Source: Acidimicrobiales bacterium (GTDB taxonomy: Bacteria; Actinomycetota; Acidimicrobiia; Acidimicrobiales; MedAcidi-G1). From it: DNA of 64,000 nt. The notes beneath the pieces were generated by a model. It saw nothing but the letters and a program-made list of their open reading frames with translations, had not been told where the DNA came from and ran no database searches. Below are positions 1 through 64,000 of the stretch, piece by piece. The position numbers and the translations under genes were made by a program. The stretch's first letter is position 1, and every line of letters starts with the position of its first letter. The DNA lies in NCBI GenBank assembly GCA_030748555.1, contig JASMLT010000002.1:20511-84510 (forward strand), read 5' to 3'.

Positions 1-1127
1 TCGTACGGTCCTTCTGGGACTTTCAAGCCAGTTGTTTCTTCAACTTCATATAAATTTAATCGACCGGAAATAATCGTGCTTCCCAAGCCTTCTGCTCTGG
101 TCTTGACCTCCATATGATCATATTCATCTCCTATTTCGCCGACGATCTCTTCGAGGACATCTTCGATGCTGACTATGCCTGCTGTTCCTCCGTGTTCATC
201 AGCTACTACTAATAGCTGGTTACGGTTTTGCCGCATATCGTCTAAAACGTCATCCAAGTCTCGTGTTTCTGGAACTGTTAAAACGGGAGTCATCAATTCT
301 TCTACTGATAACGCCAGCCGTGTTTTCATAGGAAACTTGTATAGAGATTTGATGTGAACGACCCCTTTTATATCGTCTAAATCAATTCCAAATACAGGGA
401 ATCGCGAAAAACCAGTTTTCACAGAAAGATCAATAAGTTTTTCCACTGAGTCTTGTCTTTGCAATGCGCATACTTCTACTCGTGGGACTAGGACATCGGC
501 TACTGTCTTGCCTGTGAACCTTATTGACCTTCTAAGAAGAGTCACCTCTTCGAGATCAAGAACACCCTCATCGCCAGACGTTTCAATCAAGTGCTCAAGT
601 TCACCGAGTGTATGAGAAGCAGACAGCTCACTCTTCGGTTCAATTCCCAGTCGGTTAACTACACGATTCGCAAAGTAATTCAGGAAGGCAACTACTGGAT
701 AGAAAAGCTTTCCATATATCTGAATAAGAGGCGCCAAAATAAAAGTGATCTTCCTGGGAGCCGCTAGGGCTATGTATTTAGGTATCTGTTCGCCAATTAC
801 CAGATGCAACGAAGTCGCTACTGCGACGGCCAAAAAAACACTTAAACCTGAATGATCGTCTCCACCGGTGAGAATCTTTGCAACTGTAGGTTCGGCTACG
901 AAACCAAGAGACAATGCAGAAAGGGTGATTCCAAATTGAGCTCCTGATAGATAAACAATTAGGTTTTGAAGAAGTTTCCTAACTCTACGGGCACGTGAAT
1001 AACCATTCTCTGCTTCTGCTTCGACACTAGCTCTGTTGACCGCTACAAGAGAGAACTCCGCTGCAACAAAAAAAGCGTTTAGCGACAGAAGAAGGGCAGC
1101 AATGAACAAGCCAGACCAGATTGACAT
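1..1127 (-). CDS. Hemolysin-family (CorC/HlyC, DUF21-CBS) membrane protein, 3' partial
   Basis: This is my own translation; the gene starts at ATG 1127-1125 and runs off the left edge, so the C-terminus is missing. The protein begins MSIWSGLFIAALLLSLNAFF, a first membrane helix. More hydrophobic segments follow through about residue 140 (DUF21 membrane domain). A CBS-pair region follows from about residue 200, with TGKTVADVLVPRVEVCAL, SRFPVFGIDLDDIKGVVHIK and LLVVADEHGGTAGIVSIEDV; the last is typical of CorC/HlyC proteins. The visible end begins the small C-terminal CorC domain. The family is linked to divalent-cation or sodium transport and stress, with poorly defined substrates. It is divergent from the ABC exporter operon at 1213. 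The family call is secure; the function is not. Confidence 0.87.
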   Translation of the reverse strand, partial: MSIWSGLFIAALLLSLNAFFVAAEFSLVAVNRASVEAEAENGYSRARRVRKLLQNLIVYLSGAQFGITLSALSLGFVAEPTVAKILTGGDDHSGLSVFLAVAVATSLHLVIGEQIPKYIALAAPRKITFILAPLIQIYGKLFYPVVAFLNYFANRVVNRLGIEPKSELSASHTLGELEHLIETSGDEGVLDLEEVTLLRRSIRFTGKTVADVLVPRVEVCALQRQDSVEKLIDLSVKTGFSRFPVFGIDLDDIKGVVHIKSLYKFPMKTRLALSVEELMTPVLTVPETRDLDDVLDDMRQNRNQLLVVADEHGGTAGIVSIEDVLEEIVGEIGDEYDHMEVKTRAEGLGSTIISGRLNLYEVEETTGLKVPEGPY

Positions 1128-1212
1128 CGTAATTACACTCTAGCGAGGTGTAAAACTGCTTATACCTTGTAGCAGTTAAATCATTTTGAAATCAATCCGG
1201 TACTGTGAACCA

Positions 1213-3024
1213 ATGAATTATCCGGTTGGCCTTAACTCCGAACGAAAAGGGCACATAATTTCTGACGTTTCCATAGATCCTGATGTAAACAAACGCTGGT
1301 TTAAGCGCTTGTACCCACTTATAAAAGAACAGAGAAACTCCTTCTTAATTACTTCTTTTTGCGGAATCGCAGGTCTCACTATTCAAGTATCAGTGCCTAT
1401 GGTTATTCGTGAAGCCATAGATAATCCCCTTGCAGGCGGTTCTGGGGAAATCAGTTCGTACCTGTGGACACTAGTTGCAATGGCTATATGCGCCTTTCTT
1501 CTTAGATATACATACCGTTTTCTGCTTTTCAAAACTGCTTATCGAATTGAGACTCAACTGAGATCACTTATTTACAGGCATTTAACTAAACTCTCATTTT
1601 CTTTTTTTGACCGAATAGCTAGTGGAGAAATTATCTCTAGAGCCAACTCTGATATCCGGTCCATCCAACTGCTATTAGCTTTTGGACCTTTAGCAATGCT
1701 TTCACTACTTAGTTTCTTTTTGGCTCTAATCTTCATGCTCTCTATCCACCCTCCTCTTACTTTTGTCACTATTGCCTGCATGCCGTTCGTGTACGTTCTT
1801 GCTCAAAAAATGAGAAACAAAGTTTTTCCACTTTCCTGGGTCACACAGGGACGTATGGCAGATTTAGCAATGGTCGTTGATGAAAATATCAATGGGTCAA
1901 GAATAGTAAAGTCCTTTGCTGCTGAAAGGAAACAAATCGAATTGTTAGCAAAAAAAGCTCAACGTTTACGTTGGTCTTCAACTGCTTTGATCGATTCACG
2001 AGCGCGTTTTAACCCTCTGATAGAGGCTCTACCACGTTTGGGGATGGCGAGCATTTTGATGTATGGCGGTTGGCTTTCTATAAATGAGAAAATCAGCATC
2101 GGTGCACTCATAGCTTTCAGTAGCTACGTAATCATGATCTCTGTTCCTTTCAGAATGCTGGGATTTGTTCTCCTGCAAGCACAAAGAGCCGCTGCTTCCT
2201 CTTTACGTATTTTTGAAATCCTCGACGAGGAGCCTGCCATAGGGAATAAATTGACAGCACGAAAAATTATTTCACCGATAGGTGATTTAAGTTTCAGAAA
2301 CGTTTCTTTTTCCTACCCCAATGATGAAAATCCAGTAATTCTGGACGACTTCAACCTCGAAATTGCAGCTGGTGAAACTGTTGCACTGGTTGGACGAACA
2401 GGGTGTGGAAAATCAACTGTTGCACGACTATTACCTCGGTTTTATGACATAACTGACGGATCTATTCTTCTAGATGGTACTGATATACGAGATTTTTTAG
2501 TTGAAGATTTACGAACCCATATAAATGTGATTCCTGACGAACCTTTCTTGTTTTCAGAGTCAATCAGAAACAATATTGCTTTCGCTCGTCCAAACGCTAA
2601 AGAAGGAGAAGTGATCGCTGCAGCTAAAGCAGCTCAGGCAGATGATTTTATCACAGAGCTAACGAACGGGTATGAGGAAATTGTAGGTGAAAGAGGCTAC
2701 ACACTTTCGGGAGGACAACGCCAAAGGATCGTTATAGCAAGAACACTTTTAGCAAATCCTAAGATCCTTGTGCTCGATGATTCCACCAGTTCGATTGATG
2801 TCGAAACAGAGTCTCTTATCCACTCTTCCCTGAAAAAGCTTTTACAGGATCGGACGACTTTGGTCATTGCCCATCGGCTATCAACCATTGCTTTAGCTGA
2901 CAGAGTCGTACTTATGGACTCGGGTAAAGTCAAAGCTGAAGGGACTCATGAATATTTATTAGCTAACTCACCGGAATACGAGTCAATACTTGCCTCTGGT
3001 GCAATGAGTGCACGGGGTAACTGA
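1213..3024 (+). CDS. ABC exporter half-transporter A (degenerate ATPase site subunit)
   Basis: A type I ABC exporter half: six-helix membrane domain (about residues 20-310) fused to a nucleotide-binding domain. Walker A GRTGCGKST is near residue 394, the signature LSGGQRQR near 498 and the Walker B ILVLDD near 518. The catalytic Glu after Walker B is Asp (LDDS), and the Q-loop reads PDEPF rather than PQEPF. Both are typical of the degenerate half of heterodimeric exporters such as BmrCD or TM287/288. The switch His is kept (AHRLST). I chose ATG 1213 because an in-frame TTG at 1186 would add nine residues through a possible promoter motif (1189-1201). The stop overlaps the partner's start (TGATG at 3022-3026), so the two are translated together. 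The substrate (drug, lipid or peptide) cannot be told from the sequence. Confidence 0.9.
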   Translation: MNYPVGLNSERKGHIISDVSIDPDVNKRWFKRLYPLIKEQRNSFLITSFCGIAGLTIQVSVPMVIREAIDNPLAGGSGEISSYLWTLVAMAICAFLLRYTYRFLLFKTAYRIETQLRSLIYRHLTKLSFSFFDRIASGEIISRANSDIRSIQLLLAFGPLAMLSLLSFFLALIFMLSIHPPLTFVTIACMPFVYVLAQKMRNKVFPLSWVTQGRMADLAMVVDENINGSRIVKSFAAERKQIELLAKKAQRLRWSSTALIDSRARFNPLIEALPRLGMASILMYGGWLSINEKISIGALIAFSSYVIMISVPFRMLGFVLLQAQRAAASSLRIFEILDEEPAIGNKLTARKIISPIGDLSFRNVSFSYPNDENPVILDDFNLEIAAGETVALVGRTGCGKSTVARLLPRFYDITDGSILLDGTDIRDFLVEDLRTHINVIPDEPFLFSESIRNNIAFARPNAKEGEVIAAAKAAQADDFITELTNGYEEIVGERGYTLSGGQRQRIVIARTLLANPKILVLDDSTSSIDVETESLIHSSLKKLLQDRTTLVIAHRLSTIALADRVVLMDSGKVKAEGTHEYLLANSPEYESILASGAMSARGN

Positions 3025-4952
3025 TGGGTTTTGGTGGTGGAATTGGAGGTTTCTCAATTGGCCCTTCTTCAGTTCAATCTAACGCTGAAGCAGGACTGCC
3101 TTTTGCGGAGTTACCTGAAGACTTCTTCGAAAGAATTGACAAAGTCTTAGAAAAAGAACCCGAACACCCTGATCCAGAAATTTCCTTTTCACATAGCAAA
3201 TGGGAACGTGCACCTCTTACTCTTAAAACTTTTCTTTCTTCCCACGTTTTTTTACTTTGTCTTGCTCTTCTTTTAGTCGTCTTAGAAACTGGACTTCAGC
3301 ACCTTGGGCCTCTGCTCACACAAATTGCTATCGATGAAGGCATCGCTACTAAGAACACCCAAGTGTTGCTTGTCACTTGTATTTGTTATGTGGCTTCTAT
3401 AGCAGTTTCCGCAGCGGTTTCCTTTGTGCGGACTTCTTTCACAGGGAGATTAGGGGAGAAACTTGTTTATAAATTAAGAATACGAGTTTTCACTCACTTG
3501 CAAAGACAGTCATTTAGTTTTTTCACAAATGAAAAAGCAGGTGTCCTTATGACGCGTATGACAAGCGATATCGAATCTTTAACTGTTCTTTTTCAAGAAG
3601 GTCTGGTTAATTTCGCTGTTCAGATAATCACTTTGCTTGTGATCACTACCTATCTGATAGTTCTTAACCCGCATCTGGCAGTAATATCTCTTCTGCTAGT
3701 AATACCAATAAACATAGTTCTGACTTTATGGTTCAGAAAAGTTTCTATTTTTGGTTATCTCGCTGTTCGAGACAAGATCGCCGATATTCTTTCAAACCTT
3801 TCCGAAAGTCTTGCGGGTATGCGAGTAATAACTGCTTTCAATCAACGCAAATACCGTTCAGAAATGCATGACAAAATAACGATCTCTCATTTTGAAGCAA
3901 ATCTTTACACAGGCAGGGCACAAGCACTCTTTGGGCCTGGAACGGAGTCAATAGGGATCATTACTCAGGCGACAATTTTATTTGTCGGTGGGAACATGGT
4001 TCTAAAGAATCAACTAAGCATTGGCGAGTTGACCGCTTTCATATTATTTCTAACCTCTTTCTTTGCTCCGATCCAAAGTCTCGTCCAGTTATACAATCAG
4101 TACCAGCAAGGTAGTGCTTCAATCGAGAAACTCCGAGATCTGCTTTCTACTGCTCCCAGCGTCTGTGAAAAAGAAAACGCTACCGAAATGCCCAAACTTG
4201 TTGGCCATGTTGAATTTAAATCGGTCGATTTTAATTATGAGGAAGATAAACCTGTACTAAGCGGCATTAATCTAAAAATTGAATCCGGGGAAGTTCTAGC
4301 TTTAGTAGGTCCGACCGGGGCAGGTAAATCAACTATAGCGAAACTTATTTCACGTTTTTATGACCCAGATAGCGGACAGGTTTTAATTGACGGATACGAC
4401 TTACGTGATGTTCAACTTGAATCTCTCAGGAGACAGGTTGCTGTAGTCCCTCAGGAACCTTTTCTTTTCAATGGAAGTATCAAAGAGAACATAATATTTG
4501 CTCGACCTGAAGCTAACGAAAAAGACATTAAAAGGGCTTGCGAAGCAGCAGGATTAACTGATTTAATTAACCGTCTTTCGAATGGAATAGACAGTCCTGT
4601 TCATGAAAGAGGTGCCTCCCTCTCAGCGGGTGAGCGCCAACTTCTTGCACTCGCTCGTGCTTTCTTGTGTCAACCTCGACTTTTGATTCTTGATGAAGCA
4701 ACCACTAATCTAGATTTACTTTCAGAGTCTTTAATAGAGGCAGCTTTAGACAATTTGCTAGACGGACGAACAGCTATCATAGTCGCTCATCGAATTGCAA
4801 CCGCTATGAGAGCTGACCGTATAGCAGTAGTCGATAATGGGTCGATACTAGAAATAGGAACGCATAAGGAACTAGTGGACTCAAAAAGAAGATACGCGAC
4901 CATGTATAAGACTTGGACTGATCAAGGTGGAATGGAGTCAAGCCAAATATGA
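3024..4952 (+). CDS. ABC exporter half-transporter B (catalytic-site subunit)
   Basis: The second half of the heterodimeric exporter, 642 aa. A soluble N-terminal extension of about 70 residues opens with a Gly-rich stretch (MGFGGGIGGFSIG). Membrane helices follow, then a nucleotide-binding domain with Walker A GPTGAGKST (about residue 429), Q-loop PQEPF, signature LSAGERQ (about 533), Walker B LLILDEA with the catalytic Glu, and switch His in VAHR. The signature departs from LSGGQ. In the dimer this signature faces the Walker B Asp of the first subunit, so one composite ATP site is doubly degenerate and the other is canonical. That is the known architecture of asymmetric exporters. It overlaps the preceding gene by 3 bases and the next by 4 (ATGA). 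Confidence 0.9.
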   Translation: MGFGGGIGGFSIGPSSVQSNAEAGLPFAELPEDFFERIDKVLEKEPEHPDPEISFSHSKWERAPLTLKTFLSSHVFLLCLALLLVVLETGLQHLGPLLTQIAIDEGIATKNTQVLLVTCICYVASIAVSAAVSFVRTSFTGRLGEKLVYKLRIRVFTHLQRQSFSFFTNEKAGVLMTRMTSDIESLTVLFQEGLVNFAVQIITLLVITTYLIVLNPHLAVISLLLVIPINIVLTLWFRKVSIFGYLAVRDKIADILSNLSESLAGMRVITAFNQRKYRSEMHDKITISHFEANLYTGRAQALFGPGTESIGIITQATILFVGGNMVLKNQLSIGELTAFILFLTSFFAPIQSLVQLYNQYQQGSASIEKLRDLLSTAPSVCEKENATEMPKLVGHVEFKSVDFNYEEDKPVLSGINLKIESGEVLALVGPTGAGKSTIAKLISRFYDPDSGQVLIDGYDLRDVQLESLRRQVAVVPQEPFLFNGSIKENIIFARPEANEKDIKRACEAAGLTDLINRLSNGIDSPVHERGASLSAGERQLLALARAFLCQPRLLILDEATTNLDLLSESLIEAALDNLLDGRTAIIVAHRIATAMRADRIAVVDNGSILEIGTHKELVDSKRRYATMYKTWTDQGGMESSQI

Positions 4953-5665
4953 GTGTTATTGAAGTAGTAGCTGGCTGCCTTGTTTATGCAGTAGGTTGCA
5001 CACTTCAAGGTGTTCTAGGTTTTGGTGCAAACCTTCTCGCAGTACCAATTCTCGCTCTAATAAACCCAGATTTTGTTCCGGGACCCGTACTTTTAATAAA
5101 TCCTCTACTTTCAGGTTTTTTCACTTTTCGAGAAAGAGGTCATACAGATAAGTATGGTTTAACATGGACTGTTCTGGGAAGGCTCCCTGGAATTGCTTTA
5201 GCTGTATTAGCACTTAGTCTCGTAGCAGAGGAAAGAATCGGAGTGCTTTTCGGTTCTCTTCTGCTTTTTGCAATCGCCTTAAAAGTAAGCGGTTTGAAAT
5301 TCGAACGATCACAAAAAAATCTGATGCTTGGTGGATGTGTTAGTGGCTTTATGGGCACGGCAGTCGGCGTTGGGGGACCTCCGATTGCCTTGCTTTACCA
5401 TGACGTTTCTGGATCTGTCCTTAGAGCAACCCTTTCTCCTTACTTCTTGATTGGAACTGCTATATCTATAAGTGCTCTTGCGGCAACGGGAAATTTCGAT
5501 TCAGGAGATTTGCTAATAAGCATTTATCTTCTTCCATCAGTGTTTATAGGGATGGCTGTATCAGGGCCTCTTCGAAAAACACTCGATCATAAATGGATAA
5601 CCCCTGGCGTTTACCTCTTGTCTGGCACAGCCGCAATTACGCTGTTGGTAAGATCCTTGTTCTAG
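4949..5665 (+). CDS. TauE/SafE (sulfite exporter TauE-like) permease
   Basis: A 238-aa integral membrane protein with about seven or eight hydrophobic segments. It has the two Gly-rich family signatures, GCTLQGVLGFGANLLAVPIL near the N-terminus and GFMGTAVGVGGPPIALLYH in the middle, which mark the repeated halves of TauE/SafE (TSUP) transporters. The family exports or imports small organic or sulfur anions such as sulfite, sulfoacetate or taurine-derived compounds. The substrate is unknown here. The start overlaps the ABC exporter stop by ATGA, and the next gene starts 10 bases later, so it belongs to the 1.2-7.1 kb operon. Confidence 0.85.
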   Translation: MSVIEVVAGCLVYAVGCTLQGVLGFGANLLAVPILALINPDFVPGPVLLINPLLSGFFTFRERGHTDKYGLTWTVLGRLPGIALAVLALSLVAEERIGVLFGSLLLFAIALKVSGLKFERSQKNLMLGGCVSGFMGTAVGVGGPPIALLYHDVSGSVLRATLSPYFLIGTAISISALAATGNFDSGDLLISIYLLPSVFIGMAVSGPLRKTLDHKWITPGVYLLSGTAAITLLVRSLF

Positions 5666-5675
5666 TGTCAATATC

Positions 5676-6467
5676 ATGTCTCTTTTAAAATTAACTTCGG
5701 TCAGTAAAACAGAATCAGGCACGAAAATACTTCAAAACATTGACTGGGAAGTTAATCCCGAAGAAAACTGGGTCGTTCTGGGGCCTAATGGCTCAGGTAA
5801 AACTTCATTACTCAATATCGCCTCGTTGAATCTCCATCCGAGTAAAGGTGATGTAGAAATCCTTGATCATGTTTTAGGTAAAACGGATTTGCGTTTACTG
5901 AAACCAAAAATCGGTTTTATGTCAACTTCGTTGAATTACAAGTTTAGATTCAATATAAAAACGATAGAAGTGGTAGTAACAGCTATTACAGGAGCAATTG
6001 AGCCTTGGTGGGATACTTTCAGCGCATCTGACTGGGAGCGTGCTCATCGAGTATTAGAAAATGTGGGTTGCGGGAAAAAATCTGATCAAACATTCGGTAC
6101 TTTATCCACTGGGGAAAAGCAAAGAGTTCTTTTAGCTAGAGCGCTAATGCCAGAACCGGAAATACTATTTTTAGATGAACCAACTAGCGGTTTAGATTTA
6201 GGGGGTCGTGAAGAGCTCTTAATAGTTCTTTCAAATTTAGTGAATGAAGAAAAATCTCCTCCAATGGTTCTAGTGACTCATCACATAGAAGAGATACCAG
6301 TTGGTTTCAGCCATCTTCTTCTACTAAAAAATGGTGAGAGCGTTGCGTCAGGAAAGATGAGCGAGGTCATGACATCAGAAAACATCTCTAGATGCTTTGA
6401 CGTGGATACTTCTATAGACAACACCGCTGGACGCTGGAACGTTCATATCCTTAAGGGCGAAAAATGA
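5676..6467 (+). CDS. Stand-alone ABC ATPase (ModF/YlmA-like)
   Basis: A 263-aa single ABC nucleotide-binding domain: Walker A GPNGSGKTS (about residue 38), signature LSTGEKQR (about 143), Walker B ILFLDEPTSGLD (about 163) and switch His in VTHHIEEIP. There is no membrane domain and no dedicated permease or binding protein next to it. The layout, with VLGPNGSGKTSLLNI near the start and HHIEEIP near the end, resembles the ModF/YlmA group of orphan ABC ATPases, whose role is unclear. It overlaps the thiamine pyrophosphokinase gene by ATGA. It could energise a transporter encoded elsewhere, possibly for a thiamine-related compound given its neighbour; that is inference only. Confidence 0.85.
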   Translation: MSLLKLTSVSKTESGTKILQNIDWEVNPEENWVVLGPNGSGKTSLLNIASLNLHPSKGDVEILDHVLGKTDLRLLKPKIGFMSTSLNYKFRFNIKTIEVVVTAITGAIEPWWDTFSASDWERAHRVLENVGCGKKSDQTFGTLSTGEKQRVLLARALMPEPEILFLDEPTSGLDLGGREELLIVLSNLVNEEKSPPMVLVTHHIEEIPVGFSHLLLLKNGESVASGKMSEVMTSENISRCFDVDTSIDNTAGRWNVHILKGEK

Positions 6468-7093
6468 ATACCGTGCACGCTCTTATCGTTACCGGGGGAC
6501 CTTTACCTTCTTGCGATTTTCCCCTACCTGAGACACAGTTGGTTATTGTTGCCGATTCTGGCGGTGATCATGCTGAAGAACTAGGTCTAGAAGTTGATCT
6601 AATGATTGGTGATTTTGACTCCTGCTCAGAGGAAGCAATTGAGAAAGCTAAAGAAATCCGAAGGTTTCCAGTAGATAAAGATGTGACGGATCTGGAATTG
6701 GCACTTGCTGCTGCTATTGAAAAGAATTGTTCCTCAGTAACAATTATCACTTCAGCACGAGGAAGATTTGATCACACCTTCGGCAATATCGTCGTGGCTA
6801 GTTCAAACCGCTGGAGTGAACTGGAAATTGATTTGCTTGTTGATGATAGCTACGTAAAAATAATCAGAGATAAAGCAAAATTAACCGGCAACCCTTCTGA
6901 CAAATTGACACTACTAGCTATTGGGGGCACTGCTTTTGGTATCACCAGCAACGGGCTGAAATGGGAATTAGATGGACTTGATCTTAGTGCTGGCTCAGGT
7001 TTAGGTATTTCTAATGAATTCACAGCCCACGAAGTGGAAATTTCTGTTGCTGAAGGAGCTGTTCTCTCAATTCAATCATTCGATAACTGTTGA
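6464..7093 (+). CDS. Thiamine pyrophosphokinase (thiamine diphosphokinase)
   Basis: A 209-aa enzyme making thiamine diphosphate from thiamine and ATP. The sequence has the TPK catalytic-domain signatures: ADSGGDHAEELGLEVDLMIG with GDFDS (substrate and Mg binding), FPVDKDVTDLELAL (canonical KDxTDLE), and GRFDHTFGNI. A C-terminal vitamin-B1-binding beta domain follows, including LKWELDGLDLSAGSGLGISN. It is the last gene of the operon, joined by ATGA to the orphan ABC ATPase. That suggests co-expression of thiamine salvage with a transport ATPase. Length is normal for bacterial ThiN-type enzymes. Confidence 0.9.
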   Translation: MNTVHALIVTGGPLPSCDFPLPETQLVIVADSGGDHAEELGLEVDLMIGDFDSCSEEAIEKAKEIRRFPVDKDVTDLELALAAAIEKNCSSVTIITSARGRFDHTFGNIVVASSNRWSELEIDLLVDDSYVKIIRDKAKLTGNPSDKLTLLAIGGTAFGITSNGLKWELDGLDLSAGSGLGISNEFTAHEVEISVAEGAVLSIQSFDNC

Positions 7094-7128
7094 AACCTCG
7101 CTTTTTTGGTTATTGGTTAATTCGACTT

Positions 7129-7149
7129 TCACGGGATTACCTGCCGTGA
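7129..7149. promoter_or_regulatory. Small inverted repeat in promoter region of the 7.2 kb operon
   Basis: TCACGG and CCGTGA (6 bp) flank a 9-base spacer in the 99-base gap between the thiamine pyrophosphokinase gene and the next operon. A TAGATT-like -10 hexamer follows just downstream (about 7152). It could be an operator for the 7193 operon or a weak terminator hairpin; there is no U-tract, so an operator is slightly favoured. The repeat is short, so chance is possible. Confidence 0.25.
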
Positions 7150-7192
7150 GATAGATTAAATTTGTGAACAGGCGCCCAAACAAATTTCATCG

Positions 7193-8899
7193 ATGACAAT
7201 CAGCGAGGAAGTATCGGGACTCTCGACTCTATTGGATGATCCGAACAATGTTTTGCGCCCAGCGGAAATTGTAATGAAACCCGCAAGTCTCGGCGCTGTA
7301 AGAATGACTCGGTTTAGTTTCAGCCGGTCAATGATCCGCCGAGCATTTAAGAATCAGTGGGAAATCAAACTCCTGGTTGTCGACTTCGACGAGTTTGGAA
7401 GAGGACACATCATCTATCGCATTCTTGCTGAAGAGAAACTATTTCACTTCGTTGCCTTTACTTCAACCATCGATGAAGCTCTACATACTGACCGTGTGAT
7501 AGCAGATGTGTGGGATGTAACCGCAGCTTTAGTAGAAGGAGAAATAGATAATGATTTACTCCAGTTCTTGAGAGATGAAGTTCCAAAACAAGAACTAAGC
7601 CGCCTCGATCCTCGAGTACTTGTATTAACCAGAGGGAACCGAAGTATTCGATTTTATGACTATTTGGTCGAACGTTTAGCGGATGGTAAACAACCAGAGT
7701 CAAAAAAACTAGGTGATGCCGGTTACATAATGAGAAGTACAGCTTTCTATGGCAACGGAAAATTTGGCATGCGGTCGTTTTTGGGTTTCGAAGATCAACA
7801 TCCACTTTCTGCCCCTTACAGGGCACAGTTTCTCGCTGCATGGCTTTTCAGGGAAGTTAGTTATGAATCGGTAGAGCATTGCGCTAAAGCAAAGAACCCT
7901 AATGCTGTCAGTTTTAACGATGAATGGAGTTGCTTTTTTGGTTTAGGCAATGCAACAGGTTTAGGTCTAGTTCCCTGGGCCATGAAACACCCTGGAGAAT
8001 TGAATTCGTGGGTTGCTATAAGAGAATTGGCTCTTTCTAACGTTCGTTCCCTTAAAGGCTCAACGCAAAGTAAGCAGATTCTTGAGGAATGGTTTGATAA
8101 GGCTTACCAATATTTCTCCTCACTTGGTGGCGATGATCGCTGGCCTTGGATGGGACCTGATTCTCTGGCAAAAGCAACTTTACTTATCCATGACACCTTC
8201 CGTTCTTTAAGCGGAAACGACTTTCCTTTCGACGATCTTTATTTGTGGGCTGAAAAGCAAGATATTGAAATCACCGAATTAGTGATTTCATTGTTGCTGG
8301 AACTCGACAACACGGATGACGAAGTCATCGACAGTCTTCTAATAGTAGGAAACGAAAAAACAGCGAACTTCAATGCCACAGTTGAAGACTTAAAAAAAAT
8401 AATTGATGAAAGGTACTTCTGGTTGAACGAACTCAATCTGGATGAAACAGAAGCTGAACACTACTGGTGGGTTATGTCTGACAATGCTGAGGAACCACGT
8501 CGTGCTGAAAGATCTGTTATTGACCCTGCACACAGAGAAATACCAATAGATATTTCTTTGCGAATCAACAAATTGATTAGAGATCTATGCGAAGCAGATG
8601 AAAGTATTTCTGCAAGCGAATTTCTCCACTCTTTCCCAGAACATGGTATTGCCGTCAAACGTCTCCTCGATGATTCCGGGCCTTACAGCGAACCGAGAGA
8701 AAACGTTTGCGATTTTAAACACCTCCCATTGAACCTGCAACGATTTCAACTAGCCATGTATGGAATGGACAACTTCTCCCCACAGTCGACAGACTGGCTG
8801 AGGGTAACACTTTTCCAAGGAGCCCCTAGAGTGTCAGAAATTGGTTTAAAAGATTCAGATAAATGGATTTTACCTAGACAACCGGGAGGTCTCGTCTAA
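7193..8899 (+). CDS. Conserved protein of unknown function (568 aa), first gene of M19/Ldh2 operon
   Basis: No recognisable catalytic motif, signal peptide or membrane helix. The protein is soluble and acidic, with a well-ordered N-terminal half containing VRMTRFSFSRSMIRRAF, ALHTDRVIADVWDVTAALVE and GYIMRSTAFYGNGKFG, and a Gly-rich segment FFGLGNATGLGLVPWAMKHP near residue 250. From memory, similar proteins occur in marine alphaproteobacteria beside DUF3726 and Ldh-family genes. This needs a database search. It heads a four-gene operon: its stop overlaps the next start (TAATG). The tight coupling with a dipeptidase-fold protein and an NAD(P)H-dependent oxidoreductase suggests a metabolic role, perhaps as a new enzyme fold acting on an amine or amino acid derivative. 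I do not assign a reaction. Confidence 0.85.
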   Translation: MTISEEVSGLSTLLDDPNNVLRPAEIVMKPASLGAVRMTRFSFSRSMIRRAFKNQWEIKLLVVDFDEFGRGHIIYRILAEEKLFHFVAFTSTIDEALHTDRVIADVWDVTAALVEGEIDNDLLQFLRDEVPKQELSRLDPRVLVLTRGNRSIRFYDYLVERLADGKQPESKKLGDAGYIMRSTAFYGNGKFGMRSFLGFEDQHPLSAPYRAQFLAAWLFREVSYESVEHCAKAKNPNAVSFNDEWSCFFGLGNATGLGLVPWAMKHPGELNSWVAIRELALSNVRSLKGSTQSKQILEEWFDKAYQYFSSLGGDDRWPWMGPDSLAKATLLIHDTFRSLSGNDFPFDDLYLWAEKQDIEITELVISLLLELDNTDDEVIDSLLIVGNEKTANFNATVEDLKKIIDERYFWLNELNLDETEAEHYWWVMSDNAEEPRRAERSVIDPAHREIPIDISLRINKLIRDLCEADESISASEFLHSFPEHGIAVKRLLDDSGPYSEPRENVCDFKHLPLNLQRFQLAMYGMDNFSPQSTDWLRVTLFQGAPRVSEIGLKDSDKWILPRQPGGLV

Positions 8900-9852
8900 T
8901 GCTCGTAGATGGTTTAGAAATAAACAATTGGAACCGAACAACAGTAAAAGAAGTCAGATCTGGCGGGATTGACGTAGTTCACGCTACTTGTGGAGTCTGG
9001 GAGGACTTAGCGGGAGCAGTTACCAAAATCGGAGATTGGCGGCACTTTGCCCGTGAAAACTCTGATCTCGTCAGAGTCGTAAGAAATGTTCAAGAAATGC
9101 ATCAAGCTAAAGACGAGGGGGTTCTAGGAGTGATTCTGGGTTTTCAAAATAGCTCCATGCTGGGAGATGATCCTGAGATGGTAGGCGTTTTTGCGGATCT
9201 TGGAATACGAATAATTCAACTCACGTACAACATTTCAAATCATCTTGGATCTAGTTGCTGGGAACCTGAAGACAGTGGACTAACTAGAGTGGGTCATCGC
9301 ATGATCAGTGCCTTCAACACATCTGGGGTGCTTATTGACATTTCACATGTTGGAAACCGAACTGGTCTTGAGGCTATAGATAGTTCTGAAAAGCCTATTG
9401 CAGTAACTCACGGCAACCCTTCCTCTTTTTGTGACTCCCCGCGCAACAAACCTGACCATCTGATTGAAGCTCTTGCAGATCGAGGCGGCATTATAGGTTG
9501 TACTCTCTACCCTCTTTTCATGGGGGGAGACACGATTACACGTCTTGATTGGTGCCATATGGTCGCAGATACTGCAGAAAAGATCGGTGTCGAGCATGTA
9601 GCGATTGGCAGTGATTCAGTAGTTGGGTGGGCACCTGATGCTTTAGGTTGGATGCGGAGTGGACGATGGGATAGGCCAAAACAAGTTGAAGATATACCCA
9701 CTTTTCCAACTTGGCCTGAATGGTTTAAGGGGCCAGAGGATTTTGATTCATTATCTGAAGGGCTTTCTGAAGTGGGTTTCTCTTCAGATGAAATTGCTTC
9801 AGTCATGGGGTCTAACTGGATTCGTTTGTTCGAAGATGTGTTCAATGAATGA
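8899..9852 (+). CDS. Peptidase M19 (membrane dipeptidase) family protein with altered metal site
   Basis: A 317-aa protein of the renal dipeptidase / M19 amidohydrolase fold. Beta-metal ligands are visible: His150 (LIDISH), His171 (IAVTHGN) and Asp239 (IGSD), with the PRNKPD loop. The alpha-metal HxD that normally follows the N-terminal strand is replaced (VDGLEINNW: Leu6 and Ile8 stand where His and Asp should be). The bridging Glu is Gln83 (GFQN in place of VEGG). The same DGL...W and GFQN variants occur, as I recall, in the M19-like protein beside the dimethylglycine demethylase genes of Pseudomonas, so this is a divergent subfamily rather than decay. Dipeptide hydrolysis should not be assumed. 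It overlaps both neighbours and is co-translated. Confidence 0.85.
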   Translation: MLVDGLEINNWNRTTVKEVRSGGIDVVHATCGVWEDLAGAVTKIGDWRHFARENSDLVRVVRNVQEMHQAKDEGVLGVILGFQNSSMLGDDPEMVGVFADLGIRIIQLTYNISNHLGSSCWEPEDSGLTRVGHRMISAFNTSGVLIDISHVGNRTGLEAIDSSEKPIAVTHGNPSSFCDSPRNKPDHLIEALADRGGIIGCTLYPLFMGGDTITRLDWCHMVADTAEKIGVEHVAIGSDSVVGWAPDALGWMRSGRWDRPKQVEDIPTFPTWPEWFKGPEDFDSLSEGLSEVGFSSDEIASVMGSNWIRLFEDVFNE

Positions 9853-10375
9853 AGCAAACATTCTTGTGGCTCCAAGAGAATTAAAGGACCAAGTCGAAAG
9901 GGCCAGTCGTGTTCTTGGTTGTGAAGCTAGTGTTGCTGATCGTTTAGCTGAAGATGTGACTTTCTGTGAAATTAACTACGGTCAAGGAATTTCTTCTTGG
10001 TTGCAAATAGCAACCTTGGATCCAATAGCTTTAGGTGAGGTTTTGAGAAGTTCACTTCGATTGAGACTGCCAACAGGTACTAAATCTCTTGATGTGCATT
10101 TTGATCCGCCTGTTTTATTTGTTTTACTCGCGCTTACTTTACACAATCAAGAAAGTTGTGGGGTCACTTGGTCGTGCGATACTGAAATGACTTGTGGTAG
10201 TTCCCCAGTTACCTCCGTTCATCTAAGATCTGATGCTTCTCCTTCCCCATTAACGAATAAGAAGACAGTCGATGCTTTATCAACTGGGTTAAAGGTTTCA
10301 CTTCCTGAATGGGAGCAATTAAACGAAATTGCTTCTCAGTTTCTTATGTCAGAGGAGGTTTTGGATGCCTCTTAA
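9845..10375 (+). CDS. Small DUF3726-like protein
   Basis: A 176-aa protein starting at ATG 9845, inside the end of the M19 gene (8-base overlap). The frame stays open further upstream, but that part lies inside the M19 coding sequence. The N-terminal helix (APRELKDQVERASRVLGCEA followed by SVADRLAEDVTFCEINYGQG) looks like the first helix of DUF3726 proteins, which often sit next to Ldh-family dehydrogenase genes. The rest has a hydrophobic strand or helix (FVLLALTLH) and no known catalytic motif. It is probably a partner or accessory of the adjacent Ldh2-type enzyme. The DUF assignment is from pattern memory and moderate at best; existence as a gene is strongly supported by the gene packing. 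Confidence 0.75.
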   Translation: MNEANILVAPRELKDQVERASRVLGCEASVADRLAEDVTFCEINYGQGISSWLQIATLDPIALGEVLRSSLRLRLPTGTKSLDVHFDPPVLFVLLALTLHNQESCGVTWSCDTEMTCGSSPVTSVHLRSDASPSPLTNKKTVDALSTGLKVSLPEWEQLNEIASQFLMSEEVLDAS

Positions 10376-10410
10376 AACAGGTACCTCATCTAAAGGAATG
10401 GCCTATAACA

Positions 10411-11403
10411 ATGGGTAGAAACTTGCTAGTATCCCTCGATGAAATAGAAACGACCACAAAAAAGGCACTTGAAAGTCACGGTGCCTCTGTTGAAGTTGCT
10501 TCTCTGGTAGCTCATGCTGTTCGTACTGCTGAAGAAAGAGGAAACAAGATATGTGGCCTCTACTATGTTGAGAGCTATTGCCTTCAATTAAGAACAGGTC
10601 GAGTTGATGGTGCAGTTGAACCTGTCGTTACTAACAATAAACCTGGAACTGTAAGAGTGGATGGGCGATTCGGTTTTGCTCAGTCGGCTTTTGCAGCAGG
10701 TTTCAATAAAGCTATAGAGGTAGCTCGTAGCAATGGGATATGCGGCTATTCGGTTGAACACACGCAAACTTGTACTTCTTTAGGATATTTCACAGAGCAA
10801 CTAGCCAAATCGGGAATGTTAGCTATAGGGGCAACCAATGCTTCTGCAGTAGTAGCCCCTCCGGGTGGTTCAGTACCTGTGCTTGGAACTAACCCAATTG
10901 CTATGGCAGTACCAGATGGTAAGGGAGGAATATCTTTCCAATTTGATTTCAGCACAAGTGCTATAGCGCTAGGTAAAATTACAATGGCAGCCGCTGCCAA
11001 TGAACCGATCCCTCTTGGTTGGGCAGTCGATAAAGATGGAAATCCGACCACCAATGCTAAAGATGCTCTAGAAGGTTCCTTGCTTTCTGCAGGTGGATAC
11101 AAGGGTTATGGTCTTGGACTCATGGCAGAACTGTTAGCTGGCGCATTAACCGGTTCGAGGTTGAGTATCGAGGTTCCGCCTTTGAAGACACCTGAAGGCG
11201 AACCTCATGACCTGGGTCAGTTCTACGTAGTAATTGATGTAGAAGCTTACGATGACATGTTTATGCAAAGACTAGAAAAACTGGCTGATGCAATTGAATC
11301 ACAAGCAGGTGCCCGCCTACCTGGTGCAAATATTCCTACCCCTGATGAAGTCGAAGTTGATGATGTTTTATGGTCAACCGTAAAACATCTTTCCAGCAAC
11401 TAG
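10411..11403 (+). CDS. Ldh2-family (malate/L-lactate dehydrogenase type) NAD(P)H-dependent oxidoreductase
   Basis: A 330-aa member of the Ldh2/MDG2 family, which includes L-sulfolactate, ureidoglycolate, delta1-pyrroline-2-carboxylate and delta1-piperideine-2-carboxylate oxidoreductases. Visible family features are GRFGFAQSAFAAGFNKAIEV, the nucleotide-binding segment LAIGATNASAVVAPPGGSVP with GTNPIAMAVP, and the C-terminal GGYKGYGLGLMAELLAGAL. I start at ATG 10411 because LLVSLDEIETTTKKALESHG is where family members begin; upstream codons overlap the previous gene. With M19-like and DUF3726-like partners, a cyclic imino acid reductase or a hydroxy acid dehydrogenase are both possible. The specificity cannot be read from the sequence. 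Confidence 0.9.
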   Translation: MGRNLLVSLDEIETTTKKALESHGASVEVASLVAHAVRTAEERGNKICGLYYVESYCLQLRTGRVDGAVEPVVTNNKPGTVRVDGRFGFAQSAFAAGFNKAIEVARSNGICGYSVEHTQTCTSLGYFTEQLAKSGMLAIGATNASAVVAPPGGSVPVLGTNPIAMAVPDGKGGISFQFDFSTSAIALGKITMAAAANEPIPLGWAVDKDGNPTTNAKDALEGSLLSAGGYKGYGLGLMAELLAGALTGSRLSIEVPPLKTPEGEPHDLGQFYVVIDVEAYDDMFMQRLEKLADAIESQAGARLPGANIPTPDEVEVDDVLWSTVKHLSSN

Positions 11404-11416
11404 AGATACTCCGAAC

Positions 11417-12013
11417 CTAAAGAGGGTTCTTCTCGGATATTCGTATCATTCGAGCTGCATCCACCGGTAAAAGATTTTTTTCAGGTGGGGGTGAAATACC
11501 TTTAGAGATTAAAGAAGTTGTTAATTCGTTTATAGTTCTGAAATTCAAATAGCCTTTCATTCCTCTATGAACTACCGACCGAGAGTCAGCGACCCATAGC
11601 AACCATTCAGTTAAAAGTGGTATCTGAATAGTAATTCTTGCTTTTTTTCCAGAGTGAGTCTCATATATAACCGGAGGATTCTTCCTGCGGCTCCAAGCTT
11701 TTAAGTTTTTCTGAATTTCCTCTTCTTTTACTTTCAGTTCTTTGGCGAATTTTTTCAAATTGCCTTTACGTTCAATAAAACCCAAAGAGTCAGGTCTAGC
11801 TCCTGCTAGATCAACTAATTTAAACCATTGACTTTGGAAATCCGAACCTCGCATCCCGTAACTTCTGATTGCAACTTTTTTTTCACTAAGAACGCTTAAA
11901 ACTGGAGCCCTGATTGAACTGCCTAAGAGATCTGAAGGAGAACAAGAACCAAAGCGTTGAGCAGATTTAAATCTCTCGATCGCTAATTCTCGATTTTTTT
12001 CTAAACCTGCCAT
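11417..12013 (-). CDS. Hypothetical protein (198 aa)
   Basis: I do not recognise this protein. It is basic and soluble, with a Lys/Glu-rich helix (KKFAKELKVKEEEIQKNLKA) in the middle and a Trp-rich stretch (LLTEWLLWVADSRSVVHRG) toward the C-terminus. It starts MAGLEKNRELAIERFKSAQR. There is no signal peptide or membrane helix. It is convergent with the Ldh2 gene, 13 bases apart, and no partner lies upstream. The K-E helix and basic character would fit nucleic-acid binding, but no domain is identifiable. Codon use looks like that of its neighbours, so it is probably a real gene. Confidence 0.6.
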   Translation of the reverse strand: MAGLEKNRELAIERFKSAQRFGSCSPSDLLGSSIRAPVLSVLSEKKVAIRSYGMRGSDFQSQWFKLVDLAGARPDSLGFIERKGNLKKFAKELKVKEEEIQKNLKAWSRRKNPPVIYETHSGKKARITIQIPLLTEWLLWVADSRSVVHRGMKGYLNFRTINELTTSLISKGISPPPEKNLLPVDAARMIRISEKNPL

Positions 12014-12112
12014 TACATAAGGTTACGACCTCATAGAAGACCACTGAGGGAGCCTCAAAATTAAGCTATTTTAAAGCACTTAAAAGTCATTAATTAGATC
12101 AATAACCAGATT

Positions 12113-12348
12113 TTAATTTACAAGAGAGAACGCTTCATCAAAGCACTGCGTTTCAGAGAATCCATCGGGGAACGTCACTGTATTGCATCCAGTAGCCTTA
12201 TCAAAAGTCAGTTCTATACGCGTTCCATCAGGTTCAACGACAAACCAGTCCCATCAGGACAGTTCGTGCCATATGCTCCACTGGGATCAGTGAAATTCAT
12301 ACAGCCTGTTTCTTCATCAAACTCCTCAACCACACCGGAATCAGACAT
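12113..12348 (-). pseudogene. Frameshifted small Cys-containing protein gene
   Basis: My own translation. Starting at ATG 12348 the frame reads MSDSGVVEEFDEETGCMNFT, then DPSGAYGTNCPDGT, and soon hits a stop (TAG). A one-base shift near 12240-12260 restores an open frame: WFVVEPDGTRIELTFDKATG, then CNTVTFPDGFSETQCFDEAF, ending SLVN and TAA at 12113. The total span (236 bases) is not a multiple of three, confirming the shift. The two halves look like two copies of a short module, TGC-(N)-T-x(6-11)-C-P/F-DG. It is either a recently broken gene or an assembly/sequencing indel. It faces the SOS-box gene divergently, so the same LexA site could control both. Confidence 0.6.
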
Positions 12349-12368
12349 TTAAATACACTCAACTAGTA

Positions 12369-12386
12369 ATCGAACATATGTTCGAT
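12369..12386. promoter_or_regulatory. LexA (SOS) box, perfect palindrome
   Basis: ATCGAACATATGTTCGAT is an 18-base perfect palindrome. Its core TCGAACATATGTTCGA fits the actinobacterial LexA consensus TCGAAC-N4-GTTCGA exactly. It lies between a divergent pair: the small gene starting at 12348 (-) and the gene at 12399 (+). A TATGTT -10 candidate (12387-12392) directly follows on the + strand, seven bases ahead of ATG 12399. LexA bound here should block that promoter. LexA and RecA themselves are outside the window. Confidence 0.75.
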
Positions 12387-12398
12387 TATGTTACCTGT

Positions 12399-12758
12399 AT
12401 GCCCAACCTTCAACTATTAGATGGATCTTGCGAAAACTGTATCCGCTTATTCGCAGCTCTCGAAGAAATCATGGCAACTGACGCTCCAGTGGCCATCGTT
12501 TTGACTTCTGATGGGTCAATCGTCCTTTATATGGAAGATCGTTTCCTTGTGGAGGACATTCCTCAGAAAAAAAAGGGCAACTCCGATCAAAATTTTCCAA
12601 AGCTAACCGGGAAAGAAAAAAAGAGAAGATTTAAAGAAAACCCTGGAAAACGCATAAAAATACCTAAGGGCAATTTCAGCATCATTTACAGTGAAACAAA
12701 CGATAAAAAACAAAATCCGCCCTCAAGAAGGGCGGAAAATCAACGAGCAAGCCAATAA
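12399..12758 (+). CDS. Orphan SOS-controlled protein of unknown function
   Basis: The 119-aa product is unrecognised. The N-terminal half is a plausible small alpha/beta domain (MPNLQLLDGSCENCIRLFAA, APVAIVLTSDGSIVLYMEDR) with a CxxC pair (SCENC). The C-terminal half is strongly basic (KLTGKEKKRRFKENPGKRIK), which suggests nucleic-acid contact. The in-frame ATG at 12378 lies inside the LexA palindrome. I prefer ATG 12399, at the expected transcription start for a leaderless mRNA. The last 15 codons overlap the terminator hairpin of the convergent ygfZ gene. Existence rests mainly on the SOS box and an open frame, so it remains tentative. A DNA-damage-induced cell division inhibitor or repair accessory are only guesses. 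Confidence 0.45.
   Translation: MPNLQLLDGSCENCIRLFAALEEIMATDAPVAIVLTSDGSIVLYMEDRFLVEDIPQKKKGNSDQNFPKLTGKEKKRRFKENPGKRIKIPKGNFSIIYSETNDKKQNPPSRRAENQRASQ
12700..12736 (-). terminator. Rho-independent terminator of ygfZ
   Basis: Stem CCGCCCT (12717-12723) and AGGGCGG (12729-12735) with loop CAAGA, extended by one T-A pair. Read on the minus strand it is followed by ATTTTGTTTTTT, a clear U-tract. It sits about 90 bases after the ygfZ stop (12824). The plus-strand side lacks a U-run, so it works for the minus strand. It overlaps the 3' end of the orphan gene ending at 12758. Confidence 0.8.
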
Positions 12759-12823
12759 CTTACCACATCTAAATTTTCAATGTCGGGTCGTGCTCATGCT
12801 TATTTGAGATTTATTAGAGGATC

Positions 12824-13666
12824 TCAACCTTCTAAAGGCATAATAAAAACACTTTTCTCACTAAAGTCCTCATCAACAATCTGTGCTGTTGTGGGACTCT
12901 CAACCCCTCTTTTTAAGAAACCAAGAGCAAAAAATTCACTACCAATAACTACTTCACTGGTAATAGTTCCGATTTTTTCACCATTATTCAAAAGAAAACC
13001 TTGGCTTGCGGCAATCCTCGAAGTTCCACTTATTCTCACAAGACGATATGGAGTTCCACCTTTGCGACTATCCATACGTGCAACCAACTCCTGCCCCGTA
13101 TAGCAACCCTTGGTGAAACTAACGGAAAAATCGACTATTCCCAATGAGGCTGGGATCGTAGAAGTGTCAATTTCTTTACCCATCTCGGGGATGCCCGCTT
13201 TTATTCTCGCCTCCGTCCAAGTTTGATCATCTATAAGAGTAAAACCTTCAGAAAAACTCTCGGATTTGAAAATATAATCCGTGAATTCAAAGCCAAACCA
13301 AGAATACGGAATTGCAATACAGTCAACGAAATCGTTCTCAGTTCGAGAGTTGCCAATTTCCGTATAAAGAAAATAGTTCAAAATTTCGACCGTGCAATCA
13401 GTTCGCAACAAGAACCGTTTAAGTCTCGCGAGAACCAACTCTCCATAGTTCTTATCCACATCAAGCAAATAATCATTTTGAGTTTGACGAGTGATTCTTA
13501 GCCATGCGTCAACTTTTCCAGAAGGTTGGAGAAGAAATGTAAACCTTGATTCACCATCCGACATTCCTTCGACATCTTGGCTCAACTGGCCTTGCAGGTA
13601 GCTTTCTGCTTCAGTTCCAGAAATTCTAAGAAAATCTTTTTCTCGCTTTACAACGTCTAATTTCAT
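12824..13666 (-). CDS. ygfZ: YgfZ/GcvT-family folate-binding protein
   Basis: 280 aa. The signature KGCYTGQELVARMDSR (YgfZ KGC-Y-x-GQE motif, with the conserved Cys) is present, and the N-terminal GcvT-like fold includes SYLQGQLSQDVEGM. YgfZ proteins bind folate and help in maintenance or assembly of certain iron-sulfur enzymes. They resemble the glycine cleavage T-protein but are not aminomethyltransferases. The gene is single, ending at a clear terminator (12700-12736). Its start is ATG 13666, 117 bases from the divergent leuB start, and the pair shares an inverted-repeat region. The link to Fe-S maintenance fits the SUF genes further on, though they are not adjacent. Confidence 0.87.
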   Translation of the reverse strand: MKLDVVKREKDFLRISGTEAESYLQGQLSQDVEGMSDGESRFTFLLQPSGKVDAWLRITRQTQNDYLLDVDKNYGELVLARLKRFLLRTDCTVEILNYFLYTEIGNSRTENDFVDCIAIPYSWFGFEFTDYIFKSESFSEGFTLIDDQTWTEARIKAGIPEMGKEIDTSTIPASLGIVDFSVSFTKGCYTGQELVARMDSRKGGTPYRLVRISGTSRIAASQGFLLNNGEKIGTITSEVVIGSEFFALGFLKRGVESPTTAQIVDEDFSEKSVFIMPLEG

Positions 13667-13683
13667 TACCTGACCTCACACCT

Positions 13684-13724
13684 AATCAATAATATTGATT
13701 TTATTCCTCACATAAAATCAATAT
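13684..13724. promoter_or_regulatory. Overlapping inverted repeats between ygfZ and leuB
   Basis: AATCAATA-A-TATTGATT (13684-13700) is a perfect 8+1+8 palindrome. Its right arm also begins a second perfect repeat, ATATTGATTTTAT (13692-13704), loop TCCTCAC, ATAAAATCAATAT (13712-13724). One central half-site can thus pair with either flank. This is the layout of a multi-site operator or an attenuator-like switch. It is placed between divergent starts at 13666 and 13784. A TAGAAT -10 candidate for leuB follows (about 13732). The regulator is unknown. Confidence 0.55.
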
Positions 13725-13783
13725 GGTCGACTAGAATTTTTACCTAGGTGAAATTACCCAACTCATAGAGGCAGAGGCAACTA

Positions 13784-14761
13784 ATGGCAAATCGCATAGG
13801 AGTGGTTGGAGGTGACGGAATAGGACCGGAGGTAATATCTGAAGGTCTTAAAGTCATACAAGCCTCTGGTATTGATTTAGAAACTGTCGAATACGATCTT
13901 GGCGGCGAGCGGTACGAACGCGATGGAACCATTCTTCCCGAAAGTGTCTTAGAGGAATGGCGCGATTTGGATGCAATTTATTTAGGAGCAGTCGGAACCC
14001 CCAATGTTCCCCCAGGTGTAATAGAACGTGGCCTTTTACTAAAAATGCGTTTCGAACTTGACCTTTACATCAACTTAAGACCTTTCGTATTCCCAGAAGA
14101 TGAAATAGATTTTCAAGTAGTTAGGGAAAATACTGAAGGTCCCTACGCTGGCGAAGGTGGAGTTCACAGGCTTGGTACACCTTATGAAATTGCTACTCAA
14201 GGGTCAGTCAATACACGGCATGGTGTGGAAAGGGCTGTCAGGTTTGCCTTTGAATTAGCAATGGAACGGAGGCGTCACCTCACAATGGTTCACAAGACAA
14301 ACGTCCTTTCCTTTGCAGGTGATCTTTGGGATAGAACATTCAATGAAGTATCTGAAGAGTACCCCGAAGTTGAAACCGCCTATAACCATTGTGATGCTGC
14401 TTGTATCTATATGGTTCAATCACCTCAGCAATATGATGTGATCGTTACCGACAATTTATTCGGTGACATCTTGACTGACTTGGGAGGAGCAGTCTCGGGA
14501 GGAATTGGGACCGCATCATCAGCGAACCTTAATCCAACAAAAACTGGCCCATCAATGTTCGAGCCAGTTCATGGTTCAGCACCTGATATTGCCGGACAGG
14601 GTATAGCCAATCCTGTGGCCGCAATACTTTCAGGAGCTATGATGCTTGATTTTCTCGGAGAACAAAATGCGGCCTCAAGGATTGTTGAAGCGTGCAATAA
14701 ATTAGATCCTGGAATCACAGGCACAATTGAAATCGGCAACGCGATTGCTTCGAATCTCTAA
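13784..14761 (+). CDS. leuB: 3-isopropylmalate dehydrogenase
   Basis: 325 aa, NAD-dependent oxidative decarboxylation of 3-isopropylmalate in leucine synthesis. The [16 protein letters not shown]-terminus, the [14 protein letters not shown] loop, the Lys in VHKTNVL, the [19 protein letters not shown] metal-binding Asp region and [15 protein letters not shown] are all present. Length and the [11 protein letters not shown] variant match actinobacterial LeuB. It stands alone with a conspicuous double inverted repeat upstream and is convergent with the Rieske gene 24 bases further on. The other leu genes are not in the window. Isocitrate or tartrate dehydrogenase are alternatives, but the short length and the substrate loop favour LeuB. 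Confidence 0.92.
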
Positions 14762-14784
14762 ATCCTCTCTACCAGTAAATAAAA

Positions 14785-16089
14785 CTAAGGTCTAGTGCCG
14801 TCTAGATAATCATCTAAAACGTCGTGAAACCTCTGAACACGTCCTTCTTGCCCGGCAAGCCTCACTCCCCGATACCCGCGTGAAGCAAGTCCTAGTTGCT
14901 GCCCAGTGCTAATTGCCAAATCCTGATCGGCAATTTGTCGATTCATTAGCTCTGTTCCATATTTGAAAAATCTTCGTTCTTCTGGCTCAGTGACATCAAG
15001 ACGCGCAGCAGCCCCCTGCGACAAATACATAAAATTGTCGTAATAATGCCGTTCCGGATCACGACGGTGCGGCCGCATTCTTTGAAGCCCTATATATTCC
15101 GATCCGGCGAAGCTAATTGTGACATTAGGAAATATGTTGTAGTGATAAGCATCTGTTAGCTGATCGTCAAAAAGTTGATCAAATTGGTAGCCGTATTTAC
15201 TGCCAAGCTGTCTTTTGACCGCCTGGACCCTTTGACGGGTTTCAAATTCTCTTCCTTTAAATTCTTCCACCTTTAAACCCCACGGTTCTAACATCTCCCC
15301 TAGCTGCTCATCCACCTCGAGTTCTTCACCTGTGAGTGAGCGAGATGGCGTGACCATTGGTATAGACATTCGATTATGTCCTTCCTCACACCAGTCGAAA
15401 TGACAATACTTATAGCTATGTTCTATCCATTTCAGACCCTGAGGGTGAACTGCAGGTAGGTGGTAAGACTCACACGAATTATCTTGCGGCACCTTCCAAT
15501 TGCAATTGACATCGACTGTCGATGAAGGCCCGCGAATCCAATCATCGCTTTCATAAGCTTCGAATTCTTCCCAAACGGGACCAAGATACTCCCGTAAAGT
15601 CATGCATTCAGGATTCATATTTATCCAAATGAAACCAGCAAAAACTTCACAATTCACTTCCACCAAAGTCAAATCATCACAAGGATTTCCTTCAGGGAAA
15701 TCTTCAGGGTCTTGGACATATTCCAATGAACCGTCACCAGCCCACTCCCACCCGTGATATGGGCAAACTATTTTATCTGCAGCACCTTCTTTATTGAAAA
15801 TAAGACGAGAACCACGATGTTGACAGACATTATAAAAACACCTAATCGAACTATCTTCCTGCCGGATCATAATAAATGATTCAGGTCCAACTTCTTCCAC
15901 CTGATAAGAGCCTGGCTCTCGCATTTCCGAAGAACGACCCATTAGAAGCCACACTTGTGTCCACATAGACGACCATTCCCTGTCAAAGAAATCTCGCGAG
16001 GTGTACTGCTCTCCTAAAATAGGAACATTTCGAAGTGGCGGACATTCCCAAGGTCTAGCCAAAGCCATCACAGTTTCAGGAACACTCAT
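14785..16089 (-). CDS. Rieske-type ring-hydroxylating oxygenase alpha subunit (paralogue 2)
   Basis: 434 aa. The Rieske [2Fe-2S] motif is complete: Cys89-x-His91 (VCQHRGS) and Cys109-x2-His112 (CPYHGWEW). The mononuclear iron motif follows: DNSCESYHLPAVHP with His210 and His215. The C-terminal part is a SRPBCC catalytic domain. Family members hydroxylate aromatic rings, or demethylate quaternary amines and other substrates, with electrons from a reductase not seen here. No beta subunit, ferredoxin or reductase gene is nearby. It overlaps the PEP-domain gene by 4 bases (16086-16089) and is the last gene of the 14.8-19.2 kb operon. The two Rieske proteins are clearly similar throughout, so they arose by duplication. 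The substrate is unknown. Confidence 0.9.
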   Translation of the reverse strand: MSVPETVMALARPWECPPLRNVPILGEQYTSRDFFDREWSSMWTQVWLLMGRSSEMREPGSYQVEEVGPESFIMIRQEDSSIRCFYNVCQHRGSRLIFNKEGAADKIVCPYHGWEWAGDGSLEYVQDPEDFPEGNPCDDLTLVEVNCEVFAGFIWINMNPECMTLREYLGPVWEEFEAYESDDWIRGPSSTVDVNCNWKVPQDNSCESYHLPAVHPQGLKWIEHSYKYCHFDWCEEGHNRMSIPMVTPSRSLTGEELEVDEQLGEMLEPWGLKVEEFKGREFETRQRVQAVKRQLGSKYGYQFDQLFDDQLTDAYHYNIFPNVTISFAGSEYIGLQRMRPHRRDPERHYYDNFMYLSQGAAARLDVTEPEERRFFKYGTELMNRQIADQDLAISTGQQLGLASRGYRGVRLAGQEGRVQRFHDVLDDYLDGTRP

Positions 16090-17831
16090 GGCAATTCTAA
16101 AATCCTCACCTCTCCTGATGTGCCGTCTATCTCTAAAATGGCACCATCAGGTATAAGTGTTGTGGCTTCGTTTACTGAGACCACGCACGGTATTCCTAAC
16201 TCTCTGCTGACTATCACGGCATGGCTGATTTGTGCCCCCACATTTACTATTACAGCCTCAACAGCTAAAAAAAGTGGAGTCCATGCTGGATCTGTTATTG
16301 GCGCAACCATAATGTCGCCAGGCAACAAATCAGGAGGGTTTGAGGGGTCTAGAACTATTCTTGCTCTCCCTTGGGTGCTCCCCGGAGATCCGGGAACTCC
16401 TGTCAAAACATCTCCAACGTTTAATGTAGACATTTTATCTTCCGAGGATTTTAGATCCCATTCGGAAAGACCCGGAACGACTCCATCCCTGATGAAAAAT
16501 GGTGGTTCCAAATCCCATAACGCTTTCCAGTCTTTATAGCGTTTCCCAAGTTTTTCAGTAAATGAACCTGGGTTTGCTATAAAAGCTTCTAACTCTTCAT
16601 CCAAAAGCATGAAAATTTCTTCATCTGAACCAAGTGTTCCCAATTCTCTATGACGTTTTCCTAATTCACGTATAGTCATACGGCTTTCATGAAGCGGTTT
16701 AACCAAAGTAGTTTTCGAACGCTCTCGAAAAACCATCATATTCGCTGCAACTATCGCCCCTTCAAAGGTTCCAGTCAGTTCATCGTTTGCGATTCCTTTC
16801 AATTTTTCCCTTACCTCTTCTATGAGGTTTTCTCTTTCCATGGCAAGACGCTCTGCTGCTATTTTTGGAGAACGATCATCATTTTGCGATCTAACTTGAT
16901 CTATAGCTCTTAAAGCTATTGTTGGTTCAGTTTCCCAAGTTTCACTGCTCAGCTCCCACTCATTCGCTCCACGTGAGCCATACTCGTATACGAACTCATT
17001 GAATGCTTCAAGAAAATCAGCCACTTCTTCGGAATCAGACTTATTAAGTTCATCCAACAGAGATTCAGGATGTGAGTTAAAAATTTCTGAAATGATTTGC
17101 GATTCTTTAACTGAGCGAGACATTTCCCATATTGCAAATGATGGAGCAGCAGAATCTATATCGCCGAGACTAGATAAAAGACGAACAGGAATACTTGGAT
17201 CCCCTATGGCTTCACCCACAGCCGCCAACATTCCAGGCGCAATACCAGATGATCCTGCTGAAACCATTTGGTTGCGTGAGAGATTTTCAATAAGTGGTTG
17301 GAGATCTCTCAGTCTTTCAAGCAACTCTTCATCACTTAGTGATTTCAGATCCGGTCTTTCTTTACGTTCTTTGTCGGCAAGTTTTCTCTCTTCATTAAGT
17401 TCCGGCCATTCAGAAGCACTAAGAACGAACTGCATATGAGAATCAGCTAGATGCTGTAAATGTGGTTTCTCATCTTCTGGATGAGGTTCATATTTCGGAG
17501 AATCTGGCTGGTCTCCAAAAATTGCAAGATCGAGCTGTTCAACTGTTATAGCTGGATTTCTTACTGCTTGCATACGTATACAAGAAAGATTTATGTAGAA
17601 ATAACCTCCAAAAAAACCGCACATTTCTGGCGGATCATCTCTGTATTCATCGAGTTCATAAAAACCTGTTTGAGTTGAACCTAATTGCCACCCCTTCATT
17701 ATGCAGTTGTCAAATCCGTAACTTTGACCAAAAGGACTTGCTGGCGTAGGAAGGACCTCACCTGCATTTGCTCGTGTGTAATGCGGCCAACGTTTACTTG
17801 GGGGGTGGTCAGTAAACCATTTTTCTTCCAT
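16086..17831 (-). CDS. PEP-utilising-enzyme mobile (swivelling His) domain protein without ATP-grasp
   Basis: 581 aa. The C-terminal about 100 residues are a phospho-His swivelling domain: GSPGSTQGRARIVLDPSNPP, then GAQISHAVIVSRELGIPCVV with the phospho-acceptor His. The middle and N-terminus resemble the substrate-binding domain of rifampin phosphotransferase / PEP synthase-like proteins: NAGEVLPTPASPFG near the start and FVYEYGSRGANEWELSSETW near residue 290. The ATP-grasp domain that normally makes the phospho-His is absent from this polypeptide and from its neighbours. So either an ATP-grasp partner lies elsewhere, or the protein has another role. It lies between two Rieske oxygenase genes, overlapping one by ATGA with 26 bases to the other. 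This suggests activation or phosphorylation of a substrate before oxygenation. Confidence 0.85.
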   Translation of the reverse strand: MEEKWFTDHPPSKRWPHYTRANAGEVLPTPASPFGQSYGFDNCIMKGWQLGSTQTGFYELDEYRDDPPEMCGFFGGYFYINLSCIRMQAVRNPAITVEQLDLAIFGDQPDSPKYEPHPEDEKPHLQHLADSHMQFVLSASEWPELNEERKLADKERKERPDLKSLSDEELLERLRDLQPLIENLSRNQMVSAGSSGIAPGMLAAVGEAIGDPSIPVRLLSSLGDIDSAAPSFAIWEMSRSVKESQIISEIFNSHPESLLDELNKSDSEEVADFLEAFNEFVYEYGSRGANEWELSSETWETEPTIALRAIDQVRSQNDDRSPKIAAERLAMERENLIEEVREKLKGIANDELTGTFEGAIVAANMMVFRERSKTTLVKPLHESRMTIRELGKRHRELGTLGSDEEIFMLLDEELEAFIANPGSFTEKLGKRYKDWKALWDLEPPFFIRDGVVPGLSEWDLKSSEDKMSTLNVGDVLTGVPGSPGSTQGRARIVLDPSNPPDLLPGDIMVAPITDPAWTPLFLAVEAVIVNVGAQISHAVIVSRELGIPCVVSVNEATTLIPDGAILEIDGTSGEVRILELP

Positions 17832-17857
17832 TTTTTCCTCTCTTTAAGATCTGAAAA

Positions 17858-19171
17858 TTACTCTATATAGCTATCTATGACGTCATGAAAGCGCCTGATT
17901 CTACTTTCCTGTTCAGATAAAAATCCGCCCCTATATCCTCTTGAACGCAGTCCAAGTTGTTGCATCACAGATACAGCTATGTCTTGGTCAGGTATTAGTC
18001 CCATCGACTGCTCTCCATATTGAATCACTTCTTGTAAATTGCTGGTATCCGTCAATTCAATATTTGTAGCTGAATCTGCGAGTTCTGTATTTTTCGTGTA
18101 ATACCAATGATCAAAAAAACACTTTTGAGGGTCTGATGGGTCTGGGCGCATGCGTTGCAGTAGAACGCCATCGGCGGAAAAAGTCAACGAACAATTTGGG
18201 AATAAGTTGTAGTGGTGAGAGTCAGTTAATTGAGCATCACGTAAATTTGCATAATGGGAATGCCCTCTGCTAACTCCCAGTTCTCTCATTTTTTCCTGCA
18301 GAGCTAGTCTCACCTCGAAGACACGGTCGGTGAAATCTGCTGGGTCCAATTCCCAATATTCCATTCGCTCAGCTAGAGAATTTGGAAGATCAGGGTTTGC
18401 TCCACGTAAAGTTCTTGAAGGCGTAGCTCCCATCATGATCATCCGATTGTGACCTTCAAGTGACATGTCGAATTGAGCGTATGCATAGTTCTCTTCATGT
18501 GAATCAGCAAGTTGAGGGTGAACTGTTGGCAGATGGTAAGACTCACAAAAGTTATCCTGCACGACTTTCCAATTGCAAGGAACTGTGGTGGATATTTTTA
18601 GCACCCGAGACCAATCATCAATTTCATATGCTGACCATTCATCCCATAAAGGTCCTAAAAAGTCTTTAAGTGATTGACAATCCGGATCCAAATTAATCCA
18701 GATGAAACCAGCAAAAATTTCGCAGGGAACTTCCATTAAAGTCAGTTCTTCACAAGGGTTGCCTTGAAGAAAGTCTTCGGGATCCTGTACCGATAGAAGA
18801 GTTCCATCAAATGACCATTCCCAACTGTGGTAAGGACATCTAAACACTTCGGTGGTTCCCTTTGTATTATTGGTTAGACGTGAACCTCTGTGTTGACAAA
18901 CGTTATAGAAGGCTCGGACCGATCCGTCTTCTTGACGTACCATGATGATCGATTCAACTCCTATTTCTTCAATCTGGTAATCACCTTTAAAAGGTATTTC
19001 ACTAACTCGTCCAAGAAGTAACCAAACTTTGGTCCACATTTGGTTCCACTCTTTTTCATAAAACTCTGGAGATGTATACCTGAAACCCTCTAGCGCCAAT
19101 TTTGAGACTTTCGGGTTTTCCCAGCCAGGAGCCAAATCATTAGGTGTATTTTTGTTTTTAGCAATCCTCAT
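17858..19171 (-). CDS. Rieske-type ring-hydroxylating oxygenase alpha subunit (paralogue 1)
   Basis: 437 aa, first gene of the three-gene operon. The Rieske centre is Cys92-x-His94 (VCQHRGS) and Cys112-x2-His115 (CPYHSWEW). The non-heme iron site is in DNFCESYHLPTVHP (His213, His218). It is closely alike to the 14785 protein in layout, including the shared QDPEDF and NPC segments after the Rieske domain. The two could form an alpha/alpha' hetero-oligomer, as in some Rieske systems, or act on successive intermediates. The start ATG 19171 follows a purine-rich GGGGG stretch that may serve as ribosome site. There is no reductase in the window. The catalytic Asp bridging the subunits is likely the D of VQDN. 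Confidence 0.9.
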   Translation of the reverse strand: MRIAKNKNTPNDLAPGWENPKVSKLALEGFRYTSPEFYEKEWNQMWTKVWLLLGRVSEIPFKGDYQIEEIGVESIIMVRQEDGSVRAFYNVCQHRGSRLTNNTKGTTEVFRCPYHSWEWSFDGTLLSVQDPEDFLQGNPCEELTLMEVPCEIFAGFIWINLDPDCQSLKDFLGPLWDEWSAYEIDDWSRVLKISTTVPCNWKVVQDNFCESYHLPTVHPQLADSHEENYAYAQFDMSLEGHNRMIMMGATPSRTLRGANPDLPNSLAERMEYWELDPADFTDRVFEVRLALQEKMRELGVSRGHSHYANLRDAQLTDSHHYNLFPNCSLTFSADGVLLQRMRPDPSDPQKCFFDHWYYTKNTELADSATNIELTDTSNLQEVIQYGEQSMGLIPDQDIAVSVMQQLGLRSRGYRGGFLSEQESRIRRFHDVIDSYIE

Positions 19172-19275
19172 AGAGTCAACCCCCTACTCCCCCCAAAGGA
19201 ACTCGTTAAACAATTATGCCACTTTGACGAGTTCTATATAGAGTCCGAAACATAAGCTCTTGATTGCCGAAATAT

Positions 19276-20583
19276 TTAAGTAGTTATCTCTTTTACAATC
19301 TTCTCGAGCCCGACAACGCGACTCGCTTTAAATAGAAGTGCGTCATTTTTACCTAGTTGCATCTCCTCAATTTCGTTTAAGACACTATCCAAGTCAACAA
19401 CTCGAGGATCCTCGTAGAGTTTCGTTTCAACCGGTATCACTTCGATTCCTAGCTCTTCAGCATATTTTTTTACGTCTATGTGTGCCATAGAGGCTTTCTC
19501 TCCCAATTCGGCCATGAGACCTAAGAAGGCTATTTTTCTACCGTTGTATGGAAGTAGCGATAAAGAATCAAGAGCTGCTTTCATTGAAGTTGGGTTTGCG
19601 TTATATGTGTCGTTGATCACAGTTATTCCGTTAGAGCTAGTAACAATTTCCATTCTTAACGGCGACAGCTCGACGCAACTCAAGCCTTCTGCTACCGACT
19701 CGATTGGTACCCCGACCGCTAAACCTACGGCTGCAGCCGCCAATGCATTGGAAATCATATGCTGGCCAGCAGCATTCAATTTTATTTCAGATCTACCCCA
19801 TGGAGTCTCCATTGCAAATGATGGCTTCAAATTCTTATCAAATTTCACAGAAGAAGCTCGTACTTCACCTAGTTGACCAAATGTCAACTTTCTGGCTCGG
19901 GTTCTTGGAGACTGCCGTATCACTTCATCGACATCAGCATTCAGCACAGCGCACCCTTCCGAAGGAAGGCGTTCTAATATTTCCCCTTTTGTATTTGATA
20001 TCGAATCAAGTGAACCGAATGCTTCAGTATGAGACTCGACGACACTGGTTATGACTCCAATATCTGGATACACAATTTCAGAAAGTTCTTGTATATCACC
20101 CTCTTTTCGGGCACCCATTTCAACTACCAGAAATGAAGATTCTTCTGGGGTGTTTAAGAGTGTTAAAGGAACGCCTATCTCATTGTTGTAAGAATTGAGG
20201 CTCGCATGACCCTCCCCTTGCTGACTTAGAACAGCGTTTGTCATGTCTTTAACTGAAGTCTTACCTACAGATCCAGTTATACCTACAACTGGAACATGGA
20301 ATGAAAAACGTGCCGACTTGCCGAGTTGCGTCAAAGCAGTTGCGGTGTTTTCGACACGTATAGATGTTCCTTCTTTTGGCTCTTGTTGGGTCAGATATGC
20401 TGCAGCACCTAACGAAATGGCTTCATCTATATAAGCGTGACCGTCCCTTTCTGAAATCAGTGGCACAAAAAGACATCCTGGTGTTACTTTTCGAGAATCT
20501 TGTGTTGCCCCTTGTATTACTTTCTCATCACCGTTTAGTTCACCCGAAGTGACGTGTGCTACCTGTGAGGTGGTGAATTGCAT
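19276..20583 (-). CDS. murF: UDP-N-acetylmuramoyl-tripeptide-D-alanyl-D-alanine ligase
   Basis: 435 aa. MurF adds D-Ala-D-Ala to the UDP-MurNAc-tripeptide in peptidoglycan synthesis. The Mur ligase P-loop GITGSVGKTSVKDM is visible near residue 108. NSYNNEIGVPLTLL, the VVEMGARKEGDI Mg-binding region, and INDTYNANPTSMKAAL are characteristic of MurF. It is divergent from ddl, which makes its D-Ala-D-Ala substrate; the 133-base gap carries the promoters of both. The rest of the mur/dcw cluster is not here, so this is a separated MurF-Ddl pair. Confidence 0.94.
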   Translation of the reverse strand: MQFTTSQVAHVTSGELNGDEKVIQGATQDSRKVTPGCLFVPLISERDGHAYIDEAISLGAAAYLTQQEPKEGTSIRVENTATALTQLGKSARFSFHVPVVGITGSVGKTSVKDMTNAVLSQQGEGHASLNSYNNEIGVPLTLLNTPEESSFLVVEMGARKEGDIQELSEIVYPDIGVITSVVESHTEAFGSLDSISNTKGEILERLPSEGCAVLNADVDEVIRQSPRTRARKLTFGQLGEVRASSVKFDKNLKPSFAMETPWGRSEIKLNAAGQHMISNALAAAAVGLAVGVPIESVAEGLSCVELSPLRMEIVTSSNGITVINDTYNANPTSMKAALDSLSLLPYNGRKIAFLGLMAELGEKASMAHIDVKKYAEELGIEVIPVETKLYEDPRVVDLDSVLNEIEEMQLGKNDALLFKASRVVGLEKIVKEITT

Positions 20584-20716
20584 ATTTACATTCTTTCAGC
20601 AGTAAGTATGACAGTGGGGTCACTTTCAAATTGATTTTTATTGTTTTTGATATTTTATGTCTTCTTACACATATCAGTGCCATCACCTCAACCTTTTCTT
20701 CTCCTAACATGTCAAA

Positions 20717-21799
20717 ATGGACTCAAAGCGCTGTCTTCTTGTTTTATTTGGTGGTCGTAGCGCTGAACACGATGTCTCGTGTGTGTCAGCCCGTCATGTG
20801 ATTGAAGCCGCTGACCCTGAACACTATGAAGTCATACCGGTGGGTATAGACAAGAACGGAGATTGGCATCTTGCTGAAAAAGCTATTGAGGATCTTAAAA
20901 GTAACGAACTCCAAGAAAGGCTAGAACCGGCTGGTCCGGTGTGGAATCCCATAGTCGAGTTGCGGAAACTAAGTTCTGAGAAAAACCTTATTGTTTTCCC
21001 GCTGTTGCATGGCCCACTAGGTGAAGATGGGACTATCCAAGGACTGCTCGAAGTAATAGATGTGCCGTACATAGGTAGTGGAGTTTTAGGTTCCGCTTTA
21101 GCTATGGATAAAATCGCCACAAAAGAAATCCTGACCCATCACAACATTCCACAAGCGCTTTATCGAAGTGTGCACTCCAAACTATTTGAAGATTTAGATA
21201 ACGAAGGCATGCAATCAATGCTTTCTAGATTATTTAATGAACTCGGGCCAGTAGTTTTTGTCAAGCCCGCAAATTTAGGTTCATCAATAGGAGTCTCTAG
21301 AGCCAGCGACCTTGATTCATTAAAAAAAGCTCTCGAAAAAGCTTTCGCTTATGACGAATGGGTGATTGTCGAAGAAGCCATAGAAGGAAGAGAGATTGAG
21401 CTATCAGTTCTAGGTGATCTAGTTCCTCAAGTCTCACCCCCAGGTGAGATAAAACCTATGGGTGATTTTTATGATTACGCTGAGAAATATCAAAATGACA
21501 GTGCTGAATTGATTGACGAACCGGATATTGAGGCACACCTAGTCGTAAACCTGCAACAAATAGCAGCCCGAGTTTTTTTAGCATTGCGTTGCTCTGGAAT
21601 GGCAAGAGTAGATTTTTTCCTTCATCCTGAAAGGGGTCCAATACTCAACGAAGTTAATACCATTCCAGGTTTTACACCTATATCTATGTACCCGAGGCTC
21701 TGGCAAAACGCTGGACTTTCTTACTCAGGACTGGTGGATCGTCTTGCAGATATCGCAATGGAAAGGTTTTCACGAAAGCGTCGCAACACCGTCATTTAG
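20717..21799 (+). CDS. ddl: D-alanine-D-alanine ligase
   Basis: 360 aa ATP-grasp ligase forming D-Ala-D-Ala. LLVLFGGRSAEHDVSCVSA at the N-terminus, FPLLHGPLGEDGTIQGLLE, YIGSGVLGSALAMDK, VKPANLGSSIGVSRA (ATP-binding loop), EIELSVLG and ILNEVNTIPGFTPISMYPRL are all standard. This is the long (VanA-like) type, with an extra insertion seen in many actinobacterial Ddl. It is divergent from murF, and its 3' end overlaps the convergent TetR gene by 8 bases (21792-21799). The product feeds directly into MurF. Confidence 0.95.
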   Translation: MDSKRCLLVLFGGRSAEHDVSCVSARHVIEAADPEHYEVIPVGIDKNGDWHLAEKAIEDLKSNELQERLEPAGPVWNPIVELRKLSSEKNLIVFPLLHGPLGEDGTIQGLLEVIDVPYIGSGVLGSALAMDKIATKEILTHHNIPQALYRSVHSKLFEDLDNEGMQSMLSRLFNELGPVVFVKPANLGSSIGVSRASDLDSLKKALEKAFAYDEWVIVEEAIEGREIELSVLGDLVPQVSPPGEIKPMGDFYDYAEKYQNDSAELIDEPDIEAHLVVNLQQIAARVFLALRCSGMARVDFFLHPERGPILNEVNTIPGFTPISMYPRLWQNAGLSYSGLVDRLADIAMERFSRKRRNTVI

Positions 21800-22409
21800 A
21801 CTGCATGTAATCAGGGTCTAAAGAAACTCTTAAGAATCTAATCAGTTCACGCCGTCTTACCGTCACAGGGCGTAACGCTTGTTCGATGCCGGCTGCTCTC
21901 AACACTTCGATTTCTGTTGCTAATCCCACAACAGTAGAGTAGGCACTTAAAATAACCAGCCTTGGATCAGTTCGGCGCATTCTTCCAACTTCCATCTCCG
22001 ATTGCATCCAAAAAGTTGCTCTGTCCATAAGTGGAGTCATCAGTATTCTTAGTCTTTCTGAACCAGCAGACCCTGGTCTGCTTACCTCTCTCAAAAGACC
22101 GAGCAGTAGTGGTTCGCGTAGAGCAAGTCGAAAAATCATCCTTGCTAAGGCTTCAATTCTTTCCCATCCTTTTAAGTCACTATTTAGAACTTCCTCAATT
22201 GAATTGATCAGATTCCCTGCCTCCCTCTCAACTACTGCATTTAATAAACCTTTTTTGGTTGTGAAGTGATAAAGGATGGTTTGCTTTCTTACTCCTAAAG
22301 ACTTTGCGACTACGTCAAGCGAAGTAGCATCGAAGCCCGATGTACTGAAGGATTCCAGCGCAGCATCAAGAATTTTTCCTTTTGTTCCAAATTTTTCGTA
22401 CTTTTCCAT
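21792..22409 (-). CDS. TetR-family transcriptional regulator
   Basis: 205 aa. The N-terminal HTH of TetR is clear: ILDAALESFSTSGFDATSLD followed by VVAKSLGVRKQTILYHFTTK. The C-terminal ligand-binding domain is all helical. The gene is divergent from the 22471 lipid-type operon. Two perfect 14-base palindromes lie in the 61-base gap between them. This is the standard local-repressor arrangement, so it most likely represses the operon and itself. The ligand could be a fatty acyl or alcohol compound, judging by the operon's content. TetR regulators in this position commonly sense acyl-CoA, but that is inference. Confidence 0.92.
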   Translation of the reverse strand: MEKYEKFGTKGKILDAALESFSTSGFDATSLDVVAKSLGVRKQTILYHFTTKKGLLNAVVEREAGNLINSIEEVLNSDLKGWERIEALARMIFRLALREPLLLGLLREVSRPGSAGSERLRILMTPLMDRATFWMQSEMEVGRMRRTDPRLVILSAYSTVVGLATEIEVLRAAGIEQALRPVTVRRRELIRFLRVSLDPDYMQSK

Positions 22410-22429
22410 CGGATACCGTTTCTTATTCC

Positions 22430-22464
22430 TTACCGTTTGGTAAGTTTAACTTACCAATTGGTAA
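22430..22464. promoter_or_regulatory. Double TetR-type operator
   Basis: TTACCGTTTGGTAA (22430-22443) and TTACCAATTGGTAA (22451-22464) share TTACC-N4-GGTAA arms, and the second is a perfect palindrome throughout. Their centres lie 21 bp apart, two helical turns, so two dimers would bind on the same DNA face. The second ends six bases before the ATG at 22471, so repressor binding would cover the promoter and start region of the operon, and perhaps of the tetR gene. Confidence 0.85.
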
Positions 22465-22470
22465 ATAATA

Positions 22471-24792
22471 ATGATGATAAAGCAAAATTTATCCGGAAAA
22501 CGGATAGCTATTACCGGAGCAACGGGCTTTCTAGGTACTGCACTAGTCGAACGCTTGCTTAGCTCTATACCGGACTGCGAACTTCTTCTACTCGTGCGCC
22601 CAGGCAGAAGAGGTGCAGAAAAGCGAGCAGAAAGAGAAATCCTTCGTAACGACGCGTTTAACAACCTTCGTGAAAAACTAGGAACCGATGGTTTTGACAA
22701 ATTATGCAAAAAAAGAGTTAAAGCAATATCAGGAGATGTGGGCATAGACGGCCTAGGGCTCGATGAAGATGGATTAACCGAACTGGCCAAATGTGACTTG
22801 TTTATTCATTCCGCTGCGGTAGTTAGTTTTGATTCACCTTTGGATCAAGCAGTTGAAGTCAATCTCCTTGGGCCAGTTCGTATCGCTCAAATTCTAAACG
22901 AGCTCGCTCTTTCACCTCATCTTATTTCCATATCCACTTGTTATGTGGCGGGAAGCAGAAGAGGAGCCGCACCAGAAGAACCTGTAGATGCTAGTCCATT
23001 CTTTGTTGATGTTGATTGGAGAATTGAAGTCGACGCGGCGAGAAGAATACGGCAAGAAACGGAAACTGCTAGTCGTACGCCTGAACGTCTGGAAGAGTTT
23101 CGCAAAGAAGCCCGCGAAGAGCTAGGAGCTGCCGGTATTCCTGCGCTCGCATCAAAAACTGAACAATTACGTTCACGTTGGGTTGATGACCGAATGGCAG
23201 AAGCAGGTCGTTCGCGGGCACATTCTCTGGGATTTCCAGATGCCTATGCGTACACGAAGGCATTAGGTGAAATTGCGCTCAGCGAAACAGCTCACACCAT
23301 CCCAGTAAGTATTGTCAGGCCTTCAATTATTGAATCTGCCCTAGCCCAACCCTTTCCGGGCTGGATCAGAGGTTTCCGAATGGCCGAACCTGTCATTATT
23401 TCTTACGCAAGAGGACTATTGAAAGATTTTCCCGGAATCCCTGAAGGGACGATCGACGTCATACCTGTGGATCTGGTCACAGCTGCCATTTGTGCAGTTG
23501 CCGCAAGAGGCCCTGTTGAACAACCAGACATTGTTCAAATTGCATCAGGCAGTATCAACCCTCTCAGATACGGACACCTCTTTGATCTGGTTCGCGCATG
23601 GTTTACACTGCATCCTGTATACGACGAGATAGGTCAACCAATTGCAGTGCCAGGTTGGGATTTTCCCGGCATAAGTAAAGTCAGAAAGCAACTTGAAAGA
23701 GGTCAAACCCTTTTAAACAAAACACAAAAAGCTTTTGACCAACTACCCATTAGAGGCTCTAGGGCTGACGTGATTGCAAAACTCGAAGAACAACGTGATC
23801 AGATAGAAAAAGCTTTAGGTTACGTTGACCTGTATGGAGCTTACGTCGAATGTCAAGCTATCTATGGTCTTGAAAGCCTGTTGGAGCTTTGGGATTCTTT
23901 AGACGAAGAAGATAAAAACGATTTCTGTTTTGACCCTGAAATAATCGATTGGAATCAGTACGCGAACGAAATTCACCTACCCTCAGTAGTCAAAGCGGGC
24001 AGGGTTCCTATGAGTCCCCCTTCGAAAAAAGGACAAGACAGAGAAACACGTTTAAGAAGTCAGATTCTTTCGCCGGACCGCCACATCGCTGCTTTTGATT
24101 TAGAAAATACCCTTATTGCTTCAAACGTGGTCTCTTCTTTTGCGTGGCTTGCAAGCAGACGACTAAATACGACCGACCGCATTCGTCTAGTAGTAAAAAC
24201 ATTGGCAGAAGTACCCGGATTGCTTTCTTTGGACAAACAAGACCGAGGTGATTTCTTACGTCATTTCTACAGGCGCTATGAAGGGGCTCCGGTCTCTCAA
24301 ATTTCTGAAGATTCCGCTGAACAATTTAGCGACCTTATACTTTCAAAATCCTTTCCTGAAGGTATCCGCAGAGTTAGGGAACACAGAAATTTAGGACATA
24401 AAACTGTTCTAATAACTGGTGCTTTAGATTTCATAGTTGAACCACTCAAACCTCTTTTTGATGACATAATCTGCCCAAAACTCGGACGAGATGGCGACTC
24501 TTACGATGGTCGACTAGTAGACGTGCCACCTACAGGAGAATCCAGATACCAAGCTTTAGCTGACTACGCAGCAGCCAATCAACTCGACTTGCGCGAATCA
24601 GTCGCTTACGCTGATTCTGCCAGCGACCTCCCCATGCTAGAAGCAGTTGGGTTTCCAGTCGCCGTTAACCCAGAGGTTCGCCTAGCTAGTATCGCTAGAA
24701 AACGCGGGTGGCTTGTTGAAGATTTCGGCAAATCACCTGGTGTCAGCAATAAAATTTTACCTTTAGCCCCCCATAGAGGTGGTAGGACATGA
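22471..24792 (+). CDS. Fused fatty acyl-CoA reductase-like SDR and HAD-IB hydrolase
   Basis: 773 aa. The N-terminal about 400 residues are an extended SDR of the male-sterility / thioester-reductase type: ITGATGFLGTALVERLL binds NAD(P), DLFIHSAAVVSFDSPLDQAV follows, and YAYTKALGE is the YxxxK catalytic pair. From about residue 540 a HAD-IB domain starts with FDLENTLIAS. The first Asp nucleophile is kept and the usual second Asp is Glu. LITGALDFIVEPL and YADSASDLPMLEAVG complete the HAD motifs. SDRs of this type reduce acyl thioesters to alcohol or aldehyde; the HAD part could remove a phosphate. It starts six bases after the TetR operator, so a leaderless mRNA is likely (ATG 22474 is an alternative start). 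It overlaps the next gene by ATGA. Confidence 0.9.
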   Translation: MMIKQNLSGKRIAITGATGFLGTALVERLLSSIPDCELLLLVRPGRRGAEKRAEREILRNDAFNNLREKLGTDGFDKLCKKRVKAISGDVGIDGLGLDEDGLTELAKCDLFIHSAAVVSFDSPLDQAVEVNLLGPVRIAQILNELALSPHLISISTCYVAGSRRGAAPEEPVDASPFFVDVDWRIEVDAARRIRQETETASRTPERLEEFRKEAREELGAAGIPALASKTEQLRSRWVDDRMAEAGRSRAHSLGFPDAYAYTKALGEIALSETAHTIPVSIVRPSIIESALAQPFPGWIRGFRMAEPVIISYARGLLKDFPGIPEGTIDVIPVDLVTAAICAVAARGPVEQPDIVQIASGSINPLRYGHLFDLVRAWFTLHPVYDEIGQPIAVPGWDFPGISKVRKQLERGQTLLNKTQKAFDQLPIRGSRADVIAKLEEQRDQIEKALGYVDLYGAYVECQAIYGLESLLELWDSLDEEDKNDFCFDPEIIDWNQYANEIHLPSVVKAGRVPMSPPSKKGQDRETRLRSQILSPDRHIAAFDLENTLIASNVVSSFAWLASRRLNTTDRIRLVVKTLAEVPGLLSLDKQDRGDFLRHFYRRYEGAPVSQISEDSAEQFSDLILSKSFPEGIRRVREHRNLGHKTVLITGALDFIVEPLKPLFDDIICPKLGRDGDSYDGRLVDVPPTGESRYQALADYAAANQLDLRESVAYADSASDLPMLEAVGFPVAVNPEVRLASIARKRGWLVEDFGKSPGVSNKILPLAPHRGGRT

Positions 24793-26009
24793 AGGCGCTT
24801 AGATTCAAAAGAAACATTCCGCGTTATGCGGCTGCCAAGATTGCCGGAAATATAATGCCTGGTTCTGGAGCAAGTTTTGGGCCTATAGATCTAATTCAGG
24901 AGGAAAGCCCTGAAATACCCGGAAAAGATTGGGTAAAAGTCCGACCAAGACTTTCAGGAATCTGTGGTTCAGATCTAGCAACAGTAGACGGCAAATCAGC
25001 TCGATATTTTGAACCTCTTGTTTCCTTCCCTTTCACACCTGGACATGAGGTGGTCGGCAATCTTGACGACGACACTCGTGTCGTGCTTGAACCAGTTCTG
25101 AGCTGTGCAAGTCGAAACATTTCGCCACCCTGCACTCCTTGCGGTGAGGGAAACATAGGAAACTGTGAAAATGTGACTCTTGGTGAAATATCTTCTGGAA
25201 TTCAAACCGGTTCATGTCATGACACAGGGGGAGGTTGGGCCACTGAATTTTATGCTCATCCCAGCCAATTGCATTCTGTGCCAGATGAATTCTCTGATGA
25301 AGCAGCAGTAATGGTTGAACCAACCGCATGCGGAGTACATGCCGCTCTAGCAGCAGAACTCCCAAACGACGGAGTGGTTGCAATATTAGGAAGTGGAACT
25401 CTGGGACAAGTAACAATCTCGGCGCTACGACATTTCACAAACCCAAAAACGATTATCTCAACTGCACGCTACCCAGAGCAAAAGAGAGTAGCCGCCCAAC
25501 TGGGATCTGACATTGTTGTAAACCCTGAAGAAATCCATCGTGCAGTTAGGAGAGCTTGTGGGACAAAAGCAATCGCAAATGTTTCAGAAAAGAGCCCCGA
25601 CGGGCGTGTGGACCGTCTAACCGGTGGTGCAGATGTTGTAATCGACTGTGTCGGATCTTCAAAAAGCATCAGTGACGCTTTGTCAATAACAAAGCCAAAT
25701 GGAAGAATTGTCCTTGTTGGAATGCCTGCGACAGTCGAACTGGAACTAACCCCCCTTTGGCATCGCGAATTGCAATTAGTAGGTGCTTACACCTATGGAA
25801 CCGAAAAACTTCCTGATGGGGAAGCAACAAGCACTTTTGACCTTGCCTTTGAACTAGTGAAAACCGCAAAACTTGAGGAACTTGTCTCAGCTTGCTACCC
25901 ACTTGATGATTACCAAGAAGCCCTGAAACATGCTGCCAACGCAGGTGCAAGAGGGGCCTTCAAGATTGTTTTTGATCTTAGAGACGAACGGGAGCGAAAT
26001 ATCAAATGA
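24789..26009 (+). CDS. Zinc-dependent medium-chain alcohol dehydrogenase
   Basis: 406 aa MDR-superfamily enzyme. Catalytic zinc: Cys in GICGSDLATVDG and the His-Glu in FTPGHEVVG. A structural zinc-type Cys cluster lies in PPCTPCGEGNIGNCEN. The nucleotide-binding fold is seen in VAILGSGTLGQVTISAL. The N-terminal about 40 residues precede the GroES-like domain. It overlaps the FAR-HAD gene before it and the LarA-like gene after it, both by ATGA. The likely role is fatty alcohol/aldehyde interconversion together with the upstream reductase. The exact substrate is not shown by sequence. Confidence 0.9.
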   Translation: MKALRFKRNIPRYAAAKIAGNIMPGSGASFGPIDLIQEESPEIPGKDWVKVRPRLSGICGSDLATVDGKSARYFEPLVSFPFTPGHEVVGNLDDDTRVVLEPVLSCASRNISPPCTPCGEGNIGNCENVTLGEISSGIQTGSCHDTGGGWATEFYAHPSQLHSVPDEFSDEAAVMVEPTACGVHAALAAELPNDGVVAILGSGTLGQVTISALRHFTNPKTIISTARYPEQKRVAAQLGSDIVVNPEEIHRAVRRACGTKAIANVSEKSPDGRVDRLTGGADVVIDCVGSSKSISDALSITKPNGRIVLVGMPATVELELTPLWHRELQLVGAYTYGTEKLPDGEATSTFDLAFELVKTAKLEELVSACYPLDDYQEALKHAANAGARGAFKIVFDLRDERERNIK

Positions 26010-27634
26010 ATAACGACAATAAAGAAACCTCACGCCCTTCCCCTAGACCAGGGTTCGTGTTGGATGTGGATAGAAACACTCCACCCATTGTTTTCCATCA
26101 CGGGGAGAACTTTCGGTTAGAGAAACTTCCTGCTGGAAGATCACGGGTTGTGTATCCGTCTGAACCGCTAGAAGGACTTCAAGATCCAGAAGGTGCGATA
26201 AAGAACGCCCTTTTGAACCCACTCGGCGATTCAGATCCACTTCCCTCTCTTCTTAAACCGGGAATGAAACTAACGATTGCTTTTGACGATATTTCACTAC
26301 CCCTTCCCCCTATGCGTAAGCCTGATATAAGACAGCGCATAATAGAAGCTGTACTCGACATGGCAGCAGAAGCAGGTGTAGACGATGTGCACCTCATTGC
26401 TGCTCTTGCTTTACACAGAAGAATGACTGAAGATGAGCTTCGTCACGCAGTGGGAGATCGGGTCTATGATTCCTTTGCTCCGAGAGGATTGCTGTACAAC
26501 CTTGATGCGGAAGACCCAGAAGGAATGGTCGTGCTTGGTGAGACCCCTCACGGGGAAGAAGTCCATTTCTGCCGCAGAGCTGCAGAAAGCGACCTGCTCA
26601 TATATGTGAATATAAATCTAGTTTCCATGGACGGAGGACATAAAAGCACAGCAACTGGACTAGCTGGATACACAGGCCTGCGTCACCACCACAACGTTCA
26701 CACTCTAAGAAATTCAAAATCGATAATGGACAGAGAAAATTCTGCCCTACATGCCTCAAATTGGCGCATGGGAGACGTAATAAAAGATGCAGGGGTGAAA
26801 ATTTTTCAAATAGAAACGACTGTAAACAACAATACTTTCGGACGGGAAGGCCCTCTCGCCCTTCTTCAAAAACGCGAATGGGAGTGGAATACCAGAGACA
26901 GGGGCCAGTTCATAGCCATGCAGCGCGGTTTAGATCTATTACCGGTTAAAGCGAAAAGACGTATTTTCGGAGGGTGGCAGTCACCCTATGAGTTGACTTC
27001 AGTCCAGGCGGGTGAAGTCGAGGCTGTGCATCAGAAAACTATTGAAAATGTATATGCCCAGCAACTCGTAACCGTTGAAGGCCAGACTGACATACTTACG
27101 ATGGGTCTCCCCTACATCTGTCCATACAACGTGAATTCAATAATGAACCCCATTCTGGTGATGTGTCTTGGGCTTGGGTATTTCTTTAATCTCTACAAAG
27201 GGAAGCCTTTGGTTCGCGAAGGTGGAGTTCTCATAATGAGCCACCCAACACCTTGGGAGTTCCACCCTGTTCATCATCCTAGTTACATTGATTTTTTCGA
27301 ACAGGTCCTAACCGAAACTACCGATCCAATTGAAATTGAAAAAAGATACGAGAAGCAATTTGCAGAAGATGAATGGTACATCCATCTTTATCGAAACTCT
27401 TACGCTTACCACGGAGTTCATCCGCTTTACATGTGGTATTGGGGTAGTCACGCAATGCAACATCTAGGAAGAATCATTATCGTTGGCGGTGACCAGAAAG
27501 CTGTTCGTCGTTTAGGTTTCCAATCTGCATCGACCCTTCAAGATGCACTCGAAATAGCTTCAGATGTCGTGGGTTCTCAACCAACCATCACACATCTAAA
27601 AACCCCACCACTCGTCATGGCGGATGTGATCTAA
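26006..27634 (+). CDS. LarA-like (lactate racemase / DUF2088 family) protein
   Basis: 542 aa. The family pattern is visible: AFDDISLPLPPMRKPDIRQR, then ALHRRMTEDELRHAVG (catalytic-His region HR-MTE-EL) and DGGHKSTATGLAGY, corresponding to the GGRKS-PG-AGY segment in which LarA's Lys holds the pincer-nickel cofactor. The Lys is kept, but the preceding EPH-type His region reads VSM. RHHHN follows in place of the Ni-binding His segment. LarA-like proteins are generally small-molecule racemases or epimerases of 2-hydroxy acids, and this one is a divergent and longer member. The nickel-pincer biosynthesis genes larB/C/E are not nearby. It sits in a lipid-type operon between an alcohol dehydrogenase and an acyltransferase, which is unexpected for lactate metabolism. 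Confidence 0.8.
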   Translation: MNNDNKETSRPSPRPGFVLDVDRNTPPIVFHHGENFRLEKLPAGRSRVVYPSEPLEGLQDPEGAIKNALLNPLGDSDPLPSLLKPGMKLTIAFDDISLPLPPMRKPDIRQRIIEAVLDMAAEAGVDDVHLIAALALHRRMTEDELRHAVGDRVYDSFAPRGLLYNLDAEDPEGMVVLGETPHGEEVHFCRRAAESDLLIYVNINLVSMDGGHKSTATGLAGYTGLRHHHNVHTLRNSKSIMDRENSALHASNWRMGDVIKDAGVKIFQIETTVNNNTFGREGPLALLQKREWEWNTRDRGQFIAMQRGLDLLPVKAKRRIFGGWQSPYELTSVQAGEVEAVHQKTIENVYAQQLVTVEGQTDILTMGLPYICPYNVNSIMNPILVMCLGLGYFFNLYKGKPLVREGGVLIMSHPTPWEFHPVHHPSYIDFFEQVLTETTDPIEIEKRYEKQFAEDEWYIHLYRNSYAYHGVHPLYMWYWGSHAMQHLGRIIIVGGDQKAVRRLGFQSASTLQDALEIASDVVGSQPTITHLKTPPLVMADVI

Positions 27635-27636
27635 AA

Positions 27637-28566
27637 ATGAAATCCGTTTATTCCATTACCAATGATTTTAAGAATAAATTTTTAAGACTTGGTTTCCCAT
27701 GGGTTCCAGCTTCAACTCCTGCAGGCGTTGATTCAAGAGTGAAAAATAATTCCCTTGGCGCTAGTTATGACACCGACTGGGCACGTCGACCTGCTGCTCG
27801 CTTAGCTAGAGCGGTCATTGTGGAAACTTTAATGAGACCCGTGATGTCTTTTCTAGCTACACCTACACGCAAAGGCCTAGATCGCCTCGAAAACCTTGAA
27901 GGGCCGGCAATATTTGCTGCCAACCACCAAAGTCATGCTGATACTCCTCTACTGATTACTTCTATTCCTGAACCATGGAGACATGAACTTGTAATTGGTG
28001 CTGCTGCTGATTATTTCTTCAATACGAAAGCAACCAGCGCAATTTCAGCATTAGCCATCGGAGCAGTCCCTATAGATCGAACCAAAGTTAGCAGACAGTC
28101 TGGTGACATGATTTCAGAGTTGATAGGGGAAGGATGGAGTCTGCTGATATACCCCGAGGGGGGGCGCAGTCCTGACGGATGGGGCCAACCTTTCAGAGGA
28201 GGCGCTGCCTACCTCGCTATCCGGTGCGGCGTGCCAGTTGTACCAATACATATTTCCGGAACAGGGAAAATTCTTCGAAAAGGAAGAAATCTGCCAAGAC
28301 GCTCTAAAAGTACAGTAACTTTTGGATGCCCAATGGACGCCGAAAGTGATGAAAACGCTAGATCTTTCAGTGCCAGAATTGAAAAAGAAGTTAGAAGTCT
28401 TGCAGATGAAACAGCCTCCAGCTGGTGGGACGCTAGGCAGCGATCCTACAAAAATTCCTCACCGTCTCTTACTGGGCCTGAAATCGGAGCTTGGAGAAGA
28501 TCGTGGGCATTAAGTGACAATGATGGAAAAACGAGAAAACGTCGACGTCGTTGGCCTGCGATCTAG
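27637..28566 (+). CDS. PlsC-family 1-acylglycerol-3-phosphate O-acyltransferase-like protein
   Basis: 309 aa. The acyltransferase motif I HX4D is in AANHQSHADTPLL and motif III is YPEGGRSPDG, with the AYLAIRCGVPVVPIHISGTG segment further on. Family members transfer acyl groups to lysophospholipids or related acceptors at the membrane. It is two bases from the preceding stop and is the last gene of the TetR-linked operon. The C-terminus is basic (KTRKRRRRWPA). Given its partners it may acylate a hydroxylated lipid or a fatty-alcohol-derived ether; this is inference. Confidence 0.88.
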   Translation: MKSVYSITNDFKNKFLRLGFPWVPASTPAGVDSRVKNNSLGASYDTDWARRPAARLARAVIVETLMRPVMSFLATPTRKGLDRLENLEGPAIFAANHQSHADTPLLITSIPEPWRHELVIGAAADYFFNTKATSAISALAIGAVPIDRTKVSRQSGDMISELIGEGWSLLIYPEGGRSPDGWGQPFRGGAAYLAIRCGVPVVPIHISGTGKILRKGRNLPRRSKSTVTFGCPMDAESDENARSFSARIEKEVRSLADETASSWWDARQRSYKNSSPSLTGPEIGAWRRSWALSDNDGKTRKRRRRWPAI

Positions 28567-28598
28567 TCCGTCAAGTTCGTCACAGACATCAATAGGTT

Positions 28599-28612
28599 AA
28601 AATCAATCTGGT
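28599..28612 (+). promoter_or_regulatory. Recurrent motif AAAATCAATnTGGT upstream of aconitase
   Basis: AAAATCAATCTGGT precedes the aconitase start (28624) by 11 bases. Near-identical copies stand before leuB (13714-13727, AAAATCAATATGGT) and the ABC exporter (1189-1201, AAATCAATCCGGT). In this copy the TAGATT overlapping its end could be a -10 hexamer. It may be a shared promoter or regulator site; three copies in one window is weak evidence. Confidence 0.35.
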
Positions 28613-28623
28613 AGATTTGAATT

Positions 28624-30903
28624 ATGACCGTTCAATCCCAGACTCCAACAGAACTCGTTAAGAACGTTTACGCAAATCTTGAAAGTCGTCTATCTGCCGG
28701 CAGAGAGGCTTTAGGTAGACCTTTGACCTTGGCAGAAAAAATACTGATCAACCACTTAAAGGATCCAAATTCCACGGAGATGAACCGCGGGGTCTCATAT
28801 GTTGATCTCCATCCTGACCGAGTTGCAATGCAAGATGCCACTGCCCAAATGGCTTGGCTGCAATTTATGACCGCTGGTCTTCAAGAAGTGCAGGTTCCTA
28901 CAACCACTCATTGTGATCATTTGATTCAAGCTCGCATAGATGCCGAAACTGATCTTAGCGTTGCAGTCGATAACAATTCCGAAGTGTATGACTTTCTCGA
29001 ATCAGTTTGCGCCAAGTACGGAGCAGGTTTCTGGAAACCCGGGTCTGGCATAATTCATCAAGTCATTCTCGAACAATATGCCTTTCCAGGCGGGATGATG
29101 ATCGGCACCGATAGCCATACCCCAAATGCTGGAGGTCTGGGAATGATCGCTATCGGTGTTGGAGGAGCTGACGCTGTCGATGTCATGACCGGATTTCCGT
29201 TCAATATCAAGTGGCCTAAATTAATCGGCGTCAACTTGACAGGAGAGTTGAGCGGATGGGCATCGCCTAAAGATGTAATCCTAAAGGTTGCAGAAATTCT
29301 CACTGTTAAAGGTGGCACTGGTGCAATAGTCGAATACCTCGGACCTGGAGCAAGAACGCTTTCGGCAACAGGTAAGGGAACAATCTGCAACATGGGTGCA
29401 GAAATTGGTGCTACTACTTCTCTTTTCCCTTACGACGAAGCCATCTCTCGTTACCTAAATGCAACTAACCGTGGGGAGACTGCTGAAGCAGCTGACTCTG
29501 TTAGTAGTGATTTGCAAGCCGATCCAGAGGTTGAAAAAGATCCTCACAGCTTCTTTGACCGTGTTATTGAAATAAACCTTTCCGATCTGACACCTCATAT
29601 CAATGGCCCTCATACGCCTGATTTGGCTAGACCTGTTGGTAATCTCGGAGAAGAGGCGACCGCGAATGGTTGGCCCCTCGAGGTAAGCGCCGGCTTAATT
29701 GGGTCATGCACCAATTCAAGTTATGAAGACATAACACGAGCCGCTGGAATAGCACGAGACGCTCTTTCTAAAGGATTGAAATCGAAAATACCTCTTCTAG
29801 TTACCCCCGGCTCAGAACAAGTTCGAGCTACGATTGAAAGAGATGGCCTTCTTGCTGACCTTGAAGCTATAGGAGCTACAGTTCTTGCAAACGCTTGCGG
29901 CCCATGCATAGGTCAATGGGACCGACAAGACCTTGATGAAGGTATGCCTAATAGTATTGTTACTAGCTATAACCGTAACTTTCCAAAAAGAAATGACGGA
30001 TATGCTTCTACATTTGCTTTTGTAACTTCACCTGAAACTGTTGTTGCCTTGAGCATCGCAGGAAAGCTCGACTTTGATCCTGCAGTTGATTCATTAACCT
30101 CAGAAAACGGTGAAGAAGTGAAACTTTCTGTGGATATCGGAGAGGAACTTCCAACTAAAGGTTTCGATCCAGGAGAAGAAGGCTTGTTTAAACCTCCCCC
30201 ATCTGAAAATTCTGAAATTGAGATTTCCATACCTCCGGAAAGCGAAAGACTTCAAGTTCTCACTCCTTTCGCCCCCTGGGATGGAAATGACTTTGAAAAT
30301 TTGCCCGTTCTGATGAAAGCAAAGGGAAAATGCACTACTGATCACATTTCGATGGCGGGATCTTGGTTGAAATACCGAGGACATCTAGAAAATATTTCCG
30401 GGAACCTCTATTTAGGAGTGGTCAACTCGTTCACTGGAGAAGTCGGAACTGGGATAGACATCACAGACAATGAGATAAGACCTTTTCCTGAAATAGCAAA
30501 GCGTTACCACGAAGCAGGAATTGAGTGGGTTGCAATTGGCGATGAAAATATAGGTGAAGGATCCTCTAGAGAACATGCCGCTATGGAGCCAAGATTCAGG
30601 GGATGTCGTGTAGTAATAGCTCGCTCATTTGCTCGAATCCACGAGACCAACTTGAAGAAACAAGGGGTACTGCCATTGACTTTTGCCAATCCTGCTGACT
30701 ATGACTTAATAGGACAGGAAGACAAAATTTCAGTAATCGCCCTTAAAGACCTGAGCGCAAATAAACCTGTACAAGTGACAGTCACCAATTCTGAAGGTGT
30801 CAGAACCAATATAGAAACGAACCACTCAATGTCAGAAGATCAGATCGAATGGTTCAAGGCAGGAAGTGCCCTTAATTTAATACGCCAAAAAACCAACGGT
30901 TAG
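28624..30903 (+). CDS. Aconitate hydratase (mitochondrial-type)
   Basis: 759 aa. Aconitase interconverts citrate and isocitrate through a [4Fe-4S] cluster. Ligand Cys lie in GSCTNSSYED and ANACGPCIGQWD. Other active-site blocks are GTDSHTPNAGGLGMIAIGVG, YNRNFPKRNDGY and SSREHAAMEPRF. HCDHLIQAR opens domain 1. The layout fits the mitochondrial-type aconitase found in several bacterial lineages rather than E. coli AcnA or AcnB. It stands alone, and the stop overlaps the end of the convergent 67-aa gene by 4 bases. A recurrent motif precedes its start (28599-28612). Aconitase provides the isocitrate on whose fate AceK (51074) acts. Confidence 0.93.
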   Translation: MTVQSQTPTELVKNVYANLESRLSAGREALGRPLTLAEKILINHLKDPNSTEMNRGVSYVDLHPDRVAMQDATAQMAWLQFMTAGLQEVQVPTTTHCDHLIQARIDAETDLSVAVDNNSEVYDFLESVCAKYGAGFWKPGSGIIHQVILEQYAFPGGMMIGTDSHTPNAGGLGMIAIGVGGADAVDVMTGFPFNIKWPKLIGVNLTGELSGWASPKDVILKVAEILTVKGGTGAIVEYLGPGARTLSATGKGTICNMGAEIGATTSLFPYDEAISRYLNATNRGETAEAADSVSSDLQADPEVEKDPHSFFDRVIEINLSDLTPHINGPHTPDLARPVGNLGEEATANGWPLEVSAGLIGSCTNSSYEDITRAAGIARDALSKGLKSKIPLLVTPGSEQVRATIERDGLLADLEAIGATVLANACGPCIGQWDRQDLDEGMPNSIVTSYNRNFPKRNDGYASTFAFVTSPETVVALSIAGKLDFDPAVDSLTSENGEEVKLSVDIGEELPTKGFDPGEEGLFKPPPSENSEIEISIPPESERLQVLTPFAPWDGNDFENLPVLMKAKGKCTTDHISMAGSWLKYRGHLENISGNLYLGVVNSFTGEVGTGIDITDNEIRPFPEIAKRYHEAGIEWVAIGDENIGEGSSREHAAMEPRFRGCRVVIARSFARIHETNLKKQGVLPLTFANPADYDLIGQEDKISVIALKDLSANKPVQVTVTNSEGVRTNIETNHSMSEDQIEWFKAGSALNLIRQKTNG

Positions 30904-31103
30904 ATTTTTCGGAGTCGGTATCCCCGATTACGAGCTTCAGCAAGTGTGTCAGGAGCGAAACAAATAAAGGTTTCATTTTCAAGAAGCTCATCGATAAGAA
31001 CTTGCATGGATTCAGTTTCGTCTAGCTCATCAAGGTCATAAACCTCCTGAGTTCTCTTATCACCTACAAACCTGTTGTTTTCAAAAACACTCAAACGCTT
31101 CAT
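30900..31103 (-). CDS. Small conserved hypothetical protein (67 aa)
   Basis: A 67-residue acidic protein: MKRLSVFENNRFVGDKRTQE at the start, TESMQVLIDELLENETFICF in the middle, and EARNRGYRLRKI at the end. No motif is recognised. It is convergent with the aconitase gene, overlapping its stop by 4 bases. Upstream lies a 307-base region without another gene but with strong stem-loops. The even composition and short compact fold suggest a real small protein, but with no homologue recall this is a moderate call. Confidence 0.55.
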   Translation of the reverse strand: MKRLSVFENNRFVGDKRTQEVYDLDELDETESMQVLIDELLENETFICFAPDTLAEARNRGYRLRKI

Positions 31104-31410
31104 TAGAAAGATGATACCTGTGTATAAAGCATTTCGGGGATGCGCTTAAGCGCACCCCCGAAAATGAAATATTAGAACTACTTCTGGATTTCTCAGATAG
31201 ATCTATTCACTAGTCGGGACCAGAACTAGCAATCAAACCTGAGGGTGGCTGGCAATATTACGCCAGATGGTCCAGAACCGCCTAGCGGCCACCCACCTCC
31301 GAAGTCCCATAACGTTTACTACTAATCTGGACCACCTCCTCTCCTCGGTAATTCCGACTATAGGCGCGAAAAAAGAATCGGTCATCAATTTGCGACAATC
31401 TTTTAAGTCG
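31104..31410. other. Structured non-coding interval between 67-aa gene and rnhA
   Basis: Three pairs of repeats are visible in 307 bases. TTTCGGGG-A-TGCGC-TTAA-GCGCA-C-CCCCGAAA (31132-31163) is a strong hairpin. TGGTCCAGA (31268-31276) and TCTGGACCA (31326-31334) are perfect reverse complements 49 bases apart. Between them lies CCGC-CTA-GCGG (31279-31289), and CCACCC/GGGTGG elements flank this. On the minus strand the pattern lies downstream of rnhA. A 17-codon frame (31335-31282, GTG start, ending EVGGR) also fits after an AGGAG, but I would not call it. It is a candidate small RNA or a regulatory leader for the 67-aa gene. Confidence 0.45.
31132..31163. terminator. Strong stem-loop, possible bidirectional terminator
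   Basis: TTTCGGGG and CCCCGAAA (8 bp) enclose a second stem TGCGC/GCGCA with a TTAA loop; an A-C mismatch separates the two stems. Neither side has a good U-tract, so Rho-independent termination is not assured. It sits 29 bases upstream of the ATG of the 67-aa gene on the minus strand, so it could instead be a 5' leader structure. Confidence 0.45.
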
Positions 31411-31866
31411 CTAAAAGGAAAGATTTCCCTTCAACGAACTCTGCTCAGCACCTGCTTGCACAGCTAAACGGTCGGCTTCATCATTCCATCGGTCACCTGA
31501 GTGGCCTTTAACCCACCTGAAAGAAATATTGCCACGTTCACAATAATTTTCGATCAGTGGTTCCCAGAGGTCCCTATTCTTGACAGGTTTTTTTGCAGAA
31601 TTCACCCAACCTCTCCGTAGCCATCCTTCCCACCAACGGTCACGAAAACAATTGACCACATAATGCGAATCACTGACAATGACGATTTCCTCCTGAAATG
31701 CCTTAACGGCTTCCAAGGCAGCTGTTAACTCCATACGCTGGTTAGTTGTCTCCGAATCGCTTCCAGCTGCAAATTCTCCATCTGGCACCACCCAAGCCCA
31801 TCCCCCTGGGCCAGGATTTCCAGAACAGGCTCCATCTGTGTAAACAACCGTGATTTGATTATCCAT
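31411..31866 (-). CDS. rnhA: Ribonuclease HI
   Basis: 151 aa, degrades RNA in RNA-DNA hybrids. The DEDD metal-binding residues are visible: Asp11 in VYTDGACSGNPGPGGWAWV, Glu in NQRMELTAALEA, Asp in IVSDSHYVVNCF, and Asp in GDRWNDEADRLA. RWVKGHSGD carries the mobile catalytic His. Length and order match bacterial RNase HI. It is divergent from the HhH-GPD gene with 107 bases between them. Downstream lies the structured 31104-31410 interval. Confidence 0.94.
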   Translation of the reverse strand: MDNQITVVYTDGACSGNPGPGGWAWVVPDGEFAAGSDSETTNQRMELTAALEAVKAFQEEIVIVSDSHYVVNCFRDRWWEGWLRRGWVNSAKKPVKNRDLWEPLIENYCERGNISFRWVKGHSGDRWNDEADRLAVQAGAEQSSLKGNLSF

Positions 31867-31973
31867 TTCTAAACCCTAATCCGCTCCTCATATCAAACGT
31901 TCAACAAGTTTTCTTTTTTTCATTTAACAAGAACTAATTTCAAAATTCTTTCTTTCGAACTATTCTTCTAACT

Positions 31974-32561
31974 ATGGCATCTAAATTTTCAGGTGATCTT
32001 GCTGTTACTGGTAGTGACGAAGCAGATCAACTCTTAAACAAGAACCCTCTTGCCCTCTTATTAGGAATGCTTCTTGACCAACAAATTCCTATGGAATGGG
32101 CCTTTAAGGGTCCTTACACACTTTTGGAAAGGCTAGGGAAACTTGATGCCTCGCAAATAGCTTCAATGGATCCTGAGAAATTTGAATCGATCTGCAAAGA
32201 AAAACCAGCAATTCATCGTTTCCCATCTTCAATGGCAGCTCGCATTCAAGACCTTTGTGGACATTTAGTTGAAAATTATAATGGCGATGCCGAAAAGCTT
32301 TGGGCTGGTTCAGATTCGGGTGAAACTCTGTATAACCGTCTAATAGACCTCCCGGGGTTTGGTGCTGAGAAGTCGATGATATTTACCGCTCTTTTAGCTA
32401 AGCGAATGGGCTGCTCTCCTCCTGGTTGGCAAAAGTGTGCCGGACCGTTTGCAGACAAAACACCTAGATCTGTAGCGGATATAAATAGCCCTGAGTCGTT
32501 AGCCAAAGTGAGAACATGGAAAAAAGCACAAAAAGCAGCTGGTAAGTCAAAACAAGAGTAA
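31974..32561 (+). CDS. HhH-GPD-type base-excision repair protein (small actinobacterial family)
   Basis: 195 aa. The sequence NPLALLLGMLLDQQIPMEWA (start of the HhH-GPD fold) and LIDLPGFGAEKSMIFTALLA (the hairpin plus GPD region) match a short actinobacterial family usually annotated as HhH-GPD-type base-excision DNA repair protein. This family lacks the Fe-S loop of Nth/MutY. No obvious catalytic Asp/Lys pair is certain from reading alone. It is likely a DNA glycosylase or an inactive relative. It is divergent from rnhA, another nucleic-acid enzyme, and convergent with fcl. Confidence 0.8.
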   Translation: MASKFSGDLAVTGSDEADQLLNKNPLALLLGMLLDQQIPMEWAFKGPYTLLERLGKLDASQIASMDPEKFESICKEKPAIHRFPSSMAARIQDLCGHLVENYNGDAEKLWAGSDSGETLYNRLIDLPGFGAEKSMIFTALLAKRMGCSPPGWQKCAGPFADKTPRSVADINSPESLAKVRTWKKAQKAAGKSKQE

Positions 32562-32565
32562 AAGA

Positions 32566-33516
32566 TTATTCTCTTATCTCTCCTCTTGCCTTAGCGTCAC
32601 AAAACCACTTATAAGTGCTAATAAGACCCTCCGATAAAGGAATTCTTGCCTTCCAACCCAATTCTGTCAGTTTTGAAACATCCAGAACTTTCCTAGGCAT
32701 CCCATCAGGCTTAGAGGAATCGAATACAATTTCCGCTTCGGGGTAAATTAAATCTCTTATATTTTCCGCCAATTCTTGAACACTGTGGTCCACACCTGTG
32801 CCTACATTTATATGTTCCAAATCAGAGTAATTATCCATTAGGAATAAACAAGCATCAGCAAGATCATCTACATGCAAAAATTCCCGTTTGGCTTTCCCAG
32901 TTCCCCAAACCTCAACAGTGGGCTGTTGCTCTTCTTTAGCTTCATGAAACCGTCTCATCAAACTCGGCAGAACATGCCCATTTATTTCATCAAAATTGTC
33001 GCCCTGTCCGTACAGATTGGTTGGCATGGCAGAAATGAAATCATTTCCGTACTGCCTTCTGTAACCCTCACAAAGTTTTATTCCCGCAATTTTTGCTAAA
33101 GCATAACTCTCATTTGTAGGTTCCAACGGTCCGCTTAATAAAGAACTTTCAGTTATAGGTTGATCCGCTTCGCGCGGGTAGATGCATGAGCTGCCAAGAT
33201 AGATCAACTTCTCAACTCCCACCCTATGACTCGCGTGTACAACTGTCCCATGAATCATCAAATTGTCATAGATGAAATCCGCAGGACGTGTGCTGTTGGC
33301 CATTATTCCGCCAACTGTTCCGGCGACAAGAAAAACATATTTAGGTCTCTCGCTTTCGAACCATGCATCTACTGCTGACTGGTCGCGCAAATCAAGGTTT
33401 TTTCTTTCTACAACTCTCAAGTCCGAAAATCCCTCAGAATCCAATCTGCGCAAAATTGCAGACCCAACAAGTCCTTTGTGACCTGCAACAAAAACTGGAC
33501 TTTTTCGATCAATCAT
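32566..33516 (-). CDS. fcl: GDP-L-fucose synthase
   Basis: 316 aa extended SDR converting GDP-4-keto-6-deoxymannose to GDP-L-fucose by epimerisation and NADPH reduction. It shows FVAGHKGLVGSAILRRL (NADP motif), NLMIHGTVVHASHRVGVEKL, the Ser in LGSSCIYP, YALAKIAGIKLCEGY (YxxxK), and SAMPTNLYGQGDNFD with the substrate loop. The partner enzyme Gmd is not in the window. It is nine bases from an upstream membrane-anchored protein gene, so the two are probably co-transcribed. It implies a fucose-containing surface polysaccharide. Confidence 0.93.
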   Translation of the reverse strand: MIDRKSPVFVAGHKGLVGSAILRRLDSEGFSDLRVVERKNLDLRDQSAVDAWFESERPKYVFLVAGTVGGIMANSTRPADFIYDNLMIHGTVVHASHRVGVEKLIYLGSSCIYPREADQPITESSLLSGPLEPTNESYALAKIAGIKLCEGYRRQYGNDFISAMPTNLYGQGDNFDEINGHVLPSLMRRFHEAKEEQQPTVEVWGTGKAKREFLHVDDLADACLFLMDNYSDLEHINVGTGVDHSVQELAENIRDLIYPEAEIVFDSSKPDGMPRKVLDVSKLTELGWKARIPLSEGLISTYKWFCDAKARGEIRE

Positions 33517-33525
33517 GTATTGAAG

Positions 33526-34014
33526 TTACCCCTGTTCTGTGGATTGACTACCAATCGCACCGATCTCGGTCAAATAAACAACGAGAAGATCAAGAACCAC
33601 GACTACAGCTACCTCGTTTAAAGGGTCTGGACTGTCTAAAGCTCTAGCAACAACTTCATCCACCGCTATGTCAAGGTCTGCAACTGATTCTGCTTTATTA
33701 CTTTTCGCCCTACCTTGACCTATTTCTTCTCCATATTCTGATGCCAAACCTGCTGAATCTATCGAGTCGAGCCACCAGCCAATTATTTCAAAGACCTCAT
33801 CCTTCCGCAACTGTGAAGCTGCCTCTTCAGGAAGTCTTTCTGATATCCATTCAACTGCATCATCCACTTCAAGGACAGAGGGAAACGAAACCTCGCTTAG
33901 GTTCTTCACTGTAGAAGCAACGGATATAAAGGCAATCAAAAGAACTAGCAAACATCCGAAAATCGCAAATAATAAAAGCACACTTCGGTTATAGCAACAT
34001 CCAAGTTGCATCAC
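33526..34014 (-). CDS. Membrane-anchored hypothetical protein (162 aa)
   Basis: One strong N-terminal membrane helix (SVLLLFAIFGCLLVLLIAFI, about residues 11-30). An acidic extracytoplasmic part follows (EVDDAVEWISERLPEEAASQ), and then a hydrophobic C-terminal segment (VAVVVVLDLLVVYLTEIGAI) that could be a second helix or buried strand. No domain is recognised. It is adjacent to fcl (9-base gap), so a cell-surface role is possible but not shown. ATG 34014 gives a short basic N-terminus (two Cys and an Arg) before the helix. Confidence 0.65.
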   Translation of the reverse strand: MMQLGCCYNRSVLLLFAIFGCLLVLLIAFISVASTVKNLSEVSFPSVLEVDDAVEWISERLPEEAASQLRKDEVFEIIGWWLDSIDSAGLASEYGEEIGQGRAKSNKAESVADLDIAVDEVVARALDSPDPLNEVAVVVVLDLLVVYLTEIGAIGSQSTEQG

Positions 34015-34125
34015 TCACGCTTTAAGTAAATTCTGCTTATATTTCCCCAGTTTCCCCAGTCAATTAAATCGACATTGACTCCAGAACTAGTTAAATATAG
34101 AAAAATTTAACTATTTAAAGCAGTT

Positions 34126-35241
34126 TTAAATTCCGATCCTTTGTGCTAAAAGTTCTCTGTGGTAGGTGGGGTCTCCGAACAGAAGCTCAGAACTTTTCGC
34201 TCTTTTGAAATACAGGTGTGCAGGATGCTCCCAGGTGAAACCTATACCTCCATGAATCTGAATATTTTCAGCTGTCGTATTGAAATAGGCTTCAGAGCAG
34301 TAAGCCTTTGCCAAGCTTGCTACAGAAGGTAGTTCGTCGTTCATTTCAGCAGCACACCAACCGGCGTAATAGGCAGCTGATTTAGCAGATTCAACTTCCA
34401 ATAACATGTCTGCACACTTATGTTTAATAGCCTGAAAACTACCTATTGGGCGACCAAACTGAACTCTGTCTTTAGCATATTGAACTGCTGTATCAAGACA
34501 CTGTTGGGCTCCGCCTACTTGTTCAGCTGCAAGTGCAACAGCAGCTAGATCTAGAACTTTTTCGAGAGTGCCCCAACCCTCTCCTTCTTCACCTATGAGG
34601 GTTGCTTTAACATTTTCAAAATCTAAACGTGATTGTTTTCTGGTCATATCCATGGTGGCTAGCTGTGTACGAGATAAACCGTCTGCATCACCATCAACTT
34701 TGAATAATGAAATCCCTTTGTCCGTGCAAGCTGCAACAATAATCAGAGAAGCAGCATTCCCATCAAGGACATACATTTTTGTTCCATTAAGTTCCCAAGT
34801 GTCACCCGAAGCAGTAGCAAGCATTGTTATGCCATCACTTCCCCATTTTCCACTTTCTTCTGTGAAGGCCAAAGTAGCAATCGTCTCACCGCTTGCTATC
34901 CCTGGGAGAAGCTCGGCCTTCGCCGCATCGTCACCTGAATGAATGAGGGTATTAGCCGCAAGAACAACAGTTGAAAAGAAAGGTGAGCACAGTAAAGCTC
35001 TTCCCATCTCCTCCAAAACCACGATTAGTTCGACGTATCCGAAACCTTGTCCTCCGTACTCTTCAGGAATTATGAGGCTTTGAAGACCTAACTGTTCAGC
35101 CATCATTGACCATGTTTCCGAGTCATATCCAAGATCAGTTTCCATCAGTTCTCTGACTTTTGACTCAGGCGAATAACTCTCCATGAATTGATTAACGAAT
35201 TCCCGTAGCTGTTCCTGTTCCTCTGTAAAAGCAAAATTCAC
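34126..35241 (-). CDS. Acyl-CoA dehydrogenase family protein
   Basis: 371 aa flavoprotein of the acyl-CoA dehydrogenase fold: N-terminal helical domain (MNFAFTEEQEQLREFVNQFM), FAD/substrate segment LAFTEESGKWG, KMYVLDGNAASLIIVAA in the beta domain, DRVQFGRPIGSFQAIKHKCA and the C-terminal IQIHGGIGFTWEHPAHLYFK. The last is the actinobacterial FadE type that often works as one half of an alpha2-beta2 enzyme; the catalytic Glu of single-subunit enzymes is not at its usual place in the C-terminal region. A partner subunit is not adjacent. It acts on CoA thioesters of a fatty acid or a sterol/aromatic side chain; which one is unknown. Confidence 0.9.
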   Translation of the reverse strand: MNFAFTEEQEQLREFVNQFMESYSPESKVRELMETDLGYDSETWSMMAEQLGLQSLIIPEEYGGQGFGYVELIVVLEEMGRALLCSPFFSTVVLAANTLIHSGDDAAKAELLPGIASGETIATLAFTEESGKWGSDGITMLATASGDTWELNGTKMYVLDGNAASLIIVAACTDKGISLFKVDGDADGLSRTQLATMDMTRKQSRLDFENVKATLIGEEGEGWGTLEKVLDLAAVALAAEQVGGAQQCLDTAVQYAKDRVQFGRPIGSFQAIKHKCADMLLEVESAKSAAYYAGWCAAEMNDELPSVASLAKAYCSEAYFNTTAENIQIHGGIGFTWEHPAHLYFKRAKSSELLFGDPTYHRELLAQRIGI

Positions 35242-35352
35242 TTTTTGGCTCCTTAAATCTAATATCAGGAAATATACACTTATTTAAATTTCAATACTCG
35301 ACGTTATCGGGGTGAAACCACTCTTGGTTCCTCATTGCTAACATGAGTCATA

Positions 35353-36054
35353 ATGGATAATAACGAAAAACCAGAGCAAATACCCTCTTCGCCTTTTTCA
35401 TCACCTTGTTCTCACTCAGATCACCCTAAAACTGGGGTTCCTGGCGTTTCTTTGCATTATTGTGACACTCAGTCTGAAATTCATAGAATCGTCGTTGGCG
35501 ATTTGGACAATAACGTTTTTTTTCTGCGTTGCCGTGAAACAGGTGAAAGCGTCCTTATTGATGCTGCAAATGAACACGATAAATTACTTGATTTATGCAA
35601 GGCTCTAAACGTAAAAACAGTTCTAGAAACTCACGGACACTGGGATCACATACAGGCTGTTCCCGCCATTAGGGAAGCCGGATACGAAGTCGGTGTAACA
35701 AATGCCGATGCAGAAATGCTCCCAAGCTATGACTACCTACTCGAAGATCAATCTGTTATCGAAATAGGGCGACTCCGACTTCACACAATCATGACCCCTG
35801 GACACACGCCAGGATCTATCTGTTTTCGTTTGGAAGACTCTCCTATTCTTTTTTCAGGGGACACGCTTTTCCCTGGAGGGCCGGGAACTACAGAATTCGA
35901 AGGCGGTGATTTTGAACAAATAATTCAATCCATAGATAGTCGTCTCTTTAGCCAACTTTCCCCAGAAACTTTAGTTCTGCCAGGCCATGGGAATGACACA
36001 ACTATTGCGAATGAAAGCCCTTTCTTAGATGAATGGGCGGCTCGAGGCTGGTGA
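35353..36054 (+). CDS. MBL-fold metallo-hydrolase (glyoxalase II-like)
   Basis: 233 aa. Zinc ligands are in ETHGHWDHIQAV (HxHxDH), the later His of MTPGHTPGSICF, the Asp of LFSGDTLFPGGPG and the His of VLPGHGNDT. The layout matches hydroxyacylglutathione hydrolase-type MBL enzymes, though many relatives hydrolyse other thioesters or lactones. The N-terminal about 40 residues (SPFSSPCSHSDHPKTGVPG) are unusually Ser/Pro/His rich. The stop overlaps the next gene's GTG start (GTGA at 36051-36054), implying co-translation. A detoxification role is plausible, without proof of substrate. Confidence 0.87.
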   Translation: MDNNEKPEQIPSSPFSSPCSHSDHPKTGVPGVSLHYCDTQSEIHRIVVGDLDNNVFFLRCRETGESVLIDAANEHDKLLDLCKALNVKTVLETHGHWDHIQAVPAIREAGYEVGVTNADAEMLPSYDYLLEDQSVIEIGRLRLHTIMTPGHTPGSICFRLEDSPILFSGDTLFPGGPGTTEFEGGDFEQIIQSIDSRLFSQLSPETLVLPGHGNDTTIANESPFLDEWAARGW

Positions 36055-36446
36055 GACAGAACCCGTCAGCACTTCCAGCTGACGAGAGGCCTTTCGACTA
36101 CACACCTATTCATACATGGAAACTACCTGACACTCCTTTAAGGGATAAAAATATAGCTGCACAAGCATGGATAGAAGCTCCAAAAAGCCTTCTGTCATCT
36201 GGAGATGATCTGGGGTCGGTAAAAATTGCTTATAAACGAAAAATCGGCAAATGGTTGCTTTGGCGCGCTGGACCCGCTCGCCGAAGTGATGCTAGGTATG
36301 TAGCTGTATCACTTGACGAGAATCAGGAAATCTGCACCTTTCGAATTTTTCCTGACGGCACAGGAAATGGCATAGGAGGTGATGGTAAGAATTACACGAA
36401 TTTTAGAGCTTGGAAAATATCTCTCAAAAGCAGGTTACATAATTAA
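36051..36446 (+). CDS. Conserved hypothetical protein (131 aa)
   Basis: I prefer GTG 36051, which overlaps the MBL stop by 4 bases, over ATG 36033. The product has PADERPFDYTPIHTWKLPDT near the N-terminus and KIGKWLLWRAGPARRSDARY in the middle. No catalytic motif or membrane helix is visible. Its close link to the MBL enzyme suggests a partner protein. The KWLLWRAGPAR segment is reminiscent of small lipid- or nucleotide-binding families, but I would not name one. The downstream gap to sufC is 46 bases. Confidence 0.7.
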   Translation: MRQNPSALPADERPFDYTPIHTWKLPDTPLRDKNIAAQAWIEAPKSLLSSGDDLGSVKIAYKRKIGKWLLWRAGPARRSDARYVAVSLDENQEICTFRIFPDGTGNGIGGDGKNYTNFRAWKISLKSRLHN

Positions 36447-36492
36447 ACCTATACAGATAGTGGTAATTAAAAGCTCTCAATAGACTTACAAC

Positions 36493-37260
36493 GTGCCAAA
36501 CCCCAGCCAACCATTATTTGAAATTGATGACTTGCATGCTTCTGCCGAAGACGGGACAAGTATTCTCAACGGGATAGATCTCACTATCAATAAAGGCGAG
36601 ATCCATGCCCTGATGGGTCCAAACGGCTCCGGAAAATCAACTCTCGCTTCTGTTCTGCTAGGCAGTCCGGAATACTCAATTACAAAAGGCTCAATACGCT
36701 TCCGCGGTGAAGATATAACAAGTTGGTCTACAGAAATGCGTGGAAAGTCTGGTATTTTCTTAGCTTTTCAATACCCGCATGAAGTAGCTGGGGTCTCAGT
36801 AATTAACTTTCTACGACAGGCACTTTCGGCACGTAAAGATATGAAAATGTCGGTGTTGGAATTAAGGCTTTCGATCATGGAGTGGTTGGAAAGGTTAAAC
36901 ATGGATCCTTCATTCGCCGAGCGTTATTTAAACGAGGGGTTTTCAGGTGGAGAGAAAAAAAGAAACGAGATCCTCCAGATGGCAATACTCGAGCCTGAAA
37001 TGGCAATTCTAGATGAAACAGATTCAGGATTGGACATTGATGCTTTGACCACGGTTGCCAATGGTGTATCAAAAGTCCGTCAGGAAAACCCTGATTTAGG
37101 CGTTCTTGCTATTACCCACTATCAAAGACTCTTGGATCATCTAGATCCGGATTTTGTTCATGTGATTTTAGACGGGCAAATCGTGGCGAAAGGTGGAACC
37201 GAGATAGCTAAAGAACTTGAATCCTCCGGATATGAGTCCTTTCGGAGTGTCAAGCAATGA
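36493..37260 (+). CDS. sufC: Fe-S cluster assembly ATPase SufC (copy 1)
   Basis: 255 aa ABC-type ATPase of the SUF system. GPNGSGKSTLASVLLG (Walker A), FSGGEKKRNEILQM (SufC signature), MAILDETDSGLDIDAL (Walker B) and ITHYQRLLDHL are present. The start is GTG 36493. Its stop overlaps the sufS start by ATGA. SufC works in a SufBC2D complex, but no sufB lies next to this copy. The typical bacterial order is sufBDCSU; here the C-S-U part is separate from D. It likely works with the sufD at 40331 and a SufB elsewhere. A second, distinct SufC lies at 39283. Confidence 0.95.
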   Translation: MPNPSQPLFEIDDLHASAEDGTSILNGIDLTINKGEIHALMGPNGSGKSTLASVLLGSPEYSITKGSIRFRGEDITSWSTEMRGKSGIFLAFQYPHEVAGVSVINFLRQALSARKDMKMSVLELRLSIMEWLERLNMDPSFAERYLNEGFSGGEKKRNEILQMAILEPEMAILDETDSGLDIDALTTVANGVSKVRQENPDLGVLAITHYQRLLDHLDPDFVHVILDGQIVAKGGTEIAKELESSGYESFRSVKQ

Positions 37261-38495
37261 CTGGAAATACTTTCGAATCTGAAAAAATCAAAGGAGACTT
37301 CCCCCTTCTTGAACGCGAGGTTAATGGAAAACCAATTGTTTACCTAGATTCTGCGGCAACTTCTCAAAAGCCAATCGAGGTAATTGACAGGATGACAGAC
37401 TATTACAAGCAGATAAACGCAAACGTTCACAGGGGTGCCTATCACATAGCAGAACTTGCGACTTCCGAGATGGAAGAGACACGTGCCAAAGTGTCCCGCT
37501 TTATTAATGCCTCTTCCGAAAAAGAAATTGTCTTCACTAAAAATGCAACAGAAGCAATAAATCTAGTTGCTTACACTTGGGCGAGAAGTCAGCTTAAAGA
37601 AGGGGACGTGATCCTTTTAAGTTCGCTGGAACATCATTCAAATATAGTTCCGTGGCACCAACTCTCCAGCGAACGCAATATCGAAATTCGTTGGATACCT
37701 ATAACACAAGACGGCCAACTCGACCTAAGCAGTATTGATGAATTATTAGCTGGTGTAAAACTTTTATGCGTATCAGCAGTGTCTAATGCTTTAGGAACGA
37801 TAAACCCTGTAAAGCAACTAGCCGATGCGGCCCATAAGGTGGGAGCCATTTGTCTCGTTGATGCCTGCCAGTCGGTTCCACATTTTGAAACTGACGTGGA
37901 AGAATTGGGAGCTGACTTTCTAGCTTTCAGCGGACATAAAATGTGTGGCCCTACCGGCGTTGGTGTTCTTTGGGGTCGTTTAGAGATCCTGGAAAAAATG
38001 CCACCCTTTCTCGGTGGAGGTGAAATGATTCTTAATGTAACTTCAGATGGTTTCACCACTAATGAGGTTCCTTGGAAGTTCGAAGCCGGGACTCCGCCCA
38101 TTGCTGAAATAATCGGCTTAGGTGTTGCTGTCAGCTATCTGGAAAGAATTGGGATGGAAGCCATTAGGGAACATGAGCAGAATCTGACCTCTTACGCTCT
38201 TGATCTGTTAACTGACAGATTCGGAGATGATTTGACAATATATGGGCCTGAAGCAGCAGTTAACAGGTCAGGAGTTATTTCGTTCTCTTATCGCGACATT
38301 CATCCGCATGACGTAAGTCAGGTGCTGGACCAGTACGGAGTTTGCGTTAGAGCTGGTCACCATTGCTGCAAACCTTTGATGACATTGTTAGGAGTCAATG
38401 CCACCGCCAGAGCTTCTCTGTACATCTATAATGGTGAGTCGGACATAGAGGTTCTAGCCGACGCTATAGATGAAGTTGGAAAGATTTTTAGTTAA
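37257..38495 (+). CDS. sufS: Cysteine desulfurase SufS
   Basis: 412 aa class-V PLP enzyme that transfers sulfane sulfur from cysteine into the SUF machinery. The N-terminal NGKPIVYLDSAATSQKP, VNAS-KEIVFTKNATEAIN, the His in SLEHHSNIVPW, the PLP Lys in FSGHKMCGPTGVGVLWG (near residue 228) and the catalytic-Cys loop CVRAGHHCCKPL (near residue 370) are all seen. The doubled Cys replaces the usual Cys-Ala. It is ATGA-overlapped with sufC and 17 bases from sufU, whose product accepts the persulfide. Confidence 0.95.
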   Translation: MTGNTFESEKIKGDFPLLEREVNGKPIVYLDSAATSQKPIEVIDRMTDYYKQINANVHRGAYHIAELATSEMEETRAKVSRFINASSEKEIVFTKNATEAINLVAYTWARSQLKEGDVILLSSLEHHSNIVPWHQLSSERNIEIRWIPITQDGQLDLSSIDELLAGVKLLCVSAVSNALGTINPVKQLADAAHKVGAICLVDACQSVPHFETDVEELGADFLAFSGHKMCGPTGVGVLWGRLEILEKMPPFLGGGEMILNVTSDGFTTNEVPWKFEAGTPPIAEIIGLGVAVSYLERIGMEAIREHEQNLTSYALDLLTDRFGDDLTIYGPEAAVNRSGVISFSYRDIHPHDVSQVLDQYGVCVRAGHHCCKPLMTLLGVNATARASLYIYNGESDIEVLADAIDEVGKIFS

Positions 38496-38512
38496 CCAGA
38501 TCTGGAGAAATT

Positions 38513-38974
38513 GTGCCTGGGCTTGAAGATTTATATAAAGAGATAATTCTTGATCATTATAAGAACCCTCGCAACCAAGGCGAGCTTCCAGTGCCTCCAG
38601 CAGTTATGGAAGAAGGTTTTAATCCTCTCTGTGGTGACGAGGTTAAAGTTTATGTACTTACCGATGGAGATGTGATCAAAGATATACGAATAGTTTGTCA
38701 GGGTTGTTCCATAAGTCAGGCGTCTGCATCGATGATGGCGGAATCAGTTATCGACAAAACTTTAGAAGAAGCAAAGAATTTGATTGAAAAATTCAAAGAA
38801 ATGATGTCTGTTCATGAAAGCAATCTGGGCTCCGCTGAACTATCTGAAGACAATAACGAAAATTCTTTAGGAGACCTGCAAGCGTTAAAAGGTGTTGTCA
38901 AATATCCGGTGAGAATCAAGTGTGCAACCTTGGGTTGGAATGCCTTCGATCAAATAATTGGCTCTAAAGAATAA
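38513..38974 (+). CDS. sufU: SufU sulfur-relay / Fe-S scaffold-like protein
   Basis: 153 aa, starting at GTG 38513. Zinc/persulfide ligands are in NPLCGDEVKVYV, CQGCSISQASASMM and VRIKCATLGW (three Cys with the Asp of CGDE). This is the Gram-positive SufU type that accepts sulfur from SufS. LYKEIILDHYKNPRNQGEL is the standard N-terminus. It is the last gene of the plus-strand SUF cluster and is convergent with the PCD gene (11 bases). An acidic insert (SEDNNENSLG) lies before the last Cys. Confidence 0.93.
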   Translation: MPGLEDLYKEIILDHYKNPRNQGELPVPPAVMEEGFNPLCGDEVKVYVLTDGDVIKDIRIVCQGCSISQASASMMAESVIDKTLEEAKNLIEKFKEMMSVHESNLGSAELSEDNNENSLGDLQALKGVVKYPVRIKCATLGWNAFDQIIGSKE

Positions 38975-38985
38975 CTTGGAGCTTT

Positions 38986-39276
38986 CTAATCCCCAATAAC
39001 TGATTCAACCTCTTCTACAAATCTTTGGTCAAGGTGAGTCAAACCATTAGCTGAATGAGTGGAAATCTGAATTGACACTTTATTCCAAGAGTTTGACCAA
39101 TCAGGATGGTGGTCTAGAGTCTCAGCTATCTCGGCCACCTGGATCATAAAGTCGAATGCTTCTTTGAAGTCCTGAAATTCAAAAAAACGCCTTAAACACT
39201 CGTCGTTATGTTCCCATTTGGGAAATGTTTTCAATAAAGTTTCCAACTCTTCTGGCTTTAACAATTGATCTTGCAC
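38986..39276 (-). CDS. Pterin-4a-carbinolamine dehydratase family protein
   Basis: 96 aa, start GTG 39276. TLDHHPDWSNSWNKVSIQIS contains the conserved HHP-x2-N/W pterin-binding segment, and HSANGLTHLDQRFVEEVE follows. Members dehydrate 4a-hydroxytetrahydropterin in aromatic amino acid hydroxylation, but bacterial copies often lack a hydroxylase partner and have unknown roles. It lies 6 bases from the sufC copy 2 gene and is co-transcribed with it. Pairing with SUF genes suggests a role unrelated to phenylalanine hydroxylase. Confidence 0.88.
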   Translation of the reverse strand: MQDQLLKPEELETLLKTFPKWEHNDECLRRFFEFQDFKEAFDFMIQVAEIAETLDHHPDWSNSWNKVSIQISTHSANGLTHLDQRFVEEVESVIGD

Positions 39277-39282
39277 TTCTAC

Positions 39283-40020
39283 CTACTTTGAAAACTTTTG
39301 ATATCCGTCTTTTTCTAACTGCAACGCCAGTTCTGCTGGTCCGGTCTCTACTATGCGTCCATCTACCAGCACATGAACTTGATCAGGTTTGAGAATGTCT
39401 AACAAACGATTGAAATGGGTTATTGCCAGCACACCTAGTCTGTCACCTTTTGCAGCTCTGTTGATTCTTTCTGCGACTAAGGCAAGTGAATCTACATCTA
39501 ATCCGGAATCTATTTCATCCAATATCGCATATTTGGCTTCAGAAACTAAAAGTTGAAGGGTTTCATTTCTTTTCTTCTCCCCACCTGACAGATCGACATT
39601 CAACTCTCTGTCTAAAAGACTTTCATCTATTCCCAGATTCGCTGCTTCCTCGCGAAGTGATGACAGTGATTCTTGCGGGTCGAGTTCAGATGCAACTGCT
39701 ACTTCAGTGAGCAAGTCAGAGATTTTCACACCAGGCACTTCTATGGGGTGTTGCAGAACTATGAACATGCCCGCTTGGGCGCGCTCCCATGTTTGAAGAG
39801 AAAGAACATCCAAACCATCAATCGTGATTGAACCAGAAGTCACTTCAAAGCCTGGACGACCCATTAGGACATGAGCAAGAGTTGATTTCCCAGAACCATT
39901 TGGGCCCATTATCGCATGCACTTCTGAGGGTTTGATTTGGATATCTACGCCATTAAGAACTTTTTTACCGCCCGCTGTAGCACAAAGCCCTTCAATATTA
40001 AGTAATTTTTCGTTTGTCAT
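39283..40020 (-). CDS. sufC: Fe-S cluster assembly ATPase SufC (copy 2)
   Basis: 245 aa, a second SufC that differs clearly from copy 1. GPNGSGKSTLAHVLMG (Walker A), DLSGGEKKRNETLQLL, AILDEIDSGLDVDSLA and ITHFNRLLDIL are the same motif set. It overlaps the Rieske gene start by ATGA and ends near the PCD gene. The two SufC proteins within 3 kb face each other on opposite strands. Either one partners SufBC2D and the other another complex, or both form a heterogeneous ATPase. No sufB is seen in either cluster. Confidence 0.93.
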   Translation of the reverse strand: MTNEKLLNIEGLCATAGGKKVLNGVDIQIKPSEVHAIMGPNGSGKSTLAHVLMGRPGFEVTSGSITIDGLDVLSLQTWERAQAGMFIVLQHPIEVPGVKISDLLTEVAVASELDPQESLSSLREEAANLGIDESLLDRELNVDLSGGEKKRNETLQLLVSEAKYAILDEIDSGLDVDSLALVAERINRAAKGDRLGVLAITHFNRLLDILKPDQVHVLVDGRIVETGPAELALQLEKDGYQKFSK

Positions 40021-40334
40021 TCGACCACCAACACAACGTCGTTATCAATGATGCGAACTTCGTAGGTTTTTACACTTTTCGTAGCTGGAAGACTGAGAGC
40101 CTCACCTGTCTCCAAGGAAAAGAGGCTCCCATGTTTCCAACATTCCAATGCACATTCGTCAATGTCGACCTCCCCTTCTGACAGGGAAACGTCTTCATGG
40201 CTGCAGATGTCATCTAGTGCGTAAATTCTCTCATTCAGTAAGACAATCGATAGTTTTTTTCCTTCTATCTCAATGCGTCGAGGAGATGCCTCTTCTAGAT
40301 CTGTTAAATCACAAATCTTTAATTCTTTCATCAC
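40017..40334 (-). CDS. Small Rieske [2Fe-2S] ferredoxin of the SUF locus
   Basis: 105 aa. The Rieske ligands are C-x-H in DICSHEDVSL and C-x2-H in CWKHGSLF. It overlaps sufD (40331) and sufC copy 2 by 4 bases each. Rieske ferredoxins between sufD and sufC are a common actinobacterial arrangement, likely donating electrons in cluster assembly. It is too small to be an oxygenase. It is distinct from the Rieske domains at 14.8-19.2 kb. Confidence 0.9.
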   Translation of the reverse strand: MMKELKICDLTDLEEASPRRIEIEGKKLSIVLLNERIYALDDICSHEDVSLSEGEVDIDECALECWKHGSLFSLETGEALSLPATKSVKTYEVRIIDNDVVLVVE

Positions 40335-41602
40335 TCCCCCTGATCCCTAAAACGGCTTTGCAATATTTCTGTCATTATGGAGTCGATTTCTTTTACAAGC
40401 AGAGGGTCGTCTACTTTTGAAGTAACTTCATCAAAAAAGCCCGCTATTATCAAACGTTCCGCTGCTGAGGTTTCGATTCCTTTGCTCTCTAAATAAAACA
40501 GTTGTTCTTCATCTATTCCTGAAACAGTTGATGCATGGTTGCAAACCACATCATTGGTTTCTATTTCAAGATTAGGGACGCTTTCAGCCCAAGCATTTTC
40601 AGAAAGTTTTATATTTCTATTCGTCTGTTGAGCTTTTGTTCCAACTGCTTCAGGCAGGACTTTTATCAGACCTGAATAGATTGACCTTGAATCCCCGTCT
40701 AAAGCTCCTTTGAAAAGCAACTTGCTGGTTGTATTCGGAGCTTCGTGTTTTTGAAAAGTACGGAAATCTAAAGTTTGTTCCTCATTTCCAAAATATGCAG
40801 CTGATAAATAGGCCTCTGACCCTCTCCCTTTGAGCTCGCAGCGTATTTCGCTTCGTGCATAGTCGCCTCCGAAGGCAGCGGCAAATATTTCAACGCAAGA
40901 GTCTTTTTCTAGTTGGAAGTTCTGTTTGGCGACCTGCCACGTTTTTTCTCCCAAGTCTTGCACAACACGATGCATCAAACGGCTGCTCTGACCAACGTGG
41001 GCATCCAAAATGGGAACTGAGAGAGACTCGCCACTATTAGACAAGTGATGTTCGATTATTTTCGCTTCAGAGTTCTCACCCAAATTGACAACAATTCTCG
41101 GGCATGCAACTGATCCGGCGGTGACAGATTGAACTTTTATGTATATCGGCGATTCGAGAGTCACTCCATCTGGCACGTGTATCAGTAAAATTTCAGGATT
41201 GTATGAATGATTTAAACAATCGAAAAAATCTTTAGGCTTACTAAGGTGTTTTTCAATGTGAGCTAGATCTGCACCCATATTGGCTAAAGAACCTACATAC
41301 ACTCCAGAAGAATCTGAAAGAGTGCTGACTTTTTGCCCTGTCAACCAACCATCAGTAATCTCTACCAACTCCGACTGTTCGAGGTCTAGAAAACTTGGTT
41401 CAGTTTTTTTGTCAGAAGGATTTTTAAGAGAAGGTGTAAGGGATTCCAAGTCCAGGTCAAAAATTTTCGAGTACTTCCACACCTCTTGTCCTGGGTTTGG
41501 AAATTCAGTTTTTGAAAGTTGTTCTAACGCCGAATTACGCGCTTCACTGAGTGGAGCAGTGTCTGGAAAAAAATCTTCGATTTGATTAGGAAAAGGGTTC
41601 AA
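40331..41602 (-). CDS. sufD: Fe-S cluster assembly protein SufD
   Basis: 423 aa SufB/SufD-family beta-helix protein. The C-terminal VVCNHASTVSGIDEEQLFYL is the SufD version (SufB usually has VEHEATTSKIxEDQLFY). EIIEHHLSNSG-type core strands are present. The N-terminus is short and acidic. It is the first gene of the minus-strand SUF operon (sufD, Rieske, sufC copy 2, PCD). With SufC it normally needs SufB, which is absent from this window. A BldC-like regulator gene lies 90 bases upstream. Confidence 0.88.
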   Translation of the reverse strand: MNPFPNQIEDFFPDTAPLSEARNSALEQLSKTEFPNPGQEVWKYSKIFDLDLESLTPSLKNPSDKKTEPSFLDLEQSELVEITDGWLTGQKVSTLSDSSGVYVGSLANMGADLAHIEKHLSKPKDFFDCLNHSYNPEILLIHVPDGVTLESPIYIKVQSVTAGSVACPRIVVNLGENSEAKIIEHHLSNSGESLSVPILDAHVGQSSRLMHRVVQDLGEKTWQVAKQNFQLEKDSCVEIFAAAFGGDYARSEIRCELKGRGSEAYLSAAYFGNEEQTLDFRTFQKHEAPNTTSKLLFKGALDGDSRSIYSGLIKVLPEAVGTKAQQTNRNIKLSENAWAESVPNLEIETNDVVCNHASTVSGIDEEQLFYLESKGIETSAAERLIIAGFFDEVTSKVDDPLLVKEIDSIMTEILQSRFRDQGE

Positions 41603-41692
41603 TTAAAACCTGCTGGGTAATATTTTCGGAAATTATTCCTTTGAATTTACCCTACCTGTATAGGAATAATTTGCTTTATGCAGGGTATTTGG

Positions 41693-41923
41693 TCACTCTT
41701 GAATCAAATGGGATAGAGAACCTGGTTCTATGCGGCAAGTTCTCTCAAAATCTTCTAATTCACTTTCTTTAAGTCTTATAACTCTTCCCATTCGGTATGC
41801 CGGCAAGCGACCTTCATCTATAAACCTGTACAGGGTGGCTGTCGTAACACCTAGACGTTCGGCGGCTTCATTACTGCTCATCCATTTAACTCTCAGGTTC
41901 GAAGTCGTTGATTCCTCATCCAT
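41693..41923 (-). CDS. BldC/excisionase-like MerR-type DNA-binding protein
   Basis: 76 aa. The core MSSNEAAERLGVTTATLYRF with FIDEGRLPAYRMGRVIRLKE is a winged HTH of the excisionase/MerR class, closest in form to actinobacterial BldC-like regulators. There is no effector domain. BldC binds DNA as side-by-side oligomers to control development or stress genes. It lies upstream of sufD on the same strand (90-base gap), so it may be transcribed into the SUF operon or control it. There is no integrase nearby, so a phage excisionase is unlikely. Confidence 0.85.
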   Translation of the reverse strand: MDEESTTSNLRVKWMSSNEAAERLGVTTATLYRFIDEGRLPAYRMGRVIRLKESELEDFERTCRIEPGSLSHLIQE

Positions 41924-42035
41924 TTTTGAATGTTAGACCATCTAAAAATCGATCCTATGCATACTTATTTCATTTTCCCTTGATCCAAAAATTTTGTGAT
42001 TTCGGCTTCAAGGCGTATGGTTTGCATGTCGGCAA

Positions 42036-42539
42036 ATGTCTATCCATAAGAAAAGAATGAACGAAAGTCTGAAAAACCAATCCGATACGGAGGAAATTTC
42101 CGCTCTAGTCGGAGAGTTGCCAACATGGTCGAAAAAAAAGACAGCATCCCAAATAGGCATACTGTTGTTTCTCATAGGTTTAATAATCTATTTCACTACT
42201 TCTGACAAGAATATAAAGACAGAGGATTCTATTGAGACACCTGTTGTTGTCTCAACTGATGGGCCAATAATCGAACACTCGGGTTACCGTTACCAATTTG
42301 GCGAGCTGGGAGACATGGTTGCTGTCCGTGAATGCAGCGGAACGAAATTGCCTTGGCTTTTAAGAGTTTCAACCGGAGAGCTTTTTCGTTTTGACAGTTG
42401 GGCGAAAACCAATATAAAAGAAGCATCTTTCATTCGGCAAATAGAGGGAGCATCCGGCATTACAGTCATAAAAGACCCCGTATGTGACCAACTAGTTATA
42501 AACAAATCAGATGCCGACCCATTAATTCTTGCCAACTAA
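42036..42539 (+). CDS. Single-pass membrane protein of unknown function
   Basis: 167 aa. A basic N-terminus (KKKTASQ) precedes one membrane helix (IGILLFLIGLIIYFTTSDKN), then a mainly beta extracytoplasmic domain with two Cys (AVRECSGTKLPWLLRVSTGE and VIKDPVCDQLVINKSD), which could form a disulfide. ATG 42057 is an alternative start. No family is recognised. It is convergent with the acetyltransferase gene (7 bases). A type II (N-in) orientation is expected. Confidence 0.65.
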   Translation: MSIHKKRMNESLKNQSDTEEISALVGELPTWSKKKTASQIGILLFLIGLIIYFTTSDKNIKTEDSIETPVVVSTDGPIIEHSGYRYQFGELGDMVAVRECSGTKLPWLLRVSTGELFRFDSWAKTNIKEASFIRQIEGASGITVIKDPVCDQLVINKSDADPLILAN

Positions 42540-42546
42540 GTTGCAA

Positions 42547-43074
42547 TTAATTCCTGTTTAATACCCATATCCCATGAGGTAATTTTGGGAAAAACGCCAA
42601 AACTCTTTCTTCTAGAAATTCAAAGCCAAGCCGCTTTGCTACAGCCTGTGACCGGTGGTTTTCTGGCAAAATGCAACTAAATAGTTTGTCGACTTCAAGT
42701 TCGTCGAATCCGTAGCGCACTGCTGCTGCTCCTGCCTCAGTGGCATAACCTCGTCCCCAATAATCGGGGTGGAGCGCCCAGCCGACCTCCACACCTGGCC
42801 AGTCATGACGTTCAGGTCTATGCAACCCTGCCCGTCCGACAAATTGCCCTGAATTCTTCTCTTCAAGAGCCCAGTGACCCGTGCCGCGCAACTCCCACTG
42901 ACCAAGCCATGCCGACATAGCGTGAAACGCCTCAGAGATTCCTTCATTATCTGGAACATGTAAAGCTTCGCGAACTTCGCGACTGTCCATCATTGAGAAA
43001 AAATCATTCGTATCTTCGTCTTTAAACGGTCTTAATATGAGATTCTCTGTCTCTAAAGTTGGGCAAGCTGACAT
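42547..43074 (-). CDS. GNAT acetyltransferase (RimJ/RimL-like)
   Basis: 175 aa. The N-terminal ENLILRPFKDEDTNDFFSMM and VGWALHPDYWGRGYATEAGA (acetyl-CoA pyrophosphate loop, Q/R-x-x-G-x-G/A type) and ENHRSQAVAKRLGFEFLEER are typical of the RimJ/RimL group acetylating N-termini or small amines. The substrate is unknown. It is convergent with the 42036 gene and divergent from the biotin-carrier gene, with 25 bases between the two starts, so their promoters overlap. Confidence 0.88.
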   Translation of the reverse strand: MSACPTLETENLILRPFKDEDTNDFFSMMDSREVREALHVPDNEGISEAFHAMSAWLGQWELRGTGHWALEEKNSGQFVGRAGLHRPERHDWPGVEVGWALHPDYWGRGYATEAGAAAVRYGFDELEVDKLFSCILPENHRSQAVAKRLGFEFLEERVLAFFPKLPHGIWVLNRN

Positions 43075-43099
43075 GCAAAAACCTTAGTCAAAAAATATT

Positions 43100-43372
43100 T
43101 TGATGGCCAATAACATTGACGACTTAACTTCCTGCTCAAATCTAGGTGTGAATGAAGTGAAGCTTGAAACACCTGTACAGGGGACTGTTTGGAAAGTTGT
43201 ATCAAAAGCAGGTCAGACCGTCGAAGCAGGAGAAACGGTTCTAGTCGTTGAGTCGATGAAAATGGAAATCCCAGTCGACTCCCCTAGCTCAGGAACACTA
43301 CGAGAGATTTTAGTCACCGAAGGCGACCAGGTGGAACAAGACAGTGTCGTTGCCGTTATAGATATTTCCTAA
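43100..43372 (+). CDS. Biotin carboxyl carrier protein
   Basis: 90 aa. VLVVESMKMEIPVDSPSSGT carries the biotinylation Lys (MKM motif), flanked by the swinging-arm lipoyl/biotinyl fold (ETPVQGTVWKVVSKAGQTVE). This is a minimal BCCP without the long Ala/Pro linker of AccB. It converges on the carboxyltransferase gene, 23 bases apart. Together they would supply two of three parts of an acyl-CoA carboxylase; a biotin carboxylase is not in the window. It may also serve another decarboxylase or carboxylase. Confidence 0.92.
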   Translation: MMANNIDDLTSCSNLGVNEVKLETPVQGTVWKVVSKAGQTVEAGETVLVVESMKMEIPVDSPSSGTLREILVTEGDQVEQDSVVAVIDIS

Positions 43373-43395
43373 ATAAGAGACCAGCAGAACAAATT

Positions 43396-44994
43396 TTATG
43401 GCCTATACCCAAAACCGGAGGAAGGCCCACCTCGAAGTGGTGCTGCTAGGTTAGCGAATTCGCACAAAAGGGGCCTGGTTTTAGCAGGTTCGATGATTTC
43501 TTCGACCAAAAATGCTTCCGCTGTTCTAAAGGGTGAACGAACCTTATTCAACCTTTCTGTTATCTCTTCAAGTAGTTGCTCTGGATTTTCTGAATTTTCC
43601 AACTCCGCACTGTAGGCAGCTTCAACCCCTCCTTCAACAGGAAGAGACCCCCAGTCGCCTGACGGCCACGCATACCGATATTGGAATCTGTGACCTGGAG
43701 AGTGTGCAGCACCTGCCACGCCGAAGGCTTTACGTATAAGGACAGAACACCAAGGAACACTTGCCTGATATACAGCCGCTAAAGCTCGTGCACCATGTCG
43801 GATCGTTGCCTGTTTTTCAGACTCTGTTCCGATAACAAACCCTGGATTGTCCACCAAGTGCACAATAGGTAAGTGAAAAGTTTCAGCGAGGTCTACGAAA
43901 CGGACGACTTTTTGGGCAGCTTCTGCTGTCCATCCACCACCGTAATGGTAAGGGTCTCCCGCCAGTACAGCTACAGGCCAACCATCCAAACGAGCGAATC
44001 CTGTGATTGCAGAACGTCCAAAAGATGCTGACATTTCAAAAAAGGAGGACATGTCGAAAACTGATTCTATTATCTCCCTCATTTTGTAGACTTGTCGCCT
44101 GTCCCTCGGGATTATGCCATTCAGGTCTGGATCAGTTCGTGAGACCGGATCCTCTGTTGGTAGTCTTTCTGCTTTTTCAAACACAGAAGATGGAAGATAA
44201 GAAAGAAACTTTCTAGCAGTTTCAAACGCCTCTTCTTCAGATTCGACTTCATCGTCTATGGAACCGTTTCGGGTTTGGATTCGGCTGCCTCCCAGACTTT
44301 CTTTGTCAACTTCCTCTACCCCTAATGCGTTTACAACTGGTGGCCCTGCTACAAAAAGCTGCGAGAGACCTTTAACCATTACCGAGTAATGGCTGGAAAC
44401 TGCTCGTGCGGCTCCCAATCCGGCTACTGGGCCTAAACATAATGAAACCGTGGGGACTGTCGCAAGATTTGAAACCACATGCTCCCACCCGGGATTTAAT
44501 GGAACATAGGTTCTAGCACCTTTGCCGTAAGTATTGTCGCTTATAGCTCCCTTGGAATGCTCCTGGGAATCAAGGGTCTTCACAGATCCCCCTCCTCCTG
44601 TCCCGTCAATCAACCTGATTATTGGAATACGCAGCTCATTGGCCATTTGCTCGGCACTTACCTGTTTTGAAATTATCGATGCATCTGCTGCTCCACCTCT
44701 GACCGTGAAGTCATCCCCTGCCACTACGACTGTTCGACTGTCTATTTGCCCTCTGCCAAAAATGAAATTTGAGGGCTGCAAGTCGAGCAGTTCTCCATTC
44801 TCGTCATATGTTCCTTTACCCGCTATTTTCCCAATTTCATGAAAAGAGCCTTCGTCTAGCAAAAGTTCAATTCTTTCTCTTACATTTAGTTTCCCTCTTT
44901 GATTCTGGCGTTCAACTTTTTCGCTGCCACCCATTTTTTCGGCCAAAGATTCACGGAGGTTTAGTTCTTCCAGTTCAGGTTCCCATTCAGACAT
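43396..44994 (-). CDS. Acyl-CoA carboxylase carboxyltransferase subunit
   Basis: 532 aa crotonase-fold carboxyltransferase of the propionyl/methylcrotonyl/acyl-CoA type. RERIELLLDEGSFHEIGKIA (N-terminal half), RIPIIRLIDGTGGGGSVKTL with the oxyanion-hole glycines, VVNALGVEEVDKESLGGSRI, PIVHLVDNPGFVIGTESEKQ and IRKAFGVAGAAHSPGHRFQY are seen. It works with the biotin carboxyl carrier and a biotin carboxylase. It is 17 bases downstream of the amidohydrolase gene and forms an operon with it. Its substrate may thus be a CoA ester produced by ring or amide cleavage. The specificity-determining Asp/Ile position cannot be judged by eye. Confidence 0.92.
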   Translation of the reverse strand: MSEWEPELEELNLRESLAEKMGGSEKVERQNQRGKLNVRERIELLLDEGSFHEIGKIAGKGTYDENGELLDLQPSNFIFGRGQIDSRTVVVAGDDFTVRGGAADASIISKQVSAEQMANELRIPIIRLIDGTGGGGSVKTLDSQEHSKGAISDNTYGKGARTYVPLNPGWEHVVSNLATVPTVSLCLGPVAGLGAARAVSSHYSVMVKGLSQLFVAGPPVVNALGVEEVDKESLGGSRIQTRNGSIDDEVESEEEAFETARKFLSYLPSSVFEKAERLPTEDPVSRTDPDLNGIIPRDRRQVYKMREIIESVFDMSSFFEMSASFGRSAITGFARLDGWPVAVLAGDPYHYGGGWTAEAAQKVVRFVDLAETFHLPIVHLVDNPGFVIGTESEKQATIRHGARALAAVYQASVPWCSVLIRKAFGVAGAAHSPGHRFQYRYAWPSGDWGSLPVEGGVEAAYSAELENSENPEQLLEEITERLNKVRSPFRTAEAFLVEEIIEPAKTRPLLCEFANLAAPLRGGPSSGFGYRP

Positions 44995-45011
44995 ATCGGC
45001 CTATTTTCTTT

Positions 45012-46235
45012 CTAGAGGCTTCTGAGAGTGTTCAAATACCTTGTGTTGTCTCTCATTACAAGCTGCAGGTCATCGTGATTCAGATCCTCTACCTCTTCTA
45101 AATAGTCAAGAGGAGTTGGCATGCCTTCGATATGTGGCCAGTCAGAACCGAAAATCACATGATCGGAGCCCATCAATTCAATAACCTCATAAACGTTGTC
45201 TTCCCAAAATGGATTCATCCACACATGATGACGAAAAAGTTCTACAGGGTCCTCATCGAACCAGCTGGGGGATTTCATCGCCTGTTGTTTAAGTTTTCTA
45301 AAAAGTATCTCTAAGTAGTCAGCGCCGTTTTCGACTGAAGCTATACGTAAATTCGGAAAACGTGTATACATGCGTTCCATCGACATCGTGATTAACCAGT
45401 CATGTGCCGCCCTTTCAATACTGAAAGCTTTTATTGATGGCCTGTAACGACCAGTCATACTGCTCCCAAAGCTGTCTTCTGCGTAGCCCTGAGATGAATA
45501 TCCGCTGTCGCCCGCATGAATAACAGTAGTGATCCCTGCTTCATTGACACGTGACCAAAATGGGTCGAAGACCGGATCACCAGGAGACAACTGACCTCCT
45601 TCAGTCCATACCGGGGCTGGGCGCATCACAATAGTTCGAGCTCCTTTTTCCAGGCACCATTCCAACTCTGATACTGCTTGGTCTAAATCCACCAAAGAAA
45701 TATATGGGGAGGCGAATATTTTTCCCTTGTAGTCAAATCCCCAGTCTTCTTCGATCCACCTGTTGAATCCGCGCATCAGTGTTACAACAGCCGGTGTGTC
45801 ATCTTTTAACAATTCCTCGTAAAGCACTCCCAGAGTTGGAAATAGCCATATGGCCTCAAGGTTTTGAGACTCTATAACTTTCAACCTTGCATCTCTATCT
45901 ATATAGGCTGCTGGAAGCGGTTCCCTGTCTTTTAGGTATTCCATAGGGTTCTTGCCTTCTGGGTTTCCACGAAAATATTTGTGTAAAGCGCCCGGCTTTG
46001 CTATTGGGTTCCAAGTCGGATTTGTTACAGCCCTGCTTAATTTTCCTCCTACTACGTGATATTTTCTTCCGTTGACTTCCGCCCACTGCACTACTCGAGC
46101 CTGCATTTCTTCTGGGACATGGCGAGTAAAAGCATCTTCGCTTTCGTAATAATGGTTGTCACAGTCGAAAGGTTCGAAAGTTAATTCCCCATTCATAAGG
46201 TCTCCATTTGTGCTGGTTACATAAAGGTTACCCAC
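45012..46235 (-). CDS. Amidohydrolase-family protein (amidohydrolase_2 / decarboxylase-like)
   Basis: 407 aa TIM-barrel metal-dependent hydrolase of the AMSD/amidohydrolase_2 group. FDCDNHYYESEDAFTRHVPE shows a DxDNHYYE-type N-terminal region (variant of the HxH motif). TTVIHAGDSGYSSQGYAEDS is the metal-His region, and DHVIFGSDWPHIEGMPTPLD is the catalytic Asp segment. Members of this group include gamma-resorcylate and aminocarboxymuconate decarboxylases, and uncharacterised actinobacterial proteins with the same N-terminus. It is upstream of the carboxyltransferase (17-base gap). An aromatic or cyclic acid degradation role is a fair guess. Confidence 0.88.
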   Translation of the reverse strand: MGNLYVTSTNGDLMNGELTFEPFDCDNHYYESEDAFTRHVPEEMQARVVQWAEVNGRKYHVVGGKLSRAVTNPTWNPIAKPGALHKYFRGNPEGKNPMEYLKDREPLPAAYIDRDARLKVIESQNLEAIWLFPTLGVLYEELLKDDTPAVVTLMRGFNRWIEEDWGFDYKGKIFASPYISLVDLDQAVSELEWCLEKGARTIVMRPAPVWTEGGQLSPGDPVFDPFWSRVNEAGITTVIHAGDSGYSSQGYAEDSFGSSMTGRYRPSIKAFSIERAAHDWLITMSMERMYTRFPNLRIASVENGADYLEILFRKLKQQAMKSPSWFDEDPVELFRHHVWMNPFWEDNVYEVIELMGSDHVIFGSDWPHIEGMPTPLDYLEEVEDLNHDDLQLVMRDNTRYLNTLRSL

Positions 46236-46318
46236 GATGAACTATTCTGAGTTACTGGGAGTGCTTAGATTCGAATATCATTGTCAAAGAGCACGTGCCT
46301 TACAAATTGGAGTCTTTT

Positions 46319-47131
46319 ATGAATGAATACAAAACTCTCATATACGAAGAGAAGGATTCTGTTGCTTGGGTAACGATAAATCGGCCTGAAGCTCACAATT
46401 CGTTTACTTCAGAAATGCAAGAGGAGTTTCGCTCTCTATGGCAATCTCTACGCTCAAATGACGCAGTTAACGTAATTGTTCTTACAGGTTCAGGTGAAAA
46501 AGCATTCTGTGTAGGGATCGACAGGGATGAACCTTTTACAGCTATTGACCAAGACAAAGGATTTTATGGAACTTCTAATAACTTTATGTACGACGATCCT
46601 GGTGACTGGCTGGGACCCAAATCTAATGATCTTTGGAAACCGGTTATAGGTGCAGTGAATGGCATGGCATGCGGCGGGGCGTTTTACTTTCTTGGTGAAT
46701 GCGACATTTTGATCGCAGCTGAACACGCTACTTTTTTTGACCCACACGTGTCTTATGGAATGCCAGCGATCTACGAGCCAATGAGCATGTTGAACAAAAT
46801 GCCTTTTGGGGAAGTTATGCGAATGTCGTTAACAGGAAACTCTGAACGAATTTCTGCAGAAACAGCTTTAAGAATGGGTCTAGTAACCGAAGTCGTACCT
46901 GCATCCGAACTGAAATCTAAAGCAGATGAGTTAGCTGTATCAATCGCAACATCACCTCCATCGGCAGTTCAAGGGACTCTCAGGGCGATCTGGGCTGCGC
47001 GAGATCTAGGTAGACTGGGCGGAAGATCTATAGCCCCGTCATTACTTTCTACTGCAATCGACTCACAAGCTTTGCAGGACGGTGCGGAAAATTTTTCCAC
47101 TGGAGAGCGACCAGAACCTAGATTACGTTAA
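46319..47131 (+). CDS. Enoyl-CoA hydratase/isomerase family protein
   Basis: 270 aa crotonase-fold enzyme. WVTINRPEAHNSFTSEMQEE is the N-terminal strand, AFCVGIDRDEPF is in the CoA-binding region, AVNGMACGGAFYFLGECDIL is the oxyanion hole, and FFDPHVSYGMPAIYEPMSML follows. The catalytic Glu positions are not clearly conserved. I start at ATG 46319 (MNEYKTLIYEEKDSVAWVTI); GTG 46295 would add 8 residues. It is divergent from the amidohydrolase gene. Its stop overlaps the convergent phosphotransferase gene by 4 bases. The substrate is an unsaturated acyl-CoA, not determined. Confidence 0.9.
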   Translation: MNEYKTLIYEEKDSVAWVTINRPEAHNSFTSEMQEEFRSLWQSLRSNDAVNVIVLTGSGEKAFCVGIDRDEPFTAIDQDKGFYGTSNNFMYDDPGDWLGPKSNDLWKPVIGAVNGMACGGAFYFLGECDILIAAEHATFFDPHVSYGMPAIYEPMSMLNKMPFGEVMRMSLTGNSERISAETALRMGLVTEVVPASELKSKADELAVSIATSPPSAVQGTLRAIWAARDLGRLGGRSIAPSLLSTAIDSQALQDGAENFSTGERPEPRLR

Positions 47132-48339
47132 ACAGTAGCGACTTGCTCTAAAAGAGGACTCGTTAGAGGGATCAGACCTTTCAATCTTTCTAACCAAATT
47201 TTAACCAAGGAACTTTCGCCGTAATCAGCTTCGTAATGTGCTGCTGCCAGAACCAAAAGGTAGGCCTGAAGCGCCAAGCAGACCTGCATATCATTTTCAT
47301 GCTGAGCTTTTGAGTAGTCTGTCACACCATTTGAAACTAGGGATTCGTAATAGAAGTCCGACAAATGCTGATAAATATTGAATGAGTTGGAGCTCGGTTC
47401 TATGCATGAAGAAAGCAGATTAGCAACATCGCAACTGGGTCTACCAGAGCTAAAGCTCCCAAAATCAACCATGACTAAACCTTCAGCCGAAAATAACATG
47501 TTGTCAGTACGTGTATCTCCTCGCAAAAGGGTCATTTTCTCATTTAAAAAACCAACGGCATCAACAACATTGTCTGAAAACCAATCAGTTAGGCGAACCA
47601 CGTCCGGGCTGAAAAGTTCTGGGTTCTTTTCGATAACACTCTCCCTTGAGCCCCTGTAAAGGCCGTTCATCAATTTTGGAGTATGTGTAACGGTTGGCCA
47701 TGCAATCCCCTCTTTGTCGTCATCCAACAAAGGGTGTCTCCACCAGTGAGCATGAACAACTGCTAACGATTTGAGTATTTCCAGCAAGTCTTCTTCTGGG
47801 GCGAGATTTTCAGTTGTCGTGGTTCGGGCATTTTCGATGAACTCGGTAATCAATGCGTATCTTCGACTTGACGGACGTATGAACTTCCTAGCATTTCCCC
47901 CTAAAAACTTAGAAGCACCATCTGGCAGCAACTCAAGTCTCTTATTCAGTTTTCTTCGTGATTCAATATCCGAAATTGGGTCACGAACTGAATAGATAAG
48001 TTTTGGCACTCTTACGGGAAATCGATCCGAAAAACGTTCATAAAAATCAAACTCTCTATCGTACGCTCTGTCACGTTCAATCAAGGCACGGTTCTTAAGA
48101 TCAGTGGAGGGGAATTTCACTAATACCGTTTTTGGCATTCCTTCTTCGAAATTGTCCCACTCTAAATCAACCCGTAATGTCAAACCTGAAAAACCTTCGC
48201 CGCTTTCAGGTTCTTTAGATGAAAATGAAATAACGTTCGACTTGTTGCCTACTCCTGATTCTCTAAAGGACTCTGTCAACCACTCAGCTGTCATCTCCTC
48301 TTCTGTTTGAGGAATGAACTTCTTTAGCTTCCGAGTCAC
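47128..48339 (-). CDS. Aminoglycoside-phosphotransferase-family (APH) kinase-like protein
   Basis: 403 aa. The choline/aminoglycoside kinase-type active site is clear: LLRGDTRTDNMLFSAEGLVM is the Brenner motif variant (HGDxxxxN with Arg for His: RGDTRTDN), and MVDFGSFSSGRPSCDVANLL is the DxGxxxxGxxxxDxA metal segment. PKTVLVKFPSTDLKNRALIE holds the ATP Lys. The substrate is a small hydroxy compound, possibly lipid-derived as for ecdysteroid-kinase-like members. It is 14 bases from selD on the same strand, so possibly co-transcribed. Confidence 0.85.
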   Translation of the reverse strand: MTRKLKKFIPQTEEEMTAEWLTESFRESGVGNKSNVISFSSKEPESGEGFSGLTLRVDLEWDNFEEGMPKTVLVKFPSTDLKNRALIERDRAYDREFDFYERFSDRFPVRVPKLIYSVRDPISDIESRRKLNKRLELLPDGASKFLGGNARKFIRPSSRRYALITEFIENARTTTTENLAPEEDLLEILKSLAVVHAHWWRHPLLDDDKEGIAWPTVTHTPKLMNGLYRGSRESVIEKNPELFSPDVVRLTDWFSDNVVDAVGFLNEKMTLLRGDTRTDNMLFSAEGLVMVDFGSFSSGRPSCDVANLLSSCIEPSSNSFNIYQHLSDFYYESLVSNGVTDYSKAQHENDMQVCLALQAYLLVLAAAHYEADYGESSLVKIWLERLKGLIPLTSPLLEQVATV

Positions 48340-48353
48340 AATACCAAGCTAGT

Positions 48354-49388
48354 TTATTTGTGCTTACTGGACAATCTAATCAAACCACTTCCGGAATTCA
48401 TCCGTCCGATTACTGCAGCATCATGTTCTGCTTCGATCAGTTTCTTAAGAGTTGTTTCAGCTTCTTCAGGCCCTACACCGAACACAAGACCGCCTGAAGT
48501 CTGTGCATCTGCTAAAAGATGAACGTCTATTTCTTCAATGGAACCGGCATCCAATTGTGATTCAATCCACTCAAGGTTCCTCTTACTGCCACCCGGCAAA
48601 TTTCCCGCTAAAGCTAAATTACGCGCATCGGGCAATATGGGTATTTCTGAAACATCTATTTCTACGTCAACTTTTGACTCTCTTGCTGCTCTTCCCAGGT
48701 GTCCTAATAATCCGAACCCAGTTATATCGGTAGCCCCAGTTGCACCAGCTTCAAGCGCTATTTCTGCTGCCTGATCGTTAAGTCTGAGCATCGATGCAAT
48801 CGCTGCATCCGTAGCTTCTTCGGTTGATTCTTGCTTTTTTATTGCTGTGGTTATTACACCCACTCCAAGCTTTTTAGTAAGTATCAACAAATCATTTTCA
48901 CGGAATCCAGAATTCTTTAACAAGTATTTAGGATCCACTTCACCCACAATAGCTAATCCGAATTTTGGCTCAGGGTCTTCGACTGTATGTCCACCAGCTA
49001 TCACAAAACCTGCTTCTTCAGCGACCTGATCCGCACCTTCCAAAACTTCCGATAATAGTTCCATCGGAAGTTCTTCAGAATTCCAGCCAACCAAATTAAT
49101 CGCCATTAATGGTTTCGCACCCATTGCATAAATGTCTGAAACAGCATTAGTTGCGGCTACTTTCCCCCAGGTAAGGGCGTCATCGATTACGGGAGTTATA
49201 AAATCCGCTGTCATTACCAGTGCTCTGTCTTCATCTAACTGCCAAACTGCAGCATCGTCACCTGTCGATGATCCGACGATTAGATTTTTTGATTTTTGTG
49301 GTTTAAGTCGGTGCAGAACCTGCTCCAGGTCACTCGGAGAGAGTTTGCAGCCTCAACCAGCACCATGGCTGAATTGTGTCAGTCTCAT
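48354..49388 (-). CDS. selD: Selenide, water dikinase SelD containing selenocysteine (in-frame UGA)
   Basis: 344 aa if TGA at 49355-49353 is read as Sec. The N-terminus, from ATG 49388, reads MRLTQFSHGAG-U-GCKLSPSD. E. coli SelD has the same stretch with Cys (RLTQYSHGAGCGCKISP), where Cys17 and Lys20 are catalytic. Here Sec12 and Lys15 take their places. The rest is standard SelD: the Asp of STGDDAAVW, TADFITPVIDDALTWGKVAA, NAVSDIYAMGAKPLMAINLV and ATGATDITGFGLLGHLGRAA. SD AGGAGG stands 5 bases before the ATG. A gene finder that reads UGA as stop would begin at 49214 and miss 58 codons. SelD makes selenophosphate for Sec-tRNA. A Sec-encoding SelD requires SelA, SelB and tRNA-Sec elsewhere in the genome. 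Confidence 0.92.
49317..49331 (-). promoter_or_regulatory. Candidate bacterial SECIS hairpin of selD
   Basis: On the minus strand GACCTG-GAG-CAGGTT forms a 6-bp stem (one G-U pair) with the three-base loop GAG. Its loop begins 27 bases after the UGA at 49353, inside the usual 16-37 range, and has a G in its first loop position, matching the minimal bacterial SECIS rule. Only the apical part is obvious; longer pairing was not computed. Confidence 0.5.
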
Positions 49389-49448
49389 GCAAACCTCCTA
49401 GGTAATAAGTTCAGAGTAGGCGACTACTCGTAGATTTTCAGGCTTTTT

Positions 49449-50609
49449 TCAAATTAATGAAACTGCTTCTAGCAATCGATCAACATCTTTGTCATCAATA
49501 TAAATACAAACACCTGCTCGAACCGCCCCTTTTTCATCAAGCCCTAGGGGGTTCATGGCTTCAACTGCATAATTGTGCCCATCCCAGACCGCTACTTTAG
49601 CCTTTGCAATTTTTTGAGCTATTTCTTCTGGTTCTTTTCCGTCTACAAGAAACATCAATGTGGGCGCCCTGTCTTTGTTATCGTGAGGTCCCAACACGCG
49701 AACTTTTGGCATACCCATAAGACCTGAAAGCAGTCGTTCAAACCTTGCAGATTCGTGTTCAACTAAAGATTCAAAACCTACACTAAGCAAAAATTTTGCA
49801 GCTTCTTTTATTCCAGCAAGAGTCTCCCATGGAGGTGTCCCATATTGAAATCGTCCGGCTCCTTTTTCGGGGGATGGACGCACCTTGTATACCGGTAAAT
49901 TATTTAATAATTCAGGCTCTATCCACATAATTCCCGCGTGTGGCCCGTACCACTTATACGAAGAAGTTGCGTAAACATCGCAACCCATTTCATTAATGTC
50001 AACTTTTCTGTGCGGTGTTAAATGCACTCCATCTACGGCTACTTTTGCACCTGCTTCATGTGCAGCTGTTGTTATAGAAATAACATCAGGAATCGAACCA
50101 ATAACATTTGATGATCCGGTTACTGCAATCCATTTTGTTCGCCGATTTATCAAATTGATAACAGATTCTGCTTCGAGTCTCCCAGTATTGGGATCGAATT
50201 CTGCCATTCGAACTGTGGATCCCGAATCGCGAGCCGCCAACATCCAAGGTGCAACATTGGCATCATGATCAAGAGTGGTGCAAATAATCTCATCTTCTGG
50301 TTTCAGATCGACCGCAACTGCTCTTGTCAATGCCATCATGTTGGCAGTTGTACTTGGCCCAAAAGTCATTCCTGCAGGATCCGCAGAAAGGAATTCACCC
50401 ATTGTCTCACTTGTCTCATCAACAAGATCATCACAAGCTTGTGCCGCTGGAAAAGCTCCATGACTATTTGCATTTCTTCCGCTACGTTGCCAATCACTCA
50501 TAGCGTCAATCGCCGTATCAACTACTTGAGTGCCTGCAGGCCCATCAAAGCGCGCCCAGCCATCAAATAAAGCTGGAAATCGTGTCTGAATGTCGGTTAA
50601 ATCGTTCAT
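49449..50609 (-). CDS. Class-V aminotransferase / cysteine desulfurase-like protein
   Basis: 386 aa from ATG 50609 (GTG 50618 adds three residues). PLP-Lys region: YATSSYKWYGPHAGIMWIEP. HDANVAPWMLAARDSG, WIAVTGSSNVIGSIPDV and VDGVHLTPHRKVDINEMGCD are class-V blocks. The family is the 'cysteine desulfurase-like' VC1184 group. At the C-terminus RAGVCIYIDD has a Cys in place of the usual AHYN. It lies 60 bases upstream of selD on the same strand, so probably in one transcript. A selenocysteine-lyase-like role supplying selenium to SelD is an attractive idea but unproven. It is divergent from the SnoaL gene. Confidence 0.85.
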   Translation of the reverse strand: MNDLTDIQTRFPALFDGWARFDGPAGTQVVDTAIDAMSDWQRSGRNANSHGAFPAAQACDDLVDETSETMGEFLSADPAGMTFGPSTTANMMALTRAVAVDLKPEDEIICTTLDHDANVAPWMLAARDSGSTVRMAEFDPNTGRLEAESVINLINRRTKWIAVTGSSNVIGSIPDVISITTAAHEAGAKVAVDGVHLTPHRKVDINEMGCDVYATSSYKWYGPHAGIMWIEPELLNNLPVYKVRPSPEKGAGRFQYGTPPWETLAGIKEAAKFLLSVGFESLVEHESARFERLLSGLMGMPKVRVLGPHDNKDRAPTLMFLVDGKEPEEIAQKIAKAKVAVWDGHNYAVEAMNPLGLDEKGAVRAGVCIYIDDKDVDRLLEAVSLI

Positions 50610-50627
50610 TGGAGGCACCCTAGATGT

Positions 50628-51077
50628 ATGGAATTATGGCAATTAGAAGCTTATGCGGAAATTCGTGATCTTATATCCGCTTATAACTCTTTCGGCGATC
50701 GTGGTCGTTTCGATGACTTAATGGAACTTTTTGCTGAGACAGCTGTGATGGATATTGATGACGGCCGACTATACGAAGGCACTGATCAGATAAAGACAAT
50801 ATTTACAGATACTAACGATTCTTTATCAAAAGGTAATTCGCCTGCATACATCCAACACCACACTGCATCCACTCATATCGAATTCGAAGGAACCACGAAA
50901 GCAAACTCCAAAAGTTATTTCTCAGTCTTTCTTTCACATGGCATAGACCACTGGGGGCGCTACGAAGACAAATTCGAAAATATAAATGGTAAATGGATGT
51001 TTATCTACCGACGTGTAAAAACAGACGGTTGGCTTCCAGGGGGTTGGGCCGCCGAGCGTTTGGAAGGAAAAAATTGA
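50628..51077 (+). CDS. SnoaL-like / NTF2-fold protein
   Basis: 149 aa. The NTF2-like fold shows in AYAEIRDLISAYNSFGDRGR, DDLMELFAETAVMDIDDGRL, YIQHHTASTHIEFEGTTKAN and HWGRYEDKFENINGKWMFIY. The C-terminus (RRVKTDGWLPGGWA) is typical of SnoaL-like domain proteins that act on polyketide or steroid substrates, or have no catalytic activity. Its start codon lies only 9 bases (18 with ATG 50609) from the divergent class-V aminotransferase gene. The stop overlaps the aceK start by TTGA, so they are co-translated. Confidence 0.85.
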   Translation: MELWQLEAYAEIRDLISAYNSFGDRGRFDDLMELFAETAVMDIDDGRLYEGTDQIKTIFTDTNDSLSKGNSPAYIQHHTASTHIEFEGTTKANSKSYFSVFLSHGIDHWGRYEDKFENINGKWMFIYRRVKTDGWLPGGWAAERLEGKN

Positions 51078-52876
51078 GTTTCTTTTCCAAACTTAAAAAC
51101 AGTTCTCTTGCTATCAATTCAAAAAATGAAAATAATGTTGCGCTGGAGGTGTCAGAAATAATCTTCTTTTCTTTCATTTCTTACATGGAATCTGTGCAAG
51201 AAATCTCTCAAAAAGCAGGTGAACACTTTGCTTCAAAACAGTGGTCTATGAACGAAGTCAATGCAAGCGAACGTCTAGGACTTCACCAGGTAAAAGTTTT
51301 AGAGGTGGTCTCACAGGTTCAGGATTTGTTGGATCAAGTAACTGACAAACGTGGAGAATGGCGCAACTCCCGTGACATATACCAGCAGTTTGTAGCCAGA
51401 CGACCAGATCAAGGACTCGCTGAAACTTTTTTCAACTCAGTGGCCAGACGTGTTTTTACAACAATCGGAATTGACAACGATGTGGAAATTAGATGGTTCG
51501 GTGCGACGACAATCTCACGTGGTGAGTCTAAAGCCGAAGTGTTCAACACTTGGACACGTCATGGAGATTCAGCTGCACTAGTTGACTCTCTCTTGTCTTC
51601 TTATGAATTAAACGTTGGATGGGAAGACCGTTCACGCGATGCAAAACTTGTAGCTGGCCGCTTAGATGCTTTTCTGATGAATTCATGGGGAGGTCTCAAG
51701 CTAGATGGAATAGACATGCTTAAACCCGTGTTTTACAGAAATCGGGGTGCCTATCTAATTGGAAGAGTCAGGTTCTTGAACCGAGTAACACCATTCATTC
51801 TTCCACTACTTCATGGACCCAATGGATTAGTTGTAGACACAGTGCTACTAACTGAAGATTTGGGCAGCCGACTTTTCGGATTCACAAGGTCATATTTTTT
51901 CGTTGACTGGCCGAATCCTTCAGCAGTAGTCGGTTTCCTGAAATCCTTACTTCCTACCAAGTCGTTACACCAAATTTACACCGCACTCGGCTATCCGCAA
52001 CATGGTAAAAGCAGTCTTTACCGGTCTTTATACCGCCACTTGCAGACCTCTAATGACAGATTCGTAAAAGCCCGTGGAACCCCTGGAATGGTTATGGCTG
52101 TTTTTACTTTGGTTTCTTTTAACGTCGTTTTCAAAATCATCAAAGACCACTTTGACCCTCCAAAGAACACCACGAGGGATGCTGTTAGACGTCGATACGA
52201 TCTCGTCTACAGTCGTGACCGAGTGGGCAGAATGGTGGATACACAAGAATTTGAAAACCTTTCTTTCAGCCGTGACCGTTTTGATCCAGAACTCCTTTCG
52301 GAACTACTAGAAGATGCAAGCGAATCTGTTTTTGTGGAGGACGACAAAGTGATTATCAAGCATGCTTATACAGAGCGCCACGTCTACCCCTTAAATCTTT
52401 ACCTTCAAGAGATGTCTCAAGAGAAAGCTGAGGCAGCAGCTATTGACTGGGGTTATGCGATTAAAGACCTAGCGGCTGCAAATGTTTGGCCTGGTGATTT
52501 GTTCACGAAAAACTTTGGAGTTACAAGACATGGAAACGTTGTTTTCTACGACTATGACGAACTTGCACTACTCGAAGAGTGCCGATTTAGAAGTATTCCC
52601 GACACTAAAGATCATGAAGATGAAATGCGCGCTCAACCTTGGTTTGCTATTCAAGAGGGAGATGCATTTCCTGAACAATTTGAAACGTTTATGAGTTTTC
52701 CAAAAACTGTTCCGATCGAGATTTGGGAGAATTTCAAAGAGTCACATAAAGACCTTTTCACAGTCAAATTTTGGCAAAGGGTTCAAAAACAATTAGCCGA
52801 CGGTGATTTGCCGGAATTCTTCCCTTATCCAGAGGATCTTAGATTTAGACATGATTTGAGAGCTCATTCGGTCTAA
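51074..52876 (+). CDS. aceK: Isocitrate dehydrogenase kinase/phosphatase
   Basis: 600 aa, matching AceK length. I use TTG 51074, where LSFFSKLKNSSLAINSKNEN begins, with SD-like GGAAGG upstream and TTGA overlap with the previous stop; the frame stays open further upstream but only inside the SnoaL gene. ARGTPGMVMAVFTLVSFNVV is the ATP loop. VFKIIKDHF has the Lys, and RVGRMVDTQEFENL, AANVWPGDLFTKNFGVTRHG and VVFYDYDELALLEE carry the catalytic Asp residues. AceK phosphorylates isocitrate dehydrogenase to divert isocitrate to the glyoxylate shunt. It is familiar from proteobacteria; finding it in an apparent actinobacterium is unusual. No isocitrate lyase or ICDH gene is in the window. Confidence 0.92.
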   Translation: MSFFSKLKNSSLAINSKNENNVALEVSEIIFFSFISYMESVQEISQKAGEHFASKQWSMNEVNASERLGLHQVKVLEVVSQVQDLLDQVTDKRGEWRNSRDIYQQFVARRPDQGLAETFFNSVARRVFTTIGIDNDVEIRWFGATTISRGESKAEVFNTWTRHGDSAALVDSLLSSYELNVGWEDRSRDAKLVAGRLDAFLMNSWGGLKLDGIDMLKPVFYRNRGAYLIGRVRFLNRVTPFILPLLHGPNGLVVDTVLLTEDLGSRLFGFTRSYFFVDWPNPSAVVGFLKSLLPTKSLHQIYTALGYPQHGKSSLYRSLYRHLQTSNDRFVKARGTPGMVMAVFTLVSFNVVFKIIKDHFDPPKNTTRDAVRRRYDLVYSRDRVGRMVDTQEFENLSFSRDRFDPELLSELLEDASESVFVEDDKVIIKHAYTERHVYPLNLYLQEMSQEKAEAAAIDWGYAIKDLAAANVWPGDLFTKNFGVTRHGNVVFYDYDELALLEECRFRSIPDTKDHEDEMRAQPWFAIQEGDAFPEQFETFMSFPKTVPIEIWENFKESHKDLFTVKFWQRVQKQLADGDLPEFFPYPEDLRFRHDLRAHSV

Positions 52877-52886
52877 TGTCTATGTT

Positions 52887-53558
52887 GTGAAGAGACCAAT
52901 TGCTATTGCCCCGTCAGTTTTGCCCGCAGATTTTTCGCGCTTGGGCGAGGAATGTATAGCTTTAGAAGAAGCGGGGGTGGATCGAATTCAATTTGACGTG
53001 ATGGACGGAGTTTTCGTTCCAAATTTAACTTTCGGGCCAGACGTCATTAAATCAATACGCCCTCTCGTCAAAGTTCCTTTCGAAGCACACTTAATGGTCG
53101 TTGAACCAGACAATCTAATCGACCGTTATGTAGATGCCGGTTGCGACATAGTAATTGTTCATGCTGAAGCATGTTTACATTTGCACCGAACGCTCAAATA
53201 CATTGCAGACAGCGGTGTTGTTCCAGGAGTTGCACTCAACCCTCATACTCCGCCAGAACTCATCAATGAAGTTAAAGATCTAATTGGTTTAGCTTTGGTC
53301 ATGACCGTAAACCCAGGTTTCGGGGGTCAAAAATATATTTCATCAATGGAACCAAAAATTAAACGCGTGTCAGAGATACTCGATGGCTTAGATTGTGATA
53401 TTGAAGTTGATGGTGGCATTGGTGTCGAGACAGTTTCTGGTGCAGTTCAAGCTGGTGCAAATGTTCTAGTTTCCGGAAGCGCTCTCTATAAGGATCCTAA
53501 GGGTCTTGAAAATGCTGTAAAAGAATTAAGAAGTAAGGCAGAAGCATCCCAATCTTGA
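52887..53558 (+). CDS. rpe: Ribulose-phosphate 3-epimerase
   Basis: 223 aa TIM-barrel enzyme interconverting ribulose 5-phosphate and xylulose 5-phosphate. The family blocks are IAPSVLPADFSRLGEECIAL, IQFDVMDGVFVPNLTFGPDV (metal-binding His/Asp region), FEAHLMVVEPDNLIDRY, VIVHAEACLHLHRTLKYI, VMTVNPGFGGQKYISSM and IEVDGGIGVETV (second Asp). GTG 52887 is the most probable start, 10 bases from aceK, so the two are likely cotranscribed. The link with aceK ties central-carbon genes together. Confidence 0.94.
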   Translation: MKRPIAIAPSVLPADFSRLGEECIALEEAGVDRIQFDVMDGVFVPNLTFGPDVIKSIRPLVKVPFEAHLMVVEPDNLIDRYVDAGCDIVIVHAEACLHLHRTLKYIADSGVVPGVALNPHTPPELINEVKDLIGLALVMTVNPGFGGQKYISSMEPKIKRVSEILDGLDCDIEVDGGIGVETVSGAVQAGANVLVSGSALYKDPKGLENAVKELRSKAEASQS

Positions 53559-53594
53559 CCTTCACAGGCCTCTGTCCCGCTAACCTGCATAGTA

Positions 53595-54206
53595 ATGAAT
53601 GAATTATCACCAAACCAAAAAACCAAAATGTCAAATGAAATAGATCGATTGGATTTAAATCGATTTGATGTGTTTCAACGACTCCTAAAAGACCGAATAG
53701 TTTTTTTAGGTACTGCCGTAGACGACGAAGTCGCTAACTTCATAATCGCCCAAATGCTTTTCTTAGAAGCACAAGATCAAGAAAAACCTATTTGGCTATA
53801 CATAAACTCGCCAGGAGGTTCAGTGACATCTGGCATGGCAATATATGACACTATGCAATTTGTGGAACCCGAAGTGGGAACCATATGTATGGGACTAGGG
53901 GCTTCTATGGGTCAGTTTCTACTCTGTGCAGGAGCTAAAGGTAAACGATTCGCATTGCCTCATGCCCGTATCTTGATGCACCAGCCGCTAGGTGGCGTGC
54001 GCGGTGATGCAACCGATATTGCTATCCAAGCTGAACAAATGGCTTTCACGAAGCAAATACTTCAACAGCGGATAGCTGAACATACAGGTCAATCAATAGA
54101 GACAATAGAAACAGACAGTGACCGTGATCGTTGGTTTACAGCTGAAGAAGCTAGCGATTATGGAATAATTGACAAAGTAATCGTCCGACGGGGCGAAATG
54201 CACTGA
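53595..54206 (+). CDS. clpP: ATP-dependent Clp protease proteolytic subunit
   Basis: 203 aa. Catalytic triad: Ser104 in [14 protein letters not shown], His129 in [14 protein letters not shown], and an Asp near residue 178 in [13 protein letters not shown]. The N-terminal about 20 residues are charged ([20 protein letters not shown]). With a Clp ATPase (ClpX or ClpC, not here) it forms the 14-mer protease. It is preceded by a 36-base gap from rpe with no terminator. The ClpP paralogue pair common in actinobacteria is not seen next to it, so only one copy lies here. Confidence 0.95.
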
Positions 54207-54224
54207 CCAACTAATAGCTGGTCT

Positions 54225-54306
54225 GCGGACGTGGCGGAATTGGCAGACGCACCAGCCTTAGGAGCTGGCGCCGCAAGGCGTGGGGGTTCGAGTCCCCCCG
54301 TCCGCA
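54225..54306 (+). tRNA. tRNA-Leu (anticodon UAG)
   Basis: 82 bases. The acceptor stem GCGGACG pairs with CGTCCGC followed by discriminator A (54306). The anticodon loop CTTAGGA gives anticodon TAG, decoding CUA/CUN Leu. The TTCGAGTCC T-loop and a long variable arm (GGCGCCGCAAGGCGT) confirm a class II tRNA. The CCA end is not encoded. The next coding gene begins at 54308, one base after the tRNA end. Confidence 0.97.
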
Positions 54307-54307
54307 C

Positions 54308-56755
54308 ATGAACAATCAAGGTGACTCAACGTCCAAAATGCAAGGTTTAGAAGATCTGATTGAGGCCGCTCCTACAGCCATGATCCACTTAAGATCAGAT
54401 GGCTCTGCTATTCAAATCAACTCACAATGGTCTGTTTCTACAGGACAAACCATCGAATCCGGTCTTGAATTTGGCTGGATGGAAATGCTGGATGAAGAAA
54501 GCCGAGAAGACTTCCTGACCGATTTAAATCATTCCCTGAAAAACGGATCTTCAATTAGAGGAAGATTGAAACTTCAAAATATTTCAGGACAGACAAGATG
54601 GGTAGATGTCTCAACCATTCCTCTAACGGATTCTTCCAGCACTCCTGAAGGAAGTGTGATGCTGCTCTCAGATATTTCCGAAGAAATGGAAGAAGCAAAA
54701 AGAGCAAAAGAGCTAACCCGGGTTCTAGAAGCAAGCCCCGACCTTGTAGCAATACTTGATCCATTAGGTCGAGCAATAACTTGGGCAAACGATGCAATTG
54801 CGAGTCATCTAAATTTCAGATCAAACGAACAACTTTTGGACTCTCTAGACAGCTGGTCGCAAGCTCAATATGCGACCGTTGCTCTGCCTACTGTTAGATC
54901 TAGTGGAACTTGGAGAGGGGAATTACGATTATCAACTTCGCAAAATCAAATCCTGCCAATTTCAACGCTTTTGGTAGCTCATAGGAACGAAGAAAACCAA
55001 ATAGAAGCTATTTCCATGGTCGCTCGAGACCTTTCCGAACTAAAAGCCGCTGAACAACGAGTAGAAGCTTCTGAAATACGATTAGCTGCACTCGTAGAGC
55101 ACGCTTCGGATCTTGTGTGTGTTGCCGACGATGTTGGCCGAGTTATCTATGCAAGCCCTGCTGTAGCACGGGTGTTGAATCTGAGTGCTTCTGAATTGGA
55201 GGGAACACCAGTTTTTGACCTCATACATCCTGATGACAGAGAAAACCTTATGGGGAAAATGGAGGAAATCGTTAATACACCTGGGATTTCCCCATCACTT
55301 GAAGCTCGTGTAGCGCATGCAGATGGCGGATGGAGACATATGGAAGTTGTAACCACCAACCTCCTAAACAACCCTGCCGTTTCAGGGATTGTTATTAATG
55401 CCAGAGATATTACTGAACGCGTCGAAGTTGCAGCACAACTAGAAGAAAAAGCATTTCATGATGAGTTAACCGGATTACCGAATCGCTCATTACTGCTGGA
55501 GCGTCTAGCCGATGCTTTACATAGAGCTTCTAGACACGATCGGATGGTAGGAGTTTTATTCCTTGACCTCGACCGTTTCAAAGTTGTTAATGATTCTTTA
55601 GGCCACGGTATAGGAGATGAACTTCTAAGCGAAACAGCACGAAGACTCGAACAAACAATCAGGCCTGATGACACCGTCGCCCGTCTAGGTGGTGACGAAT
55701 TTGTAGTTGTAATAGGCAACATGGTCAGAACTACCGATGCACTCGTCGCTGCTGAGAGAGTGCGTTCAGCGGTCGCTCAGCCTGTAACTCTCGGCAACGA
55801 ATCTACTGTAGTAACCACAAGTGTTGGTATAGCTATCGCCTTCGGTGATGAGTCGCCAGCTGAACTCCTGCAAGACGCCGACACCGCAATGTACAGAGCT
55901 AAAGAAGGTGGCAGAGATAGGGCAGAAATGTTTGACGACCATCTCCGAGCTCAAGCTGTTCGAAGACACTCCGTGGAACAAACTCTGAGATCCGCCCTCG
56001 AAAATAAGAGAATTGAAGTTCATTTTCAGCCTGTAGTAAGAATCTCTGACGGATCCGTGGTAGGGGCTGAAGCCTTAGCTCGTATCCGTACACCTGAAGG
56101 CGAACTTCTCCAACCTGTGGAATTTATTGATGTAGCTGAAGATAGCGGATTAATAGCAGATCTTGGCAGTCAAGTATTAACTCTCGCTTTCCAACGTGTT
56201 GCTCGATGGAGCAAAGACGCCAACAGGCCATTTTCCATGGCTGTAAACGTTTCAGCACGACAATTGGCTGACCCAGCCTTCCCAGGCCTAGTGAGCGAAG
56301 CTCTAAAAACTAACAACTTGGAACCACAACAGGTGGCTCTTGAGTTCACCGAAAGTGCTCTTATAGCTGCTAATCCGGTCACAGAGCAGGTTCTGGGAGA
56401 GCTAACAGAACTGGGCATACGTATGGGACTTGATGATTTCGGAACTGGTTTCTCTTCGATGACTTACCTTAAAAGGTTCCCGATTAACTTTTTGAAGATT
56501 GACAGGACTTTCGTTGCCGGTCTCGACAGCAACGATGATGACACCGCCATTGTTACCGGCACTGTCGCTCTTGCGCACAGTCTGGGTCTTCAAGTTGTGG
56601 CTGAGGGGGTTGAAACAGAACCGCAATTACAGCAGTTGCAAAAACTTCAATGTGATTTAGCTCAAGGTTTTCATTTTTCAGAGCCTGTAACTGATGCTGA
56701 ATTCGACAGATTCTTAAATCATTCTTGGACTCCGAGTCCTATTTCCAGTAACTAA
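54308..56755 (+). CDS. PAS-GGDEF-EAL bifunctional cyclic-di-GMP protein
   Basis: 815 aa, cytoplasmic, without membrane helices. Three PAS-like sensor modules lie roughly at residues 1-120, 130-250 and 255-375. A GGDEF domain follows with VARLGGDEFVVVIG (about residue 455) and an upstream RPDD inhibitory-site (RxxD). Then comes an EAL domain with AEALARIRTPEGELLQPVEF and DDFGTGFSSMTYLKRFPINF. Both catalytic signatures are intact, so it can make or degrade c-di-GMP; the balance is not visible. The ATG at 54308 is one base after the tRNA, so it would be leaderless or freed by tRNA 3' processing. ATG 54338 is an alternative. It is convergent with rdgB, 4 bases away. Confidence 0.93.
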   Translation: MNNQGDSTSKMQGLEDLIEAAPTAMIHLRSDGSAIQINSQWSVSTGQTIESGLEFGWMEMLDEESREDFLTDLNHSLKNGSSIRGRLKLQNISGQTRWVDVSTIPLTDSSSTPEGSVMLLSDISEEMEEAKRAKELTRVLEASPDLVAILDPLGRAITWANDAIASHLNFRSNEQLLDSLDSWSQAQYATVALPTVRSSGTWRGELRLSTSQNQILPISTLLVAHRNEENQIEAISMVARDLSELKAAEQRVEASEIRLAALVEHASDLVCVADDVGRVIYASPAVARVLNLSASELEGTPVFDLIHPDDRENLMGKMEEIVNTPGISPSLEARVAHADGGWRHMEVVTTNLLNNPAVSGIVINARDITERVEVAAQLEEKAFHDELTGLPNRSLLLERLADALHRASRHDRMVGVLFLDLDRFKVVNDSLGHGIGDELLSETARRLEQTIRPDDTVARLGGDEFVVVIGNMVRTTDALVAAERVRSAVAQPVTLGNESTVVTTSVGIAIAFGDESPAELLQDADTAMYRAKEGGRDRAEMFDDHLRAQAVRRHSVEQTLRSALENKRIEVHFQPVVRISDGSVVGAEALARIRTPEGELLQPVEFIDVAEDSGLIADLGSQVLTLAFQRVARWSKDANRPFSMAVNVSARQLADPAFPGLVSEALKTNNLEPQQVALEFTESALIAANPVTEQVLGELTELGIRMGLDDFGTGFSSMTYLKRFPINFLKIDRTFVAGLDSNDDDTAIVTGTVALAHSLGLQVVAEGVETEPQLQQLQKLQCDLAQGFHFSEPVTDAEFDRFLNHSWTPSPISSN

Positions 56756-56759
56756 TTTT

Positions 56760-57350
56760 CTAGTTTTCAGCCAACATGTAACCGAGTTGGCGAAATGCTC
56801 GTCCCCTATGGGATAACCTGTGTTTCTCTTCACCCATCTGGGCGAAAGTGGATCCATCGCCTTCTACGGGAACGAATATCGGGTCGTAACCGAACCCTTC
56901 TTCTCCTGAAGGGTTCTGGGCTATGTGCCCCTCTACAGTGCCGTTCGCTATTAATTCTCTTCCATCTGGATAACGAACAATCGCTACAGTTTTGAACCTC
57001 GCTGTTCTTTGACCCATTTGAACACCATCAAGATCGGTAAGAACTTTTTCTACGTTCTGTTGATATGTAGCATCGACACCTGCGAAACGTGCTGAATACA
57101 CTCCGGGCGCACCATTTAACGCGTCTATCTCAAGTCCTGTATCGTCCGCTACTGAAGGTTTTCCGGCAAATTCACATACTGCCACTGCCTTTAATCTTGC
57201 GTTGTCTTCTAAATCGTCACCATCTTCGATTACGTCTGGCATGCCTTCTGGCCTAGGGATTAAAACCGCTAACCCTTCCAAAACAATTGCTATCTCAGCT
57301 ACCTTGTCGGGGTTAGCGCTTGCTATCACCAATTTTGGAATAGGCATCAA
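56760..57350 (-). CDS. rdgB: XTP/dITP diphosphatase (RdgB/HAM1 family)
   Basis: 196 aa, hydrolyses ITP, dITP and XTP to remove non-canonical purine nucleotides. KLVIASANPDKVAEIAIVLE at the N-terminus, SVADDTGLEIDALNGAPGVY SAR (nucleotide/metal region), EEGFGYDPIFVP and KHRLSHRGRAF are typical. It overlaps rph by 4 bases (ATGA at 57347-57350). The rph-rdgB pair is conserved in many actinobacteria and firmicutes. Start is ATG 57350. Confidence 0.94.
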   Translation of the reverse strand: MMPIPKLVIASANPDKVAEIAIVLEGLAVLIPRPEGMPDVIEDGDDLEDNARLKAVAVCEFAGKPSVADDTGLEIDALNGAPGVYSARFAGVDATYQQNVEKVLTDLDGVQMGQRTARFKTVAIVRYPDGRELIANGTVEGHIAQNPSGEEGFGYDPIFVPVEGDGSTFAQMGEEKHRLSHRGRAFRQLGYMLAEN

Positions 57351-58069
57351 TTGGAGCGTTCAACTGGCGGGGAAGATAAAAGGTTTCGTTGGGCTTCGGT
57401 AATTTCTTTGATTCCTATTTCAGCTGCATCAAGCATTTCTTCCAAACTTTTTCTCTCGAATGGCCCATCTTCAGCTGTTCCTTGCACTTCTACAAACTTT
57501 CCAGAACTTGTCATGACAACGTTCAAGTCAACTTCTGCTGTTGAATCTTCAACATATGGGAGATCCAAACAAACTTCTCCGTCAACCACGCCCACTGAAA
57601 CAGCTGCTAATTCTTCTGCAATGGGATGCTCTGCCATTTGACCTGCGGAGATCATTCGTGTGAACGCATCATGCAATGCAATAAATCCTCCACATATGGA
57701 AGCCGTTCGCGTTCCTCCATCAGCCTGAATAACATCACAATCGACTGTTACCTGACGTTCAGGTATAGCTGATAAATCAACTGCTGCTCTTAAAGAGCGG
57801 CCAATTAACCTTTGAATTTCTTGACTTCTGCCTGAATTCTTTCTTCTAACTCTTTCAGGGCTTGAGCCTGGCAACATTGAATACTCTGCTGTCACCCAGC
57901 CTTTGCCTGTGTCTCTAAGCCAACGCGGTACTTCTTCATCAACCGAAGCCGTGCAAAGCACCCGTGTCTTACCGAATGTAACCAAGCAAGAGCCATTAGC
58001 CATTTCTGTAAAATCACGTTCAAACCCAAATGATCTTAATTCGTTATGTTTGCGCCCATCAGCTCTCAC
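57347..58069 (-). CDS. rph: Ribonuclease PH
   Basis: 240 aa phosphorolytic exoribonuclease trimming tRNA 3' ends. MRADGRKHNELRSFGFERDF at the start, GSCLVTFGKTRVLCTASVDE, WVTAEYSMLPGSSPERVRRK (Arg-rich RNA-binding), TVDCDVIQADGGTRTASICG with the catalytic Asp residues, and MTSSGKFVEVQGTAEDGPFE are all canonical. The start is GTG 58069, with SD AGGAGG 4 bases upstream. Directly downstream rdgB overlaps by 4 bases. The start region faces smpB, divergent with a 75-base gap. Confidence 0.95.
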   Translation of the reverse strand: MRADGRKHNELRSFGFERDFTEMANGSCLVTFGKTRVLCTASVDEEVPRWLRDTGKGWVTAEYSMLPGSSPERVRRKNSGRSQEIQRLIGRSLRAAVDLSAIPERQVTVDCDVIQADGGTRTASICGGFIALHDAFTRMISAGQMAEHPIAEELAAVSVGVVDGEVCLDLPYVEDSTAEVDLNVVMTSSGKFVEVQGTAEDGPFERKSLEEMLDAAEIGIKEITEAQRNLLSSPPVERSN

Positions 58070-58144
58070 AAGGCCTCCTAATTGAAATAAATTATCCTTC
58101 CTTTTAGGGTAACCGCACTTCTCTGTCTACTACGCTCATGTTCT

Positions 58145-58627
58145 GTGGTTGATTTAAACGATAAGACTGTAGCTACGAACCGTAAAGCCCGTCATGAGTA
58201 CGATATTCTCGACACTTGGGAAGCAGGTCTTGTGCTTCAAGGTAGCGAGGTCAAGTCTCTAAGGGAATCTAAAGTTCAGATAGCCGAATCTTATGTTCGT
58301 CCAGAAGGCTCAGAATTGTGGCTTATAGGACTTCATATAAATACCTATTCAAAAACTGGCAACCTAGCGACTGGACATGAGCCAGATCAGCCCAGAAAAC
58401 TTCTTATGCATCGGAAAGAAATTAATCAGATTATTGGCCGAATCGACAGAGATGGCTTGACAGTTATTCCTTTAAAACTCTATTTCTCTAAAGGTCGTGC
58501 AAAAATCGAAATCGCTCTAGCACGTGGTCGCCGACTTCATGACAAAAGGCAGGCGATTGCTAAACGTGAATCTCAAAGAGAAACTGAGCGATCTTTAGCC
58601 AGAAACCAAAGAAATAGAACCCAATAG
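58145..58627 (+). CDS. smpB: SsrA-binding protein
   Basis: 160 aa, starting GTG 58145. SmpB binds tmRNA and brings it to stalled ribosomes. NRKARHEYDILDTWEAGLVL with QGSEVKSLRESKVQIAESYV, KTGNLATGHEPDQPRKLLMH and YFSKGRAKIEIALARGRRLH are diagnostic. The basic C-terminal tail (KRESQRETERSLARNQRNRT) enters the decoding site. A terminator follows (58668-58689), then the tmRNA gene, its functional partner. Confidence 0.96.
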   Translation: MVDLNDKTVATNRKARHEYDILDTWEAGLVLQGSEVKSLRESKVQIAESYVRPEGSELWLIGLHINTYSKTGNLATGHEPDQPRKLLMHRKEINQIIGRIDRDGLTVIPLKLYFSKGRAKIEIALARGRRLHDKRQAIAKRESQRETERSLARNQRNRTQ

Positions 58628-58667
58628 TTATCTGGGGAAAGTGTCTCTAGTCAGAGTTATCATGGTT

Positions 58668-58689
58668 AAGGCTCATTAAGAGCTTTTTT
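58668..58689 (+). terminator. Rho-independent terminator of smpB
   Basis: AAGGCTC-ATTAA-GAGCTTT is a 7-bp stem (one G-U pair) with a 5-base loop, followed by more T residues, 41 bases after the smpB stop. Its T-run merges with the -35 element of the tmRNA promoter, so smpB and ssrA are separate units with nearly adjoining signals. Confidence 0.7.
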
Positions 58690-58716
58690 GACAACTTAAT
58701 AGTGAATACGTAAAAA
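58688..58716 (+). promoter_or_regulatory. Promoter of tmRNA (ssrA)
   Basis: Perfect -35 TTGACA (58688-58693), a 17-base spacer and a -10 TAAAAA (58711-58716). Predicted start is about 58724, a few bases before the mature tmRNA 5' end at 58731. It is the clearest sigma-70-type promoter in the window, as expected for an abundant stable RNA. Confidence 0.7.
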
Positions 58717-58730
58717 ATATTCCACCTAAC

Positions 58731-59115
58731 GGGGCTGATCGGTTTCGACGCCGGTGACAGTAGCCGTTTTGTGCGACCAGAGTTGCTCAGACTCTTTAAA
58801 CGGGGCTTAAAAAGAGACTCCAACACGGATGATCTCGCTCTCGCAGCCTGACCTAGTCAGGTTGTAGAGAGTCATCGCGACCGGTAACGGCACGCGGGGC
58901 CGATCCACCGCAGCCTGGCAACAGAAGCGGAGGAGACCGCAGGGATAGACCGCTGACGGCGCGAAAGAACGCTGGCTTAAGGGAAAGACCTTGAGGCGAG
59001 CCTTGTGCTAACTGATCCGGCAGTGTGACAGCCTTAAGACACAGCCACGGGAATGGTCGTATCGCAAGCGGGTGCACTCCGACGGACGGGGGTTCGATTC
59101 CCCCCAGCTCCACCA
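58731..59115 (+). ncRNA. ssrA: Transfer-messenger RNA (tmRNA)
   Basis: 385 bases. The 5' end GGGGCTGATCGGTTTCGAC and the 3' end GGTTCGATTCCCCCCAGCTC plus encoded CCACCA form the Ala-tRNA-like domain. The mRNA-like part ends with codons GCT CTC GCA GCC TGA (58849-58851). Reading back in frame gives the probable tag GLKRDSNTDDLALAA from a GGC resume codon at 58804. The ALAA end is the usual Clp degradation tag. The resume codon is inferred by frame and the A-rich stretch, not proved. SmpB is encoded just upstream. Confidence 0.96.
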
Positions 59116-59142
59116 TTTTAAGAAAGCTTGTGCGCTCCCCTG

Positions 59143-59436
59143 TTATGAGGCTAGCTCTGCCCGCAGTCTCAAAGCTTCAGCGTAATCACTTACTAGCTGG
59201 ATCTTTGCGGTTCCTATATCGACGATTGGGAACAGTCCAGCAAAAATTTGTGAAGCATCATCTGCGTCTACAACAAAAAAGAAATCATGTTCAGGAGGAG
59301 CCACCCAAGCACCTATAACCTCATTTACATTTTCTCTGAGTGAGTCCAAAACTACACCGAAAGTTTTTGCCATTACCTCATCATTCTTAGCAGGACACAT
59401 TGCCTCTGTGTGATGGTGTGTTACATGAAAAAGCAT
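59143..59436 (-). CDS. Small conserved protein (97 aa), ferredoxin-like fold guess
   Basis: 97 residues beginning MLFHVTHHHTEAMCPAKNDE, with a His/Cys cluster (HVTHHH...CP) that could bind metal. HDFFFVVDADDASQIFAGLF and DIGTAKIQLVSDYAEALRLR follow. The beta-alpha-beta pattern suggests a small ferredoxin-like dimer. I do not know the function. It is convergent with tmRNA and divergent from the deazaflavin-dependent gene, with 148 bases between. Confidence 0.65.
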   Translation of the reverse strand: MLFHVTHHHTEAMCPAKNDEVMAKTFGVVLDSLRENVNEVIGAWVAPPEHDFFFVVDADDASQIFAGLFPIVDIGTAKIQLVSDYAEALRLRAELAS

Positions 59437-59584
59437 CGAAAGCCTTTCTGTTTTCTAATAGTTAACTACGAAGTTTAAGTTAATAGTCTGAGGAAAGGAT
59501 CCAAACTTGAAATCAGGAATTACTTACTCTGACTAATTCTTTCTCGTGCTGGACATTAAAAAATTTCGAATCTAAAGTGCATCC

Positions 59585-60037
59585 ATGACTGAAGGAGAGT
59601 ACATACCTAGTACTTGGGATACAGCAGCTGAACACGTAGAACGCTATCTAGAAACAAACGGAGCCGACGGGTATGAGTTTCATGGAGCTAAATGTGTAAT
59701 TTTGACAACACAAGGACGTCGCACGGGTGCAATCCGGCGTAGTCCGATCGTCAGAGTTCGCGAAGGGGCTCGCTATCTAGCTGTTGCTTCCATGGGGGGC
59801 GCCCCAAAAAATCCAATGTGGTACTTAAACCTTCTAGATGATCCTGAGGTAACAATCCAAGATAAGGGTGAAGTTCACCATCTAGTGGCTCGCACTGCTA
59901 CTCCCGCGGAGAAAGAAGAGCTGTGGCCTGTTGCAGTCGCTGAATGGCCTGACTATGAGAATTATCAGAAACGCACCGAAAGGGATATACCACTCGTAAT
60001 TTGCGAACCTCGCTCTGACCTAATCGGGGATCTCTAA
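59585..60037 (+). CDS. Deazaflavin (F420)-dependent nitroreductase-family protein
   Basis: 150 aa of the Ddn-like split beta-barrel family. CVILTTQGRRTGAIRRSPIV is the cofactor-phosphate region (TTxGRRTG), and LAVASMGGAPKNPMWYLNLL has the typical Gly-Ala-Pro-x-N-P-x-W-x-x-N. These proteins reduce nitro compounds, quinones or menaquinone using F420H2, and suggest the organism makes F420. Its 3' end overlaps the convergent ureidoglycolate-lyase-like gene by 18 bases. Substrate is unknown. Confidence 0.9.
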   Translation: MTEGEYIPSTWDTAAEHVERYLETNGADGYEFHGAKCVILTTQGRRTGAIRRSPIVRVREGARYLAVASMGGAPKNPMWYLNLLDDPEVTIQDKGEVHHLVARTATPAEKEELWPVAVAEWPDYENYQKRTERDIPLVICEPRSDLIGDL

Positions 60038-60667
60038 AGGAACTCGAAGTAGACAGCCAAATTCTTTTCCAAAATCAACTGAAACTCTTCCGTGGACTCT
60101 TCCTTGTCTTGTAAAAAACCGACCATTCCCGCCAATCGGGAAAACTCCTTCGTGCCAAACCCCTGGGAGGAGACATATCCCGAAAGTTCCGTCGCAATAA
60201 ATAGCTTTTGCTTTAGCGATTTCTGGTTCTTCTCCAATAGGAATTACTGGTATGACAAATGGGGTTTGTTCTGACGAGTAGAAAAGCTGACCACCATCCG
60301 GATGGTGATTCATATGCCATAGGTCAACTGCTTTAGGGGAAGATTTGTGGCTATCAACAGCGAAACCAATTACATACTCGCCTGCAACTGCTTCATTTCT
60401 GCCTATCAGTTTGCCCTCTGACCATTCTGAAGAAAACCAGCCTTCTGTGGTTCCAGCACATATACCTGTTTCAGGGTCGAGAGGCCTCTGCCCAGATACT
60501 GGCCATGGAACTATAGGGACTTCAAACTCTTCTGGGTCTCCGTCAATTATCAGTGCATATTCAGATACATCCTCCGAGCATCCGTCTACTATTGGTACCT
60601 CAATTATTTCGAGACCCTCGGCAACTTCTGGGTTCATAAGTTCATAGTCTGAAATGCCTCTTTGCAT
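60020..60667 (-). CDS. Ureidoglycolate lyase-like cupin protein
   Basis: 215 aa from ATG 60667, which lies 10 bases after the upstream stop; ATG 60700 would give 226 aa and overlap that gene. GVWHEGVFPIGGNGRFFTRQ and GRVHGRVSVDFGKEFGCLLR resemble the C-terminal part of AllA-type ureidoglycolate lyase (GxWH-x-G-x-F/L-P). LWHMNHHPDGGQLFYSSEQT in the middle could carry metal-binding His. Other allantoin genes are absent. It may act on a ureido or other small hydroxy acid; the family call is tentative. Confidence 0.6.
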   Translation of the reverse strand: MQRGISDYELMNPEVAEGLEIIEVPIVDGCSEDVSEYALIIDGDPEEFEVPIVPWPVSGQRPLDPETGICAGTTEGWFSSEWSEGKLIGRNEAVAGEYVIGFAVDSHKSSPKAVDLWHMNHHPDGGQLFYSSEQTPFVIPVIPIGEEPEIAKAKAIYCDGTFGICLLPGVWHEGVFPIGGNGRFFTRQGRVHGRVSVDFGKEFGCLLRVPLEIPD

Positions 60668-60677
60668 GAAGTTAAAC

Positions 60678-61430
60678 CTATTTGTACCAGTCTTGTTCAT
60701 TTGCTTCTTCCCATTCGGATGGACCATAGACGGTTCCAGGCAGTGGGGTCATCAATTGGGTGTCTCCACTTACTACGTAAGAAGACAGAAGTTTATGGTT
60801 TTCCACGAGTCGTTCGTCCTCTTCACCTGCGTCATCAAGACCTCTAGTTGTATCAAGGTTTTTTCGCATTCGCGTCCAGTCTTCTACAGTGGTTGACCAA
60901 ACCATCACTACTTCATGTGTGTTTGTTGTTACTTCCCATAAGCCAGTTGGGGAAACTTTATAGTCTTCCATCACCGGAACCCTCTTATCAACGACCTCAT
61001 TGAGGAAACTCAGTTGTTCTCCCGGTTGCACACTAAGAACTTCGTTTACGAAAAGTGATCCCTTTATACCTTTTTCAGCTATTTCTGCTGTTGTTGGAGA
61101 TCCTTGAACGCCTGCGCAGACCCGGTCATAACCGCCTGTTCTCCATTGGGAAGCTTCGTCCCACCAGTCTCCATAAAAGGCGTTTCTTCGCTTCAAATTT
61201 AGGCGGTCAAGGTTCCGTCCCCAGCCTTCCCATCCATCTGTTCCGCAGTCCCAGATGTTTACTACCTGGGGCCATCTTCCTCCACCGAATCCAAGAACAA
61301 AAAATGAGCCTTGGAGGGATGTCATGTCAGGCATGAAATTCGTAGGTTCTTTCGAAACATGTTCCATGTAGTCGTATTGACCTTGTCCGACTATGTCTAT
61401 TGTCTCGTGCACAAATACGGATCGGGGCAT
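60678..61430 (-). CDS. Unrecognised protein (250 aa), possible dimeric alpha-beta barrel duplication
   Basis: No known motif. The sequence is rich in Trp and Asp/Glu (WDCGTDGWEGWGRNLDRLNL, GDWWDEASQWRTGGYDRVCA). Its two halves may each contain a short beta-alpha-beta unit: SVFVHETIDIVGQGQYDYME at the start and GLWEVTTNTHEVVMVWSTTV in the second half. This might be NIPSNAP/EthD-like, but I am not sure. It is ten bases upstream of the ureidoglycolate-lyase-like gene, so they form an operon. It starts 111 bases from the divergent acyl-CoA ligase. Confidence 0.65.
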   Translation of the reverse strand: MPRSVFVHETIDIVGQGQYDYMEHVSKEPTNFMPDMTSLQGSFFVLGFGGGRWPQVVNIWDCGTDGWEGWGRNLDRLNLKRRNAFYGDWWDEASQWRTGGYDRVCAGVQGSPTTAEIAEKGIKGSLFVNEVLSVQPGEQLSFLNEVVDKRVPVMEDYKVSPTGLWEVTTNTHEVVMVWSTTVEDWTRMRKNLDTTRGLDDAGEEDERLVENHKLLSSYVVSGDTQLMTPLPGTVYGPSEWEEANEQDWYK

Positions 61431-61541
61431 GCCTTATCTTCGCTCAATTGCCATTTGCTTGACCACTCGAATGGGATCCGCTTCTAATAGAAGAACTATT
61501 TTCATGTGACACTTCATATAAAACGAGATAACTTTCTTTGT

Positions 61542-63110
61542 ATGAAAGAACTTATTTATGCACGTTTATATCTGCCAGCTATCCAAAAGTATGGAGAGAA
61601 TACAGGAATTATCGATGGCTCCTATCAAAGTGATTGGAACACCCATCATGACCGTGTTCTACGCTTATGTGACAGTCTTTCCTCTGAGCTTAATGTGAGC
61701 AAGAGTGACCGGTTTGCCGTTATGGCATTGAACAGTCACCAGTTTTTAGAACTCTGGCATTCCGCGTTTTTAGGCGCCGGGATTATTAATCCGTTGAACC
61801 TTCGTCTAGCTCCTAAAGAGCTTGCTTACATTCTGAAAGATTCAGGAACTGAAGTTATTTTCACTGATCAGTTTTTCGCCCCATTGATTACTGCCGCTCG
61901 CGAAGAACTAGGTGATGAAGACCCGATTCGACAAGTGGTTTTGATTGGCGAAGGCGATGTTCCACATGATTTGAAGTATGAAGAGTTACTTGAGTCCTCT
62001 TCACCGGCTTTACCGGAAGAACCTGAAGAGGATGATCCTGTTGTCCTTATGTACACAGGCGGAACTACAGGTCTTCCAAAAGGTGTGCTCATAACTCAAA
62101 GAGCTCAAGTTTTGAATCTTTACCACGGTCTTATAGGTCTAGGAGGTTTTGAGGTTTCTACATATTTGATGCAAACACCAATGTTTCATGCCGCTTCGAT
62201 GACCGGTGTTCTCGCTCCCCCTTATTCAGGAGGGAATGTTGTTTTCATTCCGATGTTTGACCCAGAGGGAGCAATGGCTCTAATAGAAGCCCATCAAGTT
62301 GAGCAGACACTCATGGTTCCTACAATGATCGGCATGTGCCTGGCAGCAGAGGGTTACGATCCTTCTCGCCTGAAGTCTCTTAAACAACTTATTTATGGAG
62401 CTTCTCCGATGCCTAGGCAAATTTTAGAGAAACTCTTTGCTGATTTCCCTGACCTCGAGTTGGTCCAAGGTTATGGAATGACTGAAAGCTCTTCGACCTT
62501 GACCATTTTGGGCGCTGACGATCACTTTTTGGAAAGTGAAAAGCTTTCCAGTGTTGGCAAACCAGTTATAGGGACGGTTGTCTCAATTCAAGATGAGGAA
62601 GGTAACGAGTTGCCTCAAGGAGAAATTGGTGAAGTTTGCGCTCGGGGCGGCAATTTCATGACCGAATATTGGAATAAAACCGAAGCAACTGAAGAAGTTT
62701 TTGCAAATGGCTGGTACCACACTGGTGACGCAGGATATTTCGATGAAGATGGTTATCTGTTTTTAGTAGACCGGGTCAAAGACATGATCGTCTCTGGTGG
62801 AGAAAATGTTTATTCTTCTGAAGTTGAAAATGCCATTTCTAGCCATCCTGAAGTGTCACAAGTGGCTGTGATCGGAATCCCTGATGACACATGGGGCGAA
62901 GCCGTTCATGCGATAGTCGTTCTCGAGGCTGGCGGAAGTGCAGATGAAGAGGCTCTTATTGAGCATGCCCGAGACTCGATCGCTGGATACAAGGTTCCCA
63001 AGAGTATAGAGTTCAGAGAGGAACCTCTGCCTCTCAGCGGGGCAATGAAAGTTCTGAAAAGAGAACTGCGGGCGCCTTATTGGGAAGGCAAAGAACGGGG
63101 AATTAACTAA
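61542..63110 (+). CDS. AMP-dependent acyl-CoA ligase
   Basis: 522 aa ANL-superfamily enzyme from ATG 61542 (GTG 61506 is an alternative adding 12). The AMP-binding P-loop motif YTGGTTGLPKGVL, YGMTESSSTLTILG, GWYHTGDAGYFDEDGYLFLV, RVKDMIVSGGENVYSSEVEN and the catalytic Lys near the C-terminus (PLSGAMKVLKRELR) are all present. It activates a fatty or aromatic acid as acyl-AMP, then acyl-CoA. The substrate cannot be told. It is convergent with the partial dehydrogenase, 3 bases away. Confidence 0.93.
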   Translation: MKELIYARLYLPAIQKYGENTGIIDGSYQSDWNTHHDRVLRLCDSLSSELNVSKSDRFAVMALNSHQFLELWHSAFLGAGIINPLNLRLAPKELAYILKDSGTEVIFTDQFFAPLITAAREELGDEDPIRQVVLIGEGDVPHDLKYEELLESSSPALPEEPEEDDPVVLMYTGGTTGLPKGVLITQRAQVLNLYHGLIGLGGFEVSTYLMQTPMFHAASMTGVLAPPYSGGNVVFIPMFDPEGAMALIEAHQVEQTLMVPTMIGMCLAAEGYDPSRLKSLKQLIYGASPMPRQILEKLFADFPDLELVQGYGMTESSSTLTILGADDHFLESEKLSSVGKPVIGTVVSIQDEEGNELPQGEIGEVCARGGNFMTEYWNKTEATEEVFANGWYHTGDAGYFDEDGYLFLVDRVKDMIVSGGENVYSSEVENAISSHPEVSQVAVIGIPDDTWGEAVHAIVVLEAGGSADEEALIEHARDSIAGYKVPKSIEFREEPLPLSGAMKVLKRELRAPYWEGKERGIN

Positions 63111-63113
63111 GTC

Positions 63114-64000
63114 TTAATCGACTGTGAGAACCATAGCTCCCACATGTTGTTTTTTGGAAAATTCTTCCTGTGCTTCTCTGATCTCTTCCAATCTGAAGAC
63201 TCCTCCAATGATTGGTTTGACTCTTTCTCTTTCTATATATTCGACCAACGATTGGAAAACTGAAGGGTCGTAAACTGTGCACCCATGCATCTCTATGTCG
63301 TTCAGATAGAGAGTTCTCAAATCTAACTCAACTATTGGTCCTGCTATGGCTCCAGATGTAACATAGCACCCACCTTTTGTTATCGCCTCGAACAGTTGAG
63401 CAAAGTTATTTCCACCTGCGACGTCAGCTAGAACGTCGACAGGGCCTTTTGCTAGTTCAATGATGTTACCTTTAAGCTCCTTTTCATTGCGGTCTAAAAC
63501 TAAATCAGCACCACAGTCCTTAACCAAATCGAATTTTTCTGAGCTTGAAACTGCAATCACATTGGCTTCACGTAGCTTGGCTAACTGTATTAAAGCAGTA
63601 CCTACTCCTCCTGAAGCTCCTGTCACTACAAGTGTCTGACCTTTCCTAAGACGTGATCTAGTAATCATGTGCTCAGCGGTAGCCCACGAGCAAGGAAAAG
63701 AGGCAAGTTCTATATCTGTCATTTCTGAATTGATTGGATATGTGTTTCTTAACGGGACTGCACAATATTGAGCGAATGCGCCGTTTATTTCGCTTCCAAG
63801 ATATTTAGCGTTGTCTCGCCAGTTTTCTGACTTCGGGTCCCGTATACAAGGATCCACCAGAACGCGTCGACCTATTAGTCCAGTTTCGGCGTCCTTCCCG
63901 ACATCAACAACAGTCCCGCAAACATCTGCCCCCTGGATCCGTGGAAAGGACAACCTCTCCCCTCCCCACGTTTGTTCATCTTCAATCTGTCCGAATCCTT
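63114..64000 (-). CDS. Zinc-type/quinone-oxidoreductase-like alcohol dehydrogenase, 5' partial
   Basis: Runs past the right edge: the frame stays open to base 64000, adding GFGQIEDEQTWGGERLSFPR before the first Met candidate. It is a medium-chain dehydrogenase. IQGADVCGTVVDVGKD is the GroES-like part, and TLVVTGASGGVGTALIQLAK the NADP-binding fold with ATAEHMITRSRLRKGQ. DPSVFQSLVEYIERERVKPI ends the protein. There is no zinc-Cys cluster in view, so it resembles QOR/alkyl-enone reductases. The gene ends 3 bases from the acyl-CoA ligase stop. Confidence 0.85.
   Translation of the reverse strand, partial: GFGQIEDEQTWGGERLSFPRIQGADVCGTVVDVGKDAETGLIGRRVLVDPCIRDPKSENWRDNAKYLGSEINGAFAQYCAVPLRNTYPINSEMTDIELASFPCSWATAEHMITRSRLRKGQTLVVTGASGGVGTALIQLAKLREANVIAVSSSEKFDLVKDCGADLVLDRNEKELKGNIIELAKGPVDVLADVAGGNNFAQLFEAITKGGCYVTSGAIAGPIVELDLRTLYLNDIEMHGCTVYDPSVFQSLVEYIERERVKPIIGGVFRLEEIREAQEEFSKKQHVGAMVLTVD

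Follow-up and report, generated by a model that had tools for sequence, protein, structure and literature searches.

Isocitrate dehydrogenase kinase/phosphatase (AceK) of Escherichia coli switches isocitrate dehydrogenase (ICDH) off and on, and in this way controls the glyoxylate shunt. A gene for AceK was found in a stretch of 64,000 nucleotides (the window) from an apparent actinobacterium. The locus raises two questions: whether the gene marks a horizontal transfer, and whether it serves the same control in its present host. According to a 2016 paper, AceK is restricted to Gram-negative bacteria, and the ICDHs of actinobacteria have lost, or never possessed, the elements that AceK needs (PMC4999502).

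The aceK gene and its neighbourhood

The window lies within a contig of 84.5 kb; the assembly to which it belongs has 73 contigs, totals 1.35 Mb and is 70% complete. The sequence-only reading had described a full-length AceK with an intact ATP loop and catalytic Asp residues; the coordinates were found to be exact, both domains complete and the residues conserved (Table 1). The product scored 631.7 bits against the NCBIfam equivalog PRK02946 (cut-off 488), and a phmmer search found 3eps, the AceK of E. coli (E 7e-106; residues 26-591). In the alignment, the E. coli catalytic residues K336, D457, N462, D475, D477, and E478 were all kept, and K461, a nearly invariant position, was present as K479. 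The conserved set includes residues needed for the kinase (roles in PMC3747045) and for the phosphatase (roles in PMC6591243). Judged by these matches, the open reading frame is a genuine AceK, chance being excluded, and an ordinary member of the AceK family. The protein was 90-96% identical to the record of the 'marine actinobacterium MedAcidi-G1' and to six other Acidimicrobiales records. The host, earlier taken for an apparent actinobacterium, is thus a marine member of the Acidimicrobiales of the genus MedAcidi-G1.

Table 1. Features at the aceK locus (positions in the window)
Feature	Position	Strand	Evidence
SnoaL_4-domain gene, overlapping the aceK start	50628..51077	+	PF13577, 68.5 bits
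GGAAGG, Shine-Dalgarno-like, 5' of the TTG start	51062..51067	+	Read from the sequence; putative function
aceK, isocitrate dehydrogenase kinase/phosphatase	51074..52876	+	600 aa, TTG start; Pfam and NCBIfam far above cut-off, E. coli AceK match
AceK regulatory domain, PF20423	51155..52054	+	273.5 bits, profile positions 2-302 of 302
AceK kinase/phosphatase domain, PF06315 (AceK_kinase)	52055..52834	+	348 bits, profile positions 1-256 of 256
Catalytic Asp, E. coli D457 = residue 475 of MedAcidi-G1 AceK	52496..52498	+	Alignment column and sequence
rpe, ribulose-phosphate 3-epimerase, directly 3' of aceK	52887..53558	+	TIGR01163, 240.6 bits (cut-off 212.6)

The SnoaL-like gene had been read as co-translated with aceK. 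The overlap between the aceK start (51074-51076) and the SnoaL_4 stop TGA (51075-51077) is real, but the pairing with SnoaL varies among family members. It adjoins aceK in the genus, lies about 0.6 kb away in two members of the same family (G156 and G233) and was not found near aceK in two further genera of that family (G128 and G181). Its absence from the aceK surroundings in these two genera led us to drop SnoaL as a functional partner of AceK, and the gene is probably a mere neighbour. The earlier reading had placed aceK next to rpe; rpe follows aceK at once, and its place 3' of aceK was conserved in the other genera of the family examined. Both genes look incidental as neighbours. In the family members examined, the gene order selD, aminotransferase (opposite strand), aceK, rpe, clpP, and GGDEF/EAL was kept, so that aceK adjoins rpe/clpP and not aceBA or icd. 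In other Acidimicrobiia, the orders aceB-aceA-aceK (G552) and aceA-aceK-aceB (G561) were found, and in two other actinobacterial classes aceK was linked to icd, as icd-aceK in G382 and as a divergent pair in G405.

Other features of the window were also recorded. The selD gene on the minus strand (48354-49392, upper end approximate) seems to encode a selenoprotein, as an in-frame TGA read as selenocysteine extends it continuously from the called ORF of 286 aa; it adjoins a cysteine-desulfurase-like aminotransferase gene. A tRNA-Leu gene (54225-54307, plus strand) was found immediately after clpP, and a tmRNA gene was present at 58731-59115 (plus strand).

The glyoxylate shunt and the proposed isocitrate dehydrogenase target

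The earlier reading had also expected a glyoxylate shunt, to be checked by a search for aceA/aceB and for an ICDH with the phospho-Ser site. The search was run, and the expectation was borne out by isocitrate lyase (ICL) in the host genome and by the ICDH with its phospho-Ser site in congeners. The host ICL (671.8 bits, cut-off 562) was found at the end of a 5.6-kb contig (C41) and is truncated there; malate synthase was not found in the 70% complete bin. The congener G206 contained overlapping aceB-aceA genes, encoding malate synthase A (764.9 bits) and ICL (749.3 bits). Malate synthase would go unseen in the host because in the G206 order its gene stands directly upstream of that for ICL, where the contig ends. 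With ICL in the host genome and the full set in congeners, the conclusion that the MedAcidi-G1 lineage has the glyoxylate shunt holds.

Among the 34 AceK-positive genomes tested, 33 contained ICL and 31 contained malate synthase. In the class sample, ICL was present in 71 of 76 AceK-positive genomes as against 71 of 269 AceK-negative ones (Fisher p 2e-27, uncorrected for kinship; a relatedness-aware test had two independent pairs only). The converse fails, since ICL occurs without AceK in those 71 genomes. No AceK was found in one family of the class, f129 (genomes of about 1 Mb), although 35 of its sampled genomes contained ICL.

Of the 34 AceK-positive genomes, 30 contained a type I NADP-ICDH that scored above the cut-off. 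The four exceptions were the MedAcidi-G1 host genome, G096 and G195 (both with icd fragments), and G433 (none at the cut-off). In the host bin, at 70% completeness, the search for icd gave weak isopropylmalate-dehydrogenase-like matches only. The congeners G199 and G206 contained type I NADP-ICDH of 614-616 bits (cut-off 567) with an intact GGGFRSLN. No AceK-positive genome among the 34 contained a monomeric IDH (PF03971), as against 6 of 19 AceK-negative ones.

The phospho-Ser loop was intact in every AceK-positive ICDH read. The residue two positions before the phospho-Ser was Phe (GGGFRSLN/GEGFRSLN) in most AceK-positive Acidimicrobiales (ICDH loci L051-L080), whereas it was Ile in 8 of 9 AceK-negative Acidimicrobiales; this difference may merely track phylogeny. 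In the ICDH tree, the Acidimicrobiia enzymes and those of two other actinobacterial classes formed a clade (100/98), within which the AceK-positive members of the order grouped in a subclade of their own (100/99) that contained no AceK-negative member. Judged from the sequences, the ICDH of AceK-positive Acidimicrobiia is a native actinobacterial enzyme. A PDB search placed it nearer to the ICDH of Bacillus subtilis (571 bits) than to that of E. coli (490 bits).

According to previous studies, ICDH offers AceK a docking segment; in B. subtilis this segment forms a long helical hairpin and bars AceK from access (PMC3521221, PMC4999502). In Acidimicrobiia this recognition segment, between GAF and D.IAD, comprised 41 residues, whereas E. 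coli has 45 and Anoxybacillus 58. A model predicted for the ICDH of G206 (mean pLDDT 86) places two strands and a single short helical turn in the segment, and no hairpin. The short segment is permissive and not diagnostic, because AceK-negative relatives have a segment of identical length, and it was therefore dropped as a marker of AceK control.

A group of Zixibacteria genomes (G869, G870, G872, and G873, with AceK in L023, L024, L026, and L027) contained no type I ICDH above the cut-off; in G869, G870, and G873 an IDH-like ORF of 492 aa was found in its place. Either these assemblies are incomplete, or AceK acts there on another type of IDH.

Distribution and origin of AceK

Within the phylum, AceK is frequent in Acidimicrobiia and scarce in the other groups. 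Of the 48 family genomes, 45 carried it, including all 23 near-complete ones (at least 90% complete, at most 5% contaminated); so did 18 of 198 genomes of the order and 76 of 345 sampled genomes of the class Acidimicrobiia, the latter belonging to 42 of 168 sampled genera. Across the phylum, 10 of 397 genomes had a match, one of which was weak and contained stop codons. No viral record with the AceK patterns searched was found in IMG/VR. Phage records gave five AceK matches, all of proteobacterial type, of which two sit in Salmonella genome contigs and the remaining ones are probably host DNA; viral carriage of aceK was rejected on these grounds.

A maximum-likelihood tree was built from 60 AceKs; it is unrooted and leaves aside the alpha-, beta-, and deltaproteobacterial AceKs. 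The AceKs of the order formed one clade (100/100) beside those of other Acidimicrobiia. Three AceKs from other actinobacterial classes fell among the Acidimicrobiia AceKs, the whole group being supported at 93/85. The gammaproteobacterial AceKs stood apart from this Acidimicrobiia-centred group in the AceK trees, and so did those of Zixibacteria, Acidobacteriota, and Calditrichota. A constraint joining the AceKs of the order with Gammaproteobacteria was rejected (p-AU 0.0002). The aceK gene is old in Acidimicrobiia and was vertically inherited within the family of MedAcidi-G1.

One genome of another actinobacterial class, the single-contig G405 (L186), carries aceK (9047-10777, minus strand) and icd (10871-12052, plus strand) divergently. 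Its AceK grouped with Gammaproteobacteria (100/100), and its ICDH grouped with that of E. coli (100/99) and has a recognition segment of 45 residues, the E. coli length. From these placements, kinase and target appear to have been transferred together. A single origin of all actinobacterial AceK, that of G405 included, was rejected (p-AU 0.0015).

The sequence-only reading had suggested that AceK may mark a horizontal transfer. A recent transfer from a proteobacterium to the MedAcidi-G1 organism or genus is very unlikely. AceK is mostly described from proteobacteria, and its scarcity across the phylum would fit such an event, but its family-wide presence at a conserved locus, its frequency in the class (named by the sequence-only reading as a refuting finding) and the phylogeny proposed at that time as a check, with its clade separate from the gammaproteobacterial AceKs and the rejected constraint joining the two, all speak against it. 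That a proteobacterial fragment was assembled or binned into an actinobacterial bin is extremely improbable, fragmentary as the assembly is, since the locus lies inside its contig and other, independent assemblies from the genus and family show the same gene order; on the latter ground contamination was rejected as the source of aceK. An ancient transfer into the ancestor of Acidimicrobiia, or between its orders and neighbouring actinobacterial classes, followed by inheritance with losses, has a slightly better than even chance. It would leave the function of AceK as proposed below and would differ in origin alone. The patchiness of AceK in the order and phylum, the AceKs of three other classes among those of Acidimicrobiia, and G405, which demonstrates that transfer into the phylum does occur, all favour this origin. 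However, the AceK-negative members of the order mostly have no ICL, so that joint loss of AceK and the shunt explains the patchiness equally well, and the missing root of the AceK tree also weighs against it.

Proposed function and its meaning

The MedAcidi-G1 AceK is very probably functional, and would control the isocitrate branch point via ICDH as in E. coli. During growth on acetate, fatty acids or other substrates that yield acetyl-CoA, AceK would phosphorylate the active-site serine of the native NADP-ICDH, the equivalent of E. coli Ser113 within GGGFRSLN. The phosphorylated serine would block the binding of isocitrate, which would then be diverted into isocitrate lyase and malate synthase. 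On a change in energy or precursor supply, the same AceK would remove the phosphate and restore the TCA cycle. The activity, target, effectors, and physiology in this proposal are carried over from the E. coli enzyme. The gene itself, both domains, the catalytic residues, the presence throughout the family, the co-occurrence with the shunt and the target, the intact phospho-loop, the ICDH segment free of a long blocking insert and, in related actinobacteria, the clustering of aceK with aceBA or icd were observed directly. Against the proposal stand the host bin, from which icd and aceB are missing, the PDB scores that place the ICDH nearer to B. subtilis, the 71 genomes of the class with ICL but no AceK, the equally short recognition segment of AceK-negative relatives, and the position of aceK in the family, away from aceBA and icd. 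This position beside rpe and clpP would also suit an AceK that phosphorylates another protein, or that acts as a kinase or a phosphatase only, with no control of the isocitrate branch point. Such a role is improbable, as both kinase and phosphatase residues are kept, and as the co-occurrence with ICL is strong and relatives link aceK to aceBA or icd. For control of ICDH by AceK to have been an old and regular means of shunt regulation across Acidimicrobiia, acting on the native ICDH, with a separate import of icd and aceK as a pair into another actinobacterial class, is reasonably likely.

The MedAcidi-G1 enzyme resembles E. coli AceK (PDB 3eps, 3lc6, 3lcb, 4p69, and 6k5l) in its two full-length domains, tested catalytic residues and size of about 580-600 aa, and is likewise accompanied by isocitrate lyase, malate synthase, and type I NADP-ICDH. 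However, the two proteins are only 33% identical, the family has aceK outside the aceBA operon, and the putative substrate is a native actinobacterial ICDH whose recognition segment is 4 residues shorter than that of E. coli. The AceKs of Zixibacteria, Acidobacteriota, and Calditrichota are also full-length, non-proteobacterial, and 34-40% identical to it, whereas they form a separate clade and contain Asp instead of Glu after DYD (E. coli E478). In mycobacteria, which belong to the same phylum, control is exerted at the same branch between ICDH and isocitrate lyase, but through metabolite-mediated activation of ICD and with no AceK (PMC4999502).

The Acidimicrobiia genomes contradict the view that AceK is confined to Gram-negative bacteria (PMC4999502). 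A 2025 study of UBA5794 Acidimicrobiia reported aceA, aceB, and icd and never mentioned aceK (PMC12008989). In the open-access literature, which was the scope of our search (subscription papers lay outside it), no paper describing AceK in Actinomycetota was found; sequence databases may well annotate such proteins as AceK already. The presence of AceK in a quarter of the sampled genera of the class, with type I ICDH and the shunt in the tested cases, gives a wider range to a classic protein-phosphorylation switch. It offers natural AceK-ICDH pairs for the comparison of substrate recognition with E. coli, and suggests a way in which marine actinobacteria, most of them uncultured, may direct the carbon derived from acetyl-CoA.
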